Below are positions 1-64,000 of a DNA stretch of 64,000 nucleotides, in pieces. This DNA comes from Clostridia bacterium. GTDB taxonomy: Bacteria > Bacillota > Clostridia > Christensenellales > UMGS416. Every line of letters starts with the position of its first letter. The first letter of the stretch is position 1. The notes under the pieces are model-generated. The model ran no database searches. It saw only the letters and a program-made list of their open reading frames with translations, and had not been told where the DNA came from. The translations under genes and the position numbers were made by a program. The DNA is taken from contig JAFGUF010000038.1 of assembly GCA_016938675.1 (NCBI GenBank), positions 1 through 64,000 of the forward strand, in the 5' to 3' direction.

Positions 1-85
1 TACTTAATATCTAAAAATCACATAAAAACATACAAAAAACGCCGAGTCACCCCGCCGCTTTATTTCATTATTCCTATTCCAAATA

Positions 86-835
86 TCAACTAGCTTGCTC
101 TTCCTCTCCGCTTACCTCATCCTCACTATCTTCCATTTTACCTTTCTCATTAACATATAGCCTCATACCATATAGATACAAAAACAAAGTAATCGCAGGA
201 GCAGCTACAAAGTCCATAATAATTCTATTAATGCTATTCAAAGCAAGAGCCGTGGGACTTAAGTAAACTACACTTATGAGAGAGAATAAATTCAGAATGA
301 AATACACTGCATAGAATTTGAGGGAAAACTTACTGCATACTTTGAATATATTTGCTATTCCATCTGCAAATTTATTTTCTACTATAACAGGTATATATGC
401 CAAAATGTATATTCCCCCTAGTATATATCCAACCGCATAATTGATTATACTCAGTATCGTAAATTCATTAATAATTGCATCAGCGTTGCTGACAAAGAGA
501 AAACTCAATATATTAGTTAATATCGAATAGAGTATTGCAAATACAATTCCTACCAGTAAGTATCTCCACCACCGCTTCAACCCCACAAAAATCCAGCCCT
601 TGCTGATAGAATCCGTAGATGCAAGATATATAAAATATATCACTACGCTATAAAATATTGCTGTAAGTATTTTTGAAAGAGTTAGATATAAATTTATCGA
701 AAGAGCAGACCCCCTATATTTGTGTATTACAAAAATTAAAGTATAAAATGAAGCACTTGCAATCCCAACCATTAATACATAAATAACGAAAATAAACGGA
801 TGCTTTATAATAGTATTAAATGTTTTCTTTATCAT
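86..835 (-). CDS. Hypothetical integral membrane protein, about six membrane segments
   Basis: I do not recognise the family. The 249-residue product has hydrophobic stretches near residues 13-36, 50-72, 92-113, 130-150, 168-195 and 205-225 and ends in an acidic, Glu-rich tail of about 20 residues, so it should sit in the cytoplasmic membrane. The start at 835 (MIKKTF) is preferred over upstream Met codons because AAGGAAGAG lies just before it. A terminator at 921-944 separates it from the ExbB/ExbD-like operon upstream, so it is probably transcribed alone. No function can be assigned. Confidence 0.6.
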   Translation of the reverse strand: MIKKTFNTIIKHPFIFVIYVLMVGIASASFYTLIFVIHKYRGSALSINLYLTLSKILTAIFYSVVIYFIYLASTDSISKGWIFVGLKRWWRYLLVGIVFAILYSILTNILSFLFVSNADAIINEFTILSIINYAVGYILGGIYILAYIPVIVENKFADGIANIFKVCSKFSLKFYAVYFILNLFSLISVVYLSPTALALNSINRIIMDFVAAPAITLFLYLYGMRLYVNEKGKMEDSEDEVSGEEEQAS

Positions 836-920
836 TATCTCTTCCTTTGTCATGTATATTTTATCTTTGTTTACATATAGTAACATTTTCGCGTGTGCTA
901 TACAAGAAAATTTTCCACAA

Positions 921-944
921 AAAAACGGCCTCACAGCCGTTTTT
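921..944 (-). terminator. Intrinsic terminator after the ExbB/ExbD-like operon
   Basis: Nine-base arms AAAAACGGC and GCCGTTTTT flank a six-base loop. On the minus strand the stem is followed by a T run, as expected for a terminator of the genes at 972-2625. Confidence 0.8.
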
Positions 945-971
945 CTTTTCATTAATCAATCAAACTTATTA

Positions 972-1346
972 TCACTGCGTCTCCACAATAACATCCAGCT
1001 CATTCAAGGCATCCAAAACCTCCTGCCATGCAGCCACCGTAGCACCGCCGTCAATCAACAGCACCCTGTCGCCCGCGGAGTCCGCAAGCTCTGATTTAAG
1101 CTCGTCCAATGTCACTTCCTTGCCGTCCAATGTGATAACATTATCAACAACCATCACCTCAGCGTCATAAAGAACATCCTTAACCGTGTCATTTATTACT
1201 TCCTCTGCCGGCGCAAACATATCAGATACCAGTCCGCCCTCAAAATTGCCAAGGCCAAACTCGCCTATTCCCAGCGCAGCAGCAGCCATAACCACCAATC
1301 CAGCGACAAACGCACCCAAGCGCCCTTTTTTCTTCTCTCTTGCCAT
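972..1346 (-). CDS. Membrane-anchored ExbD-like periplasmic-domain protein
   Basis: This 124-residue protein has a basic N-terminus, one membrane segment (about 10-30) and a C-terminal domain (about 62-122). The pattern of that domain, with ITLDGKEVTLDELKSEL followed by a strand and a helix, resembles the extracytoplasmic domain of ExbD/TolR. It lacks the membrane Asp seen in the ExbD-like protein encoded just upstream. AGGAGG precedes the start at 1346 and the gap to the previous gene is 9 bp, so it is the third gene of one operon. It may be a second stator-type subunit or an accessory. The domain assignment rests on pattern only. Confidence 0.55.
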   Translation of the reverse strand: MAREKKKGRLGAFVAGLVVMAAAALGIGEFGLGNFEGGLVSDMFAPAEEVINDTVKDVLYDAEVMVVDNVITLDGKEVTLDELKSELADSAGDRVLLIDGGATVAAWQEVLDALNELDVIVETQ

Positions 1347-1355
1347 ATCGTCCTC

Positions 1356-2126
1356 CTAATTATTCATTAATGTAATATGTGTCCTGAAAATCTTATCAGT
1401 ACCGTATTTTTCCTGTATCTCCCCGATGGCCGACCACACCACCTCCCACGCATACTGGTACACTTCATCATCCGATACCTTCAGCGTGATAAACACCATC
1501 TGCGCGCCGCCCTGGCGCTTTTCAATGTCTGTTTCTATCAGGCTCTTGATTGCCTCAATCTTGTCTGCCTTGCCCGCCTCGTCGCTCACCTGGTCGAATG
1601 ATATGCCAAGCGACGTGCTCTCTTTGTTTATATATAACCTGTTTGCCGATGTTTTAAGCTCAATATCTATAAAATAAAACTGACGGGATATCGCCTCGTA
1701 CTTCAATAGTTCCGCCGCAATGTCCTCAGTCGACATATTGTCCAGCATCTCAGCGGACGGCGCCTCGTTTTCATCCAGGAGCTTCTGTATGTCGTCTTGT
1801 TCTGCGTCAATAAAGTCCGCTACTGCCTTGGCGAGATTTTCCGCAGTGTCCTGCTGCTGCTGCGATATGTATTTCATGCGCTCCAGCTCATCCGCTGTCA
1901 TCTCGCTGGATGCTAGCAGCTCGTCGTATTCCTCCTGTAGGCTTTCAAGTGCGTCCTCTGCGACAGCGAGTTCATTTTCCATGCTTTCTACGTCGCTTTC
2001 GGCGCGCTCTTTTATGTCAGCGCTCTCTGCCATCTGCTGGGCAAGCATCATCATAAAGACAAAAAGTATGATGAGCACAACGTCCAGTAGTGGCGTCAGC
2101 TCCAATGTGGATTTTCTCGTCTTCAT
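1356..2126 (-). CDS. ExbD/TolR-like biopolymer transport subunit with long coiled coil
   Basis: The N-terminus carries the ExbD signature TPLLDVVLIILFVFMM, with Asp15 inside the single membrane segment (about 12-31). In ExbD and TolR this Asp carries protons through the ExbB channel. A long Glu/Gln-rich coiled coil (about 33-130) follows, which ordinary ExbD of about 140 residues does not have, and then a C-terminal alpha/beta domain ending near residue 256. It lies 4 bp downstream of the ExbB-like gene and should form a motor complex with it in the cytoplasmic membrane. The target of the motor in a presumed Gram-positive cell is unknown; no TonB partner is visible. Confidence 0.75.
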   Translation of the reverse strand: MKTRKSTLELTPLLDVVLIILFVFMMMLAQQMAESADIKERAESDVESMENELAVAEDALESLQEEYDELLASSEMTADELERMKYISQQQQDTAENLAKAVADFIDAEQDDIQKLLDENEAPSAEMLDNMSTEDIAAELLKYEAISRQFYFIDIELKTSANRLYINKESTSLGISFDQVSDEAGKADKIEAIKSLIETDIEKRQGGAQMVFITLKVSDDEVYQYAWEVVWSAIGEIQEKYGTDKIFRTHITLMNN

Positions 2127-2130
2127 ATGC

Positions 2131-2625
2131 TTACCTTATCTTGTTTATCAATAGGTCAAAGTTGTCCTGGTTGCGCTCCACGCCGGGGGTTAATGTGCCC
2201 TCAATTACGCGACAGATTATTGCGCCGACTATGCCCCAAAATGTGGACGAAAGTGCCGTCAAAAAATTTGCCTGTATTATGCCCTGCTCCAGCGCAGTTG
2301 TGCCAAGCAGCGATATTACTGTGCCGAGTATGCCAAGAAGCGGCATTATGCTCGTTACCGATATAAACACCTGATACCATACGTGCTGGCGCTCAATCAA
2401 ATCTTTCAGCTCGTGCAGATCCAGCTTTTCTTCCTTGCTCTTTTTGCCTATCTGCTCCACAATTTCGTCAATGGGCTTGTATACCACCTTGCGCATGGTA
2501 TTCTCCGCCTTGTTAGACAGCCTTCTTGTGAATGTGCCCGCGACGAAAATATTGAGTATTATAATGATGATTATAAACCCATCAAGGCCTAGTATATTGC
2601 CGAATATAGCTTTTAGAAGTTCCAT
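2131..2625 (-). CDS. MotA/TolQ/ExbB-family proton channel protein
   Basis: This 164-residue protein has three membrane segments (about 12-30, 84-108, 120-142). The second carries the family hallmark PLLGILGTVISLL and the third the ALSSTFWGIVGAI pattern. ExbB proteins form a pentamer around an ExbD dimer and convert proton flow into mechanical work. The start at 2625 follows CGGAGAAA. A TATAAT box on the minus strand (2663-2668) marks the likely operon promoter; I see no good -35. It is the first gene of the ExbB-ExbD-ExbD-like operon. Confidence 0.8.
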   Translation of the reverse strand: MELLKAIFGNILGLDGFIIIIIILNIFVAGTFTRRLSNKAENTMRKVVYKPIDEIVEQIGKKSKEEKLDLHELKDLIERQHVWYQVFISVTSIMPLLGILGTVISLLGTTALEQGIIQANFLTALSSTFWGIVGAIICRVIEGTLTPGVERNQDNFDLLINKIR

Positions 2626-2807
2626 ATTATTTCTCCGTTTTCAGACGAATGTTATACTGATTATTATAGCATAGATTTGAGTTTTATTGAAATGGTGTGT
2701 TGTGTGAAGGGCAAAAGGATACTATAGAAAATAGTATAGCTAAACGATTGGTTGCAGAATATTACAATAATGATTATAATTAGCATAATATATATAGAGG
2801 TGCCTGC

Positions 2808-4802
2808 ATGATAAAACATAAATTCCTGATGATATTTCTCGTACTTGCTATTTGCGCTGCCGCAGGTTGCGACTCTACGGCTACGCCTGTCACAGATGAA
2901 AGCAGCCATATTGATTCAAGTATTGGAGTAACCCCTGAACCGACAGTAAAGCCAATAGCTCATCAAGAAACAGAGAAGCCTACCATCGAGCCCATTGACT
3001 ATCCGCTAATAGACGAAAGCTTTATTAGCAGCAAAGATGATATAAGCTTGAATTTGAATTTCAGTGTATATGCCTATTCAGAAGGCGTGTGGGGAGATGG
3101 AGCGTATAGTTGCATTTGCATCTACTTTAACGATTTTGATGTCGCCTATTATGAAGTAGAACTGGATGGAAGAATATATTCTGTAATTGACGGGTGTCTG
3201 TACCTCAATGAAAAATATCTTAATGTAGTGATTAAGAATTTATATATCAGGGCATATGACTGGAATGATAATATCATTGATGAAAGCAGCTATAAAAATG
3301 TAATGTTTTTTAGCCCCAATATCAGCTCAGAATTAGATGATATTTTATATGCAAAAGACGAACTAACACATTTGTGGGTTGCAGCGCCGGAGTATAACAG
3401 TCATGATGAGTTTAACTCCACATTGAATATGGCGAGCCTGTGTGAATTCGTTTTACTTGAAACTCTGATTCTGAGCAGTAACATAGAATATACCAATTTA
3501 AATGCCAGCGACATAGAAAATCTGCATCGGCTTCATACACTAAGCTTAGGTGTGGAATTGAGTGATTTTAGCTTTTTAACAAAATTGCCCTACCTTACGA
3601 ATCTTGAGATATGGCTAGGTGAGGACTATGAATATGTGAATATCGGAACCATAAAGAGTCTAGAAAAGTTCAGAATAATTTCTTCATATATTTATAAAAT
3701 AAGCCTTCTAGATAATTTCCCAAATTTAAAAATACTATATATTAACTCCGTCAGTCTTCAAAATTTATCAAATATTTCAGATTTAGATAAGCTGGAAGAA
3801 CTATTCTTGATAAACACCGATAACCTGCTAAATGAAAGCCTAAAATCCGTTCCGCCTGATTTGAAAAAACTAATTGTTTATGGCACTGAACGTCCGGACT
3901 ACTCTTTCCTGAAGCTTTTTGGGAATGCTGAGGAATTGCGAATAATCAATACAGACATAATCGATTTATCATTTCTTGAGTTCTATGAAAATTTAAAAGT
4001 CCTAGATCTGAATAGAAGCTATTCATCACTGCATTACAAAGAAAATCTGGACTTAATAAAAGGAAAAACTGATTTAAAAACTCTAATACTGCCGATAGAC
4101 TATTATAATTACTGCGTTGTCTGCAATGATGGCAATAATATGGAGCAAGAAAACAAATTAACCACCCTTTCCTTTCTTGAAAACTTGACTAAATTAGAAG
4201 AACTGGTTATTGATCTTCAGAATGTTGAAGATTTTTCTGAGATGATGCAATTAGATAATTTAAAAGAATTAGTTCTGGCAAATATTTCAGATATATCCAT
4301 GTTCAAAGGGAGGCTGCAAAATTTAAATAGCCTGACTTTACTGAATACTTCAATTTCTGATTTTAGCCCATTGAGAAATCTGAAAGATTTAAAGAAATTC
4401 AATATATATGAAAACTATTTCTACGATGCTTCAGGATATATAGATTATGATTATCCGCTTGATTATTCGTTTTTATCGGAACTTACCAAACTAAAATACA
4501 TACGTCTGTATAATTTCAACATGTACGTTCAATTAAAAGATGATAAGCTACCGGATTTTAGAAATCTTAAAGAGCTCGCCGTGGTAGAACTAAGCAGCCT
4601 TATGTGTTCAGACATAAGCGGGTTATTCAACGCTCCGAATATAGAAACCATACTCTTAATAGAATTTGAAGTGAACAACCTAAATGGTATAGAAAATCTG
4701 AAAAATCTCAATGTACTGAACCTAAGCTGGTCCCCTGTAGGTAATGAAGTACTGGATATGGTTAGGTCAGCCTTCGGCAACGACCTGATAATCCTACAAT
4801 AA
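2808..4802 (+). CDS. Leucine-rich-repeat surface lipoprotein
   Basis: A 664-residue secreted lipoprotein. The signal peptide ends at Cys21 in an AAGC lipobox, and a Thr/Pro/Glu-rich spacer (about 25-65) follows. A beta-rich domain to about residue 170 leads into a long array of irregular internalin-like leucine-rich repeats of the type LxxLxxLxLxxxxIxDxSxL. Such repeats usually bind proteins on the cell surface. AGAGGTG precedes the start. It is transcribed away from the ExbB operon and followed after 119 bp by another secreted-protein gene. The ligand is unknown. Confidence 0.8.
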   Translation: MIKHKFLMIFLVLAICAAAGCDSTATPVTDESSHIDSSIGVTPEPTVKPIAHQETEKPTIEPIDYPLIDESFISSKDDISLNLNFSVYAYSEGVWGDGAYSCICIYFNDFDVAYYEVELDGRIYSVIDGCLYLNEKYLNVVIKNLYIRAYDWNDNIIDESSYKNVMFFSPNISSELDDILYAKDELTHLWVAAPEYNSHDEFNSTLNMASLCEFVLLETLILSSNIEYTNLNASDIENLHRLHTLSLGVELSDFSFLTKLPYLTNLEIWLGEDYEYVNIGTIKSLEKFRIISSYIYKISLLDNFPNLKILYINSVSLQNLSNISDLDKLEELFLINTDNLLNESLKSVPPDLKKLIVYGTERPDYSFLKLFGNAEELRIINTDIIDLSFLEFYENLKVLDLNRSYSSLHYKENLDLIKGKTDLKTLILPIDYYNYCVVCNDGNNMEQENKLTTLSFLENLTKLEELVIDLQNVEDFSEMMQLDNLKELVLANISDISMFKGRLQNLNSLTLLNTSISDFSPLRNLKDLKKFNIYENYFYDASGYIDYDYPLDYSFLSELTKLKYIRLYNFNMYVQLKDDKLPDFRNLKELAVVELSSLMCSDISGLFNAPNIETILLIEFEVNNLNGIENLKNLNVLNLSWSPVGNEVLDMVRSAFGNDLIILQ

Positions 4803-4921
4803 GGATAATAGAACATAATACCTCTTTGATGTTTTCCATACATGCACCAAAACCCGGTTTTCAACTGCACATCAATATGGTACAATAAAGAAAATTTGCT
4901 TAAACTACATAAGGATAATAA

Positions 4922-5698
4922 ATGAGAAAAACATTTAAGATAATAAAAATAGTACTGGCGGTGCTCTTCATTCTCGCTTTTATATTTCTGGCAGTAAACC
5001 TAGTCAAGATTAGAAGCGGACACAGCAAAATAGCCGCAGCCACAGGCGAATCCGCAAAATACTACACAGATGATTACTATCTGAACAAGAAATACTATAA
5101 GTACAAAGATGAAAACGGCACGGAATACTGGATAGATGCCTTCGCTGGCAGATTCAGCTACATGTATGACGCCTCCGCCGCAGACAGCGAAAAAGGCCTG
5201 ACACTGGAAAAGGCGAGGCAAGCCGCCTACTCTGAGGCTGCAATCTGGGACAGCGCGTTTTTCCAAAGCGACACAATGTGGGAAGTGGTTGACGGCAGCA
5301 ATTATGAATTTATAATTTTTCAGCTGGATTCAGACGGCATGCGCAACGGCAGGTTCATAACGGTCTCAGTGCCTGCTGACAAAGTGGGAAACATACAGAT
5401 GCACACACGCCCCAGCAAGAATGCGCAGGTAAGCAGCTCAATTAGCGAGAAGGAAGCATTAAGCAAAGCATACAGCCAAACAGAAGACACGGAGTTCGCT
5501 CTGTATGAAAAGGACGGGCATCTGGCAAAATGCTTATTCATATATGACGGCCAAAAATGGCTGTGGGAGATATCCATATGGAAAATAACCGGCTCTGCTA
5601 TTGAAAGCATGAGCGAAGCTATTGACAGGGATGTATATTTCAGCTGCACAATAGACGCCTTTAGTGGCAAAGTTATTGATTCAGGATGGGTGGGATAA
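4922..5698 (+). CDS. Membrane-anchored PepSY-like protein
   Basis: This 258-residue product has one N-terminal membrane segment (about 9-29) and an extracytoplasmic part. Two stretches (near 65-80 and at the C-terminus, CTIDAFSGKVIDSG) resemble the strand-turn end of PepSY domains, and the text between them has the alternating helix-strand pattern of that fold. PepSY domains often inhibit proteases or sense metals; no role is assigned here. AAGGA precedes the ATG. The next gene starts 1 bp after its stop, so the two are likely co-translated. Confidence 0.5.
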   Translation: MRKTFKIIKIVLAVLFILAFIFLAVNLVKIRSGHSKIAAATGESAKYYTDDYYLNKKYYKYKDENGTEYWIDAFAGRFSYMYDASAADSEKGLTLEKARQAAYSEAAIWDSAFFQSDTMWEVVDGSNYEFIIFQLDSDGMRNGRFITVSVPADKVGNIQMHTRPSKNAQVSSSISEKEALSKAYSQTEDTEFALYEKDGHLAKCLFIYDGQKWLWEISIWKITGSAIESMSEAIDRDVYFSCTIDAFSGKVIDSGWVG

Positions 5699-5699
5699 T

Positions 5700-6563
5700 A
5701 TGAATAATACAACAATATTATCGCTCAATATTTTGGGCGAAAAGGAAATAAAGGAAGTAAAAGCGCTCGAAAGCATATGCCGCGCCCACGATAATATCCA
5801 TCTGAAATTAGAGCTGGATTTCAAAAATGAAGCGGCTGAGCTGCTATCTAAAAATCCAGAGAACATAAACGAATTCCTGTGCTACGCAGATGATAGCCTC
5901 ATTGGCTACGCCAGCATACTGAGCTTTAATCCGAAGGAAGCGGAGGTAACCGGGATGGTTCACCCGGATTTCAGAAGACAGGGGATATTCACAGAGCTAT
6001 TTGCTGAGGTAGAGAAGGAATGCCGCAGAAGGGAATTTGAAAGCGTACTGCTGCTTGCCGACCGCAGGGCAGCATCGGGCAAGGAATTCATACTGAAATC
6101 AGGCGCAAAATACAAAACATCCGAATACCAGATGAAAAACGAAAGCCTTCAGCAGGATGCAGGAAACATGGAGATTTCACTTAAGCCCGCATGCAGGGAT
6201 GACCTGCCGGAGGTAAGAAGGCAGGATAAGATGTACTTCGGCTCCGGCGAGCTTTTTGAGGATGAAATATCGGAGAATTTCGTAACATACGTCATATGGC
6301 GAGAAGGCGCAATAATAGGCAAAATAAAGGTGGACTACACAGAAGATATGCCCTATATCGGCGGCTTCGGAATACTGCCTGAGCACAGGGGAAAAGGATA
6401 CGGAAGGCAAGCTCTTTCCATGGCTCTCGGCATAATTAAGCAGCGCGGATACACAAAGGCTCAGCTGGAGGTGGAATGCGCCAATGAAAGGGCATTGAAT
6501 CTGTATATATCCTGCGGTTTTATAGAAACATCCGTTATGGATTACTATTCATTGGAGTCATAA
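5700..6563 (+). CDS. Double GNAT-domain N-acetyltransferase
   Basis: The 287-residue cytoplasmic protein holds two GNAT domains in tandem. In the first (about 60-150) the acetyl-CoA loop is RRQGIF; in the second (about 165-287) it is HRGKGYG, followed by the usual ALNLYISCGF end. The second domain is closer to consensus and is probably the active one, while the first has a weak loop. The tandem layout recalls mycothiol-synthase-like enzymes, but the substrate is unknown. The start at 5700 directly follows the upstream stop and has GGGTGGG before it. An upstream in-frame Met at 5664 inside the previous gene is less likely. Confidence 0.8.
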   Translation: MNNTTILSLNILGEKEIKEVKALESICRAHDNIHLKLELDFKNEAAELLSKNPENINEFLCYADDSLIGYASILSFNPKEAEVTGMVHPDFRRQGIFTELFAEVEKECRRREFESVLLLADRRAASGKEFILKSGAKYKTSEYQMKNESLQQDAGNMEISLKPACRDDLPEVRRQDKMYFGSGELFEDEISENFVTYVIWREGAIIGKIKVDYTEDMPYIGGFGILPEHRGKGYGRQALSMALGIIKQRGYTKAQLEVECANERALNLYISCGFIETSVMDYYSLES

Positions 6564-6597
6564 GCCATTTAAGTAAATTAAAAGTTAACAATCAATA

Positions 6598-6625
6598 AAA
6601 TAGAGCCTTTAAAAGGCTTTATTTC
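6598..6625 (+). terminator. Intrinsic terminator after the GNAT gene
   Basis: Twelve-base arms (6598-6609 and 6614-6625, one G-T pair) enclose a TAAA loop and are followed by CTTTTTA. Confidence 0.7.
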
Positions 6626-6692
6626 TTTTTATAGCACTCAAGCGCTGATATAATTAACATAGCAAACTTTGCAAAAGAAGAAAGGAGTATAT

Positions 6693-7274
6693 ATGTTCAA
6701 ACGAGAAAATCTGACAGTACCTAATTTTCTTACCATATGCCGCGTGCTTTTCATACCGTTATTATTATATCAAGTTCATCATAATATGCGGCTTGGTTTC
6801 CTGATTACCTATTTGCTGGTCGCCAGCACCGACTTTTTTGACGGGCAGGTGGCACGCCGGTTCAATCAGAAAACAGACCTCGGCAAGATACTGGATTCCT
6901 ACTGTGACCTTGCATTATACCTTACGACGGCGTACTTTATCTACGTGCTCTATCCGGAGCAGATTACGCCCGTTCTGCCCCTGCTTTATGTCCTTATCGG
7001 CATGATAGTGCTCTCCATTGTCGTATCCCTTGTTCGCACAAGGAAGGCAATTATGATGCACACATGGCTTCTTAAGGCGCCTGCGGGGCTTTTGTTTCTC
7101 TATGTTATCTTTTCCTACTTTTATAGTTCACCCTGGGCGCTGGGCGTAGTGATAGTAGTATATATGCTGGGATTTATCGAGTCAATTATTATCTTTATAA
7201 AGTACGGCGATGTAAACCCCGACTCAAAGAGCATGTTCCATGTGGAGCTGGCTGAGCCTAAAAAGACAGCCTGA
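6693..7274 (+). CDS. CDP-alcohol phosphatidyltransferase family protein (PgsA-like)
   Basis: An integral membrane enzyme of 193 residues. The complete CDP-alcohol phosphatidyltransferase motif DGxxAR(8)GxxxDxxxD is present (Asp50, Gly51, Ala54, Arg55, Gly64, Asp68, Asp72), so it should be active. Family members move a phosphatidyl group from CDP-diacylglycerol to an alcohol in phospholipid synthesis. The alcohol here, glycerol-3-phosphate or another, cannot be told from sequence. The start at 6693 is chosen because AAGGAG ends 5 bp before it. A TATAAT at 6649-6654 may be its promoter. Terminators on both sides make it a single-gene unit. Confidence 0.8.
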   Translation: MFKRENLTVPNFLTICRVLFIPLLLYQVHHNMRLGFLITYLLVASTDFFDGQVARRFNQKTDLGKILDSYCDLALYLTTAYFIYVLYPEQITPVLPLLYVLIGMIVLSIVVSLVRTRKAIMMHTWLLKAPAGLLFLYVIFSYFYSSPWALGVVIVVYMLGFIESIIIFIKYGDVNPDSKSMFHVELAEPKKTA

Positions 7275-7312
7275 TATTTAAACAACTATATACAATGAAG
7301 TTTGCTTAACTC

Positions 7313-7335
7313 AAGGCCGCTATTTTAGCGGCCTT
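7313..7335 (+). terminator. Intrinsic terminator after the phosphatidyltransferase gene
   Basis: Perfect ten-base arms AAGGCCGCTA and TAGCGGCCTT with a TTT loop, followed by TTAATTTT. Confidence 0.9.
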
Positions 7336-7452
7336 TTAATTTTACTTCATTTCATTATTGCACCTATTCTTATAAAAAAATCTCAAACAATTATGGCATA
7401 TTTTACCTAAGTATTGTATAATGTATTTTGTATTATATCTGGGGAGAAATAT

Positions 7453-8772
7453 ATGAAAAAAACAATGACTATAATCAGCCTAGTGCTCATATGCGTCCTC
7501 GCACTTGGCGCACTTGGCACAGTGGGATACTACGCCTACACCTACTCAAACACGCTAAAAGAATATGAGGCGATGGAGCAGGAAAAAACCATTGCAGTAG
7601 ATGACGGAGAAATCTACGCAAACCCACTGGAGCGCGTCAAAGACGTGGAAATGGTTAAGGATACATACTCGCAGTACACATATGTATATGAGCGGGACAA
7701 CATACACTTTTTAAGCAATGTGGACGCGTGGAACGTTGAAAACCTGGCGCTGCTTGCAGATGAGCTCTATGCCAACAAGCACGGCGAGGAAATAGACTAC
7801 GTATCAACAGTGATATTAAATGAAGGAACAGACGGCGAATACGCGGGAACGCATTCCAGAAACCGCGAGACCTTCCTAATCCCTGTGGGGCTATATGATT
7901 TCCTTCCCAATTCAAAATTCCAGGCTAAAACAATGCTGGCCGAGATAAACCTATACGGCGCGGAGGAATACACAACAGTCGATGAGATGGCAGTTGTGCT
8001 AAGCCATGAGTACGGCCACCATTTCACATATTATCATTTCGGCCTTACATTCTCCGATCTGGACAAAAAAACAGAATACTATAAGCTAAGGTCGCAGAAC
8101 ACCGACAAAATAATTCTGGATACAGGCGAACGCCAGGAATATCTGGACAACCATATGTGGTTTCTGGTGGAATACGCTGCCGAAGACTATGTATACTTCC
8201 TCGGCTCTGAAAAGGCGCACCGCATAGTGGAATTCCTCGATACAGCAGATCAAGTCGGCATCTACGCCCGGGGCGGCGACTCCGCTCTTGAAAAGGTGAA
8301 CAGCAATTATGAATTCTGCAGGAACGGCTCGCCCCATGAAAACGTGAGCGGCGGCCTGCCGGACGAGATTGACGGGCTGGAAGAATACTTCTACAGCTTC
8401 ATAGATGAAGAGCCGCCCGTGCACGAGGAGCGAGAGCCCCTCGGAACCCTTAACCTGAAGATGACCAAGCCAGGCTCGAGGCAGCATAAATTCACATGGG
8501 ATACGCCCTATAAAGACAGTAATATAATATATACTCTGATACTTTACAGCGAAGATGACGAAACGCAGTACATGGTTCGCACAAGGACAGGAGATGAAAA
8601 AGGCGTTGCCAATTTCGGCTACTACACACATCAGATAACAAAGGGCAACTGGATATATACATACTCCCTTGGCTGGGACCTAGACATCGGCACAAAGATG
8701 CGCGCCCGCGTGAGCATAGTGTTCCCCGACGGAAGCGTGCTCCTATCTGAACCTTTAGATTTTGAATACTAA
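7453..8772 (+). CDS. Membrane-anchored HEYGHH putative zinc metalloprotease, paralogue 1
   Basis: A 439-residue protein with an N-terminal membrane anchor (about 5-28) and an exported body. HEYGHH at 185-190 matches the HExxH zinc motif. Glu240 and Glu244 in the downstream segment EYAAEDY are candidates for the third ligand. A conserved HGEE motif lies near 110, a PHENV motif before the last third, and a beta-sandwich-like C-terminal domain (about 325-439) ends the chain. GGGGAG precedes the chosen start and TATAAT lies at 7417-7422. It heads a cluster of four paralogues interleaved with lipoproteins. I do not recognise a named peptidase family; activity is inferred from the motif. Confidence 0.7.
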   Translation: MKKTMTIISLVLICVLALGALGTVGYYAYTYSNTLKEYEAMEQEKTIAVDDGEIYANPLERVKDVEMVKDTYSQYTYVYERDNIHFLSNVDAWNVENLALLADELYANKHGEEIDYVSTVILNEGTDGEYAGTHSRNRETFLIPVGLYDFLPNSKFQAKTMLAEINLYGAEEYTTVDEMAVVLSHEYGHHFTYYHFGLTFSDLDKKTEYYKLRSQNTDKIILDTGERQEYLDNHMWFLVEYAAEDYVYFLGSEKAHRIVEFLDTADQVGIYARGGDSALEKVNSNYEFCRNGSPHENVSGGLPDEIDGLEEYFYSFIDEEPPVHEEREPLGTLNLKMTKPGSRQHKFTWDTPYKDSNIIYTLILYSEDDETQYMVRTRTGDEKGVANFGYYTHQITKGNWIYTYSLGWDLDIGTKMRARVSIVFPDGSVLLSEPLDFEY

Positions 8773-8808
8773 AGGTAATTAAAAGTACACCATATACAAG
8801 GAGCGAAC

Positions 8809-9627
8809 ATGAAAAGCAAGATTAAATATATTCCGGTTCTCTTTATACTGGCTGCGATTCTCGTGCTTTCCGGCTGCACAAAGCTTGATATAACTGCATC
8901 CATTGACAAAGATAATAACGTAGATTATACATATAAAATAACAGTGACAGGCATCGAAGATGACGACATAAACCGTGCTGAGATCAAATCCTACCTGGGT
9001 AAAATCATGATGCACTGGAAAGGCGCAGGGTTTACATCGTCGCTTATAGAGATTGACAGCGGATTCGAACTGACGGCCGCAATGAGCGGGCACTATGAAT
9101 CTCGCGAGGAGGCCTTCGCTGCGCTGTATTCATTTATGACAAATGAAGTGTCGCCATTTACAGACGTTGAGTACGATTATAACCTGAACTACTATTATGA
9201 GGATTATTACCTGAGCGCTGGGCTGGACCTTGAGAACATGATCGATGATGACATCTACACCGTATACCCAAGCACCGTCGGCGCAGATGTGGATGAATTC
9301 CTCAGCGACTTTAAATGCGACGTTACATTCAGTCTGCCTTCAAATGAAAGCAAAGAATCCGACGAAGTAATCCAGAAAACTGTAAATGAAAGCATCTCTC
9401 TTGATGCGCCGGAGGAGATATACCTTTCGGGTATCATCAACAATAATGTCAATGCGCGCTATGAGCAGGATCTGATTGAGCGGCGTGCAAAGGAGAAGAT
9501 GATTATTATTGTTGCGTCCTGTGCTTCGGTGCTTGCGATTGGTATTATAGTGCTTTTAAGCCTAAAGCTTAAGCGGCGTAAAAAAGCGGACTCAGAAGAG
9601 ATTGATTATAAGGATATAGAGATATAG
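8809..9627 (+). CDS. LppM-like lipoprotein with C-terminal membrane anchor, copy 1
   Basis: A lipobox LSGC places the lipidated Cys at position 23. The next residues, with alternating polar and hydrophobic positions, resemble the start of LppM-type domains. The domain runs to about residue 215. A second membrane segment (about 229-252) and a basic, then acidic, tail follow, so the protein would be tied to the membrane at both ends. AAGGAG precedes the ATG. It lies 36 bp after the first HEYGHH gene and is probably cotranscribed. It has a full paralogue at 13736 and a 3' remnant at 14549. Confidence 0.7.
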   Translation: MKSKIKYIPVLFILAAILVLSGCTKLDITASIDKDNNVDYTYKITVTGIEDDDINRAEIKSYLGKIMMHWKGAGFTSSLIEIDSGFELTAAMSGHYESREEAFAALYSFMTNEVSPFTDVEYDYNLNYYYEDYYLSAGLDLENMIDDDIYTVYPSTVGADVDEFLSDFKCDVTFSLPSNESKESDEVIQKTVNESISLDAPEEIYLSGIINNNVNARYEQDLIERRAKEKMIIIVASCASVLAIGIIVLLSLKLKRRKKADSEEIDYKDIEI

Positions 9628-9668
9628 GCGGCATGGCCTAATATACTGATTGTAGGAAGCAAAGAATA

Positions 9669-10997
9669 ATGAATCAAAAAGCTAAATTTATTTTAATATT
9701 TGTAGTACTTTTACTCATTGCTTTTTCCGGAATATTTTATTTTTGCAAGGAATACCCTGAATACAGCGAGAATTCCCAAGCTCTTTCTCTGCTGCTGCAA
9801 AAAAAGCTGACAGCAGCAGAAATAAAGCAGGAATTTGAGAATACGACTACAAAATATCATAACAATGAAATTGAAAAACGCACTATTTTCGGTTATAACT
9901 ATTCCTATGTAAAAGACGGTATTTATTTTTTAAGTGTGACTCCGTATTGGGATGAGCAGGAACTGCAGGCTTTAGCCGAGGAGCTTTATCAAAACAAACA
10001 TGGCGATGAAATCAACTATCTGGATAAAGTAATTGTATACGGCACAAGCGATGGTGTCACCGCCGGCTCCCACTCGCGTTCAATTTACGGCTATGAAGTG
10101 CCTGTTTCTTTTTACGGCTTTATTCCTGAAAATCTCACGTTTGATTGTCTATATGAAAAAAGCACAATCAATATCTATGGCGTTAGTGATGAAACAAAAA
10201 TTGAGGATTTGGCAATTGTGCTGAGCCATGAATATGGGCATCATTTTACGTATCACAATTTTGGCCTTTCCGGCAGCGCGGCCGACCGCAACACGGAGTA
10301 CTATAAATTGAGGTTTGATAAAGACTATGATGTTATACTCGACAGAGAATACTACGAGGACTATCTGGAAAACCACAAATGGTACCTTTCCGAAATTGCC
10401 GCTGAGGACTACGTATATTTAATGGGCTCAGAAAACACCTTTAAAGTTCAGAAATTCTATGATAATGCCGATAAAGCCACACTGTATAATGCAGGCAAAA
10501 TTGTCTTCCTGACCCTTATTAATTATGACTATAAGTTATGCAAAAACGGGATGCCCCACGAGAATGTATCCATTCCCCTGCCCTATGAGACGGAAGGATT
10601 GGCAGATTACTTTTACAGCTTTGTTGACGATGAATACTCAGTGGTCATCCCCGATCAACCAATAGGCACGCTTAATCTGACCGGGACTCCAAATGGCGCA
10701 AGAACACAGCACATATTCACATGGGATCAGCCATTTACCAGCCATGACGTTGCATATACTGTCATCGGATACGATATGGATGATAATGTTGTAATAATGC
10801 TAAAAACCACGCGCGGTGATGAAAAAGCTGTAGCAGGTATAGGTGTATTTGGCGGCTGGATGAATCCGTTTACTATACCTGACAAGGATTTGCATGCATT
10901 TACTTATGAACCAGGCAAAAAAATGAAATTCCGGGTTTCAGTATCGTTCCCAGACGGGCTGGTATTGCTTTCTGACCCAATAATCATTACCTACTAG
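9669..10997 (+). CDS. Membrane-anchored HEYGHH putative zinc metalloprotease, paralogue 2
   Basis: This 442-residue paralogue of the 7453 protein has the same order: membrane anchor (about 6-26), HGDE motif near 111, HEYGHH at 187-192, SEIAAEDYVY with Glu242 and Glu246, PHENV, then the C-terminal beta domain ending in PDGLVLLSDPIIITY. All putative zinc-site residues are kept, so it should be as active as paralogue 1. The ribosome binding site is weak (AGGA about 12 bp upstream). It lies between an LppM-like gene and two motif-less paralogues. Confidence 0.7.
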   Translation: MNQKAKFILIFVVLLLIAFSGIFYFCKEYPEYSENSQALSLLLQKKLTAAEIKQEFENTTTKYHNNEIEKRTIFGYNYSYVKDGIYFLSVTPYWDEQELQALAEELYQNKHGDEINYLDKVIVYGTSDGVTAGSHSRSIYGYEVPVSFYGFIPENLTFDCLYEKSTINIYGVSDETKIEDLAIVLSHEYGHHFTYHNFGLSGSAADRNTEYYKLRFDKDYDVILDREYYEDYLENHKWYLSEIAAEDYVYLMGSENTFKVQKFYDNADKATLYNAGKIVFLTLINYDYKLCKNGMPHENVSIPLPYETEGLADYFYSFVDDEYSVVIPDQPIGTLNLTGTPNGARTQHIFTWDQPFTSHDVAYTVIGYDMDDNVVIMLKTTRGDEKAVAGIGVFGGWMNPFTIPDKDLHAFTYEPGKKMKFRVSVSFPDGLVLLSDPIIITY

Positions 10998-11048
10998 CGG
11001 ACATCCGCCGGAAGCTTGCTTAATTATTAATCTATATGGAGATAAAAG

Positions 11049-12362
11049 ATGAAGAATAGTAGTTTTTTAATTATATTTTCTGTTCTTGCTATACTTGGTG
11101 CCGCAGCAATCGTTGTTTTCTCGTTTTCATTATTTAGTTACATAGACGCAAAGTCCTCACTGGATGGTTTCCTTTCTGCAGCAGACCATATTAACGAATC
11201 AGTAAAATATTCCGAACACCTGCATGAGAACAAAAAACCTGTAATCGGAAGTTCTACTGACTATTCAGAATATCTGTATTCAATCGAGGAAGAAGGTGTT
11301 GCTTTCCTAAGTGAATTGGATTTTTGGAACGATTCAATGCTGAATGCTCTTGCGGGAGAATTCCTAGGGAATACTCACGGAGATGAAATGAAACTTATTT
11401 CGGAAGTCATCATCAGCAGCGAAGCGGAACAACCCCTATCTGCCGAATTAGCACCTTCATATCTTTCATTTGATATTCCGCTGATTCTCAATGATTTTTT
11501 TAGTGCAGATTCATTATACAAGCTTACCTATAGGAGAAATTCGATCATTATTTACGGCTGCAATGAAGAAACTGACGTGAGAGATACCGCATTTGATTTA
11601 AGCCGTGCTTACGGAGAGTATTTTGTCAAATATTATTTTCGTTTATCAGGAACTAGCGATGATACGTGGCAAAAATATTACCGGTTAAGAGCAAAAAACT
11701 ATGATCAGGTAATCACAGACATGAGCCGATATGACGGCAGCGAAACAAACAAAAAATGGTGCCTTATAGAAATTGCCGCCAATGACTACGTATTTTTTAT
11801 GGGCTCACCCAGCACAAAAGAAGTCTACGCTTTCTATGACAGCACATGGAAGCCTGAAATATACCGGAACAACAACGATAAACTTGATAATCCCTATTAT
11901 CTTGAATGCAGAAATGCCACACCTCATTCAAATGTGGCAATGCCGCTTCCGAATGAGGTTATCGGACTGGCTGATTACTTCTTCCACTTTGTCGGCCAGG
12001 TTGCGCCTGAGTATACTGAAGTAGAAAGCCTAGGTACATTAAACTTGAAAATGGAAAAGCCTGGCATAAATCAGCACTATTTCACCTGGGATCAGCCCTA
12101 TACAGGGGATGGCATCTGCTATACACTAATAGGCTATGATACAGACGACAACGCAGTAGTCATGGTTGCTACAAACTTTCGCCAACATGAAACAGGCAGC
12201 GCACAACTTGGCAAGTACAGCGGCAGACAATACCGCGATATTCAGGAAGACAAAAAGATAAATTTTTATTATGAAGAAGGCGCGCAGATGAAATTCAGAA
12301 TCAGCATTACTTTCCCTGACGGAACAGTTGTGCTTTCAGATCCCATTATCATCACTTATTGA
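11049..12362 (+). CDS. Membrane-anchored paralogue 3, zinc motif lost (pseudoprotease-like)
   Basis: This 437-residue protein aligns along its length with the proteins at 7453 and 9669, including the membrane anchor (about 7-31), HGDE near 110, PHSNV and the C-terminal beta domain. The zinc motif is replaced by RAYGEY (186-191), and the AAED segment reads AAND. It therefore cannot bind zinc in the same way, yet the frame is open and the rest of the fold is kept. It may be a substrate binder, decoy or regulator of the intact copies. GGAG precedes the ATG. Confidence 0.7.
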   Translation: MKNSSFLIIFSVLAILGAAAIVVFSFSLFSYIDAKSSLDGFLSAADHINESVKYSEHLHENKKPVIGSSTDYSEYLYSIEEEGVAFLSELDFWNDSMLNALAGEFLGNTHGDEMKLISEVIISSEAEQPLSAELAPSYLSFDIPLILNDFFSADSLYKLTYRRNSIIIYGCNEETDVRDTAFDLSRAYGEYFVKYYFRLSGTSDDTWQKYYRLRAKNYDQVITDMSRYDGSETNKKWCLIEIAANDYVFFMGSPSTKEVYAFYDSTWKPEIYRNNNDKLDNPYYLECRNATPHSNVAMPLPNEVIGLADYFFHFVGQVAPEYTEVESLGTLNLKMEKPGINQHYFTWDQPYTGDGICYTLIGYDTDDNAVVMVATNFRQHETGSAQLGKYSGRQYRDIQEDKKINFYYEEGAQMKFRISITFPDGTVVLSDPIIITY

Positions 12363-12387
12363 TAAAAAAGTTAATAAGGAGATAAAG

Positions 12388-13707
12388 ATGAAAAACACTA
12401 AATTAAACCTACTAAATATCTGTATACTATTAGCGGCAGTTTCTCTGCTTTGTGCTTTGCTGGCTATGCTTATAGGCACCAGCTATGCATATCCTGAAGA
12501 TACTGAAAAGCTGGATTACAGCAAAAAAAGCTATGCCCAGATAAGTCTTAGCTATATCAATGAAGAAAAGCAGCGGTCCCATAAACTGAACGATTTCAGC
12601 TACTTAATGGCATACAAAAATGAATATATTTATAATGATATTCACTTCCTAACTTCCTGCGAAGACTGGGATGCCACTCTGATGTCAAGTGCCGCCATTG
12701 AACTATTCAGTAATTCCCACGGGGACGAAATCAAATATGTTGAAGCAGTTATATTTGAGCAGGGAAGCGGAATACACTATGGCAGCAATTACGAAAGCAT
12801 ATACGATCCCAATGAAATACCTCTCTACATTTTCGGCTTTTTGCCGGAAGACAGCTGTTTCTATGATACATATGAAAAAGGTATTCTATATATTTACAAT
12901 GTGGATTCAAAAACTACCGCTAGGGATATTGCCCAGGCAATGAGTACAGCATACGGCTACCATTACACTCACTACTATTTCGGATTGAACGGCAATAATA
13001 AAGATAAAGATACCGATTACTATAAGCTGCGCAGCGCAGGCAGCAGTGAGCTGAAAGTCGATTTCATTGATAATGCGGACTATTTGGAGAATAACAACTG
13101 GTTTCTTTATAAAGTTGCCGCAAATGACTATATGTACCTGATGGGCTCAAAAAACGCGAGACGAACCGAGAAGTTCGGAAAATTCGGCAAGGGTACAATG
13201 CTCTTTGATGGAGTCTATGAGGCTCTGCAGCATAATTTCAGATACTGCCTCAACGCAACACCACACAGCAATGTCTGCATTGAAATGCCTCACAGAGTTG
13301 ATGGACTAGCGGACTATTTCTATAGCTTCATTGATGTTGACACTCCCGAATTTACTGTGCACGAGCCAATAGGTGACCTTAATATGCGGGTTAAAGCGGA
13401 CAGCAGAATGAAAAATATCGAAGTATATTGGGACACTCCCTATAAGGATTCAAATGTTATATATACACTGGTTGCATATGATTCATCAAATGAGATAGTA
13501 TCTATCGTAAACACCATAGATGGAACACAAGAAGGCCATGGTAAATTTACCGAGAAATATGAATTTGGAATTTTTGCCGATTACGCCAGGAGAGAGTATT
13601 ACTATATGACTCAGAGCTTCAAAGAGGACAATATAAGAATATTTAGAGTTCTTATTACTTTTCCTGATAAAACAGTAGAGGTATCTGATCCCCTGATACT
13701 GAACTAA
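12388..13707 (+). CDS. Membrane-anchored paralogue 4, zinc motif lost (pseudoprotease-like)
   Basis: This 439-residue paralogue has an N-terminal anchor (about 8-30), HGDEIKYVEAVI, and TAYGYH (187-192) where the intact copies have HEYGHH. KVAAND stands where they have EIAAED, so both candidate metal-ligand sites are gone. PHSNV and GLADYFYSF are kept. The start at 12388 is chosen for AAGGAG 6 bp upstream; an earlier in-frame Met would overlap the previous gene. It lies 25 bp after paralogue 3 and 28 bp before an LppM-like gene, consistent with one operon. Confidence 0.7.
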   Translation: MKNTKLNLLNICILLAAVSLLCALLAMLIGTSYAYPEDTEKLDYSKKSYAQISLSYINEEKQRSHKLNDFSYLMAYKNEYIYNDIHFLTSCEDWDATLMSSAAIELFSNSHGDEIKYVEAVIFEQGSGIHYGSNYESIYDPNEIPLYIFGFLPEDSCFYDTYEKGILYIYNVDSKTTARDIAQAMSTAYGYHYTHYYFGLNGNNKDKDTDYYKLRSAGSSELKVDFIDNADYLENNNWFLYKVAANDYMYLMGSKNARRTEKFGKFGKGTMLFDGVYEALQHNFRYCLNATPHSNVCIEMPHRVDGLADYFYSFIDVDTPEFTVHEPIGDLNMRVKADSRMKNIEVYWDTPYKDSNVIYTLVAYDSSNEIVSIVNTIDGTQEGHGKFTEKYEFGIFADYARREYYYMTQSFKEDNIRIFRVLITFPDKTVEVSDPLILN

Positions 13708-13735
13708 TAATAATTTAAAACTTAAAGGAGCAGCA

Positions 13736-14548
13736 ATGAAAAAGAAAATAATATTAACAGCCATCATCTTAATGACTATATTCGTGTTTTCCGGCTGTGC
13801 GGATATATGGATTGATGCGGAAATTACGCAGGATAATCTGGTTACCTATTCATATATCCTGAATTTTACCGGGCTTGATAAAGATGACCCTAACTATGGC
13901 CAGCTAGAGCTATTCCTACTGGATATACAACGGTATTGGGAACAAAACGGTATTATCTGCAGTACCGATATAACTGACGAGAGCATAGTGCTGACAGGAA
14001 CAATGCAAAGGCAATGCGCAGACAGAGAAGAGGCATTTAATACGCTTTATGAATTTATGACAAATAAGATAACGCCATTTGAAAGTGTCACACTTAATTA
14101 TAACAGCGATTTTTATTCGTCCAGCTATATTCTGGATGCAGCAATTGACCTTTCAGGCGTACTGGACCAAGAGGTCTACGAGGTTCATCCCCAGCTAGTC
14201 ATTGATGATATTACGGAGTTTCTGCAAAACAGCAAATGTACAGCGGTATTTACACTGCCATACAGTGAAACAGCAGACAGCAAGGAAGTGATTCCTAAAG
14301 AAACAATAGTAAATATACCTCTTGACGCTCCGGTAAAAATATCGATAAGCGGCTCTGCGGCAAGCATTGAAAACATGCAGATTGAAAAAAACCTAATGCT
14401 GAAAGTTAAGACTCAAAGAGCCTTAATCATTATTTCTGCGGTATCAGCGGTAGGTGCAGTTGCAGCGCTTATAATACTTATTATGAATAAAAAATGGAAA
14501 ACCAATTTGGGCTTGGCTGAAGAAAGCAAGGATACAGAACAGCAATAA
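13736..14548 (+). CDS. LppM-like lipoprotein with C-terminal membrane anchor, copy 2
   Basis: A 270-residue paralogue of the 8809 lipoprotein. Its lipobox FSGC puts the lipid on Cys21. The domain keeps the REEAFNTLYEFMTN and ITPFESV motifs shared with copy 1 (REEAFAALYSFMTN, VSPFTDV). A second membrane segment (about 223-245) and a polar tail end it. AAAGGAG precedes the start. Directly after its TAA, in the same frame, lies the 3' end of another copy (14549-14689), so the present C-terminus may be the product of a recombination between paralogues. Confidence 0.7.
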   Translation: MKKKIILTAIILMTIFVFSGCADIWIDAEITQDNLVTYSYILNFTGLDKDDPNYGQLELFLLDIQRYWEQNGIICSTDITDESIVLTGTMQRQCADREEAFNTLYEFMTNKITPFESVTLNYNSDFYSSSYILDAAIDLSGVLDQEVYEVHPQLVIDDITEFLQNSKCTAVFTLPYSETADSKEVIPKETIVNIPLDAPVKISISGSAASIENMQIEKNLMLKVKTQRALIIISAVSAVGAVAALIILIMNKKWKTNLGLAEESKDTEQQ

Positions 14549-14689
14549 AAGCAGGCTTTAATCAAGCGGCGTGCAAAGGAAAAAATGATTATTATTGTTG
14601 CGTCCTGTGCTTCGGTGCTGTTTATTGGGGTTATTATTCTTTTGAGTTTTAAGGTTAAGAAGATGAGGAAGGCGAAGGCGGAAGAATAA
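14549..14689 (+). pseudogene. 3' remnant of a third LppM-like lipoprotein gene
   Basis: Reading on in frame past the stop of the preceding gene gives RRAKEKMIIIVASCASVL and a Lys-rich tail ending in TAA at 14687-14689. DNA and protein match the 3' end of the gene at 8809 very closely (RRAKEKMIIIVASCASVLAI there). There is no start or ribosome binding site. It is a leftover of a lost paralogue, and only readthrough of TAA at 14546 would express it. Confidence 0.8.
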
Positions 14690-14751
14690 GAATTCATATA
14701 CAGAGCCAATCCTCATCAAAAGCCTAAATTTACAATGATTGAAAGGAAACA

Positions 14752-15846
14752 ATGAATAAAAAACGTATACGCAAATTCATCCCTGCACCATGGCTTTATA
14801 TAGACCAATTTGAGAAATGGATTAATGATTTAGCAGCACAAGGTCTGTATATAATTAAAACAAACTGGCTGTTTGCAACATTGAAAAAAACTGAGCCCTA
14901 TGAGGGCACTATACGACTAAATATATATCATGAAACCGAAAGTCCCCTTGATAATGGAAAAAATAAAAGAAATAACAAATCAAAACTTAAGGTCAGCTAC
15001 ACAAGCTATGATTCCCCTTCTGCTGTTCCTGCTAGAAAGGAAAGTGAGCGATCTATTCTAGTCAATGACTGCAACCGTAGTATTGGGTCATTGACCTTTA
15101 TGATTTTTTTATTACTATCTCTTTTTATTACTAGCATTTCTCCATATTTCGAATCAAGAGTATATTCAGATATGCTAAATGTATTTACTCAATTGAGCGG
15201 TGCTGCTTTTGCGGCTGTAAGTGTAGCCTTATGCGTCCGCAAGGCAATGGAATATCTAAAGCTAAAGCGATATTATAAAGGCAAGCCAAACATGGATACA
15301 CCCTACAGACAACATTTCGTCAGAGATCGTATAATTATATTTTGTATTTTGATTCTTTTATTTGTTCTATCAGCTGAGACTTCAAAAGCTGCAAATTACG
15401 AAATATTTAGCAACGAAGCCTATGCGAAAAATGAACCGATTTTAATAACCTATGAATTATTAAATAATCAGCCTATTGAAGATGATGAATATTCAACAGC
15501 AAACTATTCTGTTTATTATCAGGAATCTAAATCATTGATTCTACTTCCTTTCGGCTATGATATTGAATATACAAGCAGCAGCAACATGAAGGAATTATCA
15601 CATATTTCTTATGTTCGCCTACGATATAAAGGACTGATAGATAGGTGCTATTTATCCTTTGTGAAGAATAATTACGCGGAAGACTTAGTTATTACTTATA
15701 ATGATTATTTCGAGAAGATAGCGTATTTCTATAAGGAAGGCGTTACATATTTATTTATGATGAATGATAAAGAAGGTATTTACATTGCTTATTCAGGCGA
15801 AAGTACCGCAGAATACATAATTGATAAAATAACTCAAATGAAATAG
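14752..15846 (+). CDS. DUF2812-like membrane protein
   Basis: The N-terminal part, with FIPAPWLYIDQFEKWINDLA followed by a Gly-Leu-Tyr turn, has the layout of DUF2812 domains, found in Firmicutes next to PadR-type regulators. Membrane segments lie near 112-130, 145-163 and 193-210, and an extracytoplasmic C-terminal domain of about 150 residues follows. AAAGGAA precedes the ATG. It closes the HEYGHH/LppM cluster. No PadR gene is adjacent. The family call rests on the N-terminal pattern only, and the function is unknown. Confidence 0.5.
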   Translation: MNKKRIRKFIPAPWLYIDQFEKWINDLAAQGLYIIKTNWLFATLKKTEPYEGTIRLNIYHETESPLDNGKNKRNNKSKLKVSYTSYDSPSAVPARKESERSILVNDCNRSIGSLTFMIFLLLSLFITSISPYFESRVYSDMLNVFTQLSGAAFAAVSVALCVRKAMEYLKLKRYYKGKPNMDTPYRQHFVRDRIIIFCILILLFVLSAETSKAANYEIFSNEAYAKNEPILITYELLNNQPIEDDEYSTANYSVYYQESKSLILLPFGYDIEYTSSSNMKELSHISYVRLRYKGLIDRCYLSFVKNNYAEDLVITYNDYFEKIAYFYKEGVTYLFMMNDKEGIYIAYSGESTAEYIIDKITQMK

Positions 15847-15922
15847 TAATAACCTGCTTAAGTACATCATGTTAATTTTGCATTTACTCTGTTTTTTCAT
15901 ATTTAAAGATTGAAATCTCCCC

Positions 15923-15951
15923 TTGACAACCCACTCTTTATACCCTATACT
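15923..15951 (+). promoter_or_regulatory. Promoter of the TetR-flavodoxin operon
   Basis: TTGACA (15923-15928) and TATACT (15946-15951) are separated by exactly 17 bp. The operator begins two bases downstream. Confidence 0.85.
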
Positions 15952-15952
15952 T

Positions 15953-15979
15953 AACAATGTTAATATATTTAACATTGTT
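15953..15979 (+). promoter_or_regulatory. Probable TetR operator
   Basis: A perfect inverted repeat, AACAATGTTAA - TATAT - TTAACATTGTT, covers the transcription start just after the -10 box and lies 30 bp before the tetR-family gene. The position predicts autorepression. Confidence 0.75.
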
Positions 15980-16009
15980 CATTTACTATACAACTGTTAA
16001 GGAAAATAT

Positions 16010-16594
16010 ATGAATAATAAAAAAAATGCAATAAAACACACCCGAACTCAGTCATACTTTATAGAGGCAGCAAAGAAGCTAATCCTGGAAGAAGGCGCGC
16101 AGAACGTGACCGTCCGCAAGATAGCCGACCTCGCCGGCTACTCCTATGGCTCCATATACAATTATTACGCCGACCTAGACGAGCTGATGTTCGAGACGCG
16201 AAACGCCATGATATACGACATGATGCACATGATGGGCGGCAATCAAAACGCAGAGCAAGGAACATTGGAGAGCGTAAAGGCCATAAACCGCAAACTAGCT
16301 GAGTACTTCATGGACAACCCGAATGTATACCATTTCTTCTACAGCTTCCCCATAAGAAAGAGCGGCAAGACCCCAATGGACGATGCAGGATTCAATGAGA
16401 TGCGCATGCAGGCCTATCAGATATTTGCGGACAGAGGCATCATAAAGCAGGAGGAGATACCCGCGGTCTTCGGCGCAATAGTATACAGCCTTTACGGGCT
16501 TTTAACGCTTTATTTCTCCTCCTACGGAATGAAGCGCGAAGACGCTCTTTTGCAGCTTGACAACATTGTTGAATTTATTTTAAAAGAGAGGTAA
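16010..16594 (+). CDS. TetR-family transcriptional regulator
   Basis: A 194-residue DNA-binding protein with the TetR N-terminal helix-turn-helix (about 12-58; VRKIADLAGYSYGSIYNYY) and a helical ligand-binding C-terminal part. AAGGAAA precedes the start. It is the first gene of an operon with a flavodoxin and an FMN-binding protein, so it likely controls a small redox module and, through the inverted repeat upstream, itself. The effector is unknown. Confidence 0.85.
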   Translation: MNNKKNAIKHTRTQSYFIEAAKKLILEEGAQNVTVRKIADLAGYSYGSIYNYYADLDELMFETRNAMIYDMMHMMGGNQNAEQGTLESVKAINRKLAEYFMDNPNVYHFFYSFPIRKSGKTPMDDAGFNEMRMQAYQIFADRGIIKQEEIPAVFGAIVYSLYGLLTLYFSSYGMKREDALLQLDNIVEFILKER

Positions 16595-16597
16595 TTG

Positions 16598-17062
16598 ATG
16601 AAAATCGGAATCTTAGTCTATTCAGACACTGGCAACACACTAAGCGTTGCAGAAAAAATCAAAAAACAAATCGAAAAAAACGGCGACAGCGCAGCAATTG
16701 AGCGCTTGACAGCCACAAAGACCGGCTCAGGCAGCGACAGGGATGTGCAGCTACTAAATATCCCGGATGTCAGCGGGTATGACAAATTAGTCATCGGCGC
16801 ACCTATAAACGGATTAATGCTGTGCCGGCCGATGCAGGAATACCTAGCTAAACATGCCGATTTAAAAGGCAAGGACATCAACTGCTATGTTACGCAGTAT
16901 TTCAAAAGGTCAATTTTCGGCGGCACAAACGGCATAAACCATATAAAGAATCAATGTGCCAAAAAAGGCGGTAATATGATAAACACTGCTGATATCCACT
17001 GGTCTTCAAAAGCGCGGGAAGAGGAGATAGCCTCAGCAGCTGAGCTGATGGCAAAATTTTAA
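16598..17062 (+). CDS. Flavodoxin-family protein
   Basis: A 154-residue cytoplasmic protein starting with the flavodoxin strand and phosphate loop (ILVYSDTGNT, about 5-14). The fold continues with VIGAPINGLMLCRPMQEYL near the isoalloxazine-binding loop. It should bind FMN and carry electrons or act as a small reductase. The ATG at 16598 is preferred over a TTG one codon earlier; AGAGGT lies upstream and the gap to the tetR-family gene is 3 bp. An FMN-binding membrane protein follows 13 bp later, so the two may exchange electrons. Confidence 0.8.
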   Translation: MKIGILVYSDTGNTLSVAEKIKKQIEKNGDSAAIERLTATKTGSGSDRDVQLLNIPDVSGYDKLVIGAPINGLMLCRPMQEYLAKHADLKGKDINCYVTQYFKRSIFGGTNGINHIKNQCAKKGGNMINTADIHWSSKAREEEIASAAELMAKF

Positions 17063-17075
17063 CAGGAGAAAAAGA

Positions 17076-17459
17076 ATGAAGAAAGTATTGAAAGTAGTTT
17101 TGTTTGTGTTCCTTGGGTTCATTGCCCTCTTTATCGTAGCAGGGTTATTCGGATTGAAGGGCGTCAAGGAAGCCAGAGAGCTGGATATTAATTCTGTAGA
17201 TCTGTCCCAAGTTGACGATGGCGTATACACAGGAGCGTACGAAAACGGCAGGTTCAGCTGCAAAGTGGAGGCAACAGTCAAAGACCACGAGATAACCGAT
17301 GTCAAGCTTATAAATTATGGCAACGATGGGCAGCAAGCTGTTGTCAATGAAGTGCTTGATACTGTTGTGTCCAGCCAGAAGGTGGATATTGACACCGTAT
17401 CAGGCGCAACCGCAACCACCAATTCTGTTCTCAAGGCAGTTGAGAACGCATTTAACTGA
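17076..17459 (+). CDS. Membrane-anchored FMN-binding domain protein
   Basis: This 127-residue protein has a membrane anchor (about 5-27) and an extracytoplasmic FMN-binding domain (about 48-125) of the NqrC/RnfG type. The end DTVSGATATT matches the site where ApbE attaches FMN to a Thr, here probably Thr112. It would carry electrons at the outer face of the membrane, perhaps linked to the flavodoxin encoded upstream. No ApbE gene is in the window. A strong terminator follows directly. Confidence 0.8.
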   Translation: MKKVLKVVLFVFLGFIALFIVAGLFGLKGVKEARELDINSVDLSQVDDGVYTGAYENGRFSCKVEATVKDHEITDVKLINYGNDGQQAVVNEVLDTVVSSQKVDIDTVSGATATTNSVLKAVENAFN

Positions 17460-17467
17460 TATTTTAA

Positions 17468-17491
17468 AAAAGGCGCCCTGCGGCGCCTTTT
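17468..17491 (+). terminator. Bidirectional terminator between convergent genes
   Basis: Perfect ten-base arms AAAAGGCGCC and GGCGCCTTTT with a CTGC loop serve the flavin operon and, from the other side, the M6 protease gene. Confidence 0.9.
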
Positions 17492-17497
17492 GAATAT

Positions 17498-19123
17498 TTA
17501 CGGAAGCGTAATTTTAACCTGCATCTCATCGCCCGGCTTATCCAGTATCTCAATATTTATGCCGCTTGCCGATGTGTATTCATCGTCGCCGCCTTTGTAG
17601 AAATAATGGTCATATGTCTTCTGATAATTGAAATTGGCGCTGTATAGGTTATGCGTTCCATTGGCCTCAATCAGCATAACGCCGTATTCGTTTTCGTTGT
17701 CGTTTATATCATTGTTGTAGAATCTCTTGGAGCTGCTAACTACGCTCTTGTTTACATACCATATTGCTATGCCCGGGCTGTCAAGATACATCTCAAGCCC
17801 TTCTCCGAAGCCGTCGAAGTCCACATTTTCCAGCAGGTAGTATCCATCTCCGTCATCAATTTTAACAATATTATATTCGTCCGAAGAGCGAGCATGCAGG
17901 GTGTATGTTCCGTCGCTTGTTATAACTTCCGGCTCAATAAAGCCTAAGTATTCCCTTTCCCACGCGGTGAGCGGAGCGGGCGTCGTGCCATATGGATTAT
18001 AGCCAATGCTGTTGTCGCAGCCTCCGGCCATCAGGCAATGGAAGGCCAGCCCTTCGCTGGAATAATCCGTGTCGTACAAATCCGGAAGGTCTATGGCGTG
18101 GCCTAGCTCGTGGCACAGCACGCCAATAGCCACAATCTGGTCGCCCTCTTCATTATAGGGGTCTTTTTCCGCGGTGTATATGCATTCGCCTATCTCAACG
18201 CCGTCTATCTCCAGATAATAATCATACTCAAGCGAGCAGGAATACGTGGATATATCCAGGTCAAATTCTTCATATGCCTCATATCCGGCGAAAACGAAAA
18301 GTACGGTCAGCTCCTTTGGGTCAATGATGCCGTCACCGTCCTTGTCATATTCTCCGTAGTCAATATAATCATCAGTCATTGTAAGCACCTGCTCGAAGAA
18401 ATCATATCCCTCGCTGTAATAGTCATCCTCACTGCGGGAGAAATTGAAGCTGGGGTGCTTCATATTAAGATCCAGCGATATTATTCCGTCACCTGACTTT
18501 CCGCTGGTTTCATCCGCCGGAACAAAGGAAAATGTGCCATTGCTGGATGCCCTGTAATAGTCATCTACGCTGCCGGTTTCGTAATAGCCTTCTCCATATA
18601 GTATATCGTACCAGTCCAATGCGTCCGAAGACATCTTTTCATCATTGAATGAAAGCAGGAATGTCAAAATGGGCGTCTCGGAGAGCAATTCGCCGCCTGA
18701 TTGCGTGCCGCTGTAGCTGGAATCGGCGCCGCCTATGCCAAGGGAGCCCTTGTCGCTGTCATCTGAGTCCGCTTTCTCCGCTTTCTCATATTCCATTATG
18801 TCTTCATCTGCCCAGTAGTCATCTTCTGTGTCGGCGTATTCATCAATGAAGTCTCCGGCGTTCCTTATAATCTCGAAAACTATGACCCCAATAAAAGCAA
18901 AGGCTGCAAGGAAAAAAAGCACAAGGAATATAATAAGCCCTGTGTGCTTTTTGCGCACTGGCCTTGTGGGCCCATCATTGAGCTGATATGTCTGCTCGAA
19001 GCTGCTTACATCGCTGCTGTTTGTGCTCTGGCTTTCAGCTGCCTGAGCTCCTATTGGCTTGCCGCATTTGCTGCAATATCTATCGTAATATTTGACTTTG
19101 TTTCCGCAGTATTTACAATACAT
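17498..19123 (-). CDS. Membrane-anchored M6-family metalloprotease with zinc ribbon
   Basis: A 541-residue protein. An N-terminal zinc ribbon (CKYC and CSKC pairs, about 3-21) is cytoplasmic, and a membrane segment lies near 62-84. After an acidic linker comes an M6/immune-inhibitor-A-like peptidase domain with HELGHAIDLPDLYD (His338 and His342). An acidic loop DKDGDGIIDPKEL before it may bind calcium. M6 enzymes cleave host or surface proteins, usually as secreted forms; this one stays on the membrane. The start at 19123 follows AAGGAG and puts the ribbon at the very N-terminus; the upstream Met has no such site. Confidence 0.85.
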   Translation of the reverse strand: MYCKYCGNKVKYYDRYCSKCGKPIGAQAAESQSTNSSDVSSFEQTYQLNDGPTRPVRKKHTGLIIFLVLFFLAAFAFIGVIVFEIIRNAGDFIDEYADTEDDYWADEDIMEYEKAEKADSDDSDKGSLGIGGADSSYSGTQSGGELLSETPILTFLLSFNDEKMSSDALDWYDILYGEGYYETGSVDDYYRASSNGTFSFVPADETSGKSGDGIISLDLNMKHPSFNFSRSEDDYYSEGYDFFEQVLTMTDDYIDYGEYDKDGDGIIDPKELTVLFVFAGYEAYEEFDLDISTYSCSLEYDYYLEIDGVEIGECIYTAEKDPYNEEGDQIVAIGVLCHELGHAIDLPDLYDTDYSSEGLAFHCLMAGGCDNSIGYNPYGTTPAPLTAWEREYLGFIEPEVITSDGTYTLHARSSDEYNIVKIDDGDGYYLLENVDFDGFGEGLEMYLDSPGIAIWYVNKSVVSSSKRFYNNDINDNENEYGVMLIEANGTHNLYSANFNYQKTYDHYFYKGGDDEYTSASGINIEILDKPGDEMQVKITLP

Positions 19124-19278
19124 GTTATTCTCCTTGTAAAAGTCCATACGTCATTATTTTATATTTTGAATCTTTATTTCGTTTTCTGCTGTATATATAT
19201 TATTTTACCACATAAGATACCTCATTAAACGGAAAAAATGTTCATTATGATATATATATTATTCTGTTTTTCTAATGT

Positions 19279-19980
19279 TTAGCCTGAGCACATGTTTTTT
19301 CTATGAATATCCACCACAAGGCTTAATTCATATTCATCCATTTTATCCAGCAGGGCATCGAAGCCTTTCTCAACCTTATAGTCCATCTCCTCCTGATAGA
19401 GCGGAATGAGTGTATAGAAATTGATCGTTTTCTTTTCATTTAACTTAAGTGAATGAAAGCCCTTTTCCAGATTTAATGGCGGTATTATAAGAACGCCTGA
19501 AAAGCCAGTATTCTCCGCAAAAGGCGCAGGCGGATTTCCATTCGGCACAGTATGCATGCTGGAAAGCCAAGTGTTGTATTCATGCGGGAACCTAGCAAGA
19601 GCCTTTAGTATCCTTACCGGCCAATAGTTCTTCTCGTCCTTGAAGTCCTCTTCGGATACCTTCCATTCCGGCGGAAGGCAGACAATGAGCTCAGCATACT
19701 TTAAATTCTCTGCGCCCTTCGGGGTGTTCATGGGCAGGTTGCTCATTCCCTGGGTCATAAATATATGATAGTTTCTTTCTGCGGTGGGCTTAAAATAGAA
19801 TACATCAATATGCACTAAAGTTGAAACCAACTCATGGAATACATATTCATTGCTTCCTAAGTACTTTTCCATATGGTCTTCGATTTTCTTGCTGGTTACT
19901 TCGTCTATATATGCTGCTGCTCCTGTGCCCTCTACTGGGCTTTCATGCTCTAAAACGGAAGATCGTTTCTTTCTTTCCAT
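19279..19980 (-). CDS. SUFU-domain (suppressor-of-fused family) protein
   Basis: This 233-residue cytoplasmic protein matches the bacterial SUFU family: LVHIDVFYFKPTAERNYHIF, YAELIVCLPPEWKV, LARFPHEYNTWL and LIPLYQEEMDYK occur in the usual order. In bacteria the family is often linked to polymorphic toxin immunity, but no toxin gene is adjacent. Its start overlaps the end of the inositol-monophosphatase gene by 31 bp, so the two are probably translationally coupled. The role is unknown. Confidence 0.8.
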   Translation of the reverse strand: MERKKRSSVLEHESPVEGTGAAAYIDEVTSKKIEDHMEKYLGSNEYVFHELVSTLVHIDVFYFKPTAERNYHIFMTQGMSNLPMNTPKGAENLKYAELIVCLPPEWKVSEEDFKDEKNYWPVRILKALARFPHEYNTWLSSMHTVPNGNPPAPFAENTGFSGVLIIPPLNLEKGFHSLKLNEKKTINFYTLIPLYQEEMDYKVEKGFDALLDKMDEYELSLVVDIHRKNMCSG

Positions 19981-20780
19981 TCAGGCCTCCTGTAATATAA
20001 ATCCATGTTTCGTTCAACAATTTCTTTGAGCTTATAGTAGTTCTCTTCAGTATTTGCAGCAACCACCGGCACAGGTACGTCATATGACATAAAAGTCTGC
20101 TGCGGTATGCTGGCGTGTCCGCCCGCCTCCTGCAATATCAAAACTCCCGCGGCATAATCCCATGGCAGCAGCCTGATCTCAAAATACAAGTCCCCTCTGC
20201 CGCAGGCAAGTAGGCAAAGCTCAATGGCCGCCGAGCCAAATCGCCTGAAGTCGTCGCACTCGGCGTACACTTCCTCAAGCACATGAAGGCAAGCCTCGGA
20301 CATCTCCTTGGCATAGAGCGCCATGGATGTAAAGAACATTCCGCTCTCAAATGGCTGGTTTGATACGTGTATTTTCTCACCGTTCAGGTATGCGCCTTTG
20401 CCCTTTTCTGCGTAGAACATCTCCTTTTTATAGGGGTTGTATACGACGCCCATCACCGCCACATAATCCTTAAGCAGCGCAACGGAAACGCAGCTTTGCT
20501 GAAGGTCGCGCACGAAATTGGTTGTGCCGTCAATGGGGTCAACCACCCATACATATCCTTTGTGATAATCGGTGTCAACGCTTTCCTGTTCGCTTTCCTC
20601 GCCCATAAAGGCGCTTTCCGGCAGCAGGGCCATTAGCTTCTCTTTGAGCAGCTTTTCGATTTTTATGTCCATAGTTGTCACTCTGTCTGAAAGAGTGGTT
20701 TTCTGCTCAACTTTAAATACCCGCTCGTTGAACATATCTCCCGCTTCGCGGACTATTTCAATCACTTTGCTTATGTCCAT
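19950..20780 (-). CDS. Inositol-monophosphatase-family protein, copy 1
   Basis: A 276-residue Mg-dependent sugar phosphatase-like enzyme. It carries the metal motifs GEES, WVVDPIDGTTNF and LPWDYAAGVLILQEAGG, so the active site is complete. Family members remove phosphate from inositol phosphates, PAP or fructose bisphosphate; the substrate is not known. The start at 20780 is chosen for GAGGT upstream. It has a paralogue 22 bp upstream, and its C-terminus runs into the SUFU-domain gene. Confidence 0.85.
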   Translation of the reverse strand: MDISKVIEIVREAGDMFNERVFKVEQKTTLSDRVTTMDIKIEKLLKEKLMALLPESAFMGEESEQESVDTDYHKGYVWVVDPIDGTTNFVRDLQQSCVSVALLKDYVAVMGVVYNPYKKEMFYAEKGKGAYLNGEKIHVSNQPFESGMFFTSMALYAKEMSEACLHVLEEVYAECDDFRRFGSAAIELCLLACGRGDLYFEIRLLPWDYAAGVLILQEAGGHASIPQQTFMSYDVPVPVVAANTEENYYKLKEIVERNMDLYYRRPEWKERNDLPF

Positions 20781-20802
20781 AATTACCTCGTAAATATATT
20801 TG

Positions 20803-21582
20803 TCAGCCTGCTCCGAGATGCCTTTCGACAATCTCTTTGAACTTTGTGTAGTTTTCAATATTATTGGCCGCTATAATGGGGATGACCTTATCGAATGTTA
20901 TATCCCCTTCTCCCAGCGTCCCTGCGATGCCGCCAGCTTCACGGATAATCAAAACAGCCGCCGCATAATCCCACGGGCTTAAAACCACTTTGAATGCCAT
21001 ATCCGCCCTGCCGCAGGCCACCATGCATAAATCAATAGCTGCCGAACCCGTGCGCCTTGTGTCGTCTATCTGCGGGTATAGCTCCGTGATAAGATTGAGC
21101 ACCACCTGTACGTTGCCCTTGTAGTATGGGTGCAGCGATGTCATTACAATTGAGTTCTCAAAAGGCATGCCGGATGTTTTTATCCTTTTGCCGTTAAGAT
21201 AAGCGCCCTGCCCTCTTTGTGCATGGAAAACCTCGTTCCGGTAGGGATTATAGACTACCCCCGCCTCCAATTCACCATTCCTCAAGAGCGCAACGGATAC
21301 GCAGCTGACCCCGAAATCGCGTATAAAATTAGTCGTGCCGTCAATAGGATCAACCACCCATACATACTCGCAGCTTAGCCCCTTGGCCTCGCTCTCCTCG
21401 CCCATAAAGCCACTGCCTTCAATGAACGATGTCAGCTTGTCTCTAAGGAACTTCTCAATCTCTACATCAAGAGTCGTTACTTTGTCGGATATGCTGCCCT
21501 TTAAGGACACGTCAAAATCACGCCGAGAAAACATTGCCCCGGCTTCCCTAACAATTTCTATAATTTTTTTAATATCTGTCAT
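20803..21582 (-). CDS. Inositol-monophosphatase-family protein, copy 2
   Basis: A 259-residue paralogue of the downstream gene with the same motifs (GEES, WVVDPIDGTTNF, SPWDYAAAVLIIREAGG). The pair seems to be a tandem duplication, with clear divergence between copies. AAGGAAAC precedes the start. It is the first gene of the IMPase-IMPase-SUFU operon. A separate substrate for each copy is possible. Confidence 0.85.
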   Translation of the reverse strand: MTDIKKIIEIVREAGAMFSRRDFDVSLKGSISDKVTTLDVEIEKFLRDKLTSFIEGSGFMGEESEAKGLSCEYVWVVDPIDGTTNFIRDFGVSCVSVALLRNGELEAGVVYNPYRNEVFHAQRGQGAYLNGKRIKTSGMPFENSIVMTSLHPYYKGNVQVVLNLITELYPQIDDTRRTGSAAIDLCMVACGRADMAFKVVLSPWDYAAAVLIIREAGGIAGTLGEGDITFDKVIPIIAANNIENYTKFKEIVERHLGAG

Positions 21583-21746
21583 ATGTTTTGTTTCCTTGTC
21601 GGCTTGATTATAACATATATCAACGATATAAAAAATGCCCCAAGCAATGAAATATATGAATTATTATCCAAAAGAATGAATTTTTCCATTGTTTAGTATT
21701 GATTAAATAAATATGATATAATAAAGCAGTATTAAAGGAGCACACC

Positions 21747-22316
21747 ATGAATATAGGCTATTCCATAGACCTGCTTTTTGATAAGGAATTTGAAGACTAT
21801 GTCAAATCCCTATGGAGAGGCTGCGCAAAAAAGGGGTTCCCCTGCCTTTCAAGCAGCGTGGAGGGCGACGTCGTGCCCCATATCGCCATCAGCCTGTATG
21901 AAAATATTGATACAGATGAGATTATCTCACTATTTGAGAGATACAAAAAAATTGACGAAAAGAAGGCAGAGTTTCTATCCAGCGCTGTATGCATGTTCAA
22001 AAACACCTTTGTAACATATATTAACGTAAACGTAAACCGCAGCATGCTGGACTATTTTGAGAACGCGTATCATTTCTTTTCCGCCATTTCTGATAAAAGT
22101 TCGCCATATTATGTGCCGTACACAATTATCCCCCATGTGTCCATATCCAAATGCGACAGCCTGAAAAAAGCAAAAAAATGCTGGAACACTGTTGCTGATG
22201 TATTCCAGCCGCAGAAATTTACTGTGGGTAAAATAGGCCTTTTTAAGCTTTGGTTTGATGATGAGCATAATTTGAAAAAATGCGTGCTGGTGGATGAGAA
22301 GGTGCTGGTGGAGTAA
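21747..22316 (+). CDS. 2H phosphoesterase / 2'-5' RNA ligase-like protein
   Basis: A 189-residue protein of the 2H fold. The two catalytic His motifs appear as PHIAIS (His45) and PHVSIS (His130); the first has Ala where Ser/Thr is usual, so activity may differ from classic LigT. Family members act on cyclic phosphates or 2'-5' linkages. AAAGGAG precedes the ATG and TATAAT lies near 21716. The gene stands alone between the IMPase operon and a repeat-bearing gap. Confidence 0.65.
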   Translation: MNIGYSIDLLFDKEFEDYVKSLWRGCAKKGFPCLSSSVEGDVVPHIAISLYENIDTDEIISLFERYKKIDEKKAEFLSSAVCMFKNTFVTYINVNVNRSMLDYFENAYHFFSAISDKSSPYYVPYTIIPHVSISKCDSLKKAKKCWNTVADVFQPQKFTVGKIGLFKLWFDDEHNLKKCVLVDEKVLVE

Positions 22317-22331
22317 GGGGATAAGCCTTAA

Positions 22332-22450
22332 TCGCCTACGGGCGGGATACCACTCCGCCAAGCAAAGCTCGGCCCTCCTCCCCTTGCATGGGAGGGTTAT
22401 AAAACACCCTTCAGTTTCGCTTCGCTCAACAGCTCCCCTCTAGGGGAGCC
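22332..22450. repeat. Family-1 compound hairpin repeat, copy A
   Basis: A cluster of short GC-rich palindromes (ACGGGCGGG, CTCCTCCCC...GGGAGG, CTCCCCTCTAGGGGAG) with the phrase CACCCTTCAGTTTCGCTTCG also found at 36889. It belongs to the same class as the copies at 36879, 46801, 51581, 55758, 57075 and 59310. Confidence 0.65.
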
Positions 22451-22535
22451 TATTCGTTCATACTATATACTTCTGATTTTAATAGGGGTTGTTAAGGCAC
22501 CTTAATTTATAGGGTGGTGGGTGAGCTTAGATTCC

Positions 22536-23096
22536 TCACTTCGCCTCCGCATAATAAATAATAATATAAAACTGGCACATCCCCTGCCCTGCATTATCGT
22601 ATGAGTGTGTGCAATTGGCACGGAAGCGCATCGTCTCATCCTTTTTAAGTGTATAGCTTTTGCCGCTAATGGTAAGCTTCAGTTCCCCGCTTATAACCGT
22701 CACATATTCCTGAGTGCCATTTGGGTGCGGTTCGGCCTCCAGATGCCCCTTTTCGTCCGTCTCCACAAGATAGGTTTCAAATCTTTTTACCGGGTCAAAA
22801 TAGACAATGGGATAGTTGCGGAATCTACCGTCGTCCTCAACCAGTGGAGTCCTGTCCACCTTTTTTATTGTCTCCACTTCCGTCTCCGGCGTACTCATAA
22901 GCTCAGTGAAGGATATCTTGAATCCGTTGGCGAGCTTCCACATGGTGGACATTGACGGGCTGACCTCCGCCTTTTCTATCTGGGCTATCATGCTCTTTGA
23001 TATGCCGGTTAATTTGGCTGCCTTATCAAGGCTCAGTTTTCTCTGATCACGGAGCTTTTTTATGTTCTCCGCCACTATAATTTTATAATCTTCCAT
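22536..23096 (-). CDS. XRE-cupin transcriptional regulator
   Basis: This 186-residue protein has an XRE helix-turn-helix (about 10-62; SLDKAAKLTGISKSMIAQIE) and a C-terminal cupin domain (about 110-180) with EPHPNGTQEYVTVISGEL. This is the layout of small regulators such as PuuR and SutR. The cupin probably binds an effector. The start at 23096 fits the HTH boundary and AAGGAAAA about 11 bp upstream. The upstream region is rich in short palindromes, suggesting autoregulation. No target gene is adjacent. Confidence 0.85.
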   Translation of the reverse strand: MEDYKIIVAENIKKLRDQRKLSLDKAAKLTGISKSMIAQIEKAEVSPSMSTMWKLANGFKISFTELMSTPETEVETIKKVDRTPLVEDDGRFRNYPIVYFDPVKRFETYLVETDEKGHLEAEPHPNGTQEYVTVISGELKLTISGKSYTLKKDETMRFRANCTHSYDNAGQGMCQFYIIIYYAEAK

Positions 23097-23131
23097 TTTT
23101 TTAATTTTCCTTATTGACAATATACTGTACG

Positions 23132-23174
23132 TATTGTACAATATACAAAACATTCAATATAACGAACGTTTCGT
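23132..23174 (-). promoter_or_regulatory. Palindromic operator region of the XRE-cupin gene
   Basis: It holds the perfect 12-base palindrome TATTGTACAATA (23132-23143), a second palindrome ACGAA-CGT-TTCGT (23162-23174), and GTACAATATA repeated at 23136 and 23173. All lie between the promoter and the start codon. Confidence 0.5.
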
Positions 23175-23181
23175 ACAATAT

Positions 23182-23210
23182 ATTATAGCACATAATCCAA
23201 TGGGGGACAA
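23182..23210 (-). promoter_or_regulatory. Promoter of the XRE-cupin gene
   Basis: On the minus strand TTGTCC (23205-23210) and TATAAT (23182-23187) are 17 bp apart, upstream of the gene starting at 23096. Confidence 0.6.
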
Positions 23211-23230
23211 TATCTGCTAAGGCATAATAA

Positions 23231-23425
23231 AGGTCTCCCTCCGTGCGGCGGCACATTGCAATCGGTATATTCAGTGGACAACTGTCAGGAGTGGGGACTT
23301 TCAGCAGGGCATCCATTGTATGTATATATAACGTTATAGCAGGCAGCATCTGTTTAGAAGGAGCAGGTGCTGTTTGTGCGTTTGCTCGCAAGAAGCTAAT
23401 TTTGGTTAAACGGAAAAATGAATGA
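23231..23425 (+). pseudogene. Possible C-terminal remnant of a cell-wall-anchored protein
   Basis: A short open stretch ends with LSGVGTFS, a hydrophobic run (VCIYNVIAGSICLEGAGAVC) and a basic tail RKKLILVKRKNE, the order of a sortase sorting signal with a degenerate LPXTG. There is no start or ribosome binding site. It may be the tail of a deleted surface-protein gene. The rest of the gap 23097-23444 holds only the XRE-cupin promoter and operator. Confidence 0.3.
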
Positions 23426-23444
23426 TATTTATAGGTATTGCAAT

Positions 23445-23642
23445 CTACAATCTGCTCTTATAGTCATTCATCTCAGAAAGCAAATTATATATTTCGATAT
23501 ATTTCTTTGAATATTCCTGAGTCAATTTTTCCTGATCATAGTCTACAGCGCCTTTGCAGTCGTGGAATGTCATCCGCCTTAATATTTCGATAGTTATTTC
23601 ATGATAACGCGGAGCTGAAATTACAGAAATTTTATCAGCCAT
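23445..23642 (-). CDS. Small hypothetical protein (65 aa)
   Basis: A short polar, helix-rich product with no recognised family. It is supported by GAGGAGAG 8 bp before its ATG and by an uninterrupted frame, not by similarity. It stands alone between decayed fragments, so it may itself be a remnant. Confidence 0.45.
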   Translation of the reverse strand: MADKISVISAPRYHEITIEILRRMTFHDCKGAVDYDQEKLTQEYSKKYIEIYNLLSEMNDYKSRL

Positions 23643-23887
23643 AATGATACTCTCCTCAAATTTAGTGTATAAGAAAATTATATGCTAATTTGTTTTTATT
23701 TTCAAGGTCGTTAGGATTTAAGTAAATTTTAGAGGAATATGGGGATATTGAAGCATCTAGAAATATCACATGCTGGCAATACTTAAAAAATAAGCTAAAT
23801 GCCAAAATCATAATAATAACTTCTGTTGCATATAATGGCAAAAGCGTGATATAATTTTTCTGGGAATACCTCTCGAATGAGAATAGC

Positions 23888-23992
23888 GTGAAATAGATTC
23901 TAATTTTTTTAATAATTTCAGGCACACTGGCACTGGGCGGCTGTTCAGCGCAAAACGACGAAATATTATCAAAGATTCGAAACTTACCCTGA
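23888..23992 (+). pseudogene. Decayed lipoprotein gene, 5' fragment with nonsense codon
   Basis: Reading from GTG at 23888 gives Met-Lys, then TAG, then ILIFLIISGTLALGGCSAQN: a complete signal peptide h-region with an LGGC lipobox. A TGA ends the frame 16 codons after the Cys. One AAG-to-TAG change explains the first stop. The rest of the gap 23643-24175 shows no gene. Confidence 0.65.
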
Positions 23993-24175
23993 TTCCAACA
24001 GGGTAAATGTCGCTGTTACATAACACAATTAATCAGTATTATATAAAAAAAGCGTCTATTTAGCTGCCTTTTTGCAATATCGGGCCTATGTTCGTTTAAT
24101 ATCATTCAATTTTGGCAATATTAAAAATATTAATACGTTTATATAAATATAGAGTAAACGATACAAGGGGAAAAG

Positions 24176-24832
24176 ATGGACATTGTAAAGACAATACAGA
24201 TAAGACTAGATACACAAGCCGAGAAAAAGAACCTTCTGACAGGAGATATCCGAAGAATATCGGCACAGCTTTTCAAGGAACTGCCCGACAAGAATATAGA
24301 TGAAGTGCTGTCATTAAGCGAGAGCCTTTTGGAGAGCAGAAGGCCGCACATGTGGCTGATAGCCTACGACTGGGCATACCGCGTGCAGCGCCAGTACAAC
24401 GACGATACATTCCTTATATTCGAGAGATGGCTGAAAAAATACGTAAGTGACTGGTACGACTGCGACGACTTCTGCACCCATGCACTAGGCTGCCTAGTGG
24501 CGCAGAAGAACAAATATTTCGATGCAGTGAAGACATGGACAAAGCACCCGAATTTCGCTGTCCGCCGCGCGGCCGCAGTATCGTTGATATACCCAATTAA
24601 CCATGAAATGTACAAGAAGATAAACCCCTACTCCATAGCGGACATATTGATGCACGACGATAACAATCTGGTACTGAAAGGCTACGGCTGGATGCTGAAG
24701 GTACTCTCCCAGAAGGAGCCCCTAAAGGTTATTGAATACCTGCTGAAAAACAAATACACCATGCCGCGGGTGGCATATAGGTATGCGCTGGAAAAGTACG
24801 ATCAAAAGACACGGGACAAGCTGATGAAGTAA
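24176..24832 (+). CDS. DNA alkylation repair protein, AlkD-like
   Basis: A 218-residue all-helical protein. The pattern, with WLIAYDWAYRV near 60, the segment WTKHPNFAVRRAAAVSLIYP near 125 and the C-terminal LLKNKYTMPRVAYRYALEKY, is that of the AlkD/AlkC HEAT-repeat glycosylase family. These enzymes excise alkylated bases without flipping them out. AAGGGGAA precedes the ATG. A good terminator follows, so it is a single-gene unit. Confidence 0.75.
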   Translation: MDIVKTIQIRLDTQAEKKNLLTGDIRRISAQLFKELPDKNIDEVLSLSESLLESRRPHMWLIAYDWAYRVQRQYNDDTFLIFERWLKKYVSDWYDCDDFCTHALGCLVAQKNKYFDAVKTWTKHPNFAVRRAAAVSLIYPINHEMYKKINPYSIADILMHDDNNLVLKGYGWMLKVLSQKEPLKVIEYLLKNKYTMPRVAYRYALEKYDQKTRDKLMK

Positions 24833-24856
24833 CGCCCTGCATAATATGAATATAAG

Positions 24857-24879
24857 AAAACTGCTCTAGCGGCAGTTTT
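24857..24879 (+). terminator. Intrinsic terminator after the AlkD-like gene
   Basis: Arms AAAACTGC and GCAGTTTT with a seven-base loop, followed by more T. Confidence 0.85.
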
Positions 24880-24933
24880 TTTGTATCTGCGTGTTTTCTA
24901 ACCATTGACGAAAACATAATTTTAAATTCCGTA

Positions 24934-24962
24934 TTGACATATATCTATCCATATGATATTAT
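24934..24962 (+). promoter_or_regulatory. Promoter of the ArsR/DUF2087 operon
   Basis: TTGACA (24934-24939) and TATTAT (24957-24962) with a 17-bp spacer, 43 bp before the start of the gene at 25006. Confidence 0.8.
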
Positions 24963-25005
24963 TTGTTTCGATGAATATAGAATCATATATTAAGGAAGTG
25001 ATTAG

Positions 25006-25401
25006 ATGGAAACATTAAAAAAAGAAATGTCAGATAGGCTAAAAAGCCTGCAGGAGGAATTTGCAACAAAGCATATAGAGCTGAAAGAAGACAGCAGAGA
25101 CGATGAGGCCAGGATAGAAAAGATCAAGGGCAATATCGCAGGGCTCTATAATGACGTACTGAACGTCAGCTACAATCAGGCTAAGGCACACAAGGGCACA
25201 GATGAAGAAAGGCTGCAGAAAATGGTGGACATATACAAAGGCTTCTTCACGAAAATTCCAGCTGCTTGGGAGGAAAGCCTGCAGGAGGCAAAGGACGCCG
25301 GCGACTTTGAGAAAATATACATAGAGACCGAGAAGCTAAAGATATCCGGAAAGATAAAGGATATATTTGATAAACTGGCGGAGGGCAATTATGATAGATA
25401 A
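25006..25401 (+). CDS. Hypothetical small helical protein
   Basis: A 131-residue cytoplasmic protein, charged and almost wholly helical, with no recognised domain. The ribosome binding site is AAGGAAGTG. Its last codons overlap the start of the ArsR-type regulator by 11 bp, so the two are made together. It may be a partner or target of that regulator. Confidence 0.65.
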   Translation: METLKKEMSDRLKSLQEEFATKHIELKEDSRDDEARIEKIKGNIAGLYNDVLNVSYNQAKAHKGTDEERLQKMVDIYKGFFTKIPAAWEESLQEAKDAGDFEKIYIETEKLKISGKIKDIFDKLAEGNYDR

Positions 25402-25948
25402 TTCAGTAGAGATTTTCAAATGCCTTGCGGATAAATCCCGCTTAAGGATACTAAGCAACCTATTAGGCGAGGCAATGTATGTGGAGCTGCTTTCCGAGCG
25501 GCTTGACCTGTCGGCATCCACCGTGTCGTTCCACCTTAAAAAGCTGGAATCCGTCGGGCTGGTCAGCAGCACAAAGGAGCAGTATTACGTGATGTACTAC
25601 GTGAACACGGATGCACTTAACGCCACCCTGCTATCCATGATCACCTCCGATGAGGACACAACAGAGCTATGGGAAGAGCGGCAGAACGAATACAAGGACA
25701 AAATAATCAATACGTTTATGAAGCACGGCAAAATAACCGCTATGCCTGTGCAGCGAAAGAAAAAGCGCGTGCTGCTAGAGGAAATATTAAAATCATTTGA
25801 GCACGACAGAGAATATTTGGAGCGCGAGGTAAACATCATAATCGCTGACTTCCATGATGACTTCTGCACCATACGCCGTGAGATGGTGGATGAGGGCATG
25901 TTCACGAGGGATAAGGGCGTGTATAAAAGGACGGAGTGGTATAAATAA
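25391..25948 (+). CDS. ArsR-type regulator with C-terminal DUF2087
   Basis: A 185-residue protein. The winged helix-turn-helix (about 5-85) has CLADKSRLRILSNLL and LSASTVSFHLKKLESVGLV, typical of ArsR regulators but without the metal-binding Cys pair. The C-terminal part (about 120-183), with KKRVLLEEILKSFEHDREY and FCTIRREMVDEGMF, is DUF2087. The ATG at 25391 lies inside the end of the upstream gene and has GGAGGG before it, which shows translational coupling. A strong terminator follows. Confidence 0.85.
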   Translation: MIDNSVEIFKCLADKSRLRILSNLLGEAMYVELLSERLDLSASTVSFHLKKLESVGLVSSTKEQYYVMYYVNTDALNATLLSMITSDEDTTELWEERQNEYKDKIINTFMKHGKITAMPVQRKKKRVLLEEILKSFEHDREYLEREVNIIIADFHDDFCTIRREMVDEGMFTRDKGVYKRTEWYK

Positions 25949-25983
25949 AAATGCTTCTGCGTCATTAAATTGTAAACATTTTT

Positions 25984-26011
25984 AAAAGTGCCATTTTTTG
26001 ATGGCACTTTT
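25984..26011 (+). terminator. Intrinsic terminator after the ArsR/DUF2087 gene
   Basis: Perfect eleven-base arms AAAAGTGCCAT and ATGGCACTTTT. The toxin-antitoxin promoter (TATAAT at 26025-26030) begins just after it. Confidence 0.9.
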
Positions 26012-26065
26012 TAAATACATATGATATAATACATTGTACAAAGGTTTCTGTATTGAGGTGAGACA

Positions 26066-26404
26066 ATCAACAATATAAAACATAAAATAATTAATCAATA
26101 TTTAATAAACATAAAAAAATGTCTAGCATTAGGTTGTTTTACATTTGTTGAGAGACCAAAAAATATGGACTTTTTAAGAAAACACGGACTAACAATAGAT
26201 GACACAAAAGACATAATATTTAATTTGAATTACACTCACTATTATAAAGGACCGGAAAACGATAGAGACACAGAAAAGGAAGGTGAAGTTTGGTTCTTCA
26301 TTTACCCATTTATGGAAATTGAAATTGATATTTATATTAAATTAAGACTTGAGATTAATACTCAAGTTGTATGCTTATCTTTCCACGAAGAAGGCGAATT
26401 CTAG
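26066..26404 (+). CDS. MqsR-family toxin, probable AUC start
   Basis: The C-terminal 80 residues, with HGLT, GPENDRD, EVWFF, IYIKLRL and CLSFHE, match the MqsR mRNA-interferase family. The only ATG in frame (26165) would cut off the first part of the fold. The frame is open back to 26057, and the sequence before 26165 gives the family-like segment FTFVERPKNMDFLRKHG. An AGGTGA ribosome binding site lies 4 bp before ATC at 26066, so I take ATC as the start (112 residues). The antitoxin gene follows 30 bp later. The region is more AT-rich than its neighbours, a sign of transfer. Confidence 0.7.
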   Translation: MNNIKHKIINQYLINIKKCLALGCFTFVERPKNMDFLRKHGLTIDDTKDIIFNLNYTHYYKGPENDRDTEKEGEVWFFIYPFMEIEIDIYIKLRLEINTQVVCLSFHEEGEF

Positions 26405-26434
26405 ACTGAAATAGTGTAAAAAGGAGGTAGTTAT

Positions 26435-27439
26435 ATGAAAAAGGTATACTGTGATAATTGTAAAAATAATGTTGAATATAGCATAAGGAAAAACTATATA
26501 GAAGAATATAAAAATTGTAAAGTAAATGTATTAGAGAATATCGGCGTTTGCAACAGCTGCCAGAAAGACGTTTTCGTAGAAGAATTAGAAAACGCTAACT
26601 TATTACGATTGTATGATAAATATAGAGAAATTAATAATTTAATAACTAGAGATGATATTATCAAACTAAGAGAAAAATATAATATCTCACAAAGAGATCT
26701 AACCGCTATTCTTGGTTGGGGTAAAATGACAATAAATCGTTATGAACGAGGAGCATTAGCAAACAAAAGCCACAATGATATTTTAAAAATTATAATAGCT
26801 GATGATATTAAGTTTTACGAGATGGTAGATAATGCATTTCTAGAAAAAAGAATTACAAAAAAAACATATGATTCATTGTTTGAGCAAAAAGAAAAAAGTA
26901 ATGATAACATATATAAAGCAATTATAGAAAAAGTCTTAACTCATGATGCGAGCATATTCAATGGATATCGCAAATTTGACATCGATAGAGTCCAAACATT
27001 GATTAGTTACATGGCCAATAAATTCGACGGTGTTTACAAAACCTCAATAAACAAAATGCTTTTCTACATTGACTTTATAAGTTTCAAAGAACTTACCCAA
27101 AGTATTACGGGATTACAATATATTAAATACACATACGGTCCCGTTATAGAGAAACATTACTACCAAAATATAATCTATAATTTACAAGAAAAATATGTTT
27201 ATGAAGAAATAGAAACAAGCGATAGTACCAATACTATAGTAAAAAGTCTTAATAATTATGATTTGTCAATATTTAATACTGCTGAACAGCTAATTATTGA
27301 CAGAGTGATAAATTCGCTCGGAAAGCTCTCTGCTACTAAAATTAGTTCTCTGTCCCATGAAGAAGATGCTTGGAAGTATAGTGATATGGAAAAGTTTATA
27401 TCCTATGAATATGCGGACAAAATCAAAGTATCTTACTAA
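26435..27439 (+). CDS. Antitoxin: MqsA-type zinc finger, HTH and SocA/Panacea domain
   Basis: A 334-residue protein. The N-terminal zinc finger (Cys6, Cys9, Cys39, Cys42) is of the YgiT/MqsA type. An XRE helix-turn-helix lies at about 80-112 (ISQRDLTAILGWGKMTINRY). The C-terminal half (about 190-330), with INKMLFYIDFISFKEL and YGPV, is the SocA-like Panacea domain (DUF4065), known to neutralise many unrelated toxins. It should bind the upstream MqsR-like toxin and repress the operon. AAGGAGGT precedes the ATG. Codon use is strongly AT-rich. Confidence 0.85.
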   Translation: MKKVYCDNCKNNVEYSIRKNYIEEYKNCKVNVLENIGVCNSCQKDVFVEELENANLLRLYDKYREINNLITRDDIIKLREKYNISQRDLTAILGWGKMTINRYERGALANKSHNDILKIIIADDIKFYEMVDNAFLEKRITKKTYDSLFEQKEKSNDNIYKAIIEKVLTHDASIFNGYRKFDIDRVQTLISYMANKFDGVYKTSINKMLFYIDFISFKELTQSITGLQYIKYTYGPVIEKHYYQNIIYNLQEKYVYEEIETSDSTNTIVKSLNNYDLSIFNTAEQLIIDRVINSLGKLSATKISSLSHEEDAWKYSDMEKFISYEYADKIKVSY

Positions 27440-27476
27440 ACAATGGCTGAAAGACTAAAACCAAACATACGTCACA

Positions 27477-27504
27477 AAAAGGCTGCCCTTATAAGCAGCC
27501 TTTT
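27477..27504 (+). terminator. Terminator shared by the antitoxin and thiT genes
   Basis: Ten-base arms AAAAGGCTGC and GCAGCCTTTT between the convergent genes; it works in both directions. Confidence 0.85.
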
Positions 27505-27523
27505 AGATTGAATAAAGTCAATT

Positions 27524-28168
27524 TTATGCCTTTGCTCCCTCCGGCCTAAGCTCCAGTATAAACTTCCGCATAGCGGGTATAGCCGCAATTACCATGCACA
27601 CAATGATCTCCGGCAGCATGTAGGAGCCGTTGTATATTAAGGAATACATCCACGGCGACTGCCCTTCGGCGGCGTACATGCCCCAGAAAACAGCACCCGC
27701 CAGGAAGTGGCAGAGAAATCTTAATAATCCTGCAACGAGTATTGCCAAAAGCAGGCTTTTGCCTTTGAAAAATCCCGCAAAGCCGAGCATTGCAAAGGGC
27801 AGGATATAATCAAATAAAAACTGTACCGGGTGCATAAAATAAAGCCCCTGTGTCATCTGCAAAAGCCCATAGGCTATGCCGGCGACTATGCCGGCCGGTG
27901 CGCCGAAAGCCCATGCAAAGGCTATAATCGGCAACATAGATGCCGGGGTTACGGAGCCGCCGTAGGGCATCTTGTAAAGGGTGATAAAGGAAAGCACATA
28001 GGCAATCGCCACAGATATTGCGCCCACCGCCAGAGTTCTGGTGGACATCTTCTGCCTGCTGATAATAAATAGTATCGCCGCTAGCAGAATGATTCCCGTC
28101 AGCGCGATTCCCGTTACGACGGGGTCCTCTGTAAACTTGCCGAAAAACATACTGAAATATTCTCTCAT
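27524..28168 (-). CDS. thiT: Thiamine ECF transporter substrate-binding subunit ThiT
   Basis: A 214-residue membrane protein with about six or seven membrane segments. The YVLSFITLYKMPYGGSVTPA and HPVQFLFDYILPF segments are typical of ThiT (YuaJ), which binds thiamine and works with the shared EcfA/EcfT module encoded elsewhere. A longer-than-usual N-terminal segment (about 1-40) forms one extra helix. AGGAGGAAA precedes the ATG. A TPP riboswitch and terminator upstream confirm the substrate: thiamine diphosphate in the cell shuts the gene off. Confidence 0.95.
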   Translation of the reverse strand: MREYFSMFFGKFTEDPVVTGIALTGIILLAAILFIISRQKMSTRTLAVGAISVAIAYVLSFITLYKMPYGGSVTPASMLPIIAFAWAFGAPAGIVAGIAYGLLQMTQGLYFMHPVQFLFDYILPFAMLGFAGFFKGKSLLLAILVAGLLRFLCHFLAGAVFWGMYAAEGQSPWMYSLIYNGSYMLPEIIVCMVIAAIPAMRKFILELRPEGAKA

Positions 28169-28292
28169 AATATTTCCTCCTGATTATTGATTCTCATGGG
28201 TTTACGGCGCATTAAATTATTAATAATTTCTGCGTCTGCCACGAGAACAAAACAAACATAATTGTGATTTCACTTTGCTAAATCATTGTAAT

Positions 28293-28320
28293 AAAAAAAC
28301 CTCATACGTAATGTATAAGG
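28293..28320 (-). terminator. Riboswitch-controlled terminator before thiT
   Basis: On the minus strand CCTTATAC and GTATGAGG (one G-U pair) form an eight-base stem followed by seven T. It lies between the TPP aptamer and the gene, as for transcription attenuation. Confidence 0.8.
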
Positions 28321-28370
28321 AGTGTTGAATGCTTTGAAATTGTTAAGACACAGAAAAAAACTTCTGTTTC

Positions 28371-28450
28371 TTCTCCCTACGCAGGTATTATCCTGACAGG
28401 TTCAAAGGGTTTACGACGGATGTCGAATCTCAGCAGACAGCTCCCCAACA
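28371..28450 (-). ncRNA. TPP riboswitch (THI element)
   Basis: The minus strand carries the conserved blocks GGGGAGC, CTGCTGAGATT, ACCCTTTGAACCTG, GGATAATACCTGCGTAG and GGGA in the right order and spacing. TPP binding should favour the terminator at 28293-28320 and stop thiT transcription. Confidence 0.97.
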
Positions 28451-28476
28451 ACTAATATTTTGTTTTGACAGGGGTT

Positions 28477-28505
28477 ATTATAGTATATAGGGCGGGGGTT
28501 GTCAA
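28477..28505 (-). promoter_or_regulatory. Promoter of the riboswitch-thiT transcript
   Basis: Consensus TTGACA (28500-28505) and TATAAT (28477-28482) on the minus strand with a 17-bp spacer, about 25 bp before the aptamer. Confidence 0.9.
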
Positions 28506-28530
28506 GGAGGGGTGTAGTAATATGTTTTAT

Positions 28531-28579
28531 GAGGCTCCGCCTCAAACTCCGCATAAGGGACTAGTCCCTTATGTATCCC
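28531..28579. repeat. Family-2 double hairpin repeat, copy 1
   Basis: GAGGCTCCGCCTC, then CTCCGCA, then TAAGGGA...TCCCTTA and GTATCCC. The same plan occurs at 56992 and 59169. Confidence 0.8.
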
Positions 28580-28616
28580 AACAAATTAAATTGTCAAATA
28601 AGATATTGAATACTCT

Positions 28617-29423
28617 TTAGCCACATATTTCTTTTTCAATCATTTTTATTCTTCTTAAATATTCTTTATCACAGTTCTTACCGATGATAATTTCTTCCAG
28701 TTTTATACCACAGTAGTCATAACTATATGTAGTCCCTCTGTAACCCATTAAGGCTTTCTTCCCAGCTAAAATTCTCCCTCCCATTGGACCATCTTCACTA
28801 TCATAAACGTCTCCACATAAAAAACGTAACTCATTTTCCCATTTATATGTTTTGTTTTTCATTACCCATGGTAATATAGCAAGCTTCTCACTATAATTCG
28901 ATTTTTTCTCTATACTAGTACTATTATATGCACCAATTAATTGTCCAGTAAAATCCACTTTTTCTTTGTCAAGATATATTACTGGAAAAAATTTGTCCAT
29001 ATCTAATAATGCAAACTTTAAACAAATACCATTATAACCGTTCGCATATTCAGTCCACATACGTTCACATTTTTCATAGGTGAAGCAAGATACGTCATTC
29101 ATTTCCTTTGAAGTTAAAATCATATTACGAATTGCTTTTATAGATATTCTTGTCTTCCGGTTTACTCTATTTATATTGTAATTATATTGTGTTTCACTTT
29201 TGTCAGAAAAATATGCATAACAACTAGCCCATAGTTCTTTTTTAGCTAATAAATTTATTTTACTTTCATTCAATTCTATATCATCAGTGAAAGGAATAAA
29301 CTTATATATATAGTTATCATTAGCCTTTTTTCTAATGTACTCTTCTTTGTATTTGATTCTTTCATTATCTCCTTTTGAAATTAATGAATTCGGCAAACTA
29401 AAATATTCGTCATAAAATTCCAT
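28617..29423 (-). CDS. DUF2971-family protein
   Basis: A 268-residue cytoplasmic protein. The order of features fits DUF2971: an N-terminal KFIPF segment, LLAKKELWASCYAYFSD, VSCFTYEKCERMWTEYANGY, GICLKFAL and the late YKWENELRFLCG motif. The function of the family is not established, though members occur near defence genes. The gene is AT-rich compared with its neighbours and has only a weak ribosome binding site (GAAAGAGAA). A repeat at its 3' side supports insertion into this site. Confidence 0.65.
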   Translation of the reverse strand: MEFYDEYFSLPNSLISKGDNERIKYKEEYIRKKANDNYIYKFIPFTDDIELNESKINLLAKKELWASCYAYFSDKSETQYNYNINRVNRKTRISIKAIRNMILTSKEMNDVSCFTYEKCERMWTEYANGYNGICLKFALLDMDKFFPVIYLDKEKVDFTGQLIGAYNSTSIEKKSNYSEKLAILPWVMKNKTYKWENELRFLCGDVYDSEDGPMGGRILAGKKALMGYRGTTYSYDYCGIKLEEIIIGKNCDKEYLRRIKMIEKEICG

Positions 29424-29489
29424 TTACATTCTCTTTCTACTAGATGCCTCTAATATTAATCATAAATCAAAACTATTACTCATCACTTG

Positions 29490-30098
29490 CTAATTATAAA
29501 ACCACACCACATCCGTCGAAAAAGGCTTCTTCTGATTCCAAGCCTTATTAAAGTCCATCTTATGCTTTTTGCCGTAGGTGGCAACCGAAATCTCCATAGT
29601 GCTTCTATTATAGCCCGTCACTGTCATCCAATGCCAGGTATACTCATTAATCTCCTTATGGGGGTTACGCAGGATTAAAAGCGATGGCAGCACACCGTCA
29701 TCAATCAGCTGCGCTATCTTTTCAAATACCTCTTTGGCCTCAAGCTGCTTTTCAGCTATTCCATAGGATATCTTAACGCCTCTTAATTTGGCATAGTCAG
29801 CGCACTTGCGGCAAAAATCCTCCGGGTCAGTCATCGGCCCGAAATTCGGCTTGATATCAAGGCGCACTTCCTCCATGAAATCCAGAAACTCATCCTTTTG
29901 AAAGGGCACGGAGTATTTATATATGCAGCGGCACATCTTCTCCTTCTCTGCAAGGTAGGCAAGAGCCATTGCAGCCGTTGTAGGGCCGCAGCCGGATATG
30001 GCACTCAGCTTCTTTTTGAACCAGTGCTGGTCAGCGCCGTAGAACACCTCATCGCCATCATATATTTCAATGCCTTTTATCTCATTAATATCAGCCAT
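29490..30098 (-). CDS. C39-like papain-fold cysteine peptidase family protein
   Basis: A 202-residue protein. SGCGPTTAAMALAYLA puts a nucleophile-like Cys at position 37, and WHWMTVTGYN supplies the His at a plausible distance; this Cys-His pattern is typical of C39-like and related peptidases. There is no signal peptide or membrane segment, so it acts in the cytoplasm. The start at 30098 has AAGGAG upstream; an earlier Met is not supported. It is divergent from the small gene at 30258 and their promoters share one gap. Substrate unknown. Confidence 0.7.
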   Translation of the reverse strand: MADINEIKGIEIYDGDEVFYGADQHWFKKKLSAISGCGPTTAAMALAYLAEKEKMCRCIYKYSVPFQKDEFLDFMEEVRLDIKPNFGPMTDPEDFCRKCADYAKLRGVKISYGIAEKQLEAKEVFEKIAQLIDDGVLPSLLILRNPHKEINEYTWHWMTVTGYNRSTMEISVATYGKKHKMDFNKAWNQKKPFSTDVVWFYN

Positions 30099-30257
30099 GC
30101 GCCACTCCTTATCTTTGGATATTATTTTACCACAAATAAATTGAATATTAACATATTTTTGAATAAATCTTTGAAGCAAATTTGATATATAGTATAATAT
30201 TACTATCATTATTTTTAATTGACGCTGCATTTCAGCAGCTCTAAAAAGGGGATATCA

Positions 30258-30467
30258 ATGGATATATATACAAAGGAAGAATTGACAGAGGCTGAGCGTG
30301 CATTAGCATCCCTTGTGAGCAAATGCGAAAAAGTACGCCCAAAGCTCAAAGAAGGCACATCACAACATACCCTGCTGATTCGCAGAATAGACGCATTAAA
30401 AATTGCCGTTCAATTGATAAACAGAGAGCTCACATGTTCTGATATGCAGCCTTTCGGTCATTCATAA
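30258..30467 (+). CDS. Small conserved-looking helical protein (69 aa)
   Basis: A short charged protein predicted as two helices (TEAERALASLVSKCEKV and HTLLIRRIDALKIAVQLI), a pattern seen in many small Clostridial proteins of unknown role. AAAAGGGG precedes the chosen ATG. TATAAT at 30193-30198 with TTGAAG 16 bp upstream may be the promoter. Confidence 0.65.
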   Translation: MDIYTKEELTEAERALASLVSKCEKVRPKLKEGTSQHTLLIRRIDALKIAVQLINRELTCSDMQPFGHS

Positions 30468-30528
30468 AATAAACAGATTGTTTGAATATCCTCTATAACT
30501 GTAATATAATATACATGGAGGCGATACT

Positions 30529-31008
30529 ATGAAATTCAAAAAAGACAAGCTTTGGGTTTATATTTTAACTGCATTAGTTCCTATTATCATATTCATTATT
30601 ATCGTGTCCGTTTGGATGGTCGACAGCCTTGAATACAAAGAATACAAGCTGAACTTCGCCGACAGCATAACCTACGCCCAGGATCACGATTCCTTCCGTG
30701 CGGAGCTAAACGGCGAATCCACAAAAATATCCTATCACAACGCCTTAGCCATCTACCGGGCGATTGTGGGCGGCGGCTTCGGCCAGCTGGAGCTGAAAGT
30801 CCCGGAAGATCCGCCAATTGTATTCGACTTCGGCAACGGAGACATAATGAACATCTGGGCAAAGGACAAAACCACCTATCTGGTGCAGTATATACCCGCC
30901 CATGAAAGCAAAATATGCTATTCCACCCTTGGCGTTTCCCGCTATGTATGTTTAGAGCGCCTGATAAGCAAGGAATGGGGCAACAGCGAGTGGCAGGAAA
31001 CTGAATAA
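30529..31008 (+). CDS. Small membrane-anchored protein, tandem copy 1
   Basis: A 159-residue protein with one N-terminal membrane segment (about 8-28) and a compact extracytoplasmic domain that ends in LERLISKEWGN. Two further copies follow at 31094 and 31595. A promoter TTGAAT-17-TATAAT (30482-30510) and a GGAGGCG ribosome binding site precede it. Shared motifs are the N-terminal LWVYIL..PI segment, VFDFGNGDIMNIW and the C-terminal ERLIS-EWGN. I do not recognise the family. Confidence 0.65.
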   Translation: MKFKKDKLWVYILTALVPIIIFIIIVSVWMVDSLEYKEYKLNFADSITYAQDHDSFRAELNGESTKISYHNALAIYRAIVGGGFGQLELKVPEDPPIVFDFGNGDIMNIWAKDKTTYLVQYIPAHESKICYSTLGVSRYVCLERLISKEWGNSEWQETE

Positions 31009-31093
31009 TACACATTCCATAATATTTGGGCTGATTTGCGCGCATTTTACATAAGGTGTAATTTATGTTAAAATAATGCCAAGGAGGCCGTCT

Positions 31094-31567
31094 ATGAAAA
31101 AATATAGAAAAGTGCCGCTGTGGATTTACATAACAGCCGCGACAGTACCTATAGTCATCTTTGTTTTGGCCGTTAGTGCGTCCTCAAATAAACTACTCGG
31201 ATACAACGAATTCAAAACTGATTTTGTATCAAGCGTTAATTACGCCAACGAGAACGATTCCCTCCGCGCCAAATATGACGGCATAAATACCAAAATCATT
31301 GAAGAAAACTCACAAACTATTGCAGAGACTATAATGCGCGGCGGCTTTTTAGTATATGAAGAGCCGCTGCCTTCAAGCGAGCCTATACTTTTTGATTTCG
31401 GCAACGGCGACATAATGCGGATATGGCGAAAGGACGAAGAAAGCGTGATAATCCAGTATGTAAGGTCAGACAATGAGGAGATCATCTTCGCGACAGCTGA
31501 CATATGCCGCTTTGTTGATTTTGAAAGGCTGATCAGCGAAGACTGGGGCAATCCGAAGTGGGAATAA
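31094..31567 (+). CDS. Small membrane-anchored protein, tandem copy 2
   Basis: A 157-residue paralogue of the 30529 protein with the same order: anchor (about 8-28), LFDFGNGDIMRIW, FERLISEDWGN. It has its own promoter (TTTACA 31046-31051, TAAAAT 31069-31074, 17-bp spacer) and AAGGAGG before the chosen ATG, so each copy can be expressed separately. Confidence 0.65.
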   Translation: MKKYRKVPLWIYITAATVPIVIFVLAVSASSNKLLGYNEFKTDFVSSVNYANENDSLRAKYDGINTKIIEENSQTIAETIMRGGFLVYEEPLPSSEPILFDFGNGDIMRIWRKDEESVIIQYVRSDNEEIIFATADICRFVDFERLISEDWGNPKWE

Positions 31568-31594
31568 CTCCGATTTAGGAAGGGATGTTAATGA

Positions 31595-32080
31595 ATGGCT
31601 AAAGTTAAATATAGAAATACGCCGCTGTGGGTATATATACTGCTGGCAATGGCACCAATTATTTTTGCTGCCGGTATATACGTCTATTCTACGATTGTGT
31701 CGGCGGACTACAGAGCATTCGCCGAAGCATACGCACAAAGCTGCGAATACGCCGAGAAGCACGATTCCCTCACCGCAGAATACAACGGAGTAACCACAAA
31801 GATAGCTGCCGAGAATTACGCAAAGATAAGGAGATCGGTTTTCTCTGCATACTACTCTGAGTATTTAGATACTGTGCCCGAGGGCGCGCCGCTTACGCTT
31901 AATTACGGCGATGACAGCACACTCAACGTATGGAAGAACGGCCCGGAGTCCATTATTATTCAGTATATTTACCCGGATGAAACCTCTATTATATTCCGTT
32001 CCTCGGATAATGGGGTGCACCGCTTTGTGGACTTTGAAAGGCTGATCAGCGAAGACTGGGATAATGAAGTGATTGGATAA
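31595..32080 (+). CDS. Small membrane-anchored protein, tandem copy 3
   Basis: The third copy, 161 residues, has an anchor (about 9-31) and a C-terminus FERLISEDWDN nearly identical to copy 2. The middle is more diverged (NYGDDSTLNVW where the others read DFGNGDIM). It follows copy 2 after 27 bp with AGGAAGGGA upstream and no clear promoter, so it is probably cotranscribed with copy 2. Confidence 0.65.
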   Translation: MAKVKYRNTPLWVYILLAMAPIIFAAGIYVYSTIVSADYRAFAEAYAQSCEYAEKHDSLTAEYNGVTTKIAAENYAKIRRSVFSAYYSEYLDTVPEGAPLTLNYGDDSTLNVWKNGPESIIIQYIYPDETSIIFRSSDNGVHRFVDFERLISEDWDNEVIG

Positions 32081-32184
32081 TCATATTGGTGGTTGACTAT
32101 AGCCAAATAACTGCTACACTCATTAAAGAGGCAATGATATAGTAACGGCCAGCAATTCAATAATAATCAATAGGAAGAAATCAA

Positions 32185-32739
32185 ATGAACTACGGACAAA
32201 TTATAGTGCTGAACGGCACATCCAGCTCCGGCAAAAGCACCCTGGCAAGAACCATACAGGAGCTATCAGAGGAGAGATATTATCATTTGCAGCTTGACAC
32301 AATGTGCAACATGATGCACCCTAAGTTTTTCGAAAAAAAAGATGATTTCCTTATTTCGATGAATTCTGCCATGAAAGTTATGAACCCTATTATATTTAAC
32401 TTGAGCGGAAATGGCGAATACGTTATAGTGGATACAGTGCTTGAGAATCCCGGTTGGCTCAAAGATTGCGTTGAGGTTCTTCACGATTTGCCTGTAACAT
32501 TCGTAAAGGTGAACTGCCCTCCGGAGGAACTGGAGCGCAGGGAAGCAGCCAGAGGCGACAGGATGATCGGGCTGGCCAGGTATCAGTATGAGATTATGGA
32601 CTTTGTTCAGCACTATGATATAGAAGTAAACACATATGAAAACACTCCTGAGGAATGCGCTGCAAAAATCTTGCATACTGTGAAATCCGCTAAGAGCGGC
32701 AATGCATTCAGCAAAATTTATGAGGATATGTGCGGGTAG
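32185..32739 (+). CDS. Chloramphenicol phosphotransferase-like P-loop kinase
   Basis: A 184-residue kinase of the CPT family. It has Walker A GTSSSGKST at 11-19, the segment VIVDTVLENPGWLKDC, VNCPPEELERREAARGDR and YDIEVNTYENTPEECA, all in family order. True CPT phosphorylates chloramphenicol on its 3-hydroxyl; most relatives act on unknown small molecules, so resistance should not be assumed. AGGAAG precedes the ATG. Confidence 0.8.
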   Translation: MNYGQIIVLNGTSSSGKSTLARTIQELSEERYYHLQLDTMCNMMHPKFFEKKDDFLISMNSAMKVMNPIIFNLSGNGEYVIVDTVLENPGWLKDCVEVLHDLPVTFVKVNCPPEELERREAARGDRMIGLARYQYEIMDFVQHYDIEVNTYENTPEECAAKILHTVKSAKSGNAFSKIYEDMCG

Positions 32740-32820
32740 TATATTGAGCATAATTAAAGGTCAGGCTAAAGTAAGTGTCATTAAAATAGCAAGATAATAA
32801 TATAATTATACAAAAGCTGC

Positions 32821-32842
32821 GGGCGTCCCTTGAGGTACGCCC
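32821..32842 (+). terminator. Possible terminator after the CPT-like gene
   Basis: GGGCGT and ACGCCC arms with a ten-base loop, followed by TTTACATTT. The T tail is weak and the hairpin lies 82 bp after the stop. Confidence 0.45.
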
Positions 32843-32966
32843 TTTACATTTGCTCACATACCATCAAAACTTACTGCTTTATTATATTTTTCGTATAATT
32901 TGCACCAGTAATGATATTTTTTGCGGAAAAAAGTGTATAATTAATTACGTAAATATGGAGGTACAG

Positions 32967-33548
32967 ATGGAACGGATTATTGAAAATGAACTGATGCAGG
33001 ATGAGCAGATATTATGGAATGGACAGCCAAGCGGCAGATTGTTCAGAACAGCGGATTTGCTTTTTTTCCCAGCTACCTTTTTTGGCGTATTTTTCATCTA
33101 TTTATGGATAAAGCTATCATTCACAGCTGAATTGCCAGTATTTGCTTATTTAATATTGGCTTTTCTTACTTTGCAAATAATCTATATGGGCATCGGAAGG
33201 TTCTTCTATAAATCATACCTTAATAGAAACACATATTACTACGTAACTGACAGAAGAATACTAATATTAAAAGATACAATGCGCAGAAAATTGATAGCCC
33301 TCGATATTATATCCCTTCCGATAATTGAGAAAAAGGTGAACAGGGATGGATTCGGCTCTCTTTACTTCGGGGAACTAGTGCTTGCTTCTTCAATTTATGC
33401 AAACTCCGGCATGGATTTTTATGCACGTCCTGGGCTTTTCACCTGCCCGATACCTCCTGCATTTTTTGATCTGAGTGATGCTGCCCAAGTCTACAGCATT
33501 ATAAACAGAGTCAAAGCAAAATCCCACGATAACACTACGCAGGCATAA
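32967..33548 (+). CDS. Bacterial PH-domain membrane protein
   Basis: A 193-residue protein. DEQILWNGQPSG opens the chain, two membrane segments lie near 34-52 and 57-78, and a bacterial PH-like domain (about 85-180) with YYYVTDRRILIL follows, the usual layout of the DUF304-type PH family. GGAGG lies 6 bp before the ATG at 32967, which is preferred over the Met codons upstream. TATAAT occurs at 32936-32941. The role is unknown. Confidence 0.7.
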   Translation: MERIIENELMQDEQILWNGQPSGRLFRTADLLFFPATFFGVFFIYLWIKLSFTAELPVFAYLILAFLTLQIIYMGIGRFFYKSYLNRNTYYYVTDRRILILKDTMRRKLIALDIISLPIIEKKVNRDGFGSLYFGELVLASSIYANSGMDFYARPGLFTCPIPPAFFDLSDAAQVYSIINRVKAKSHDNTTQA

Positions 33549-33573
33549 TAATAAAACACTGAAAGGCAAACAT

Positions 33574-34128
33574 ATGAAACTGATAAAGATACAATACATT
33601 GCACTGCTAATAATTATAATAATCGCCGCGATATTCGTGAATCAATGGGGCCCCTTAGTCGAGGGGATCATTACAGTGCTTTTTATATACTGGTGCTTTC
33701 TATTATTAATATATATGCTCTTCTCCTACAGCACTCGTAAGAAGAACTACACCATAGGACAGGACGGCAAAAGAAAAATGAAGCAGCCCGGCGGCCTGCA
33801 AGTACACGGAGTTACCTTCGAGGACTTTCTACGATATATACTCCATAACAGGATAGCCAAAAAGGAAGATAAAAAAGAAAGCATAAATGGACTGAAGGAA
33901 AAATACCCGAACCAGACAAAAGCAAAGGAAATTGTGCTGCTGCTTTTCACATCAATGCTCTATATTTTTGTTGCGGTAAACGCGGATATATCCATACTGT
34001 GGATAGCGCTTATAATACTGCTGGGCTGCCCTGCCCTGCTGATATTTGTCGATTTGCTCATCATAAGGGCGCGATATGAGGAATGCATTTTTGAAACCCC
34101 CGCGAAACCCGAAGAAAAGACAGAATAG
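33574..34128 (+). CDS. Hypothetical four-TM membrane protein
   Basis: A 184-residue protein with membrane segments near 7-23, 30-51, 117-136 and 140-163, and a basic cytoplasmic loop between the second and third. No family is recognised. It follows the PH-domain gene after 25 bp with AAAGG upstream and precedes the YdeI-like gene by 30 bp, so the three may be one operon. Confidence 0.6.
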   Translation: MKLIKIQYIALLIIIIIAAIFVNQWGPLVEGIITVLFIYWCFLLLIYMLFSYSTRKKNYTIGQDGKRKMKQPGGLQVHGVTFEDFLRYILHNRIAKKEDKKESINGLKEKYPNQTKAKEIVLLLFTSMLYIFVAVNADISILWIALIILLGCPALLIFVDLLIIRARYEECIFETPAKPEEKTE

Positions 34129-34158
34129 CTCAGTTTCATCCAAGAAAAGAGGCGCAAA

Positions 34159-34758
34159 ATGAGCAGAATTGAAATAAACCCAAAAGTTGATGACTACCTA
34201 GGCAGCCTTAAAAAATGGCAAGATGAAATGACGCTTCTAAGGAGCATATTATCAGGCTGCAGCGATGAGATGAAAGAAGACGTGAAGTGGGGCAAGCCCT
34301 GCTACACATTAGGCGGCTCCAACGTGGCGCTGATACACGAATTCAAGGACTACTGCGCCATACTATTTATCAAGGGAGCGCTTTTAAAAGACCCTGCAGG
34401 CGTGCTCATTCAGCAGACGCAGAACGTCCAGGCAGCACGACAGATACGCTTTACACATACTGATGAAATACTAAAGCTTCAAAGCACAATAGCCGAATAT
34501 ATGGCGGAGGCTATCGCCATAGAGAAAGCCGGGCTAAAAGTTGAAACAAAAAAGACTGAAGAATACGACATCCCGGAGGAGCTCTCCTTAGCCTTCAGCG
34601 AAGACCCCGCCTTCCGTGAGGCATTCGAAAAGCTGACTCCCGGCAGGCAGAGAGCATATATTTATTTTATCTCCCAGGCAAAGCAATCCGCCACAAGGAC
34701 GGCACGAATAGAGAAAAACCGCGACAGGATATTGGATGGGCTTGGGCTGAATGATTAA
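34159..34758 (+). CDS. DUF1801/YdeI-family protein
   Basis: A 199-residue cytoplasmic protein. The N-terminal two-thirds (about 10-125) is a DUF1801 domain with EDVKWGKPCYTL, LIHEFKDYCAILFIKGALLK. The C-terminus (about 140-199), with FEKLTPGRQRAYIYFISQAK, is the YdeI/OmpD-associated tail. Its biological role is not firmly known. AAAGAGG precedes the ATG and truA follows after 20 bp. Confidence 0.8.
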   Translation: MSRIEINPKVDDYLGSLKKWQDEMTLLRSILSGCSDEMKEDVKWGKPCYTLGGSNVALIHEFKDYCAILFIKGALLKDPAGVLIQQTQNVQAARQIRFTHTDEILKLQSTIAEYMAEAIAIEKAGLKVETKKTEEYDIPEELSLAFSEDPAFREAFEKLTPGRQRAYIYFISQAKQSATRTARIEKNRDRILDGLGLND

Positions 34759-34778
34759 AAAAAAGAGATGAGGAAACA

Positions 34779-35516
34779 ATGAACTACAAACTGCAGATAT
34801 CCTACGACGGCACAAAATACAAAGGCTGGCAGCGCAACAAAAAAACAGGCGACACCATACAGGCACGGATTGAGGAGACGCTCTCTAAATACCTCGGCGT
34901 ACACATCGAAATAATAGGTGCAGGCAGGACAGATGCAGGCGTACACGCGAAAATGCAGGTCGCCAATTTCAATGTAAAACAAAAAATTGACTGCAATACG
35001 CTGCGCAGGGATCTAAATCGGTACCTCCCAAAAGACATCGTGATAAACGACGTTGCAATTGCCGACGACAGGTTCCACAGCCGGTTCAACGCCAAATCCA
35101 AAACATACATATACACCATCTGGAAAGCTGACGCTAAGTATCCGCCACTCTTTGAGCGCAAGTACGTATATGAATGTGAGAAAGTATTTGATATAAAATT
35201 AATGAAAAAAGCAGCGGAACAATTTTTAGGCAAGCATGACTTTATCGGCTTCTCCAGCGACAGAACCAAAAAGTCGACCGTTCGCTCCATAGAAAAAATC
35301 GAGATCGCAGAAGATGATTTCACTGTCAAGCTTTCATTTACAGGGGATGGATTTCTTTATAACATGGTGCGCATAATAGCAGGCACTCTGATTGAGATAG
35401 CAGCAGGCGAAATGGATGAAAAAGTAATAGATGCAGTCTTTAAGGCAAATAATCGCGAGCTGGCGGGCTTCACTGCGCCATCGTGCGGACTGTGCCTGGA
35501 GACGGTGGAGTACTAA
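34779..35516 (+). CDS. truA: tRNA pseudouridine(38-40) synthase TruA
   Basis: A 245-residue enzyme that makes pseudouridine at positions 38-40 in the tRNA anticodon arm. The catalytic Asp52 lies in GAGRTDAGVHA; FHSRFNAKSKTYIYTI and FLYNMVRIIAGTL are the other family motifs. The length is normal, so it should be active. The ribosome binding site is weak (GAGATGAGG). Its stop overlaps the stop of the convergent DUF502 gene by 4 bp. Confidence 0.95.
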   Translation: MNYKLQISYDGTKYKGWQRNKKTGDTIQARIEETLSKYLGVHIEIIGAGRTDAGVHAKMQVANFNVKQKIDCNTLRRDLNRYLPKDIVINDVAIADDRFHSRFNAKSKTYIYTIWKADAKYPPLFERKYVYECEKVFDIKLMKKAAEQFLGKHDFIGFSSDRTKKSTVRSIEKIEIAEDDFTVKLSFTGDGFLYNMVRIIAGTLIEIAAGEMDEKVIDAVFKANNRELAGFTAPSCGLCLETVEY

Positions 35517-36133
35517 ATCCCTTCACCTTGGCTTTCAACCTCAGGCATCTCCCTGTGAGGCAAATTATCAGGTATTACATTGCCGATGGAGACAACCATA
35601 TTCAGCCCTTCGCTGACTGATATATCAAGCTCTTTAAATTTATTCTTCTTCACAAAGATTAGAAAGCCGTTTGTGGGGTTTGGAGTGGTGGGGATAAACA
35701 CACAGACCTTATCATCCGTGCCCATGCGCACGTTTTCATTGGTGATAAATCCAATGCTGGTTATTCCCTTTGACGGGAACTCCACAGCCACAACCTTCTG
35801 AAAGCTTTTTGATTTCTCAGATGAAATGCTGGCTGCTATTTTGCTGACGGGTTTATACACGTTGCCGACAATGGGAATCTTCTCCACAACTGAATGAAAC
35901 CAGCCAACCATTTTCTTGCCCAGATAATTGGATGTAAGCGCGCCTACTAACAGCAGAATGACTATTATAGCCAAAAGCCCTATGCCGGGGATATCCTTTT
36001 TGAATATCCAGTGGATAGGCTCGGCAAGCACGCCGTCCAATAGATTGAACAGCCAGTACAGCACATAAATTGTGACGCCGGCAGGCAGCAGAACCGCAAG
36101 CCCGGCAAGAAACCATTTCCTCAACGTTTTCAT
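35513..36133 (-). CDS. DUF502-family membrane protein
   Basis: A 206-residue protein with two membrane segments (about 7-32 and 51-74). The motifs LLPAGVTIYVLYWLF, KIPIVGNVYKPVSKI, VVAVEFPSKGITSIGFIT and CVFIPTTPNPTNGFLIFV define DUF502. The family is linked to membrane homeostasis, but the role is not settled. AAGAGG precedes the ATG at 36133; the frame extends far upstream but without a better start. It is convergent with truA. Confidence 0.9.
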   Translation of the reverse strand: MKTLRKWFLAGLAVLLPAGVTIYVLYWLFNLLDGVLAEPIHWIFKKDIPGIGLLAIIVILLLVGALTSNYLGKKMVGWFHSVVEKIPIVGNVYKPVSKIAASISSEKSKSFQKVVAVEFPSKGITSIGFITNENVRMGTDDKVCVFIPTTPNPTNGFLIFVKKNKFKELDISVSEGLNMVVSIGNVIPDNLPHREMPEVESQGEGI

Positions 36134-36298
36134 ATTTAGGCCTCTTAAAGAAATTATATTATACTTGAGTATACCATATTTCAGCGCATTAATTAAATAC
36201 CATATTAAATAAGTTTTTTTATTCTGCAAGCAAATAATAATTGAAAAATATAAATTCGTATGATACTGTAATTCTATAGCGAAAAGAGGAAGGCACAA

Positions 36299-36817
36299 AT
36301 GCAAAAAATCATTGACGCGATCATTGAAATCCCCATGAACACAATAAACAAATATGAAATCGACAAGCCCTCGGGCAGGATTCGCCTGAGTCGAGTGCTA
36401 TACTCCCGGATGACCTACCCAGCAGAATACGGATACATCGAAAGCACTCTTGCGCTGGACGGCGACCCATTGGACATTCTGGTACTGGCCTCTGAAAAGA
36501 CATTCCCCGGCTGCATTGTCAGCGCTCGTGTATTGGGATACCTCGACATGGTAGACATGGGCTTTCAGGATGAAAAGGTGATAGCCGTGGTGGACGCAGA
36601 CCCACGCTTTGAAGGCGTAAAATCACTGGAGGATGTACATCCCCACATATTAAAGGAGATAAAGCACTTCTTCCAGACCTACAAGCACCTGCAGGAAACG
36701 GTGACCACGGTGAATGAATACCACGGAATTGAGGAGACATTGGAGCTGATTGAAAGCTGCATAGAACGGTACAAAGAGCAGGGAGACATCAAGGAAAAAA
36801 ACGACAGGGTATTCTAA
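36299..36817 (+). CDS. ppa: Soluble inorganic pyrophosphatase (family I)
   Basis: This 172-residue enzyme splits pyrophosphate to phosphate in the cytoplasm and pulls biosynthetic reactions forward. The family I metal cluster DGDPLDILVL (Asp54, Asp56, Asp59) is complete. KYEIDKPSG and RMTYPAEYGYI supply the substrate-binding residues. AGAGGAAGG lies before the ATG. The perfect terminator at 36837 ends the transcript. Confidence 0.95.
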   Translation: MQKIIDAIIEIPMNTINKYEIDKPSGRIRLSRVLYSRMTYPAEYGYIESTLALDGDPLDILVLASEKTFPGCIVSARVLGYLDMVDMGFQDEKVIAVVDADPRFEGVKSLEDVHPHILKEIKHFFQTYKHLQETVTTVNEYHGIEETLELIESCIERYKEQGDIKEKNDRVF

Positions 36818-36836
36818 ACACATTAAATTGAAACTC

Positions 36837-36863
36837 AAAAAGGACATCTTAGATGTCCTTTTT
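36837..36863 (+). terminator. Intrinsic terminator after ppa
   Basis: Perfect twelve-base arms (AAAAAGGACATC and its complement) with a TTA loop, then CTTTT. Confidence 0.95.
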
Positions 36864-36878
36864 CTTTTAATAGAGAAG

Positions 36879-36990
36879 CCTCAGAGGACACCCTTCAGTT
36901 TCGCTTCGCCGCCAGCCAAGCGGTAACGTAGATGCCGCGACGCGCGAAAGCAGTTCGGAAGAACTGCGAAAGCCACCGAAAAGGGGAGCC
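36879..36990. repeat. Family-1 compound hairpin repeat, copy B
   Basis: It contains CACCCTTCAGTTTCGCTTCG as in copy A, a perfect hairpin GCAGTTC-GGAA-GAACTGC flanked on both sides by GAAA, and ends with GGGGAGCC. It fills the space between the ppa terminator and the next gene. Confidence 0.7.
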
Positions 36991-37054
36991 TAATTGTCTG
37001 AACTACAAATTTATTATTTAAAAAAGGGTGGTATATAGGATATAAAAACCCTAT

Positions 37055-38548
37055 CTATTCCTTCTTCCCCTTCTTCCTCACAACGCTGATAATCAGCCCA
37101 CCTGCCGCAAAAACAAGTGCAAGCACGATGAATAGCATCCAGAGCATGGGATTAAAGCGGCTTTTTACGGTGATTTCATCAGCTGGTGCTTCTGAAGGCA
37201 GCGCTCCACTTTCTTCATCACCTGCAGGCTCGGCCTCTTGGCTTGCTGGCGTACGTGTCAAAGATACTTCATTATCCGCAGATGTAAAAGCGTCCTCATC
37301 CTCATACATATAGTAATTGAACCATATTTCCTGAGAAGACCATGTATCATACCAGGTGGTATACCAGTCGTAATCATATATATACGGATACCAGATTTGC
37401 TCATATGGCTCAAGGCTTATCTCATCCGGTACAGGGTAGTCCAGCCAGACGCTCCATTCATAGAGTATTCCGTCTAAAAGCACACCATATGCCAGCCCGT
37501 CCATAGCTCTGTCCTTTTCATAGGTATGTTCAATCTGCAGTGCTTCGCCTGCTTCAATCGTATAATATTCAAAAGTGCCGTTCTCTAAAAGCAGCGTTAA
37601 ATAATCTGTTGAAAGGAAGAAATCCTCTATTTTGCCCTCAGACGCATTAGTCACCGTAAACTCATATGTCTTTGTTCCCTTGGAATTATCCTGCGAAACC
37701 AAATGGTATTCCAGCTTTACTGCAGGCGGCTCAAGGAAGCCAATATTGTACTCCCTGGATGACAGTATGCAATAGTACATGCCCTCATAAGTAAAGACGA
37801 AGCTCATGTTGTATTCAAATGGCCCCACAGCATCCGCAGGGTCTTCCCTTTGGAAGAATCCGTCCGCTATATAGTCTCCGCCGGGCGCGACGCCGAACAT
37901 CTCCTGTCCGCTGACATTTGTGTATTTGTAGGATACCTGCATTTCGCCTGACCAGTATGTCTTCTCCCCCTGCTCGCTGCCAATATCCTGCACCTTTTCA
38001 GCATTGTAGTAGAATGTATCCCTGTCATCGAGCCATTCAAACTCAATGAATTTGCTGCCGTCATTAAGGTTAGTTATTTTCACAGGCGCGCTCTCGCCCT
38101 CTTCTTTCAATTCATATTCATATGTTTCCCAGTCATCTAGGTAATAGACAACCGGCCGTGTATCCACATAGAAATCTTGCCCTGTCTTATAGATATTGCT
38201 CAGCCATGTATCAACCGTGAAGCTTACCTCCAGCGTAATCTGCTCATATGGCTTAATGTTAATATAACCATCCATATTGTCTGTGTCGGTTATGCTTGAA
38301 AGGTCAAAATAGTGCCCTATTCCCTCCAAGTAAATATAGGTTAGCTGCAACGGGCTCCTGCTGACGCTGGTGATCGTTATCTCGCATTCGAATTCGCTGC
38401 CAATTTCAACCTCGTTTGTCATCACTTCATAATCTACCGTTATGAAATCCCCGTCCGTTAGGTATGTGGGGTAAGCAGCGTCTGCCAGCGCTGAAGGAGC
38501 TATTGCTGCCATCAGCATAGCCATAATGATTATTATCTTCTTTATCAT
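37055..38548 (-). CDS. Secreted protein with C-terminal membrane anchor
   Basis: A 497-residue protein with a cleavable signal peptide (about 1-23, ending SALADA), an Ig-like first domain rich in paired strands (about 30-120), and further beta-rich domains. An acidic Pro-poor linker leads to a C-terminal membrane segment (about 470-490) and a basic tail VRKKGKKE. There is no LPXTG motif. The start at 38548 follows AGAGG. No family is recognised; it may be an adhesin or scaffold at the cell surface. Confidence 0.6.
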   Translation of the reverse strand: MIKKIIIIMAMLMAAIAPSALADAAYPTYLTDGDFITVDYEVMTNEVEIGSEFECEITITSVSRSPLQLTYIYLEGIGHYFDLSSITDTDNMDGYINIKPYEQITLEVSFTVDTWLSNIYKTGQDFYVDTRPVVYYLDDWETYEYELKEEGESAPVKITNLNDGSKFIEFEWLDDRDTFYYNAEKVQDIGSEQGEKTYWSGEMQVSYKYTNVSGQEMFGVAPGGDYIADGFFQREDPADAVGPFEYNMSFVFTYEGMYYCILSSREYNIGFLEPPAVKLEYHLVSQDNSKGTKTYEFTVTNASEGKIEDFFLSTDYLTLLLENGTFEYYTIEAGEALQIEHTYEKDRAMDGLAYGVLLDGILYEWSVWLDYPVPDEISLEPYEQIWYPYIYDYDWYTTWYDTWSSQEIWFNYYMYEDEDAFTSADNEVSLTRTPASQEAEPAGDEESGALPSEAPADEITVKSRFNPMLWMLFIVLALVFAAGGLIISVVRKKGKKE

Positions 38549-38644
38549 ATAAACCTCTGTTATAGTTCTATCCATATTACGGATATATTATACTACATAT
38601 TCAGCGCCAGTACAAAATATTGGAAGCAAAAAAGCAAAAAAATA

Positions 38645-38666
38645 AAAGGGGCATTCATGCCCCTTT
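38645..38666 (-). terminator. Terminator after the TM1266-like gene
   Basis: Ten-base arms AAAGGGGCAT and ATGCCCCTTT. On the minus strand the stem is followed by TTATTTTTTTG. Confidence 0.8.
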
Positions 38667-38706
38667 GTACTACTTAATTATCCATTTTCTCTCTTGTATC
38701 AACTCC

Positions 38707-38949
38707 TTAAATGTCTACCATCTTCGCGGTTACTGTTGGCAGTTCATTAAGAGCTTTCTCCAGACTCTCCATTTCCCCTTTGTCACCGACTAATTCAAGA
38801 ATGATTAATCCTTCTGTTCCGCAGACATTACCTGCCTCATGCAGGCCCACCCTAGTCCTAATGGAACAGTTAAACTCGTTTAGCAAAGACTGCACCTTAG
38901 ATGAGCCTTCGCTTATACTTCCTACTTTGATCACCATTATGTTCCACAT
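38707..38949 (-). CDS. TM1266-family ACT-like regulator (iron-only hydrogenase system)
   Basis: An 80-residue protein with the ACT-like pattern of TM1266: VIKVGSISEGSSKVQSLLNE, RVGLHEAGNVCGTEGLIILEL and a closing helix and strand. Members are annotated as putative regulators of the [FeFe]-hydrogenase maturation system and occur in anaerobes, which supports the organism assignment. GAGGAGGG lies before the ATG. No hydrogenase gene is in the window. Confidence 0.85.
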   Translation of the reverse strand: MWNIMVIKVGSISEGSSKVQSLLNEFNCSIRTRVGLHEAGNVCGTEGLIILELVGDKGEMESLEKALNELPTVTAKMVDI

Positions 38950-39190
38950 AATTTAACCCTCCTCACAGATATGGTTAATATATAACCAATTGGCAGAATA
39001 ATGTAACATTTTTCGTTGCTTTTTTTATTATTTTTCGTAAAAATGTGTATATTTTGACCCAAAACCTTAAATAACACAGTATATTTTGCGCAGGATGCCG
39101 CCGAAATGATGGATTTTCCGTTCGGTTTACATTGAACTCCTGCCTATCCTGTGCTAAAATATTTTCATTGAATGCGAGGGTTAATATTAT

Positions 39191-40315
39191 ATGAAAAAAG
39201 CCGTGATTGCCGTTCTTGCCGCATTAGTTTTTGTTTTCACATCATGTGAGCATCGGCATTTTCAGGGGGCTGAGGCCGTCGAGCCAACGCCGTCTCCTAC
39301 ACATTTTACAACCGAAGTGCCGGAAAATTTCCTGGCTTCCACTCCTGCCCCTGAAGACCAGGTTTCAATTGATGTCAGCTATGTGAATACTCAGATAGAC
39401 AGCGGCACACTATCAATAGACCTGCCGTATTTTTTAGCGCAGCAAAGCAACACCAATACAAATTCCGTTTTCTGCGCCAGCGGCGTCATAGAAGACAGCG
39501 GATATATTTCATACAGCCTTAACGTATATAAATTCTATCGCAGCGAAGACCCCGCCGCTACACTAAGCGGCCTATATTAAAAGGACAAAAGCTCCGCCCT
39601 GCTGCAATACGGCAGGAGCATTGAATACGCCTCCCTTCTGCCGCCTGCATACTTCGGCGACGGCACTGGGTATATCACGAAAATTATGCTGGATGACAAT
39701 GAAATATTTTCCGGTGTATATAATGTCGGCGACTCGTACTATCAGATAGTCTTCCGCGCATTCGGCGAAAAGTCCTCCCACGATATCGCCCTTCATATGC
39801 TCTACAGCGTTCAGCTAAACAGAGCCGCGTCGAATGAATTATCCGGTTCTTTTTCTCTTGATTTGTCAGGCGGCGTATACACAAACCAGTCCTACCCCGT
39901 TGTGTCCATGCCCTGCCCCGATGGCTGGCAGCCGGCGGAGAGCCTGCGCTTCACTATGCCAGAGAGCATACTTTCCATGAGCACATCAGACGGCCTGGGC
40001 ACCATTACAGTGCGCTGCTACTCCAAGGAAATGATTGAAGCAATGTCGTCGATTTTTATCTATGATGAGCGTATGCAGCTGGATTTGATATCCCGCGGGC
40101 TTATAAAAGAAAGGGATATTCCCAGTATTCAGACTATTGAAAATGAAGATGAGCGGCCCTTCACCGTGTATCCTTCGGATATTATAATTATTCATTTTGA
40201 TTTGGAGGATGACTACGGGTATTACTGTGTTGAGATGATGTATACTGGTGATGACCCGAGGGTCTATAGCCAGATGCTGACGATTGGGCAAGGGATTGAG
40301 ATGTTCGGTGAATAG
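39191..40315 (+). pseudogene. Lipoprotein gene interrupted by an in-frame TAA
   Basis: The frame starts with a signal peptide and FTSC lipobox (Cys19), a Thr/Pro-rich spacer and a globular domain. It stops at TAA (39578-39580) after ATLSGLY, then continues open in the same frame from KDKSSALLQYGRSIEYA to 40315. The two halves join without any shift, giving about 374 residues if the stop is one substitution. The second half has no start site of its own near 39581. It is either a recent nonsense pseudogene or a recoded stop. Family unknown. Confidence 0.8.
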
Positions 40316-40518
40316 TAACCTTATTTGCGGGTATGAGATGAATTAAGCGATGTTATGTATAATATTGGTTATTATGTATTACGTTTAGATAGTTTTCATT
40401 ATAACAGGCAAGGTAATTTTCAGTTATTGAAGTCCTTCATGTCTAGGTCAAAAATTTGACTTTATTTACCTATTATTATAATATATTAGTTATTGAAGAA
40501 AGGAGTAAGATTCTATAT

Positions 40519-41643
40519 ATGGATATAAATTTTTTAAGTGGAAACCCTGTCAATTTATTAACACGCAAAAAAGAGCTGAGTACAGTTCAATACTTGTTAG
40601 TCTTCATTGTTTCCGCAGTGTTCTTTTTCGGTTTAGCAGTGCTAATAGTAGAATTTGATCAAGGTGATATGATACGCAATGGAGAAATAGAAAGATCATT
40701 CTATAAAGACTATAACTATATGGCCTATCTTTTAATAACCATTCCAGGCCTTATTCTTCTTTCTATAAAACTGAAGTGGCTAATTCCCAATTCTATTACT
40801 AAGTTAAGGGACCAAGGTATACTAATCGTCAAATCAAACTATTCAGAACTTGTTAGAAAATGGAATAAGAAAATTAAAAGGAATAATACTATTGCAATTA
40901 TTGTTGCATGCCTTTTCCTTGGTCTGACTTTTCCTATAACGATAAATGACATTTCATCTGACTCTATAGTCAGCTTTCAAACGAGGGGCACTGGCGAATT
41001 TGTATTGCCCGGTTATTGGTTTTTATTCGCAACTCTAGTACTTGCTCTTATGGTCGCTTTAGTGCTTATCTTAATTGTTCATGAAATATTATTCTTACGG
41101 AAGCTTGTTAAGGAGCATTCGGATATACAAATCCAAGTTCTGCATCCTGATAGATTAGGTGGTTTGCGTCCTATAACTCAGATTGGATTTGCTAATCAAG
41201 CAGTATTGGCAGTATTAGGCATAAATATTAGCGCAATGGTTTATACCTGGTTTTTCATTGGTGCTTCAGGTGAAACATCGACACTAATAGGGTATGCGAT
41301 ATTTTTAGGTGCTGCCTATGTAGTATTAGCACCTTTATTCTTCTTAGCGCCATTAGTTTTGTTTAGGCAAAATATACTTAGAATAAAGAGCATAACTTTG
41401 AATAAAATCAGCAGTCAATATAATAATTTAATTAAAGAGATGCTAAAACCTGATGATATAAGTGTATCAAGCGAAGAGATTGAAAACCTTAATAGTATAA
41501 AGTATCTATATAGTGAAGTAGATAAACTTCCCGAATGGCCATTTGACTGGGGAACTATGAAGAATTTCACATTAACATTAGTTTCTCCCTTAGTTCCCAT
41601 GGCAATAACTTGGATATTTGATTTAGTATTATCAAATATGTAA
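40519..41643 (+). CDS. Hypothetical multi-pass membrane protein
   Basis: A 374-residue protein with hydrophobic segments near 22-47, 68-88, 123-145, 163-196, 228-252 and 258-288, and a polar C-terminal part with a last segment near 355-370. No family is recognised. AAAGGAGT lies 13 bp before the ATG, which is long; TTTGAC/TATAAT (40455-40482) is the likely promoter. It is AT-rich and borders the phage-derived block, so transfer is likely. Confidence 0.6.
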   Translation: MDINFLSGNPVNLLTRKKELSTVQYLLVFIVSAVFFFGLAVLIVEFDQGDMIRNGEIERSFYKDYNYMAYLLITIPGLILLSIKLKWLIPNSITKLRDQGILIVKSNYSELVRKWNKKIKRNNTIAIIVACLFLGLTFPITINDISSDSIVSFQTRGTGEFVLPGYWFLFATLVLALMVALVLILIVHEILFLRKLVKEHSDIQIQVLHPDRLGGLRPITQIGFANQAVLAVLGINISAMVYTWFFIGASGETSTLIGYAIFLGAAYVVLAPLFFLAPLVLFRQNILRIKSITLNKISSQYNNLIKEMLKPDDISVSSEEIENLNSIKYLYSEVDKLPEWPFDWGTMKNFTLTLVSPLVPMAITWIFDLVLSNM

Positions 41644-41667
41644 TAAATAAAAGTAAAGACTATTAAA

Positions 41668-42258
41668 ATGCATTCTGGAAAACCTGAAAATAATATAAAA
41701 CGTTCAATTCTATTTGCTACATTACCTTTAGTATCCTTTGTTTCTATCTTTATTTACTCTAAAATAAATGGTACTACTCAGTATTTTGTTAGTAATTATA
41801 CTATATCTTTTGTTGACTGGATATTTATTATTTTTAATTTCTATATCGTTAACTCAATAGATTGGACAAAAAAAAAGAAAATAGCACTGGCAATATTTTT
41901 CTCTATTGTTTTAAGCACCACTATTCACATATTATGGAGCTTTAGAGCCGAAAATGACCTTTTGCTGTATTCTTTTGATGGCAAATTTACTTTTGCGGCA
42001 TATGTACATCTGATTTTTTCAGCTGTTGAGTTTTTTCTAATGATTTGCTTTATTATTAATTATAAAAATGAAAATTTGAGAGTTTTAAACGTTGTTTCAA
42101 TATCACTAAGTTTATACTTTGTTGCATCAATATTTTCTTCATACTATATGTGGGGCAGGTATAAAATTGATGATGTCGCAAGAGGATTTTTAGGGGCTAC
42201 TATAATCTTTGTTTTCTATTTAATAAGACTAAATAAATACAAAAAGAAAAACACATAA
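41668..42258 (+). CDS. Hypothetical six-TM membrane protein
   Basis: A 196-residue, very hydrophobic protein with about six membrane segments and a Lys-rich C-terminus. It lies 24 bp after the previous membrane-protein gene, with which it probably forms an operon, and has no clear ribosome binding site of its own. No family is recognised. Its codon use is AT-rich like that of its neighbour. It is the last plus-strand gene before the phage block. Confidence 0.55.
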   Translation: MHSGKPENNIKRSILFATLPLVSFVSIFIYSKINGTTQYFVSNYTISFVDWIFIIFNFYIVNSIDWTKKKKIALAIFFSIVLSTTIHILWSFRAENDLLLYSFDGKFTFAAYVHLIFSAVEFFLMICFIINYKNENLRVLNVVSISLSLYFVASIFSSYYMWGRYKIDDVARGFLGATIIFVFYLIRLNKYKKKNT

Positions 42259-42309
42259 GAAATTAATGAATATACAAAACTGTATATTAAATAAATTATT
42301 TTATTGTCC

Positions 42310-43191
42310 CTACCACCTCCCCCTATACCCCCTCGTATCCACATGAATATTCCCCGCATACTTCCCTACGCCGCCGTATGGATTCATCTCATTGGCCACA
42401 GCATACAAATCACCAACAGCCGGCTTTTTCAGCCCCTCAATATCAGGACAAACCACAAACAAATCCGCCGCCCTGCAATGTATATGCTGGCTGTTTTTGG
42501 CTCCGCCGTGCAGAGAGTTCCATGTCTCGCACCTATTCCCGCCGTTTCTATCAGTGGCACTTGCCATGTTCATATCATCGGTAAGGTGCAGCTCAATATC
42601 CTCCCTGCCAAACCTTTTATTCAGCTCTGCTTGTATCCGCTCAATCAGTATTAAAAGCCCCACACTGGTCTTGCCCGGCTGCGCGTTTTCGAAGCTGTCG
42701 CAGTATCTGCCGGCGCAGTTGCACTCCATTGGCATTGTGCCGTCCGTCTGCTCATTTATCCACCTGCTTATATCAATAGGCTCACCCTTAAGCATATCCA
42801 GCAGCTCAATGTCCGCACTTCCAGTTATTTTATGGCTCATGCCCTTTTGCATCTCTTCCACGGCTTCCTGTGTGCCACGCCCATATATTCCGTCCGCCCC
42901 CGCCTTGCCGAGGTAACATGCCATGTGCCAGTTTATTAGAAGCTCCTGCAGGTTTTTCACGTCCTCGCCTCTGTCACCGTATTTTAACAGGCGGGCAAAT
43001 ATAAAATTGCCCGCCGCTTGCTGTATGTCAGCATCCTCGGCTTCCCTCTGCAGCACAGCCTCCTCAATAGCGTCATTCACGGCCTTCAATGTGCCCGCGC
43101 CGAATATACCGTCCGCTCCGCCCGCTCCCACATTGTATCCCGCCTCCATCAGGTTTTCCTGCGCCTTTTTTATGTATCTGCTCTGCAGCAT
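42310..43191 (-). CDS. Endolysin: two peptidoglycan-binding domains and M15-like peptidase
   Basis: A 293-residue lysin. Two PG_binding_1-like repeats come first (about 5-45 with ADGIFGAGTLKAVNDAI and about 68-115 with ADGIYGRGTQEAVEEM). The C-terminal M15-like domain has the zinc ligands in SQHIHCRAADLF and NIHVDTRG. It should cut peptide cross-bridges in the wall. The start lies 1 bp after the holin stop. As the last gene of the block it matches the usual phage lysis position. Confidence 0.85.
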   Translation of the reverse strand: MLQSRYIKKAQENLMEAGYNVGAGGADGIFGAGTLKAVNDAIEEAVLQREAEDADIQQAAGNFIFARLLKYGDRGEDVKNLQELLINWHMACYLGKAGADGIYGRGTQEAVEEMQKGMSHKITGSADIELLDMLKGEPIDISRWINEQTDGTMPMECNCAGRYCDSFENAQPGKTSVGLLILIERIQAELNKRFGREDIELHLTDDMNMASATDRNGGNRCETWNSLHGGAKNSQHIHCRAADLFVVCPDIEGLKKPAVGDLYAVANEMNPYGGVGKYAGNIHVDTRGYRGRW

Positions 43192-43192
43192 G

Positions 43193-43570
43193 CTATCTTA
43201 TTGCCTCTCTGTTGTTTGGGTTGTTATATACGCTGAATCCGAATATGGCGGCGATGATCGTATCAAGAATTTTTAAAAGGTAGTCCGCCTGCTCCTGGCT
43301 TAGATGCCTATAGATAATGTATGATATCAGCGCGAATACTGCTCCCACCGCCAATGGGGATTTGAGCTTCTCTATCATGCTTGCCTTTGTCAATGGCTGC
43401 GGCTCTTCCCCTGTGTCGGCGAGTATGCCAAGCGCCACCAGTATGCCAGCCGCCAGCTCGATTATGCTCATCACGTTTTTGGGTATGTCTATCTTCAGCC
43501 ATGTCTCCGCAATAAAAAACAGCAGTGATACTACCGCCATAAATACCGTTATATTTCTTATCTTCTTCAT
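43193..43570 (-). CDS. Phage holin
   Basis: A 125-residue protein with membrane segments near 7-24, 34-51 and 70-90 and a polar C-terminus. The pattern IRNITVFMAVVSLLFFIAET and the position just before the endolysin gene identify a holin, which opens the membrane for the lysin. AGGGAGATGAC lies before its ATG. Confidence 0.75.
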   Translation of the reverse strand: MKKIRNITVFMAVVSLLFFIAETWLKIDIPKNVMSIIELAAGILVALGILADTGEEPQPLTKASMIEKLKSPLAVGAVFALISYIIYRHLSQEQADYLLKILDTIIAAIFGFSVYNNPNNREAIR

Positions 43571-43586
43571 TTTATGTCATCTCCCT

Positions 43587-43814
43587 TTATTTAAATACGT
43601 TTTCCTTCAGCCTTTCATATGCCTTTTTCACTTCGCCGTTTGCTCCCGCCTCCACGTGCGCCTGCAAGGATGCAAAGCTCGCCTCCTTGCATACAGACAT
43701 ATCTATTTCTATGTTCTTTAGTTTTCTGTTTCCTGCGTTTGTCAAAAGCCCCGTCCATATCCCCGCTATTGTCGGGACAGCTGCCACTATCGCTACCGCT
43801 AATTCAGTTGACAT
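43587..43814 (-). CDS. Small membrane protein of the lysis module
   Basis: A 75-residue protein with one N-terminal membrane segment (about 5-24) and a charged helix. It could be a second holin or antiholin-like factor. Its start overlaps the end of the 49-residue gene by 11 bp, which indicates coupled translation. Confidence 0.6.
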   Translation of the reverse strand: MSTELAVAIVAAVPTIAGIWTGLLTNAGNRKLKNIEIDMSVCKEASFASLQAHVEAGANGEVKKAYERLKENVFK

Positions 43815-43953
43815 TGTCCTTTCCCTTCTTCACTTTATCTTTATATTTTTTGTTTATCCTGTCCTCTAAAATATTTCCTTTTTCAAGTTGCCTGTTCATC
43901 ATGTCGATGAGCATCTCCTCGGTTGTCATATATTTTATCTTTTTCTTAGGCAT
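43804..43953 (-). CDS. Small basic phage protein (49 aa)
   Basis: An open frame too short for common gene callers: MPKKKIKYMTTEEMLIDMM, then a Lys-rich helix. GAGGTGAT lies 6 bp before the ATG. It overlaps both neighbours (8 and 11 bp) in the compact style of a phage operon. XkdX-type proteins occupy this place in related phages, but I see no clear XkdX motif. Confidence 0.65.
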   Translation of the reverse strand: MPKKKIKYMTTEEMLIDMMNRQLEKGNILEDRINKKYKDKVKKGKDNVN

Positions 43954-44239
43954 TATTAATCACCTCGTATAGCTGCAGTATCAAAAGCTCTTGTTGGTCT
44001 AGCCGTTCTTCCTCAGTTATTGGCTCTTCAGCAGTTGGGTCATGCGATGCAATAGCCGTTAATATTTGCGATTCAATGTTTTCTTTTTCTGCGCAGCCTT
44101 CTTTGAGTTCCTCTATTTCGATATTAAATGTTGATTCAGTAAAGGGCATTATAAATTCATACTTTAACACCTCTTTTAGCTCATCATGCAACTTGTTAAT
44201 ATTTATGTGTTCACTATTTTTAAAAGTTAGAATTAGCAT
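43946..44239 (-). CDS. Hypothetical phage protein before the lysis module
   Basis: A 97-residue acidic protein of unknown role with AAGGAG before the ATG. It lies between the last baseplate protein and the lysis genes, where small accessory tail or fibre-linked proteins are common. It may be a chaperone for the C1q-tipped protein; this is inference from position. Confidence 0.6.
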   Translation of the reverse strand: MLILTFKNSEHININKLHDELKEVLKYEFIMPFTESTFNIEIEELKEGCAEKENIESQILTAIASHDPTAEEPITEEERLDQQELLILQLYEVINNA

Positions 44240-44248
44240 ATGTTCTCC

Positions 44249-45817
44249 TTAACTGTCATCTCGTTTTAAAGTCATCTGCCACCATGTATATGTATTATTT
44301 GCAATGACTACTTTTGTATCGTTGAATTTAGCTTTTAGCTTTACAACGTCATCTGCTGCAAGTAAAATATCTTTGGTTAATATTGGAATGCACCATGCAG
44401 TACCACTTGCATATCTCCATGAACCTGAATGTAGTGCACCATTCACATATACCTCTATTCCATAGTAGTTTCTATCCATAGGCGTTTGAACGTATATCTG
44501 GGCCTTTATTTCGTATAGTCCGTCGACTGGTGCTGCAAATTCTTTAGCGCTAGTGTTATATTTCGCAGCAGTGTCATATAAAATAGTGTTAAAATTAAGA
44601 GTATTGCCGTTTGCAGTGCTTGTATTAGCAGACATAGCCACGCTAAGAGCACATAATGATGCTGGGTTTCCGCCTCCGCCGCCTGTTCCGGCAGCGACAA
44701 GAGCATCATAGTCCATATGCTTTGCCGTAATCAGCGCGGCAAGCCGGGCGTCCACATCATAGTTCAGCATCAATTCAACGGCCGATGCTTCATCTCTTTT
44801 AAATAAATGCTTCATGCCGACTATCTGCACGTCATATAGCCCGGTGTCCGTGTCCACGCTCACAAAATCCCCCAGCTTATAGTCAACGCCTATTTTATAC
44901 GCACCTGCTGTGTTCGCGTTGGCAGATATCGCCCTTGTAATGGATATTTCAGATAGCTTTTGTGCGCCTCTTGTTGCCAGCTCCTCTTCGCTTTCTATGT
45001 CTCGCGCCTCGGTGAATACTTCCCTTCTGCCGTATCCTGAAGGCTCTGATTCCTCTGTGTATACTTCCAAAATAGGCCTGCCCGCGCCCTCTCCCTGTCC
45101 TGCCGTCACGGAGAGATTTTTGTAGTTTTGCTTGTCCGTTGTGTCCACTATCTCAAGTGCTGTCTTAGTCTTTAGAGACAGCACTGTTCCGCCGGCTTTC
45201 CCTTCCTGTGCCCTCTTGTCCTCGCCTGCTGCCACATCGAATATAATGCTGCCGTTTTCTATGTCAAGCGATGCCTTAAGGCCCATCTGCTGGCTCAATA
45301 GCAGCGAATATATTTCCTTTGAGAGGTCTTTGTATTTTGTGGAGTAGTCTATCCGCAGGCCTCTTTGCTCATCTGCGGCTACCTTAAGCCCAGCTATCTG
45401 CCTAGCGCTGGCTGCCGTTGCCACTCCGCTTATCACTGCTGTGCCCGATGCATTTTTCTGTATCAGGCTCTTTATTATTGTCTCTAGGTATTCATTAGTG
45501 TAGCTGTCAGCGTCCAGCCCGCTATCTGGGTATGTTATCCTGTCAAGCTGGTCTTTCAGTTCCACGCCACGCGCTATTATATATTCTTCTGCCTTGCCGC
45601 CTTTTCTGTCCCTTATTATGCTGTTGATGTAGCCGATTTTTTCACTGTCTATCCAAAGCAGTTTGTCCTCCGACAGGTATTTTGCCGTGGGGTTATTCGC
45701 ATTAATAGCCACTTCAAAGCTTCCACGCGAATTAAATGCCTGAGTGAAAACTATCGATTCCGCTCCTGCGATTATCTTGTATCCGCTCAGGTCGTTTTCT
45801 ATCACTCTTATATTCAT
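44249..45817 (-). CDS. Gp37-like baseplate protein with C-terminal C1q-like domain
   Basis: A 522-residue protein. The first 380 residues match the Siphovirus ReqiPepy6 Gp37-like family (YKIIAGAESIVFTQAFNSRG, YLSEDKLLWID, EYIIARGVELKDQLDRITYP). A Gly-rich hinge near 380-386 leads to a C1q/TNF-like jelly roll (about 390-522; FAAPVDGLYEIKAQIYVQ). Gp37-like proteins sit at the tail tip; the C1q head probably binds the cell surface. The ATG overlaps the stop of the previous gene by one base (TGATG). Confidence 0.75.
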   Translation of the reverse strand: MNIRVIENDLSGYKIIAGAESIVFTQAFNSRGSFEVAINANNPTAKYLSEDKLLWIDSEKIGYINSIIRDRKGGKAEEYIIARGVELKDQLDRITYPDSGLDADSYTNEYLETIIKSLIQKNASGTAVISGVATAASARQIAGLKVAADEQRGLRIDYSTKYKDLSKEIYSLLLSQQMGLKASLDIENGSIIFDVAAGEDKRAQEGKAGGTVLSLKTKTALEIVDTTDKQNYKNLSVTAGQGEGAGRPILEVYTEESEPSGYGRREVFTEARDIESEEELATRGAQKLSEISITRAISANANTAGAYKIGVDYKLGDFVSVDTDTGLYDVQIVGMKHLFKRDEASAVELMLNYDVDARLAALITAKHMDYDALVAAGTGGGGGNPASLCALSVAMSANTSTANGNTLNFNTILYDTAAKYNTSAKEFAAPVDGLYEIKAQIYVQTPMDRNYYGIEVYVNGALHSGSWRYASGTAWCIPILTKDILLAADDVVKLKAKFNDTKVVIANNTYTWWQMTLKRDDS

Positions 45818-46698
45818 CAGCTTATCTTCTTAAGTGTCACGTATGTTTCCAGAGCGCGCACATAATTGGTTGAGTTAAGGATTACAGGGCTTGCAATGGT
45901 TATGTAGTCGCCCTCGCTTAAGCTAAATACATGCGCTCCTTTCATCAATGCGTTGCTGCCGTCGCAGTATGCCCGTGTCAATAGCTCTCCGCTTCCGTTT
46001 ATGTTTATGCTGGTCTGCGTGTGCCCAACAAGTGTGGTCGTCAGGCATATATCGTATGTCAGCAGGTAATCCCCGTCTTCCTTTGCTGTCAGCCTGTCGG
46101 GGTTTGCCGCGTCCCACATTCCACTGTCGTCTTTTGGTGCCGCCTGGTATTCTATGTTTGTTCCGCTCGTCTGGTTGGAGCTGCCTCTTTCTGCCTGACA
46201 ATATGGGTTGCTCAGGCTATTTGTCCTTGCGCCGTATATGTTTCTGTCGTCTTCTATGCTTGCAATGCTCCCGCCTTCAATGTTTATTATAGCCAGCGGC
46301 TCTTCCCATAATGATTCGCCGTCTGCTATCTCCGGCGCCTGCGGGTCGGCTGCGGCTTCTGTACCTTTTGATACCTTTATCTGTGCCGCCGCGTTCACTA
46401 TATCGAATTCCACAACAACCCTGTCCTTGCGCAGGTATCCCGATGTTGCCGCGTCCACGCTTAATGTTTCCGGGCTTGCTCCATCTTTTGGTTCATCGTT
46501 TATAAAGTACCTGCCCTTTGATATCATACCGCCGCTATCTACTACTGCCTGCAGCCCTGTGCCGGCTGTTACTTCCAGTTCATTTTTATATCCCGGCATC
46601 ACGCCCATAAACTGCATTTCCATCACTTTGGAGAATTCCCCGCTGTCGTAGTTGGGGCTGCCTTCCACTGCGTCGAAGTATCCTTTATATTTTGCCAT
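45817..46698 (-). CDS. Baseplate/receptor-binding protein with C-terminal C1q-like domain
   Basis: A 293-residue protein. The N-terminal part (about 1-165), with YFDAVEGSPNYDSGEFSKVM and a Gly-Met-Ile-Ser-Lys-Gly-Arg-Tyr segment, resembles tail-tip upper-baseplate modules of Firmicutes siphophages. The C-terminal 125 residues (LTAKEDGDYLLTYDICLTTT) look like a C1q jelly roll. Together with the next gene it would give the tail two C1q-type binding heads. AAAGGAAAA precedes the ATG at 46698. Confidence 0.65.
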   Translation of the reverse strand: MAKYKGYFDAVEGSPNYDSGEFSKVMEMQFMGVMPGYKNELEVTAGTGLQAVVDSGGMISKGRYFINDEPKDGASPETLSVDAATSGYLRKDRVVVEFDIVNAAAQIKVSKGTEAAADPQAPEIADGESLWEEPLAIINIEGGSIASIEDDRNIYGARTNSLSNPYCQAERGSSNQTSGTNIEYQAAPKDDSGMWDAANPDRLTAKEDGDYLLTYDICLTTTLVGHTQTSININGSGELLTRAYCDGSNALMKGAHVFSLSEGDYITIASPVILNSTNYVRALETYVTLKKIS

Positions 46699-46766
46699 AT
46701 ATTTTCCTTTCTTATGGAGGCCGCGCCTCATCGTTTTTATATCTTATGTGTCCTGTTTTTTTGCAT

Positions 46767-46791
46767 AATAAAAACACATCCGAGGATGTGC
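46767..46791 (-). terminator. Terminator-like hairpin between Dit and baseplate genes
   Basis: CACATC-CGAG-GATGTG followed on the minus strand by TTTTTATT, inside the tail operon. Confidence 0.6.
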
Positions 46792-46800
46792 TTTGTTTTA

Positions 46801-47139
46801 TCCCACCTGCGGTTCACTACCTCTCTGACAAAATTCTTTATGAATTTTGCCATCTCCCCTTGAAAGGGGAGACTCATAGGTAAACATGCTGTCCCAACTG
46901 CAAGGCTCTCCTTTTATGATAGCTTACATGGGATATAATAAAACCTCTCCGTCACCTTCGGGTGACACCTCTCCTACAAGGAGAGGCTGAGAATTTCATT
47001 CTACTTTAATTATTAGTCAGGCTCTCCTAATAGGAGAGCTGTCGAACGTAGTGAGACTGAGACGTTTCCTTTCGCCGTTCACGGCATCTACGATACCGCT
47101 TGGCTGGCTCGCAAAACAAAACTGAAGAGTGTCACCACC
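46801..47139. repeat. Family-1 compound hairpin repeats, copy C (cluster)
   Basis: At least three units fill this gap: CATCTCCCCTTGAAAGGGGAG, CCGTCACCTTCGGGTGACACC with CTACAAGGAGAGG, and GGCTCTCCTAATAGGAGAGC followed by GTGAGACTGAGACG. No gene is seen in 46699-47139. Confidence 0.75.
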
Positions 47140-48009
47140 TTACACCCCCGCATAATGCTCCCTATACTCCGCATATACCTCCGGATCGCCGCTTGTTGCC
47201 GTAAATGTAAATACATTCTCACCCGGCACAAGCTGAAAAAATGTCGACCCCCATACAAGCGCATCCCAGGCATCGCTCCTGCTTCCGTCCGTTCCAACGA
47301 ATATTATGGATGGCTTATCAGGGTTGGTATCCACCAGTATTTTCTCGCCCTCATAAATCGTCTTTTCTATCTCGATGTATTCCCCTGCGCCATTTGTCAC
47401 TTTCGGGTTTGTCATGCTCTCTCCGCCCTCTGCCACGCGGAAATCGAATATTATATCCGCAGGATTATCACCCAAATATTCTATGTACCCGCCTGTTCCG
47501 CTTTCTGCAAATGTCACAGGAAAGCTCAGCGGAAATGTCATCCCGCCTGTAAGTGCGTTCATCTTAAGGCTGCGGGGTTCATATTTCAGCCAGTCCGGCT
47601 TCGGGCATGTCAGCACCACGTCAAAAGCCCTCGTCATTGTGTTTTCACTATCGTCTATTTTGTATACTACCGGCTTCAGCGATGTCACCGCGCCAATTTT
47701 GAATTTTCCTGCGCTGTCTTCATATATCAAAGTCCCTAGGCCAAGCCTCGGGTTGAATATCCTCGCTATGTCCTTTTGCATGCGTTTTCCTTCGGCATCC
47801 GTTTCGTATGCAAAATATACTGTCATGCTGATTACTCGCTGGCCATCCAATGACCCGTAATAGTAGCTTCCGTGTTGGTTGTATCCCTTTGCGGTGCGTG
47901 TCGTTACCTCATTGCCGGAAAATCCAGAGCTCCTGCCCAGCACATAGGGGAAGCTCGCGCCTATTTCTATCGCTTCTCCCGCGGAGCTTATAAATTCCAC
48001 CTTAAGCAT
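47140..48009 (-). CDS. Distal tail protein (Dit-like)
   Basis: A 289-residue siphovirus tail component. The N-terminal half (about 1-140), with TRTAKGYNQHGSYYYGSLDG, MTVYFAYETDAEGKRMQKDI and a Cys-Pro-Lys-Pro-Asp-Trp segment, matches Dit proteins, which form the hub joining tail tube and baseplate. The C-terminal half is a beta domain. The start overlaps the tape-measure gene by 8 bp. Confidence 0.85.
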   Translation of the reverse strand: MLKVEFISSAGEAIEIGASFPYVLGRSSGFSGNEVTTRTAKGYNQHGSYYYGSLDGQRVISMTVYFAYETDAEGKRMQKDIARIFNPRLGLGTLIYEDSAGKFKIGAVTSLKPVVYKIDDSENTMTRAFDVVLTCPKPDWLKYEPRSLKMNALTGGMTFPLSFPVTFAESGTGGYIEYLGDNPADIIFDFRVAEGGESMTNPKVTNGAGEYIEIEKTIYEGEKILVDTNPDKPSIIFVGTDGSRSDAWDALVWGSTFFQLVPGENVFTFTATSGDPEVYAEYREHYAGV

Positions 48010-48688
48010 ACGCCCTCCTTATCCTGTTTTCAAAGTCAGCCATGTTCACCGCATCTCCCTGCGCCGATGCTCCATTGTATGTGGAGTTATAGGTGTTATA
48101 GATGTTCTTTACGCTCTGCGCGGGCTCAGCCGCAGTGTATAATCTCCCTGCTGATATCTCCACTTTGCTTAGGCTTTTGGCTATTCCCTCGGCCAATCCT
48201 TCGCCGATCATCTCGCCTATATACATCGTCCTTTTTGAAGGCGATGCTATCTCGAATGCGCTCTCTATTTCATTCAGCACTCTTGCGCCAAGCGTGTTTA
48301 CCTTTGCCAACAGGTATCCGGTGGATTCCGTTATCCCCTGCCCGATGCCTATTACAAGGCCGCCACCTGCCTGCGCCATTTCCGGGGTGTAGCTTCCAAT
48401 AGCCGCTTTCACTCTTTCCATAATGCCAGTAATTGAGCTAAGCATGCCTTCTCCGGCGGGCTGTGCGCCCTCCGCCACCGCCCCGAAAATCTCCCTGCCT
48501 GCGTTCTCCATCTGCGGCGACTGCCCTCTGATGTTTTCAGCAATCCCTGCTATCATCGACTTAACGCCCGAAGCAGCCGATACTCCGCCCTTTTCCATGT
48601 TCTCCAGCGCGCCTCGTGCCGTGTCTATGCCGCGGCTTAGCTCAGCTGTGTCAGCACTCAGCTTTATCTTTAGTTCTCCAACAGTCAT
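48002..48688 (-). CDS. Miniature tape-measure protein
   Basis: Only 228 residues. The N-terminus (LKIKLSADTAELSRGIDTAR) and the C-terminal segment (EIASPSKRTMYIGEMIGEGL) are those of tape-measure proteins, which normally run to 600-1500 residues. At roughly 0.15 nm per residue the tail would be about 35 nm at most. The frame is intact and ends in a normal overlap with Dit, so the shortening seems to be an internal deletion that kept both ends. It is not simply truncated. Confidence 0.7.
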   Translation of the reverse strand: MTVGELKIKLSADTAELSRGIDTARGALENMEKGGVSAASGVKSMIAGIAENIRGQSPQMENAGREIFGAVAEGAQPAGEGMLSSITGIMERVKAAIGSYTPEMAQAGGGLVIGIGQGITESTGYLLAKVNTLGARVLNEIESAFEIASPSKRTMYIGEMIGEGLAEGIAKSLSKVEISAGRLYTAAEPAQSVKNIYNTYNSTYNGASAQGDAVNMADFENRIRRAYA

Positions 48689-48724
48689 TTTTTCACCTCA
48701 ATGCTTATTTACGCGCATAAAAAT

Positions 48725-48756
48725 GCACCTCATCAAATTTTCGTTTAATAAGGTGC
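48725..48756 (-). terminator. Terminator-like hairpin before the tape-measure gene
   Basis: GCACCT and AGGTGC arms with further A/T pairing inside; on the minus strand ATTTTTATG follows. Confidence 0.6.
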
Positions 48757-48784
48757 TCATTTTGCTGTTTTAATATTTCTGCGG

Positions 48785-49771
48785 TCAGTCGCCGGCTGCC
48801 AGCTCTCCTAATGTCGCATACAGCCCTTCGCATCTGTACCAGAAATACCCTTCCATCACAATAGTTGCGTCCGTGCTGTCTTCTTCCGGTGGGTATGTTA
48901 TTTTGCCGTAGTACTCCCTGCCGTCTGACGTGTGCAGTATTATGTCCGCCCTTCCGGCCATCTCGTTTGTTTCGATTGCCTCCGCATCCTTAAAAGCGAG
49001 CTTTATTTCTTCCAGTATATCGCCCTCTGTAATATTGATCACGCTTGTTTTTCCGTTTCCGTAGAATTCTGCCAAGCCGTTGTCCTCTACGTAATGTATC
49101 GTCACATAGTCAATCCCATTGAATGCATCCATAGCGAAGCCGTCTATTGCATCATCTGCAAACATGATTATGTATTCATACAGCCCGCAGTTTAGAACCT
49201 TTGTGCAGTAAACCTTTTCATCATCATGCCATATGTTCATGTATACTTCGCTGTCGCTTAGTCTAATTTCTATTTTGCAGCCCGTGTCGTATTCCAGATG
49301 AATGTTAAATCCGGTGTTTGCCTCCGCATCTTCCTGCAGTATTTCATATTCTGTGCTTACGAGCACATTTGTAATGAATGTAATATTCTCGTCAGTCAGT
49401 TCAGTGTTCACTTCACAGCTGTTATCTATTATGTGGTTGTCTCTGTAGTCTGCAGCCTCGTCTTCCAGCGACTGATAGTGCAGCCAGCCAAAGCTCGATG
49501 TTACGAGGTTTCCCTTTATGCATTCTAATATAATATCGTGTATCTTGTCGTTCTCGTCAGGTTCCGCTCCGTCCTTATGTTCATTTGTTTTCGCATCGGA
49601 TGACACTTCATACACTTGGTTCTCGCTGTCTCCTCCATTGCCGGATATATCAACGCTTCTGCTTTCGCCATTCAGCCCGAAGTTATCCTCAATTATGCTG
49701 CACGACGCCATAAACCCTGCCGCAATAATGATTGCGACTGCTGTCTTTATAGCTCTGCCGATAACTCCCAT
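48785..49771 (-). CDS. Cargo lipoprotein inside the tail module
   Basis: A 328-residue lipoprotein with lipobox MASC (Cys24), an acidic low-complexity spacer (about 30-75) and an extracytoplasmic domain of unknown fold. It interrupts the usual chaperone-to-tape-measure order. GAGGTGG precedes the ATG, and TATAAT occurs on the minus strand near 49840. It is not a virion gene by any visible feature and looks like a host-type moron, possibly changing the cell surface of the carrier. Confidence 0.65.
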   Translation of the reverse strand: MGVIGRAIKTAVAIIIAAGFMASCSIIEDNFGLNGESRSVDISGNGGDSENQVYEVSSDAKTNEHKDGAEPDENDKIHDIILECIKGNLVTSSFGWLHYQSLEDEAADYRDNHIIDNSCEVNTELTDENITFITNVLVSTEYEILQEDAEANTGFNIHLEYDTGCKIEIRLSDSEVYMNIWHDDEKVYCTKVLNCGLYEYIIMFADDAIDGFAMDAFNGIDYVTIHYVEDNGLAEFYGNGKTSVINITEGDILEEIKLAFKDAEAIETNEMAGRADIILHTSDGREYYGKITYPPEEDSTDATIVMEGYFWYRCEGLYATLGELAAGD

Positions 49772-50047
49772 ATTTCCACCTCTTTTTGGTTGTGCTGCAG
49801 CGGGTTGTCTCCTCTTTTCAATATATCCTCTTAATTTAATTATATACTACATTTTACATTTTTGCTATGTGTAATCCATATTATTTTGTATAAAAATTTG
49901 GCCTTTTTTCGCCTGCTGCAGTCAAGGCATTATAATGCATTCCAAAAATTAAGGACTGCGCACTAAACACCCTTTTTTCATCCTATGTCTATTCTTTATA
50001 CGCCTAGGCTCGCCCATATGCAAAATATCCAATCTTCAATAAGGCCT

Positions 50048-50499
50048 TCAAACCTCATCAATATACTGCACTCTTTCCCGCTTTTTTGTCCCCAGCACAT
50101 CAAGCAGCACCTCCGCATCCTCTTTGTCCACCTCAGATGGCGGCAATCCCATGTTGAAAAGCAGGCTCTGGTACACCATCAGTATGTCATTATAGCCCTC
50201 TTTAAAGTTCAGCTTTTTTTTTGACCGTTTGCCTGTCCGCCATTAGCCCATGCAGCTATATCGCCGATAAGCTCTGTGAACTTCTCAGTAGGCAAGCTGT
50301 CTATATCCCCGTCGCCAATAGTCGGGAATGTATCCTTGATGTATCCGTATACTTCCTCCAGATAGTCCTGCATCATTTCGGGCTCTTCTGCTGCCTTCTC
50401 CTGCATCGCCATCAGTTTCCCTCCTACGCGCAGATGCTTCATCTTAGGCCTTTCGATGGATTTATGCTCCCGGCCTTCTATATAGACGGTTATTCTCAT
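50048..50499 (-). CDS. Tail assembly chaperone gpGT fusion by -1 frameshift
   Basis: The gpG frame meets nine A residues (50222-50214) just before its stop. A -1 slip there continues as KLNFKEGYNDILMVYQSL and on to TGA at 50048, adding 54 residues for a product of 150. The extension is acidic and helical like gpT of lambda-type phages. Such slippage on homopolymer runs is a known trait of tail assembly chaperones; here it is inferred from the sequence. Confidence 0.75.
50209..50499 (-). CDS. Tail assembly chaperone gpG
   Basis: A 96-residue product read without the frameshift, ending NGQKKS. Helix-rich C-terminal part with YLEEVYGYIKDTFPTIG. gpG-type chaperones bind the tape-measure protein and recruit major tail protein. 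It lies 2 bp after the major tail gene, the standard place. Confidence 0.8.
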   Translation of the reverse strand: MRITVYIEGREHKSIERPKMKHLRVGGKLMAMQEKAAEEPEMMQDYLEEVYGYIKDTFPTIGDGDIDSLPTEKFTELIGDIAAWANGGQANGQKKS

Positions 50500-50501
50500 T
50501 T

Positions 50502-51386
50502 TTATTCTCCTGCCGCTGCGCTTGCTGCGTTGGATATGCCGTTTTTGCTGCCGCCTGTCACTATCAGCCTGCAGCTGTATGTGTTGCCGGGTGTCAGCCC
50601 TGTTATATCCGCGCCTGTTGATTCAGCTGTCATCTCATCTGCCGTCTGTGCATCAGCCCATGTGCCTATTGATGGGTCTGATACCTGCGCTTTTATGCTC
50701 TCTGCGCCTGCAGGTGCAGTGAATGTTATGGCTATTTCGCCTTCGCCACCTGCTGATGCTGCCAAATCATCAATCGGTGTTCCCGGAGCAGCCGGAGTGT
50801 AGTCAGGGCTAGAAAACCAGCCAGTATCTACATCTGATAATATTGCGTCCGTCAATCCTATCGGCGCTTTTTCGTTGTCACTGTCGTACCATCTTCGTGT
50901 GCTGCCGTCGGATACTCTGTTTAGCGCTGCGAACTTTATTGTCTTGCTCTGGGGGTCTACTCCCTGGCCTTTGCTTTTGGATGTCTGCCCCGGCTTTGCG
51001 AATGTTCCTTTCAGTATCCATTCGTAGCGATAGCTGCCGTCGGATTTCATGCTGCGGTATCCCAGCGCTACTTCCTTTGGTATGTCCGAGCTGCCTTCTG
51101 TCACCACGCCGTTTGATGCTATGGCGCAGCCCATCAGGTATGCATAATCCGCTGCCAGAATGTCTGCTACGCTTATTTCTACTTCTATCTCGCCGTCCGT
51201 TGTTATGCTGGCGTATATTCCGTCGTCGGCGGAGAACACCACCTGTTTGCTGTTGGGCTTGTAGCCTATGTCCGTTACGCCCTGCATGTGCACCGCTGCG
51301 CCGTATGCTGTTCCTTCTGCGGTGTCTGTTATTAGAGGCGCGTAGTATAGTTTATCCACGCCTATCCTTGGTAATGGTTTGGTCAT
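50502..51386 (-). CDS. Major tail protein with C-terminal Ig/FN3-like domain
   Basis: A 294-residue tube protein. The first 190 residues (PRIGVDKLYYAPLITDT, TDIGYKPNSKQVVFSADDG) fit the phi13-type major tail family. A Pro-Ala hinge leads to an FN3/Ig-like domain (about 200-294; IAITFTAPAGAESIKAQV, ITGLTPGNTYSCRLIVTG) that would decorate the tail surface. AAAGGAGAAAA precedes the ATG. Confidence 0.85.
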   Translation of the reverse strand: MTKPLPRIGVDKLYYAPLITDTAEGTAYGAAVHMQGVTDIGYKPNSKQVVFSADDGIYASITTDGEIEVEISVADILAADYAYLMGCAIASNGVVTEGSSDIPKEVALGYRSMKSDGSYRYEWILKGTFAKPGQTSKSKGQGVDPQSKTIKFAALNRVSDGSTRRWYDSDNEKAPIGLTDAILSDVDTGWFSSPDYTPAAPGTPIDDLAASAGGEGEIAITFTAPAGAESIKAQVSDPSIGTWADAQTADEMTAESTGADITGLTPGNTYSCRLIVTGGSKNGISNAASAAAGE

Positions 51387-51580
51387 TTGTTTTTCTCCTT
51401 TGTTTCTTATGTTAAATAATTAGTTAAGCTTATGCGCTGTCTATTTCTCTTGCTCCTGCTGAAATGATTGTTTATGAGCCACTGTATTTAGTTTTCTATA
51501 CCCGCCCACCACCCTTATAATTAAGGGCTGCGCCCTTAACAACCCCTTTCAAAATCATAAGTGTGTTCTTCATACGCCTA

Positions 51581-51661
51581 GGCTCTCCTTGTAGGCATTG
51601 GGCGCAAGCAATTTCGTAGAAATTGTGATAGCCGAGCTGGCGGCGAAGCCGACTGAGAGGT
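51581..51661. repeat. Family-1 compound hairpin repeat, copy D
   Basis: GGCTCTCCTTGTAGGC, then the hairpin CAATTTC-GTA-GAAATTG, then GGCGGCGAAGCCGACTGAGA. Nearly the same series occurs at 57075. The gap 51387-51895 holds no gene; it also carries a family-2-like AAGGGCTGCGCCCTT (near 51535) and hairpins CTGCCTTCGGCAG and GAAAGCGCAAGCTTTC. Confidence 0.8.
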
Positions 51662-51844
51662 TTCCCTGGAGCCGCAGCGACTCGAAATAGTATTCTTCCA
51701 AAACAATTGCGTTAATACCTGCCTTCGGCAGATATAATTCTTGCCAAAGGGGGAAGAAAGCGCAAGCTTTCAGGGGGATGTAAATAGTGAATTGTCACTT
51801 CATATTATAGAGAGGTGTTAATAGCTACCCCTAAAACTCCCCAC

Positions 51845-51868
51845 AAAAAAAAGAACGCCTAAGCGCTC
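51845..51868 (-). terminator. Terminator after the SH3-protein gene
   Basis: GAACGC and GCGCTC arms (one G-U pair), loop CTAA, with an eight-base T run on the minus strand. Confidence 0.7.
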
Positions 51869-51895
51869 TCTTTAAATATTCAATATTCCTTTTAA

Positions 51896-52395
51896 TCAAT
51901 CCAGCGGCTGCAGGTCACTTGCACTGTATACCACGCAGGGCCTGTCATTGCTCTTCATCTTCCCGATATATATGTATCCTTCCACTCCGTTGTAGCTGGT
52001 GAACATCCAGTTGCCGTCTATCTCCCCCATCACCTTTGTTCCATACGGTATATTCCCTATTTTCTCTGTTTCGAAGTCAGGCTGCGGCCTTATCACCAGA
52101 TGGCTCAGGTTTATCCAAACAGCGTCTTCATCGAATGTCATAGTCACCGCCGCGAATGGTGTGCTTTCAGGGGCAGGTGTATCTACAGGCACGGTTACTA
52201 CAGGTGCCTGAGGTAGTTCTCTGTTACTTCCGGTGTCGATGTCGGCGTCTCTGCCGCCATCTGCGTAGGCGCTATCTGCCCCACGTTCATAGTTTTCAGA
52301 AGTATAATTGCCAGCACGCATACAATTGCTAGCAATATGCACGCAATCAGTATAATATATAGTCCTTTTTTGCTGCCTTGGTTCTCATTTTCCAT
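51896..52395 (-). pseudogene. Frameshifted membrane-anchored SH3-domain protein
   Basis: From 52395 one frame gives a cytoplasmic N-terminus, a membrane segment (about 11-33) and a Thr/Pro linker, and stops at 52198. A second frame, shifted by one base, starts near 52230 and gives LPQAPVVTVPVDTPAPESTP and a bacterial SH3 domain (WINLSHLVIRPQPDFETEKI) to 51896. Together they make one plausible anchored SH3 protein of about 166 residues. No slippery run is present at the junction, so a one-base indel is more likely than programmed shifting. Confidence 0.7.
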
Positions 52396-52630
52396 ATCTG
52401 CCTGTTTCCCTCCGTCCGGTTTGTTTTTCCACTGCTGGTTTCTGTCCCGCCCAGCCTATGCTTCCGGATTAATATAAATATAATATATCCAAATGATTAC
52501 ATTTATTATAGCAGGTAATATGCCTATCCACAAATATTTATACGCAAAAAATTGTATTTGCCTTCAATTTTTTTCTTGCAATAAAAAAGAGACCCTTAAT
52601 GCAGATCTCCTTTTTTTCTTTATTCTTAAT

Positions 52631-53518
52631 TTACCCCAGCCTTATCTCGACTCCGTCAGAATAGGTGACTATTATTATGGCTTCGACGAATTCCTTTGCC
52701 ATATAGTTCGTTCCTTCGTCTGCTTTGCCCCGCACATCTATTTCATACACATCGTACTCATCCGATATTTCGTTTCCATAGGCTGATACTGCGCTTATTT
52801 CGTCCAGTTTCTGCAGGCTGTCTGTTATGTCGAATCTCCCGGCTATGTCGTCCTCGTTGATCTCTTCCGGCACCGTTGGGTCAGTACCTAGGAACGATAC
52901 TATTAATACCTCTGCCTTCTCTATCTCCGGCGCGTCTTTTCTGTTTAATATTGCCCCTTCAATATAGAATGCGTTCTGCGTTATTGAAAGCTCGTTCAAG
53001 GATAGCTGCGATCTCGTTTTCATCAGCTCAAGTCCTGAAAGATAATACCTGTCGCTTAGCATCACGTTTGTTCCGTCGCTTGTATCCCCCAGCACATAAT
53101 AGTAGTAGCTGCCGTTGTAGGCTATTTTTATTCCGGCTTCATAATTCAGGTCGCTTTTTTTAATGACGCCGTATTCTGTGGTTTCTCCGGTTTGAATTTC
53201 CTCTACAATTATGGAGAGCTTTTCGATGCCCTCATTATCTGTCATCTGGAAATTTATAACGCCTGACACCATGCCATTTTCATCATGATAATCACTCAGT
53301 TCAACTTCCGAACTAAGCACTTTGAATTTGTCTTTCAGCAGTGTGGCTTCCAGTTGGGTGTTTATGTCGCTTGCGAAAAGTTTCAGGTTGTTATACTCCA
53401 TCATCTGAACATTTTGAATTTCCTTTTTCAGGTTCTGCTGCCCGATGCCGAATATTATTACAAATGCCAGGTTCAATACAAGTAGTATAATTATTACAAT
53501 CTGTGCTTTATCTTTCAT
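52631..53518 (-). CDS. Cargo protein: membrane-anchored hypothetical
   Basis: A 295-residue protein with one N-terminal membrane segment (about 6-25), a coiled-coil stretch (about 28-62) and a beta-rich outer domain of unknown family. It has its own promoter (minus-strand TTGTGT-17-TATAAT, 53542-53570). It lies between the radical SAM gene and the major tail gene, where tail phages have no such gene, so I treat it as cargo. Confidence 0.6.
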   Translation of the reverse strand: MKDKAQIVIIILLVLNLAFVIIFGIGQQNLKKEIQNVQMMEYNNLKLFASDINTQLEATLLKDKFKVLSSEVELSDYHDENGMVSGVINFQMTDNEGIEKLSIIVEEIQTGETTEYGVIKKSDLNYEAGIKIAYNGSYYYYVLGDTSDGTNVMLSDRYYLSGLELMKTRSQLSLNELSITQNAFYIEGAILNRKDAPEIEKAEVLIVSFLGTDPTVPEEINEDDIAGRFDITDSLQKLDEISAVSAYGNEISDEYDVYEIDVRGKADEGTNYMAKEFVEAIIIVTYSDGVEIRLG

Positions 53519-53541
53519 ATCAATACCTCATATTCTGTAAC

Positions 53542-53570
53542 ATTATACAATTTATAGCTGTATTACACAA
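53542..53570 (-). promoter_or_regulatory. Promoter of the anchored cargo gene
   Basis: TTGTGT (53565-53570) and TATAAT (53542-53547) on the minus strand, 17 bp apart, 24 bp before the ATG. Confidence 0.5.
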
Positions 53571-53674
53571 TGAAATATATTAATCTCATCCTTCACTTTT
53601 TTAATGCTTTTTCAGTCTTTGTCAGCTAAATGCCTTATTGCTCAATTTACCTTTACTTTTTAGCCTTTATTCAT

Positions 53675-54739
53675 TTACCTATATATGCTTTCTACCCATT
53701 CTTTGTTGGCTGCCAATGTACATCCGCCTTTGCCTTCTTTCAGCATATGGTGGTTGTCCCGCACTTTTTTCAATAGGTGCGATTTCAGCGCTTCCTTAAG
53801 GTGCATATCCTTTATGTTTGCGTCTGAATAGGGCGCGAAGGGGCATGCTTCCAGGCTGCCTGTGGAGCTGATATGCAGAAATCCCCTGCCCGCCGCTAGG
53901 CATCCGCCGTATTTGTCCTCTTCCCCCGGCAATGGTATCAAAAGCATGTCCATTTCCTTGCTTAGACCGGGCATTTTATTAATAAGGTCTGCTTTCTGCT
54001 CTTCCGTCAGGCATAGTTCCTCGTCGCCCTGGCACGGCACATATTCAATCATGAATGTCACCGACGCGCCCATATCCTGTATGCTTTTCAGGTATGCAGA
54101 ATTAACCACTTGGTCGAAGTTAGCTTTTGTCAGCGTTATCGAGGTTCCAAAGAGCACTCCGTTTTCGTCCAGCATCGCCATGCTCTCGGATATTTTGTCA
54201 TATACGCCCTCGCCGCGCCTTTTGTCGGTTGCTTCTCTGCCTCCTTCTATGCTTATGGCGCACAATGCGTTTTTCATACGCTTTATTTTATCCAGTGTTT
54301 CGCCTCTGATCATCAGCCCGTTTGTGAATATTACAAAGAGCATATCCTCATATTTTGCCAGCACATCCAGTATGCCCTTCTTGACTAATGGCTCACCGCC
54401 TGCAATCATTATGATCGCAACACCCATCTCTTCCGCTTCCTTTATGGTCCTGTCGATGTCGCTTAAGGATATCTCGTCTTCCTTGGCTCTGTCCTGTGCG
54501 CAGGCGTAGCATCCGGCGCAGTTTAGGTTGCAGTCATTGGTTATTGATATAATCATAATGGGCGGCACAACAACATTCTCATTTTGCAGTGCTTCGCGGC
54601 GAATTTTGCTCTGCTGCTCCATCTTTCGTCCCAGCCTCGCAAACACAGGGATATATTTGCCCCGCTTAAGCAGAAACTTTTTATTTACAATGATGTTTTC
54701 TTTTATCACTCCGTCAAATAGCTCAATACCGTTTTGCAT
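53675..54739 (-). CDS. Cargo radical SAM enzyme with C-terminal Cys cluster
   Basis: A 354-residue enzyme. The radical SAM motif CNLNCAGC (Cys70, Cys74, Cys77) follows PPIMIISITND; the later motifs IIMIAGGEPLV (GGE) and AISIEGG are present. The C-terminal part has the Cys residues of a SPASM-like domain (GGCLAAGRG, ACPF, GGCTL). Such enzymes often modify peptides or proteins. No precursor peptide is evident next to it. It has its own promoter and sits between the tail terminator gene and other cargo. Confidence 0.8.
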   Translation of the reverse strand: MQNGIELFDGVIKENIIVNKKFLLKRGKYIPVFARLGRKMEQQSKIRREALQNENVVVPPIMIISITNDCNLNCAGCYACAQDRAKEDEISLSDIDRTIKEAEEMGVAIIMIAGGEPLVKKGILDVLAKYEDMLFVIFTNGLMIRGETLDKIKRMKNALCAISIEGGREATDKRRGEGVYDKISESMAMLDENGVLFGTSITLTKANFDQVVNSAYLKSIQDMGASVTFMIEYVPCQGDEELCLTEEQKADLINKMPGLSKEMDMLLIPLPGEEDKYGGCLAAGRGFLHISSTGSLEACPFAPYSDANIKDMHLKEALKSHLLKKVRDNHHMLKEGKGGCTLAANKEWVESIYR

Positions 54740-54793
54740 TCTTATCTACCGTCCCTTAAATAAATCTTTCATCACATATATTATCATATTTGA

Positions 54794-54821
54794 ATTATAT
54801 CAATACATCTTTTGCATTCAA
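54794..54821 (-). promoter_or_regulatory. Promoter of the radical SAM cargo gene
   Basis: TTGAAT (54816-54821) and TATAAT (54794-54799) on the minus strand with a 16-bp spacer. Confidence 0.6.
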
Positions 54822-54956
54822 TACATCAATACTGAGCATGAATTATCAGAAAATACTTATGATTGCCTGCATCTTCAAGCTGAATATGCACAATAACATT
54901 AATTACTCTGCCTGATGTAGTAATTCTATCGCATTTATCCGCGTGCGTCAATATTT

Positions 54957-55346
54957 TTATTCAATGACGTTTACTTCGAAGTTCTGTACAATTTCCCATA
55001 CTCCCGCTTCATCGCTGCCCAATGAATAAGCGCTCTGCATGGGATATACTCTTGCGTATTTTGTGCCGTCAATATTCACTGCGTCTCCGCCTGTTTCCTC
55101 GTCGCCTATGCTGCCTAGCATGCTGCTTATCAGGTTAATAGCAGCTAGTGCATCCTCGTAGCTTTGCGCTCTGGTTCGCACCTGCAGCCCGATGCACTCA
55201 ATTCCCGCCTCTTTATGGGGCGCTTTGCCGGCATACCTGTATAGCCCTGCGCACTCTGTTTCATCTGCCGGTATGCTCCCTAAGTATATCGGCAAGCTCA
55301 CGCCTCTTGCCACAAGGTATGTTTTCATATCCTTAATCATGCTCAT
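54957..55346 (-). CDS. Tail terminator / minor capsid protein
   Basis: A 129-residue protein with the layout of tail completion proteins: SLPIYLGSIPADETECAGLY, GIECIGLQVRTRAQSYEDAL and a closing EIVQNFEVNVIE strand. It lies directly after the gp10-like gene as in HK97- and SPP1-type phages and would cap the tail tube. AGGGAAC precedes the ATG. Confidence 0.75.
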   Translation of the reverse strand: MSMIKDMKTYLVARGVSLPIYLGSIPADETECAGLYRYAGKAPHKEAGIECIGLQVRTRAQSYEDALAAINLISSMLGSIGDEETGGDAVNIDGTKYARVYPMQSAYSLGSDEAGVWEIVQNFEVNVIE

Positions 55347-55371
55347 TTTTGTGTTCCCTATTCCCTTTTCC

Positions 55372-55701
55372 TTATTCCCTAATAGCTTCCGCTACTTTGC
55401 CCTCAGCCAATTTCCCTACGCTTCCTGCCATATTATTGAATGCGTCTTCCAGAAATTTTGCCTGCCCCTTCCTATGCCGCATATTCATATCCTCATGTAT
55501 TCTCGCCGCGTATACAGCATCATATATTACTTCCGCTTCCAGATGCCCAGACGCTTCCACCTTGCAGCTTTCTTTCAGCTCGCCTGTGTCCTCCGGTACA
55601 TTCTTTTTTGATTCCGCCGCGATATTTTCCGCGCCTTCCATCAGCGCATCATTCAGTGCAGTTTCTATCTCGTCTACAATTCTATCGTTAAATTCAATCA
55701 T
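55372..55701 (-). CDS. HK97 gp10-like head-tail protein
   Basis: A 109-residue protein. AAESKKNVPEDTGELKESCK is the gp10 hallmark (Pro-x-Asp-Thr-Gly-x-Leu), followed by IYDAVYAARIHEDMNMRHRK and FLEDAF. It should lie at the head-tail junction. ATG at 55701 is preferred (GGTGA 5 bp upstream) over a GTG four codons earlier. Confidence 0.85.
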   Translation of the reverse strand: MIEFNDRIVDEIETALNDALMEGAENIAAESKKNVPEDTGELKESCKVEASGHLEAEVIYDAVYAARIHEDMNMRHRKGQAKFLEDAFNNMAGSVGKLAEGKVAEAIRE

Positions 55702-55757
55702 CTTTTTCACCAACTTATTTTTACAAAAAGCTCACCTTGCTGTTGGATTTGTTGTCT

Positions 55758-55916
55758 AAAACCTCTCCGTCTGCTGCGGCAGACACCTCTCCTACAAGGC
55801 GAGGCGAGGAATTTTAGTAATAAAATAGTTTTGGTTGGGTTCTTCCTGTAGTGGAAATGCGCTCATCGCGGAATATACGATACTGCTTGGCTGGCGGCGA
55901 AGCCGACTGAGAGGTT
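55758..55916. repeat. Family-1 compound hairpin repeat, copy E
   Basis: AACCTCTCCGTCTGCTGCGG with CAGACACCTCTCC at one end, and GGCGGCGAAGCCGACTGAGA with GGT at the other, as in copy D. The gap 55714-56086 holds this repeat and the hairpin at 55948; no gene is supported. Confidence 0.75.
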
Positions 55917-55947
55917 TTATTTTCTTAGTCGCTCTATCTCCTGCATG

Positions 55948-56033
55948 GCACACTTTTCTTTCGAAACTTTTCTATTTGCTTTAGCAAAAACAACAAATTC
56001 TAAAATGAAAAGTGTCTTTCGCAAAGTGTCGCC
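55948..56033. repeat. Long hairpin with symmetric TTTC/TTTC internal loop, copy 1
   Basis: The order is CACTTTTC, TTTC, GAAACTTTTC, a loop region with its own TTTGC-TTTA-GCAAA hairpin, GAAAAGTGTC, TTTC, GCAAAGTG. Outer and inner stems pair across matching TTTC internal loops, as at 57379. Confidence 0.6.
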
Positions 56034-56086
56034 CCTAATTGTTTCTTTCAAATACTTGTTTTGCATTTTTGCTTCGTAAAAATGCT

Positions 56087-56392
56087 TTACAAAAACACCT
56101 GCCTCGCAATATTCTTCCCCCACTTATCCACGCTCCACTCCACAGCAACTACAGCTTTTCCGTCAATCAAATCTTCCAATCCTACCTCTTCACTGGAAAT
56201 CACTGTAGTTGTGGATACCGCCTGTTTCCCTAAGCTGTCTGCTACTATCTTCTGCATGGGTATAACCCTCGCCTTAATTTCCACACCCTCTGCATATACC
56301 GGCGTACCGTACTCATCATGCCCGGTGCACCGCTGCCACAATACAGACTGGTTTAAGTACTTTTTCAGTGCCTGCCCATAATTAATTGACAT
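56087..56392 (-). CDS. Head closure (stopper) protein
   Basis: A 101-residue protein with WQRCTGHDEYGTPVYAEGVE, an Arg-Val-Ile-Pro-Met segment and VISSEEVGLEDLIDGKAVV, the strand pattern of SPP1 gp16-type stoppers. It overlaps the connector gene by 11 bp and has AGGAGG before its ATG. It would close the portal after packaging and dock the tail. Confidence 0.75.
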   Translation of the reverse strand: MSINYGQALKKYLNQSVLWQRCTGHDEYGTPVYAEGVEIKARVIPMQKIVADSLGKQAVSTTTVISSEEVGLEDLIDGKAVVAVEWSVDKWGKNIARQVFL

Positions 56393-56924
56393 CGAATCCG
56401 CCTCCTGCGTACCTGCCCATCCAGCGCTGTGCTCTTTTGCTGCGCAGGCACATCTTCACAGTATTTATTGATCCGCCGTAGCCTGCTTCGTAGTTCTCCG
56501 ATAAGTTCCCTATGGAAAACGACCTTAATGTTCCGTTGAATACTTCATAGTCTGTGCTGTCTCCCGAAGGACACGCCATCTCCAACGCCTCTTCCACCTG
56601 CGCGTGCTTTATCTTCTCCGGCACTTCAGCCATGCAGTGCCATGCGCCGCCCTCCTTGGTGTATGTTTCGTACCAGCTCAATGGGAAATAGTACCCGTTT
56701 TTGTAGCACCGCGGGAATTCCATCTCCTGCTCGCTGTCTTTCTTCCTTCCGGGGTACATTACGCTGTCTATGGCCATGGCGCTCTTTCTAAGCGCCGCCT
56801 CTTTCTGCGCCTCTGTCAGTGCCAGCCACGCCGCGCTTTTTTCGTCCGTATCCAGGTAATATTTCCCCACATACTCGTCCGCCTCTGCCACATTTACATA
56901 TGTATCTATATTTACTTCTATCAT
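56382..56924 (-). CDS. Head-tail connector (adaptor) protein, DnaT-like fold
   Basis: A 180-residue protein. TYVNVAEADEYVGKYYLDTD, AWLALTEAQKEAALRKSAMA and FPRCYKNGYYFP match the adaptor family that databases label putative DnaT-like ssDNA-binding protein. It lies after the coat gene, as adaptors do. I start it at 56924 (GGAGGG 10 bp upstream); an ATG at 56933 is too close to that site. Confidence 0.8.
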   Translation of the reverse strand: MIEVNIDTYVNVAEADEYVGKYYLDTDEKSAAWLALTEAQKEAALRKSAMAIDSVMYPGRKKDSEQEMEFPRCYKNGYYFPLSWYETYTKEGGAWHCMAEVPEKIKHAQVEEALEMACPSGDSTDYEVFNGTLRSFSIGNLSENYEAGYGGSINTVKMCLRSKRAQRWMGRYAGGGFDVN

Positions 56925-56951
56925 GTTATCCATTCCCTCCAATCACTTTTA

Positions 56952-56975
56952 TCAGCTCATGTCTAAATGAGCTGA
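56952..56975 (-). promoter_or_regulatory. Perfect hairpin before the connector gene
   Basis: TCAGCTCAT-GTCTAA-ATGAGCTGA, a nine-base perfect stem with no T run, 28 bp before the start codon. It may shape the leader or stop RNase. Confidence 0.5.
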
Positions 56976-56991
56976 CAGAAATGCGGATATC

Positions 56992-57040
56992 GGGGCTCTG
57001 CCCCGTACCCCGCATAAGGGATTTTTCCCTTATGTATCCC
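56992..57040. repeat. Family-2 double hairpin repeat, copy 2
   Basis: GGGGCTCTGCCCC, GTACCCCGCA, TAAGGGA...TCCCTTA, GTATCCC; the same plan as at 28531 and 59169. Confidence 0.85.
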
Positions 57041-57074
57041 ATCTGATTTTTCCAATACTTTTCTTCCGCCTACC

Positions 57075-57318
57075 GAGCTCTCCTTGTAGGCACTGGGCGC
57101 AAGCAATTTCGCAGAAATTGTGACAGCCTGGATGCATGGCGAGCAATAAATACGTAGTATTTATGACCAGCCGAGCTGTCTACCGCAGCAGACTGAGAGG
57201 GTTCCCCTCCGCAGACGGCAGCGCCAAGACTATTCACTTTCTCCTGCCTACATAGTGTCTAGCAGTCAGCCTCCCCTCCGAGGGGAGGTGGCAGGCTATG
57301 CCTGCCGGAAGGGTGTTA
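57075..57318. repeat. Family-1 compound hairpin repeats, copy F (cluster)
   Basis: GAGCTCTCCTTGTAGGC, hairpin CAATTTC-GCA-GAAATTG, hairpin AAATAC-GTA-GTATTT, GTCTACCGCAGCAGACTGAG, and CTCCCCTCCGAGGGGAG with a GGCAGGCTATGCCTGCC palindrome. Together with its neighbours it fills the gap 56925-57497, where no gene is seen. Confidence 0.8.
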
Positions 57319-57378
57319 GAGCTTTCCTTACCCCAGCCTTACTTGAGCTAATTAAAAAATCTGCCTCAGATATGTCAA

Positions 57379-57451
57379 CAGATTGCTTTCGAAACTTTTT
57401 TTATCCATTTTTCTCAAAACTAAATTTAAAAAAAGTATCTTTCGCAATCTG
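57379..57451. repeat. Long hairpin with symmetric TTTC/TTTC internal loop, copy 2
   Basis: CAGATTGC, TTTC, GAAACTTTTTTT, a 25-base loop, AAAAAAAGTATC, TTTC, GCAATCTG. The outer stem is a perfect eight pairs and the inner stem has one mismatch. On the minus strand the internal loop reads GAAA on both sides. Confidence 0.7.
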
Positions 57452-57497
57452 TATCCACAAAGTATCCTGCTTATATAATTGTTTTTATATCCTTGAA

Positions 57498-58613
57498 TTA
57501 GCCAAGCCTTACTTGAGCTAATTCAGGATATACTGTCTTAAACCCATACAGAACATCCATGCTCATAATCTCCTTCTTGGTGGAGATGTCATACGATCTC
57601 ACGACTCTCAGTGTAATCCCGTTGAAGGACACAACATATGCCTGTGCGTCGCTCGGCAATGGCAGAGCGCGTGTTACGAATGCAAATGCGTTCTTGTGGA
57701 ATCCCATGTTGCGTACGCTGTCTGCTGATACGAATGTAATTACAGCGTCATTTGCGATGCCACCCTCTGGTGCTGCCGGATAGAATTTTACTACCGCAAT
57801 AGCATTAGTTGAGGCGTCAGCAGTGTCTTCTGTCACTACGTATGTTTTGCCCGCAATAGTCATCAAGTCGCCTTTTTTTAATGCGCCTGTCATGCTGCTT
57901 GCGTCAATTGCCATCTGGTATGCACCTGCTGCCACAGCGCCGTTCACCTTAGGTGATGTTGCTGCTGTCGCGCCGCCTGCTGTGTGCTCATATACGTGCT
58001 GTGAATAGTAGTTATCCAGGCCGAATACTCTGCCCACTTCGCCTTCGCGCAATGCTCTGGTTGTGCCGCTGTCTGCAACCTTAACTAGCGATGCCAGCTG
58101 TGTGAATTTGGCGTCTGCGTCCACGTCCCACACTGCTCTGCGATTGGTGAGTGGTGCGCCGTTGTTGTTTAGGCCCTTGCGGATATCTGAAAAGTCGTCA
58201 AGGTCGTCAGGAGTAGTGCCTGCGGTGCCTGAATAGTATGGGATCTCCTTCGCCAGCTCCAGGCCTTCCTTGTTGATTTTCTCCGCCAGTGCCACAGCCA
58301 TTGGCTCCATAACCTGGGCTGCAAAATCCTCCATGGATAGAGCGAGCTCTTTTGATGTTATCTCCACTGATACGTCAGCCAGTTTGTCCATCTTTACGTC
58401 CACGCCCTCGAATGCGGCGTCCTGCACGCTGATTTCAGTATCGAAGTCATTTGCCGTAAAAATCGGCGGCTTCTTTATCTGTATTGTGTCGCCCTGTCCC
58501 ACGAAAGCATCGCTGTAGTCCTGATGGATCAGGTTAGGCATCAGCAGATTGTTGGCAAGTATAGGCAGCGCCTCCCTTGCGATGTTCTTCATTGTTAATA
58601 ATGTGTTTGCCAT
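57498..58613 (-). CDS. Major capsid protein, P22-coat-like
   Basis: A 371-residue coat protein. The N-terminal segment (TMKNIAREALPILANNLLMP) and the early QGDTIQIKKPPIFTANDF match the P22 gp5 coat family (HK97 fold with an inserted domain). Such coats assemble on a scaffold that leaves intact, so no protease is needed, and none is present. The insert (about 190-290) is Ala/Gly-rich. AAAGGAAAAA precedes the ATG. The chain shows no stop, shift or obvious gap. Confidence 0.85.
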   Translation of the reverse strand: MANTLLTMKNIAREALPILANNLLMPNLIHQDYSDAFVGQGDTIQIKKPPIFTANDFDTEISVQDAAFEGVDVKMDKLADVSVEITSKELALSMEDFAAQVMEPMAVALAEKINKEGLELAKEIPYYSGTAGTTPDDLDDFSDIRKGLNNNGAPLTNRRAVWDVDADAKFTQLASLVKVADSGTTRALREGEVGRVFGLDNYYSQHVYEHTAGGATAATSPKVNGAVAAGAYQMAIDASSMTGALKKGDLMTIAGKTYVVTEDTADASTNAIAVVKFYPAAPEGGIANDAVITFVSADSVRNMGFHKNAFAFVTRALPLPSDAQAYVVSFNGITLRVVRSYDISTKKEIMSMDVLYGFKTVYPELAQVRLG

Positions 58614-58671
58614 TCATTTTTCCTTTCTTTTTCGCGCAATATCCCACGCTTGTCATGCTTTTTTTGTATAC

Positions 58672-58693
58672 AAAAAGACGGCCTTATGCCGCC
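58672..58693 (-). terminator. Terminator-like hairpin between scaffold and coat genes
   Basis: On the minus strand GGCGGC-ATAAG-GCCGTC is followed by TTTTTG. Its place between scaffold and coat could set their ratio, but it would need readthrough or an internal promoter for coat synthesis. Confidence 0.6.
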
Positions 58694-58733
58694 TCTGTAA
58701 TCATTTGTTTTTATGCTGTTGTCGTCTCTCGAC

Positions 58734-59153
58734 CTACTGCTTATTAAACTTCATTTTGAAGAATTCACTATCGCTCAGGCTTTCCAAATCCACCCTCTCC
58801 TTTGTGCCGCTTGGGTTTGTGCTGCCTGTGTTTGCGCTCTCGAATAGATATCCTTCCTTCGCCTTTATGGCTGTTATCTGCTCGTCCGCGCCGATTATTG
58901 CGCCGCCTTCCATGTGTATTTTCTCCATGTCCAATAGTGCGCGCACGGCCTGCTTGTTCCTTGCCCTGCTGCCTGTTAGTTTTTCGTCCAGCAGGCTGTC
59001 GAATTTCATCTTCTCAATGCGCCCTTCGTATTCTTTTAGCTGCTTGTCTTTTTCTTTCAGCAGCTCTTCGATGCCCTTTTGGCTTTCGTCTTTTTCTATG
59101 GTTTTTGTTTCCGGCTGTTTGCCGATTTGGTTGTTATTTTTGTTTTTGCTCAT
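58734..59153 (-). CDS. Capsid scaffolding protein
   Basis: A 139-residue, charged, helical protein with a coiled coil (about 20-60; GIEELLKEKDKQLKEYEGRI) and the segment DSLLDEKLTGSRARNKQAVR seen in DUF4355-type scaffolds. It precedes the coat gene as usual. The start at 59153 follows AAGGAG; the repeat at 59169 lies just upstream of that site. Confidence 0.8.
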   Translation of the reverse strand: MSKNKNNNQIGKQPETKTIEKDESQKGIEELLKEKDKQLKEYEGRIEKMKFDSLLDEKLTGSRARNKQAVRALLDMEKIHMEGGAIIGADEQITAIKAKEGYLFESANTGSTNPSGTKERVDLESLSDSEFFKMKFNKQ

Positions 59154-59168
59154 ATGTTTCTCCTTTAT

Positions 59169-59221
59169 GGAGGCTCTGCCTCCAAACCTCCGCCCAAGGG
59201 ATTTCATCCCTTAGGTATCCC
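59169..59221. repeat. Family-2 double hairpin repeat, copy 3
   Basis: GGAGGCTCTGCCTCC, AACCTCCGCC, CAAGGGA...TCCCTTA, GGTATCCC, directly upstream of the scaffold ribosome binding site. Confidence 0.85.
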
Positions 59222-59238
59222 TTCTGTTTTTGGGTATT

Positions 59239-59260
59239 AAAAAACACACCCGTGGGTGTG
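59239..59260 (-). terminator. Terminator after the TPR-protein gene
   Basis: CACACCC and GGGTGTG arms; on the minus strand TTTTTT follows. It separates the TPR cargo gene from the scaffold gene. Confidence 0.75.
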
Positions 59261-59309
59261 CTGTGGGTTGTTCAATTGGTCACTTTTTTTGTTGTTTCTT
59301 TTATTTCCG

Positions 59310-59433
59310 ACCTCTCTGCCCTCGTTCCTCGGGCATCTCCACTTCACAAAGGGAGACAATCGATAAATATCTTCCATTGACTACTAGGCTCCCCTTTTAA
59401 AGGGAGCTGGCTCGCAAAGCGAGACTGAGAGGT
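59310..59433. repeat. Family-1 compound hairpin repeat, copy G
   Basis: ACCTCTCTGCCCTCGTTCCT with CGGGCATCTCC, then GGCTCCCCTTTTAAAGGGAG, then GGCTCGCAAAGCGAGACTGA. With the family-2 repeat and terminator it fills 59154-59470; no gene is seen there. Confidence 0.8.
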
Positions 59434-59470
59434 GACTATTCACGGATGTTCTGCATTGGATGTCTAAACC

Positions 59471-61363
59471 TTAAGATTTTTGAAAACGGCATTTATTACA
59501 CCCTAGTGCACACTTCATATCAAGCGCAATAGCCCTTTCATAAGCCTCTTTTTGCTTATCCTTATATTCTTCACCTAACTCATAATAATACTCAGCTAAT
59601 GTGCAGTAAAATAACCCTTCTGTGTCATCAAGTTCTATTGCCTTTTGTATATTTATGTTTGCTATTTCAAGATTTTCTTCTTTATTTTCTTTTTTTGATA
59701 GTTCTAAGTATACACATGCTAAATTATTATAAGCACCAGCAAAATTTGAATCTATTTCTATTGAGCTTTTATAATCATTTAGAGCTTTTTCATAATCTGG
59801 GTTATCTTTTTTTGAATACGCAGTTCCACGATTATTATAAGCTAATATATAACTTCGATTTAAATCTATTGCCTTAGTATAATCCTTTATTACTTTTTCA
59901 TAATCTGGGTTATCTTTTTTTGAATACGCAGTTCCGCGATTATTATAAGCTATAGCATAACTTGGGTCTAATTCTATTGCCCTAGTATAATCCTTTATTG
60001 CTTTTTCATAATCTGGATTTTCTTTCTCTGTATAGGCATCCCCACGATTATTATAAGCTATAGCATAACTTGGGTCTAATTCTATTGCCTTAGTATAATC
60101 CTTTATTGCTTTTTCATAATCTGGGTTATCTTTAATTGCATATGCATTCCCGCGATTACTATAAACTATAGCATAGTCCGGGTCCAATTCTACTGCCTTA
60201 TTATAATCTTCTATTGCTTTTTCATAATCTGGATTTTCCTTTATTGCATATGCATTCCCGCGATTAATATAAGCTATAGCATAGTCTGGATCTAATTCTA
60301 TTGCCTTGTTATAATCACTAATTACATTATCATAGTTTGGGTTTTTTTTCTGCGCATATGAATATCCTCTATTATAATATGCACCATAATTTGCATCATC
60401 CAACTCTATTGCTCTATTATAATTTTCTATCGCCTTGCTGTAATCCTTTTTATCAAGTGCTATATTACCATTTAAGAAATATACTCTTGCCCTGTCTTTT
60501 GCCTCTTCGAACTCCACATTAATATCTTTAGGTTTTCTATTTTCATCAGGATTTGAAGCACTTTCAATATATTGATTTGCCATATCAATTGTCTTATTCG
60601 CAAGTTCAACTCTTTTATCAATTTGTTTCTTTCCTTCTTCAATATACTTATTTATCCTTTCTTCCCACTCCCCAATTTTACTATCTATCCCCTGTCTAGC
60701 TTGCTTTAATTTCCCTTGTGCTTTTTCTATTTCAACGTTTGCATTTTTACCATTTTGCAAACTCAGATCAATTTCATCCTGCATCTTTTTGTGTGCGGTT
60801 CTTAGTACATTTTCATCTTCTTGATATTTTCTCTCGAATTCACTTATAATGCTATTCATCTCTTTTTCTTTTTTATTGTGCAGCTTGTTCATCTTCTTTT
60901 CATATATTTTCACTGCATCCTTTTGCAAAAATACATAGTTAAAGAAAGGAAAAATAATTACAAGCAAACCAAGTCCGGCTGCAGTCACCATAAGAATAGT
61001 TGACCAGTTATTTGTAAAATCATCGTAACGATCGTCCATCAGCTCAACTGCATCTTTCAAAGAAGTAGGTTCTTCTGTGAAGATTAAACCCTGTCCATTT
61101 GCATTTTGATTGTATACTTCAATAGACTCATCGGAAGCGTTATCTTCCAGCAATAATTTTGCATTTTCATCTAATGATTTTGTTTGTTCAATTAGAATTA
61201 TGTTCTGCTGCCTCAGATTTTCCACTTCATTTTTTAAAGCTAAAGTAATACAAATTAATATAGTACATATAATTATGCTTAATCCAATCACTACAAACTG
61301 AAGCTTATATTGAAAATCAAGTTTTTCAATTTTTCTTTCGCCATTATAATTTTCTTTTCCCAT
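59471..61363 (-). CDS. Cargo TPR protein with two membrane segments and coiled coil
   Basis: A 630-residue protein. Membrane segments lie near 20-43 and 122-146, a long coiled coil at about 155-275, and eight to nine tetratricopeptide repeats from about 290 to the end, most of them 36 residues long (NPDYEKAIKDYTKAIELDPS). The repeats are cytoplasmic by charge. It lies between portal and scaffold genes, where no virion gene is expected. AGGGGGAG precedes the ATG and a TATAAT (61412-61417, minus) suggests its own promoter. It is much more AT-rich than the virion genes, so it was acquired later. Confidence 0.8.
   Translation of the reverse strand: MGKENYNGERKIEKLDFQYKLQFVVIGLSIIICTILICITLALKNEVENLRQQNIILIEQTKSLDENAKLLLEDNASDESIEVYNQNANGQGLIFTEEPTSLKDAVELMDDRYDDFTNNWSTILMVTAAGLGLLVIIFPFFNYVFLQKDAVKIYEKKMNKLHNKKEKEMNSIISEFERKYQEDENVLRTAHKKMQDEIDLSLQNGKNANVEIEKAQGKLKQARQGIDSKIGEWEERINKYIEEGKKQIDKRVELANKTIDMANQYIESASNPDENRKPKDINVEFEEAKDRARVYFLNGNIALDKKDYSKAIENYNRAIELDDANYGAYYNRGYSYAQKKNPNYDNVISDYNKAIELDPDYAIAYINRGNAYAIKENPDYEKAIEDYNKAVELDPDYAIVYSNRGNAYAIKDNPDYEKAIKDYTKAIELDPSYAIAYNNRGDAYTEKENPDYEKAIKDYTRAIELDPSYAIAYNNRGTAYSKKDNPDYEKVIKDYTKAIDLNRSYILAYNNRGTAYSKKDNPDYEKALNDYKSSIEIDSNFAGAYNNLACVYLELSKKENKEENLEIANINIQKAIELDDTEGLFYCTLAEYYYELGEEYKDKQKEAYERAIALDMKCALGCNKCRFQKS
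59780..60350. repeat. 108-bp tandem DNA repeats inside the TPR gene
   Basis: Consecutive 36-codon units share long identical stretches (for example CTTTTTCATAATCTGGGTTA and ATTATTATAAGCTATAGCAT on the plus strand), a sign of recent unit duplication or conversion. Limits are approximate. Confidence 0.75.
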
Positions 61364-61476
61364 AACTCCCCCTAATTATCTAAATAGAGATATTATTACA
61401 TATTTACACTTATTATAGCATAAATTAACAATCATCTGCGATAATTAAAAAAAATACAAAAAATATTCACCCCTTC

Positions 61477-62670
61477 TTAAATGGCCCCGTCCGGAATCCC
61501 ATCCTTCCACCAAATATTGATTTCACCCGTTCCAACCTTCTTCGCTCCCGCTTCGCTGGCCAAGCTCAGCGCCTTTTTGAACCCCGTATCGAATCCGTTA
61601 CGCACCCGCGCCACCTTGGCCAATACATTAATATAAAGCCGCTTCAGCGCCTCGCCGCTTGGCACGTTCCCGCTCTTTAAATCATTGTCGAGCACTGCCG
61701 CGCCCATCTCCGATATCGTCGAAAGGTAATTTAATAGCTGCTTCACCTGCTTGAAGTTCGCGTCCAGATTCGCCTCCCATGTGATGTACTCAAGCGGCGG
61801 CTCCTCCTGCGTCGCCCGCGCGTAGAAGTTCCCCGCGTCGAAGTAATATTCCCCCGTGCGCTTATCATATGTCAGTGCGCTCTGGCTGCCCGATAGCGTC
61901 GGGTTGGCGTGGGTATCGAGTATTTTGGATATCTGTGCCGTCCGCACTTCCAGCTCCGATATTATGCTGTCCACGTCCATGTAATCATCCGTGCCGTACA
62001 CGCTGTCTGATGTCACCACGTTATGAACCGGCACCACCGCGAAGTCCGATAGCCCCGTCGGCACGTCCTTTTCCTCCAGCACCTGCCTGCCGATTACGCC
62101 GCTCTTCATCTCGAATACCTTCTTGGTGTAGCTGCCTTTGCTGTGCACATATGCGTTCAGGTAATTCTTCGCCCTGCCGATGTTATCCTCCGCCTCGCTC
62201 ACCCATGCCAGCACATAATGCCTCACCTTTTTGCGGTCGTCTTCCTCCACCACGGTGTATAGGTACTCCGGCGATGATATGTTTATGCGCCCCTGCCCGT
62301 CTTCAATGTCCACCTTGTATACTGCCGTGCCGTATCGGGACGCGTCAATAGCCCCCTGGTAGCCGATGCTTGTAATCTCGCTTTTCTCCGCAATGCTTCT
62401 CACGTTGTCGGAGAATTCCGGCGGCTCCTGGAATAAAAAATCAGCCGTTTTCAGGCTGATCTTCTTCTGGTAATTCAGTATCACCGGGTAGCTGATGACT
62501 TCCGCCGTGCTGCCCGTCACTTTTTCTATGCGGCGCCACTGCTCGTTGTATGCTTCCATGTGGCGGTTGTCGAATATTCTTTTGTTTTCGGCGTATCTAT
62601 TCAGGCGTGCGCGTTCGCACATGGGCGGGAATTCCTCGCCTTTTTTCAGCCATTCCATGTTGTTGAGCAT
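61477..62670 (-). CDS. Phage portal protein, SPP1 gp6-like
   Basis: A 397-residue portal. EFPPMCERARLNRYAENKRI, ISYPVILNYQKKISLKTADF and VYGTDDYMDVDSIISELEVR are in SPP1 gp6-family order, with LDTHANPTLSGSQSAL later. Portals form the twelve-part ring through which DNA is packaged and ejected. The start at 62670 follows AGGGGAAAAG. No terminase gene lies upstream: the frame simply runs out into an intergenic region. Confidence 0.85.
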   Translation of the reverse strand: MLNNMEWLKKGEEFPPMCERARLNRYAENKRIFDNRHMEAYNEQWRRIEKVTGSTAEVISYPVILNYQKKISLKTADFLFQEPPEFSDNVRSIAEKSEITSIGYQGAIDASRYGTAVYKVDIEDGQGRINISSPEYLYTVVEEDDRKKVRHYVLAWVSEAEDNIGRAKNYLNAYVHSKGSYTKKVFEMKSGVIGRQVLEEKDVPTGLSDFAVVPVHNVVTSDSVYGTDDYMDVDSIISELEVRTAQISKILDTHANPTLSGSQSALTYDKRTGEYYFDAGNFYARATQEEPPLEYITWEANLDANFKQVKQLLNYLSTISEMGAAVLDNDLKSGNVPSGEALKRLYINVLAKVARVRNGFDTGFKKALSLASEAGAKKVGTGEINIWWKDGIPDGAI

Positions 62671-63062
62671 GTTTCTTTTCCCCTTTTGCCTCTTTTTGCC
62701 TAGTTGTCTATATTGGCATTTTACTTTGTTTGCGGGGGACATAGTAGGACATGGTTTTTAGGGAAGAGGTTTTTCTTGTGGCTTGAAGTTTTTAATTTCA
62801 TCATAAAAGTTCATCTTGAAGATATTTTTTTGTTGAAGCATGCTACATTCTAGCATTATTTGTATATAAATACATTTTTCTGTTGCTACTCTCCTTTGCT
62901 GCTGGTATAATAATAGTATACTTTTTTAAATATTCTTCATAAACTATGCGGTTCTATCTGTACTTGAAAGTACATAATTAATACATTATAATGTAACGAT
63001 ATTTAGTTGACTTGTATTTATAATTCCAATATAAAAAACATAAAGAAATTGAGGGAGAATTA
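62671..63062. other. Right boundary of the phage block; no terminase
   Basis: A 392-bp gap without a gene. A 27-codon minus-strand frame (62758-62841) reads MLQQKNIFKMNFYDEIKNF and stops soon after; the last part is weakly like the N-terminus of some Firmicutes NUDIX proteins and may be a scar of a deleted gene. The right part carries the promoter of the plus-strand radical SAM gene. Confidence 0.5.
63007..63035 (+). promoter_or_regulatory. Promoter of the right-end radical SAM gene
   Basis: TTGACT (63007-63012) and TATAAA (63030-63035) with a 17-bp spacer, 28 bp before the ATG. Confidence 0.75.
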
Positions 63063-64000
63063 ATGAACGTTCTACTCGTTGAGCCTTCTTATAAAAATAA
63101 ATATCCTCCAATGGGGCTTATGAAAATAAGCAAATACCATAAAGTGCGGGGCGATATAGTAATTTTTTATAAAGGTGAAATGGATAAGGATAAATTTTGC
63201 AATTACAAATTTGATAGAATTTATATTACTACTTTGTTTACATTTAATTATAAACAAACAGTTAAAACAATCAAGTACTATGAAAATTTATTACCAGCAA
63301 GCCAAATATATATTGGTGGTATTATGACTACATTGCTAAATAAAAGACTTTGCGGCGAAATAAATAATAAAATTAATATTATAACTGGACTATTAACTGA
63401 TAGTAGCAAAATAGGATTTGCTGATAAAGTTAATATTGATACGTTGCCATTAGACTATTCAATATTAGATTTGGTAGAGTATAAATATCCAAGTGGCGAT
63501 AATTATTTTGCATACATTACCAGAGGATGTACAAATAAGTGCAAGTTTTGTGCTGTTCCTATACTTGAACCTAATTTTTGTCTAACAAATAATATTAAAG
63601 GACAAATAAAAAATATAAAAGAAGAATATGGCGAAAAGCAAAACCTGCTTTTACTGGATAACAATATACTTAGTTTGGAAATAAATGATTTATCTGATGT
63701 TGTAAATGACATATATGAATTAGGATTTGATAAGAAAACAAAGTTTTATTTAGAATTACCTTTTAATGAGTATATGAAAAAATTGAAGAAATCTAAAAAC
63801 GATGGCTATACTTTTGATAACATTCTTAATGAACTAATAATATATTTAAAACAAAAACAAAGCATACAAAAATCTAAAATTTACGACCAAAAATATAAAG
63901 AAATACTGTCAGATCTAGAATCTACTGACGATAAGTATTTAGTAATTGAAAAGAATGAAAATATACTTCGTGAAATATTGACGTATTATCATAGACCATC
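63063..64000 (+). CDS. Radical SAM protein with N-terminal B12-binding-like region (partial)
   Basis: The frame is open from ATG at 63063 to the end of the window (312 codons) and is cut by it. The N-terminus VLLVEPSYKNKYPPMGLMKI resembles the start of B12-binding-like domains joined to radical SAM enzymes. The cluster motif CTNKCKFC (Cys156, Cys160, Cys163) follows YITRG, and LLLLDNNIL fits the next strand. GAGGGAG precedes the ATG and a good promoter lies upstream. The gene is AT-rich. Substrate and partners lie outside the window. Confidence 0.8.
   Translation, partial: MNVLLVEPSYKNKYPPMGLMKISKYHKVRGDIVIFYKGEMDKDKFCNYKFDRIYITTLFTFNYKQTVKTIKYYENLLPASQIYIGGIMTTLLNKRLCGEINNKINIITGLLTDSSKIGFADKVNIDTLPLDYSILDLVEYKYPSGDNYFAYITRGCTNKCKFCAVPILEPNFCLTNNIKGQIKNIKEEYGEKQNLLLLDNNILSLEINDLSDVVNDIYELGFDKKTKFYLELPFNEYMKKLKKSKNDGYTFDNILNELIIYLKQKQSIQKSKIYDQKYKEILSDLESTDDKYLVIEKNENILREILTYYHRP

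Follow-up and report, generated by a model that had tools for sequence, protein, structure and literature searches.

Why does an operon of a gut-type Firmicutes bacterium combine four copies of a predicted zinc protease absent from the catalogues, two of them intact and two inactivated, with an LppM-type lipoprotein? The operon lies in the window analyzed here, a 64,000-nucleotide stretch of contig JAFGUF010000038.1 (assembly GCA_016938675.1) from a Clostridia bacterium of the order Christensenellales. Inactive tandem copies of this kind represent a natural experiment on the bacterial use of dead proteases.

Organization of the locus

Four paralogous ORFs of 437–442 residues with collinear motifs had been described in the window from the letters alone (the sequence-only reading), and both the ORF calls and a full-length alignment confirmed them: copies 2, 3, and 4 were 43%, 35%, and 32% identical to copy 1, respectively. 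The four-copy pattern is real and far beyond chance. As reported earlier, HEYGHH occupies the zinc-motif position in copies 1 and 2, RAYGEY in copy 3, and TAYGYH in copy 4; the second segment of interest reads EYAAED, EIAAED, EIAAND, and KVAAND in copies 1 to 4. Good ribosome-binding sites, purine-rich and located ahead of each gene, and open frames were likewise found for all four copies. However, the family proved to be larger than the four genes described, since a sensitive profile search of the genome found exactly five protease copies, the fifth of which, with intact motifs and its own lipoprotein gene alongside, is located on another contig (contig 1, C1:6192–7499). The four genes had been placed correctly, but two lipoprotein genes, one of them inside the four-gene run, had been overlooked. 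The features of the locus are as follows.

7313–7335, + strand: intrinsic-terminator-like hairpin with a 10-bp stem (consensus scan; the strongest (+) terminator-like site of the region)
7393–7422, + strand: candidate promoter preceding copy 1, ATGGCA-18-TATAAT (10/12 consensus match; weak, such sites occurring at chance number in the region)
7453–8772, + strand: copy 1, predicted membrane-anchored zinc protease, 439 aa, with an anchor helix (residues 2–46), a catalytic domain (about 75–320), and a fibronectin type III (FN3) domain (324–439) (ORF, alignment, AF2 model with pLDDT 88, FN3 match)
8005–8022, + strand: HEYGHH of copy 1 (residues 185–190), zinc motif intact (alignment, motif reading)
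8170–8172, + strand: Glu240 of copy 1, proposed third zinc ligand (conservation among aligned intact members)
8809–9627, + strand: lipoprotein A, 272 aa, with lipobox LSGC, LppM-fold domain, and C-terminal transmembrane helix (ORF, alignment, model with pLDDT 83, structural match to LppM)
9669–10997, + strand: copy 2, predicted intact zinc protease, 442 aa (ORF, alignment)
10227–10244, + strand: HEYGHH of copy 2
10392–10394, + strand: Glu242 of copy 2
11049–12362, + strand: copy 3, motif-less paralogue, 437 aa (ORF, alignment, tree)
11604–11621, + strand: RAYGEY of copy 3
11769–11771, + strand: Glu241 of copy 3, third-ligand position, retained
12388–13707, + strand: copy 4, motif-less paralogue, 439 aa (ORF, alignment, tree)
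12946–12963, + strand: TAYGYH of copy 4
13111–13113, + strand: Lys242 of copy 4, replacing Glu
13736–14548, + strand: lipoprotein B, 270 aa, with lipobox FSGC, LppM-type domain, and C-terminal transmembrane helix (ORF, alignment)

The six genes are separated by gaps of 36, 41, 51, 25, and 28 bases, and the consensus scan found no strong (+) terminator inside the run (7453–14548). The hairpin just upstream is probably the end of the preceding transcript. Given these short gaps, the hairpin, and the absence of a strong internal (+) terminator, the run reads as two units, the first comprising copy 1 and lipoprotein A, and the second copy 2, copies 3 and 4, and lipoprotein B. Lipoproteins A and B are 36% identical, while the identity of A to all others compared is 19%–26%, which fits duplication of the whole protease-lipoprotein module.

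Probable metal site and family identity of the protease

Residues H185, E186, H189, and E240 were unchanged in 32/32 aligned intact members of the family. Of the other distinct members, the 74 whose motif could be read all have HExxH (one further match, a 117-residue fragment not extending to the motif, is not counted among them); it was missing only in copies 3 and 4 of the window. The metal site, judging by this conservation, is likely formed by HExxH and E240. Copy 3 keeps the E240 equivalent but neither of the zinc histidines nor the catalytic Glu; in copy 4, none of the four residues is preserved. The sequence-only reading had interpreted the change from E-x-A-A-E-D to AAND as a loss paired with that of HEYGHH and indicative of one metal site. 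AAND is indeed found in both motif-less copies, but two residues were mixed in this contrast: Glu240 is lost in copy 4 only, and Glu244 is variable. Glu244 was rejected as a candidate zinc ligand: an intact relative from the same taxonomic family has Asn there, and others have Asp, Ser, Ala, or Phe. Since it varies in intact relatives, it is not a required ligand, and the paired-loss argument is unsupported. As for the same active/inactive mix elsewhere, a point raised in the same reading, no motif-less copies were found in the other genomes examined, and the pseudoprotease state was observed in a single draft genome.

In the copy 1 model, the catalytic domain has a mixed alpha/beta structure with HExxH on helix 176–196 and E240 on helix 238–250. 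The C-terminal beta domain, noted earlier without its FN3 identity being recognized, matched fibronectin type III structures with Z up to 8.9. FN3 matches also filled the list when the full model was compared with PDB and viral folds; the absence of a zincin match from it is uninformative as to how the catalytic domain folds.

Gluzincins, such as those of the thermolysin, M48, and M78 types, combine HExxH with a distal Glu. By conservation and in the model, the protease resembles them in carrying HExxH on a helix and an invariant Glu 51 residues past the second His on a following helix, but it differs in having no sequence match to the thermolysin, M48, and M78 families. In metzincins, the third zinc His is found ten residues after the first (HExxHxxGxxH). 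A metzincin site (M10, M12, M43) is unsupported because no third His is conserved: position 195 is His in copy 1, Asn in copy 2, and Tyr in copy 5; besides, position 192 is not Gly. Matches to Pfam M43 and reprolysin reached E-values of 0.002–0.007 only.

No protease family scored above the cut-off for the copies in Pfam, NCBIfam, and PDB sequence searches, in agreement with the earlier remark that the family was unfamiliar. The nearest curated relative is NF045830, the MYPU_1760 family metalloprotease, which was matched by 10/34 members with a best E-value of 2e-6; among the matches listed, scores were 15–20 bits against a curated cut-off of 175, and the alignments lay over or near the HExxH region. 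The window copies scanned against NF045830 gave no match. The MYPU_1760 family, which takes its name from a Mycoplasma pulmonis protein, is similar in being an HExxH metalloprotease and different in that scores are far below the cut-off; we know of no LppM pairing for it. A phage system was considered and rejected, as no informative PHROGs match was obtained, and only one distant relative was present in 2.9 million viral contigs. The protease family is spread through Bacillota, yet it has no Pfam or NCBIfam name.

The LppM-type lipoprotein and its pairing with the protease

The lipobox cysteine (C23) is nearly invariant among the lipoprotein family members aligned, and the C-terminal transmembrane helix was found both in the model and in the alignment; the lipoprotein would be fixed in the membrane at both ends. 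For the lipoprotein A model, both structure comparison programs gave M. tuberculosis LppM (Rv2171, PDB 2nc8) as the best match (Foldseek 1.4e-6; Z 9.6, rmsd 3.3 over 146 residues, with the next best at Z 5.9), at a sequence identity of only 14%. The Pfam family PF21946 (LppM) was matched by 7/20 members of the lipoprotein family, with a best value of 1.2e-11; neither lipoprotein A nor lipoprotein B matched it. The predicted fold of the window lipoproteins is the LppM fold. To our knowledge, phosphatidylinositol mannosides are not expected to be made by Firmicutes. In M. tuberculosis, they are bound by LppM, and the protein affects phagosome acidification (PMC6151718, PMC2936551). In the literature searched, no relevant paper mentioned HEYGHH, MYPU_1760, or an LppM domain.

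Inspection of 396 genomes of the order revealed strong protease matches in 8 and strong lipoprotein matches in the same 8, with the two genes adjacent in 8/8; none of the remaining 388 genomes had a strong full-length lipoprotein match. Since some of the sequences behind the lipoprotein profile came from the 8 paired genomes, the independent evidence consists of the absence of strong orphans and of three pairs in held-out genomes, recovered at 6e-33, 7e-32, and, in head-to-head arrangement, 4e-27. Three arrangements occur: the lipoprotein gene follows the protease gene in the same direction, meets it tail-to-tail so that the gene ends overlap, or stands head-to-head with it. That the pairing outlasts these changes of orientation points to shared function rather than a frozen operon. 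In one branch of the protease family, the lipoprotein adjoins the protease in every genome examined, and because of this constant adjacency, the LppM-type lipoprotein is its likely functional partner. Members of the second branch (Bacillus, Cohnella, Thermincola, Epulonipiscium, and others) have a signal peptide and no lipoprotein nearby, so the protease can probably work without one. Several of them carry S-layer (SLH), cell-wall-binding (CWB2), copper-amine-oxidase-N, or transglycosylase modules, the first three being fused to the same catalytic domain in relatives. Such modules, signal peptides, and anchors suggest that the protein is at the cell surface in both branches. The earlier idea of a protease/pseudoprotease surface system is sustained insofar as the family is zinc-protease-like, probably exposed at the surface, and includes two motif-less copies; the LppM-type partner, which it lacked, changes the reading.

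The protease could also be a sheddase of the lipoprotein, cutting the LppM-type protein past its folded domain but ahead of the C-terminal transmembrane helix and so relocating it, with copies 3 and 4 acting as shielding decoys. Such a role would agree with the constancy of the gene pairing in three orientations and with the lipoprotein A model, in which a single long helix (213–270) includes a stalk ahead of the membrane segment. It would also agree with the title of a paper on M. tuberculosis LppM, which reportedly links domain composition to dual localization; the latter is said to reflect processing. However, no conserved cleavage site is seen in the stalk in the lipoprotein alignment, lipoprotein B alone would have to be shared by a single active copy and two inactive ones, and we know of no protease of this kind for mycobacterial LppM. 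We consider shedding doubtful.

Probable retention of the motif-less copies

Copies 3 and 4 are sisters in the tree (92/86) within the clade of copies 1–4 (100/99). Both carry Ala186 (E186A) and Asn244, so a single loss of at least the catalytic Glu, prior to their split, is probable. Comparison of the 33 columns with a conservation of 85% or more among the intact members showed that copies 3 and 4 together had lost 7/8 cells at the catalytic positions 185, 186, 189, and 240, whereas 10/58 cells were lost in the other columns, where changes were mostly conservative (Fisher p=2e-4). Residues kept in both copies include W93, E104, N108, H110, G111, E113, Y187, G188, R213, D245, Y246, G251, and N297.

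These copies might be inactivated genes on the way out rather than functional pseudoproteases. Their branches, 1.21 and 1.58 long, exceed those of copies 1 and 2 (0.72 and 0.91), which indicates that constraint is relaxed to some degree; catalytic-domain identity is lower for them, at 35%–38% compared with 48% between copies 1 and 2; and motif-less copies are confined to this genome among those examined. No close orthologue of either copy was found. Synonymous sites are saturated, leaving pairwise dS undefined for copies 3 and 4. Nevertheless, 70% of residues differ between the two copies, a divergence that would all postdate the loss if the latter was ancestral, yet frames of more than 430 codons are open in both, where about 5 stops would be expected under neutrality at 0.1 random hits per base. 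Ribosome-binding sites are intact, differences between copies 3 and 4 are fewer at codon position 2 than at position 3 (212 versus 278, p=4e-6), and the thirteen conserved residues listed above are in place. Decay is thus improbable, and the earlier view that the inactive copies are kept is upheld by the codon-position constraint and the open frames. On the evidence of codon positions and alignments, copies 3 and 4 are still evolving as proteins, under weaker constraint than acts between copies 1 and 2; with the catalytic residues lost and the remainder conserved and in frame, they appear to be retained pseudoproteases.

The FN3 domain of copy 3 is 47%–50% identical to those of copies 1 and 2, which are 45% identical to each other. 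That the proteins are FN3 surface adhesins rather than proteases, with HEYGHH and E240 serving a structural or zinc-buffering role and zinc loss in copies 3 and 4 shifting binding specificity, would suit this preserved binding module and the absence, in the PDB and Pfam, of a protease family scoring above the cut-off. This reading is unlikely, however, because the catalytic Glu varies no more than the histidines do, although a zinc site of purely structural role would not require it, and because NF045830, a curated metalloprotease, is weakly matched by part of the family.

Proposed function of the module

We lean, by a modest degree of confidence, toward an envelope gluzincin-like zinc protease that acts with or on the LppM-type lipoprotein, and toward copies 3 and 4 as retained pseudoproteases, able to bind the same partners but not to cut. 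The locus would then be a duplicated two-gene module consisting of a protease and an LppM-fold lipoprotein. The protease, predicted to be membrane-anchored and outward-facing, would comprise an anchor helix, a catalytic domain with HExxH and the distal Glu, and the FN3 domain, and could act at the surface on its lipoprotein or together with it. Preferably, the LppM domain would present or control the substrate, or be the substrate itself. One ancestor of copies 3 and 4 would have lost the catalytic Glu (E186A), with the zinc histidines lost then or later. The descendants, still folding and membrane-seated, would be non-catalytic subunits; binding of the same lipoprotein, or pairing with copy 2 so as to modulate it, is their most likely mode of action.

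The LppM fold is known through a mycobacterial lipoprotein affecting macrophage infection, and a dedicated predicted zinc protease gives this fold a testable partner in many Firmicutes.

Comparison with known systems

Active proteases with dead relatives or partners are known in ClpP/ClpR and in the alpha and beta subunits of mitochondrial MPP. The pseudoprotease iRhom controls the surface metalloprotease ADAM17 (PMC13277793). Because such pairs exist elsewhere, the protease/pseudoprotease arrangement found here is not a new category. It is a tentative possibility that the locus represents a new bacterial envelope system, in which zinc proteases of a new family are tied to an LppM-type lipid-binding lipoprotein and tandem pseudoproteases regulate the active copies at the cell surface, similarly to the control of ADAM by iRhom. 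With ADAM17/iRhom, ClpP/ClpR, and MPP alpha/beta, the module shares an active protease beside catalytically dead relatives or partners; it differs in that the families are unrelated and that here the dead copies form a tandem of paralogues within a single operon, where they would presumably have a regulatory role.

Relatives of the array proteases

In relatives from Bacillus and Clostridia (L032, L033, L041, L026, L048, and L024), the catalytic domain found in the proteases of the six-gene array (7453-14548, + strand) shares a polypeptide with SLH, transglycosylase SLT, CWB2, or Cu_amine_oxidN1 modules. This domain represents an unnamed, widespread surface zincin-like family, which merits its own Pfam entry.

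In the motif-less copy 3 (11049-12362, + strand), the catalytic domain has drifted, its identity being 35%–38% versus 48% between the HEYGHH-bearing copies 1 and 2. The C-terminal fibronectin type III (FN3) domain of copy 3 is 47%–50% identical to those of copies 1 and 2, which share 45% with each other. The FN3 domain of copy 3 is thus as close to its counterparts in copies 1 and 2 as those two are to one another, and this binding module may be the part of copy 3 that has been retained.

Neighboring genes and lipoprotein A

The following genes flank the array:
2808-4802, + strand, leucine-rich-repeat lipoprotein of 664 aa (PF12799, 1.3e-9)
14752-15846, + strand, membrane protein of 364 aa with weak DUF2812 similarity (E 0.0016)
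17498-19147, - strand, membrane protein of 549 aa combining a zinc ribbon at its N terminus with an M6 peptidase domain (PF05547, 2.4e-8)

The DUF2812-like gene is the next after lipoprotein B, at a gap of 200 bases, and its GC3 (0.28) is below that of the array genes (0.39-0.57). The M6 domain is of the immune inhibitor A type, and the protein that carries it is predicted to be a second surface metallopeptidase, unrelated to the array proteases. This gene lies 3 kb away from the array.

The LppM-type model of lipoprotein A (8809-9627, + strand) also shows weak similarity (Z 4-6) to the M1 aminopeptidase N-terminal domain and to the zinc protein ZrgA, which could reflect chance or hint at a role like that of a protease accessory domain.
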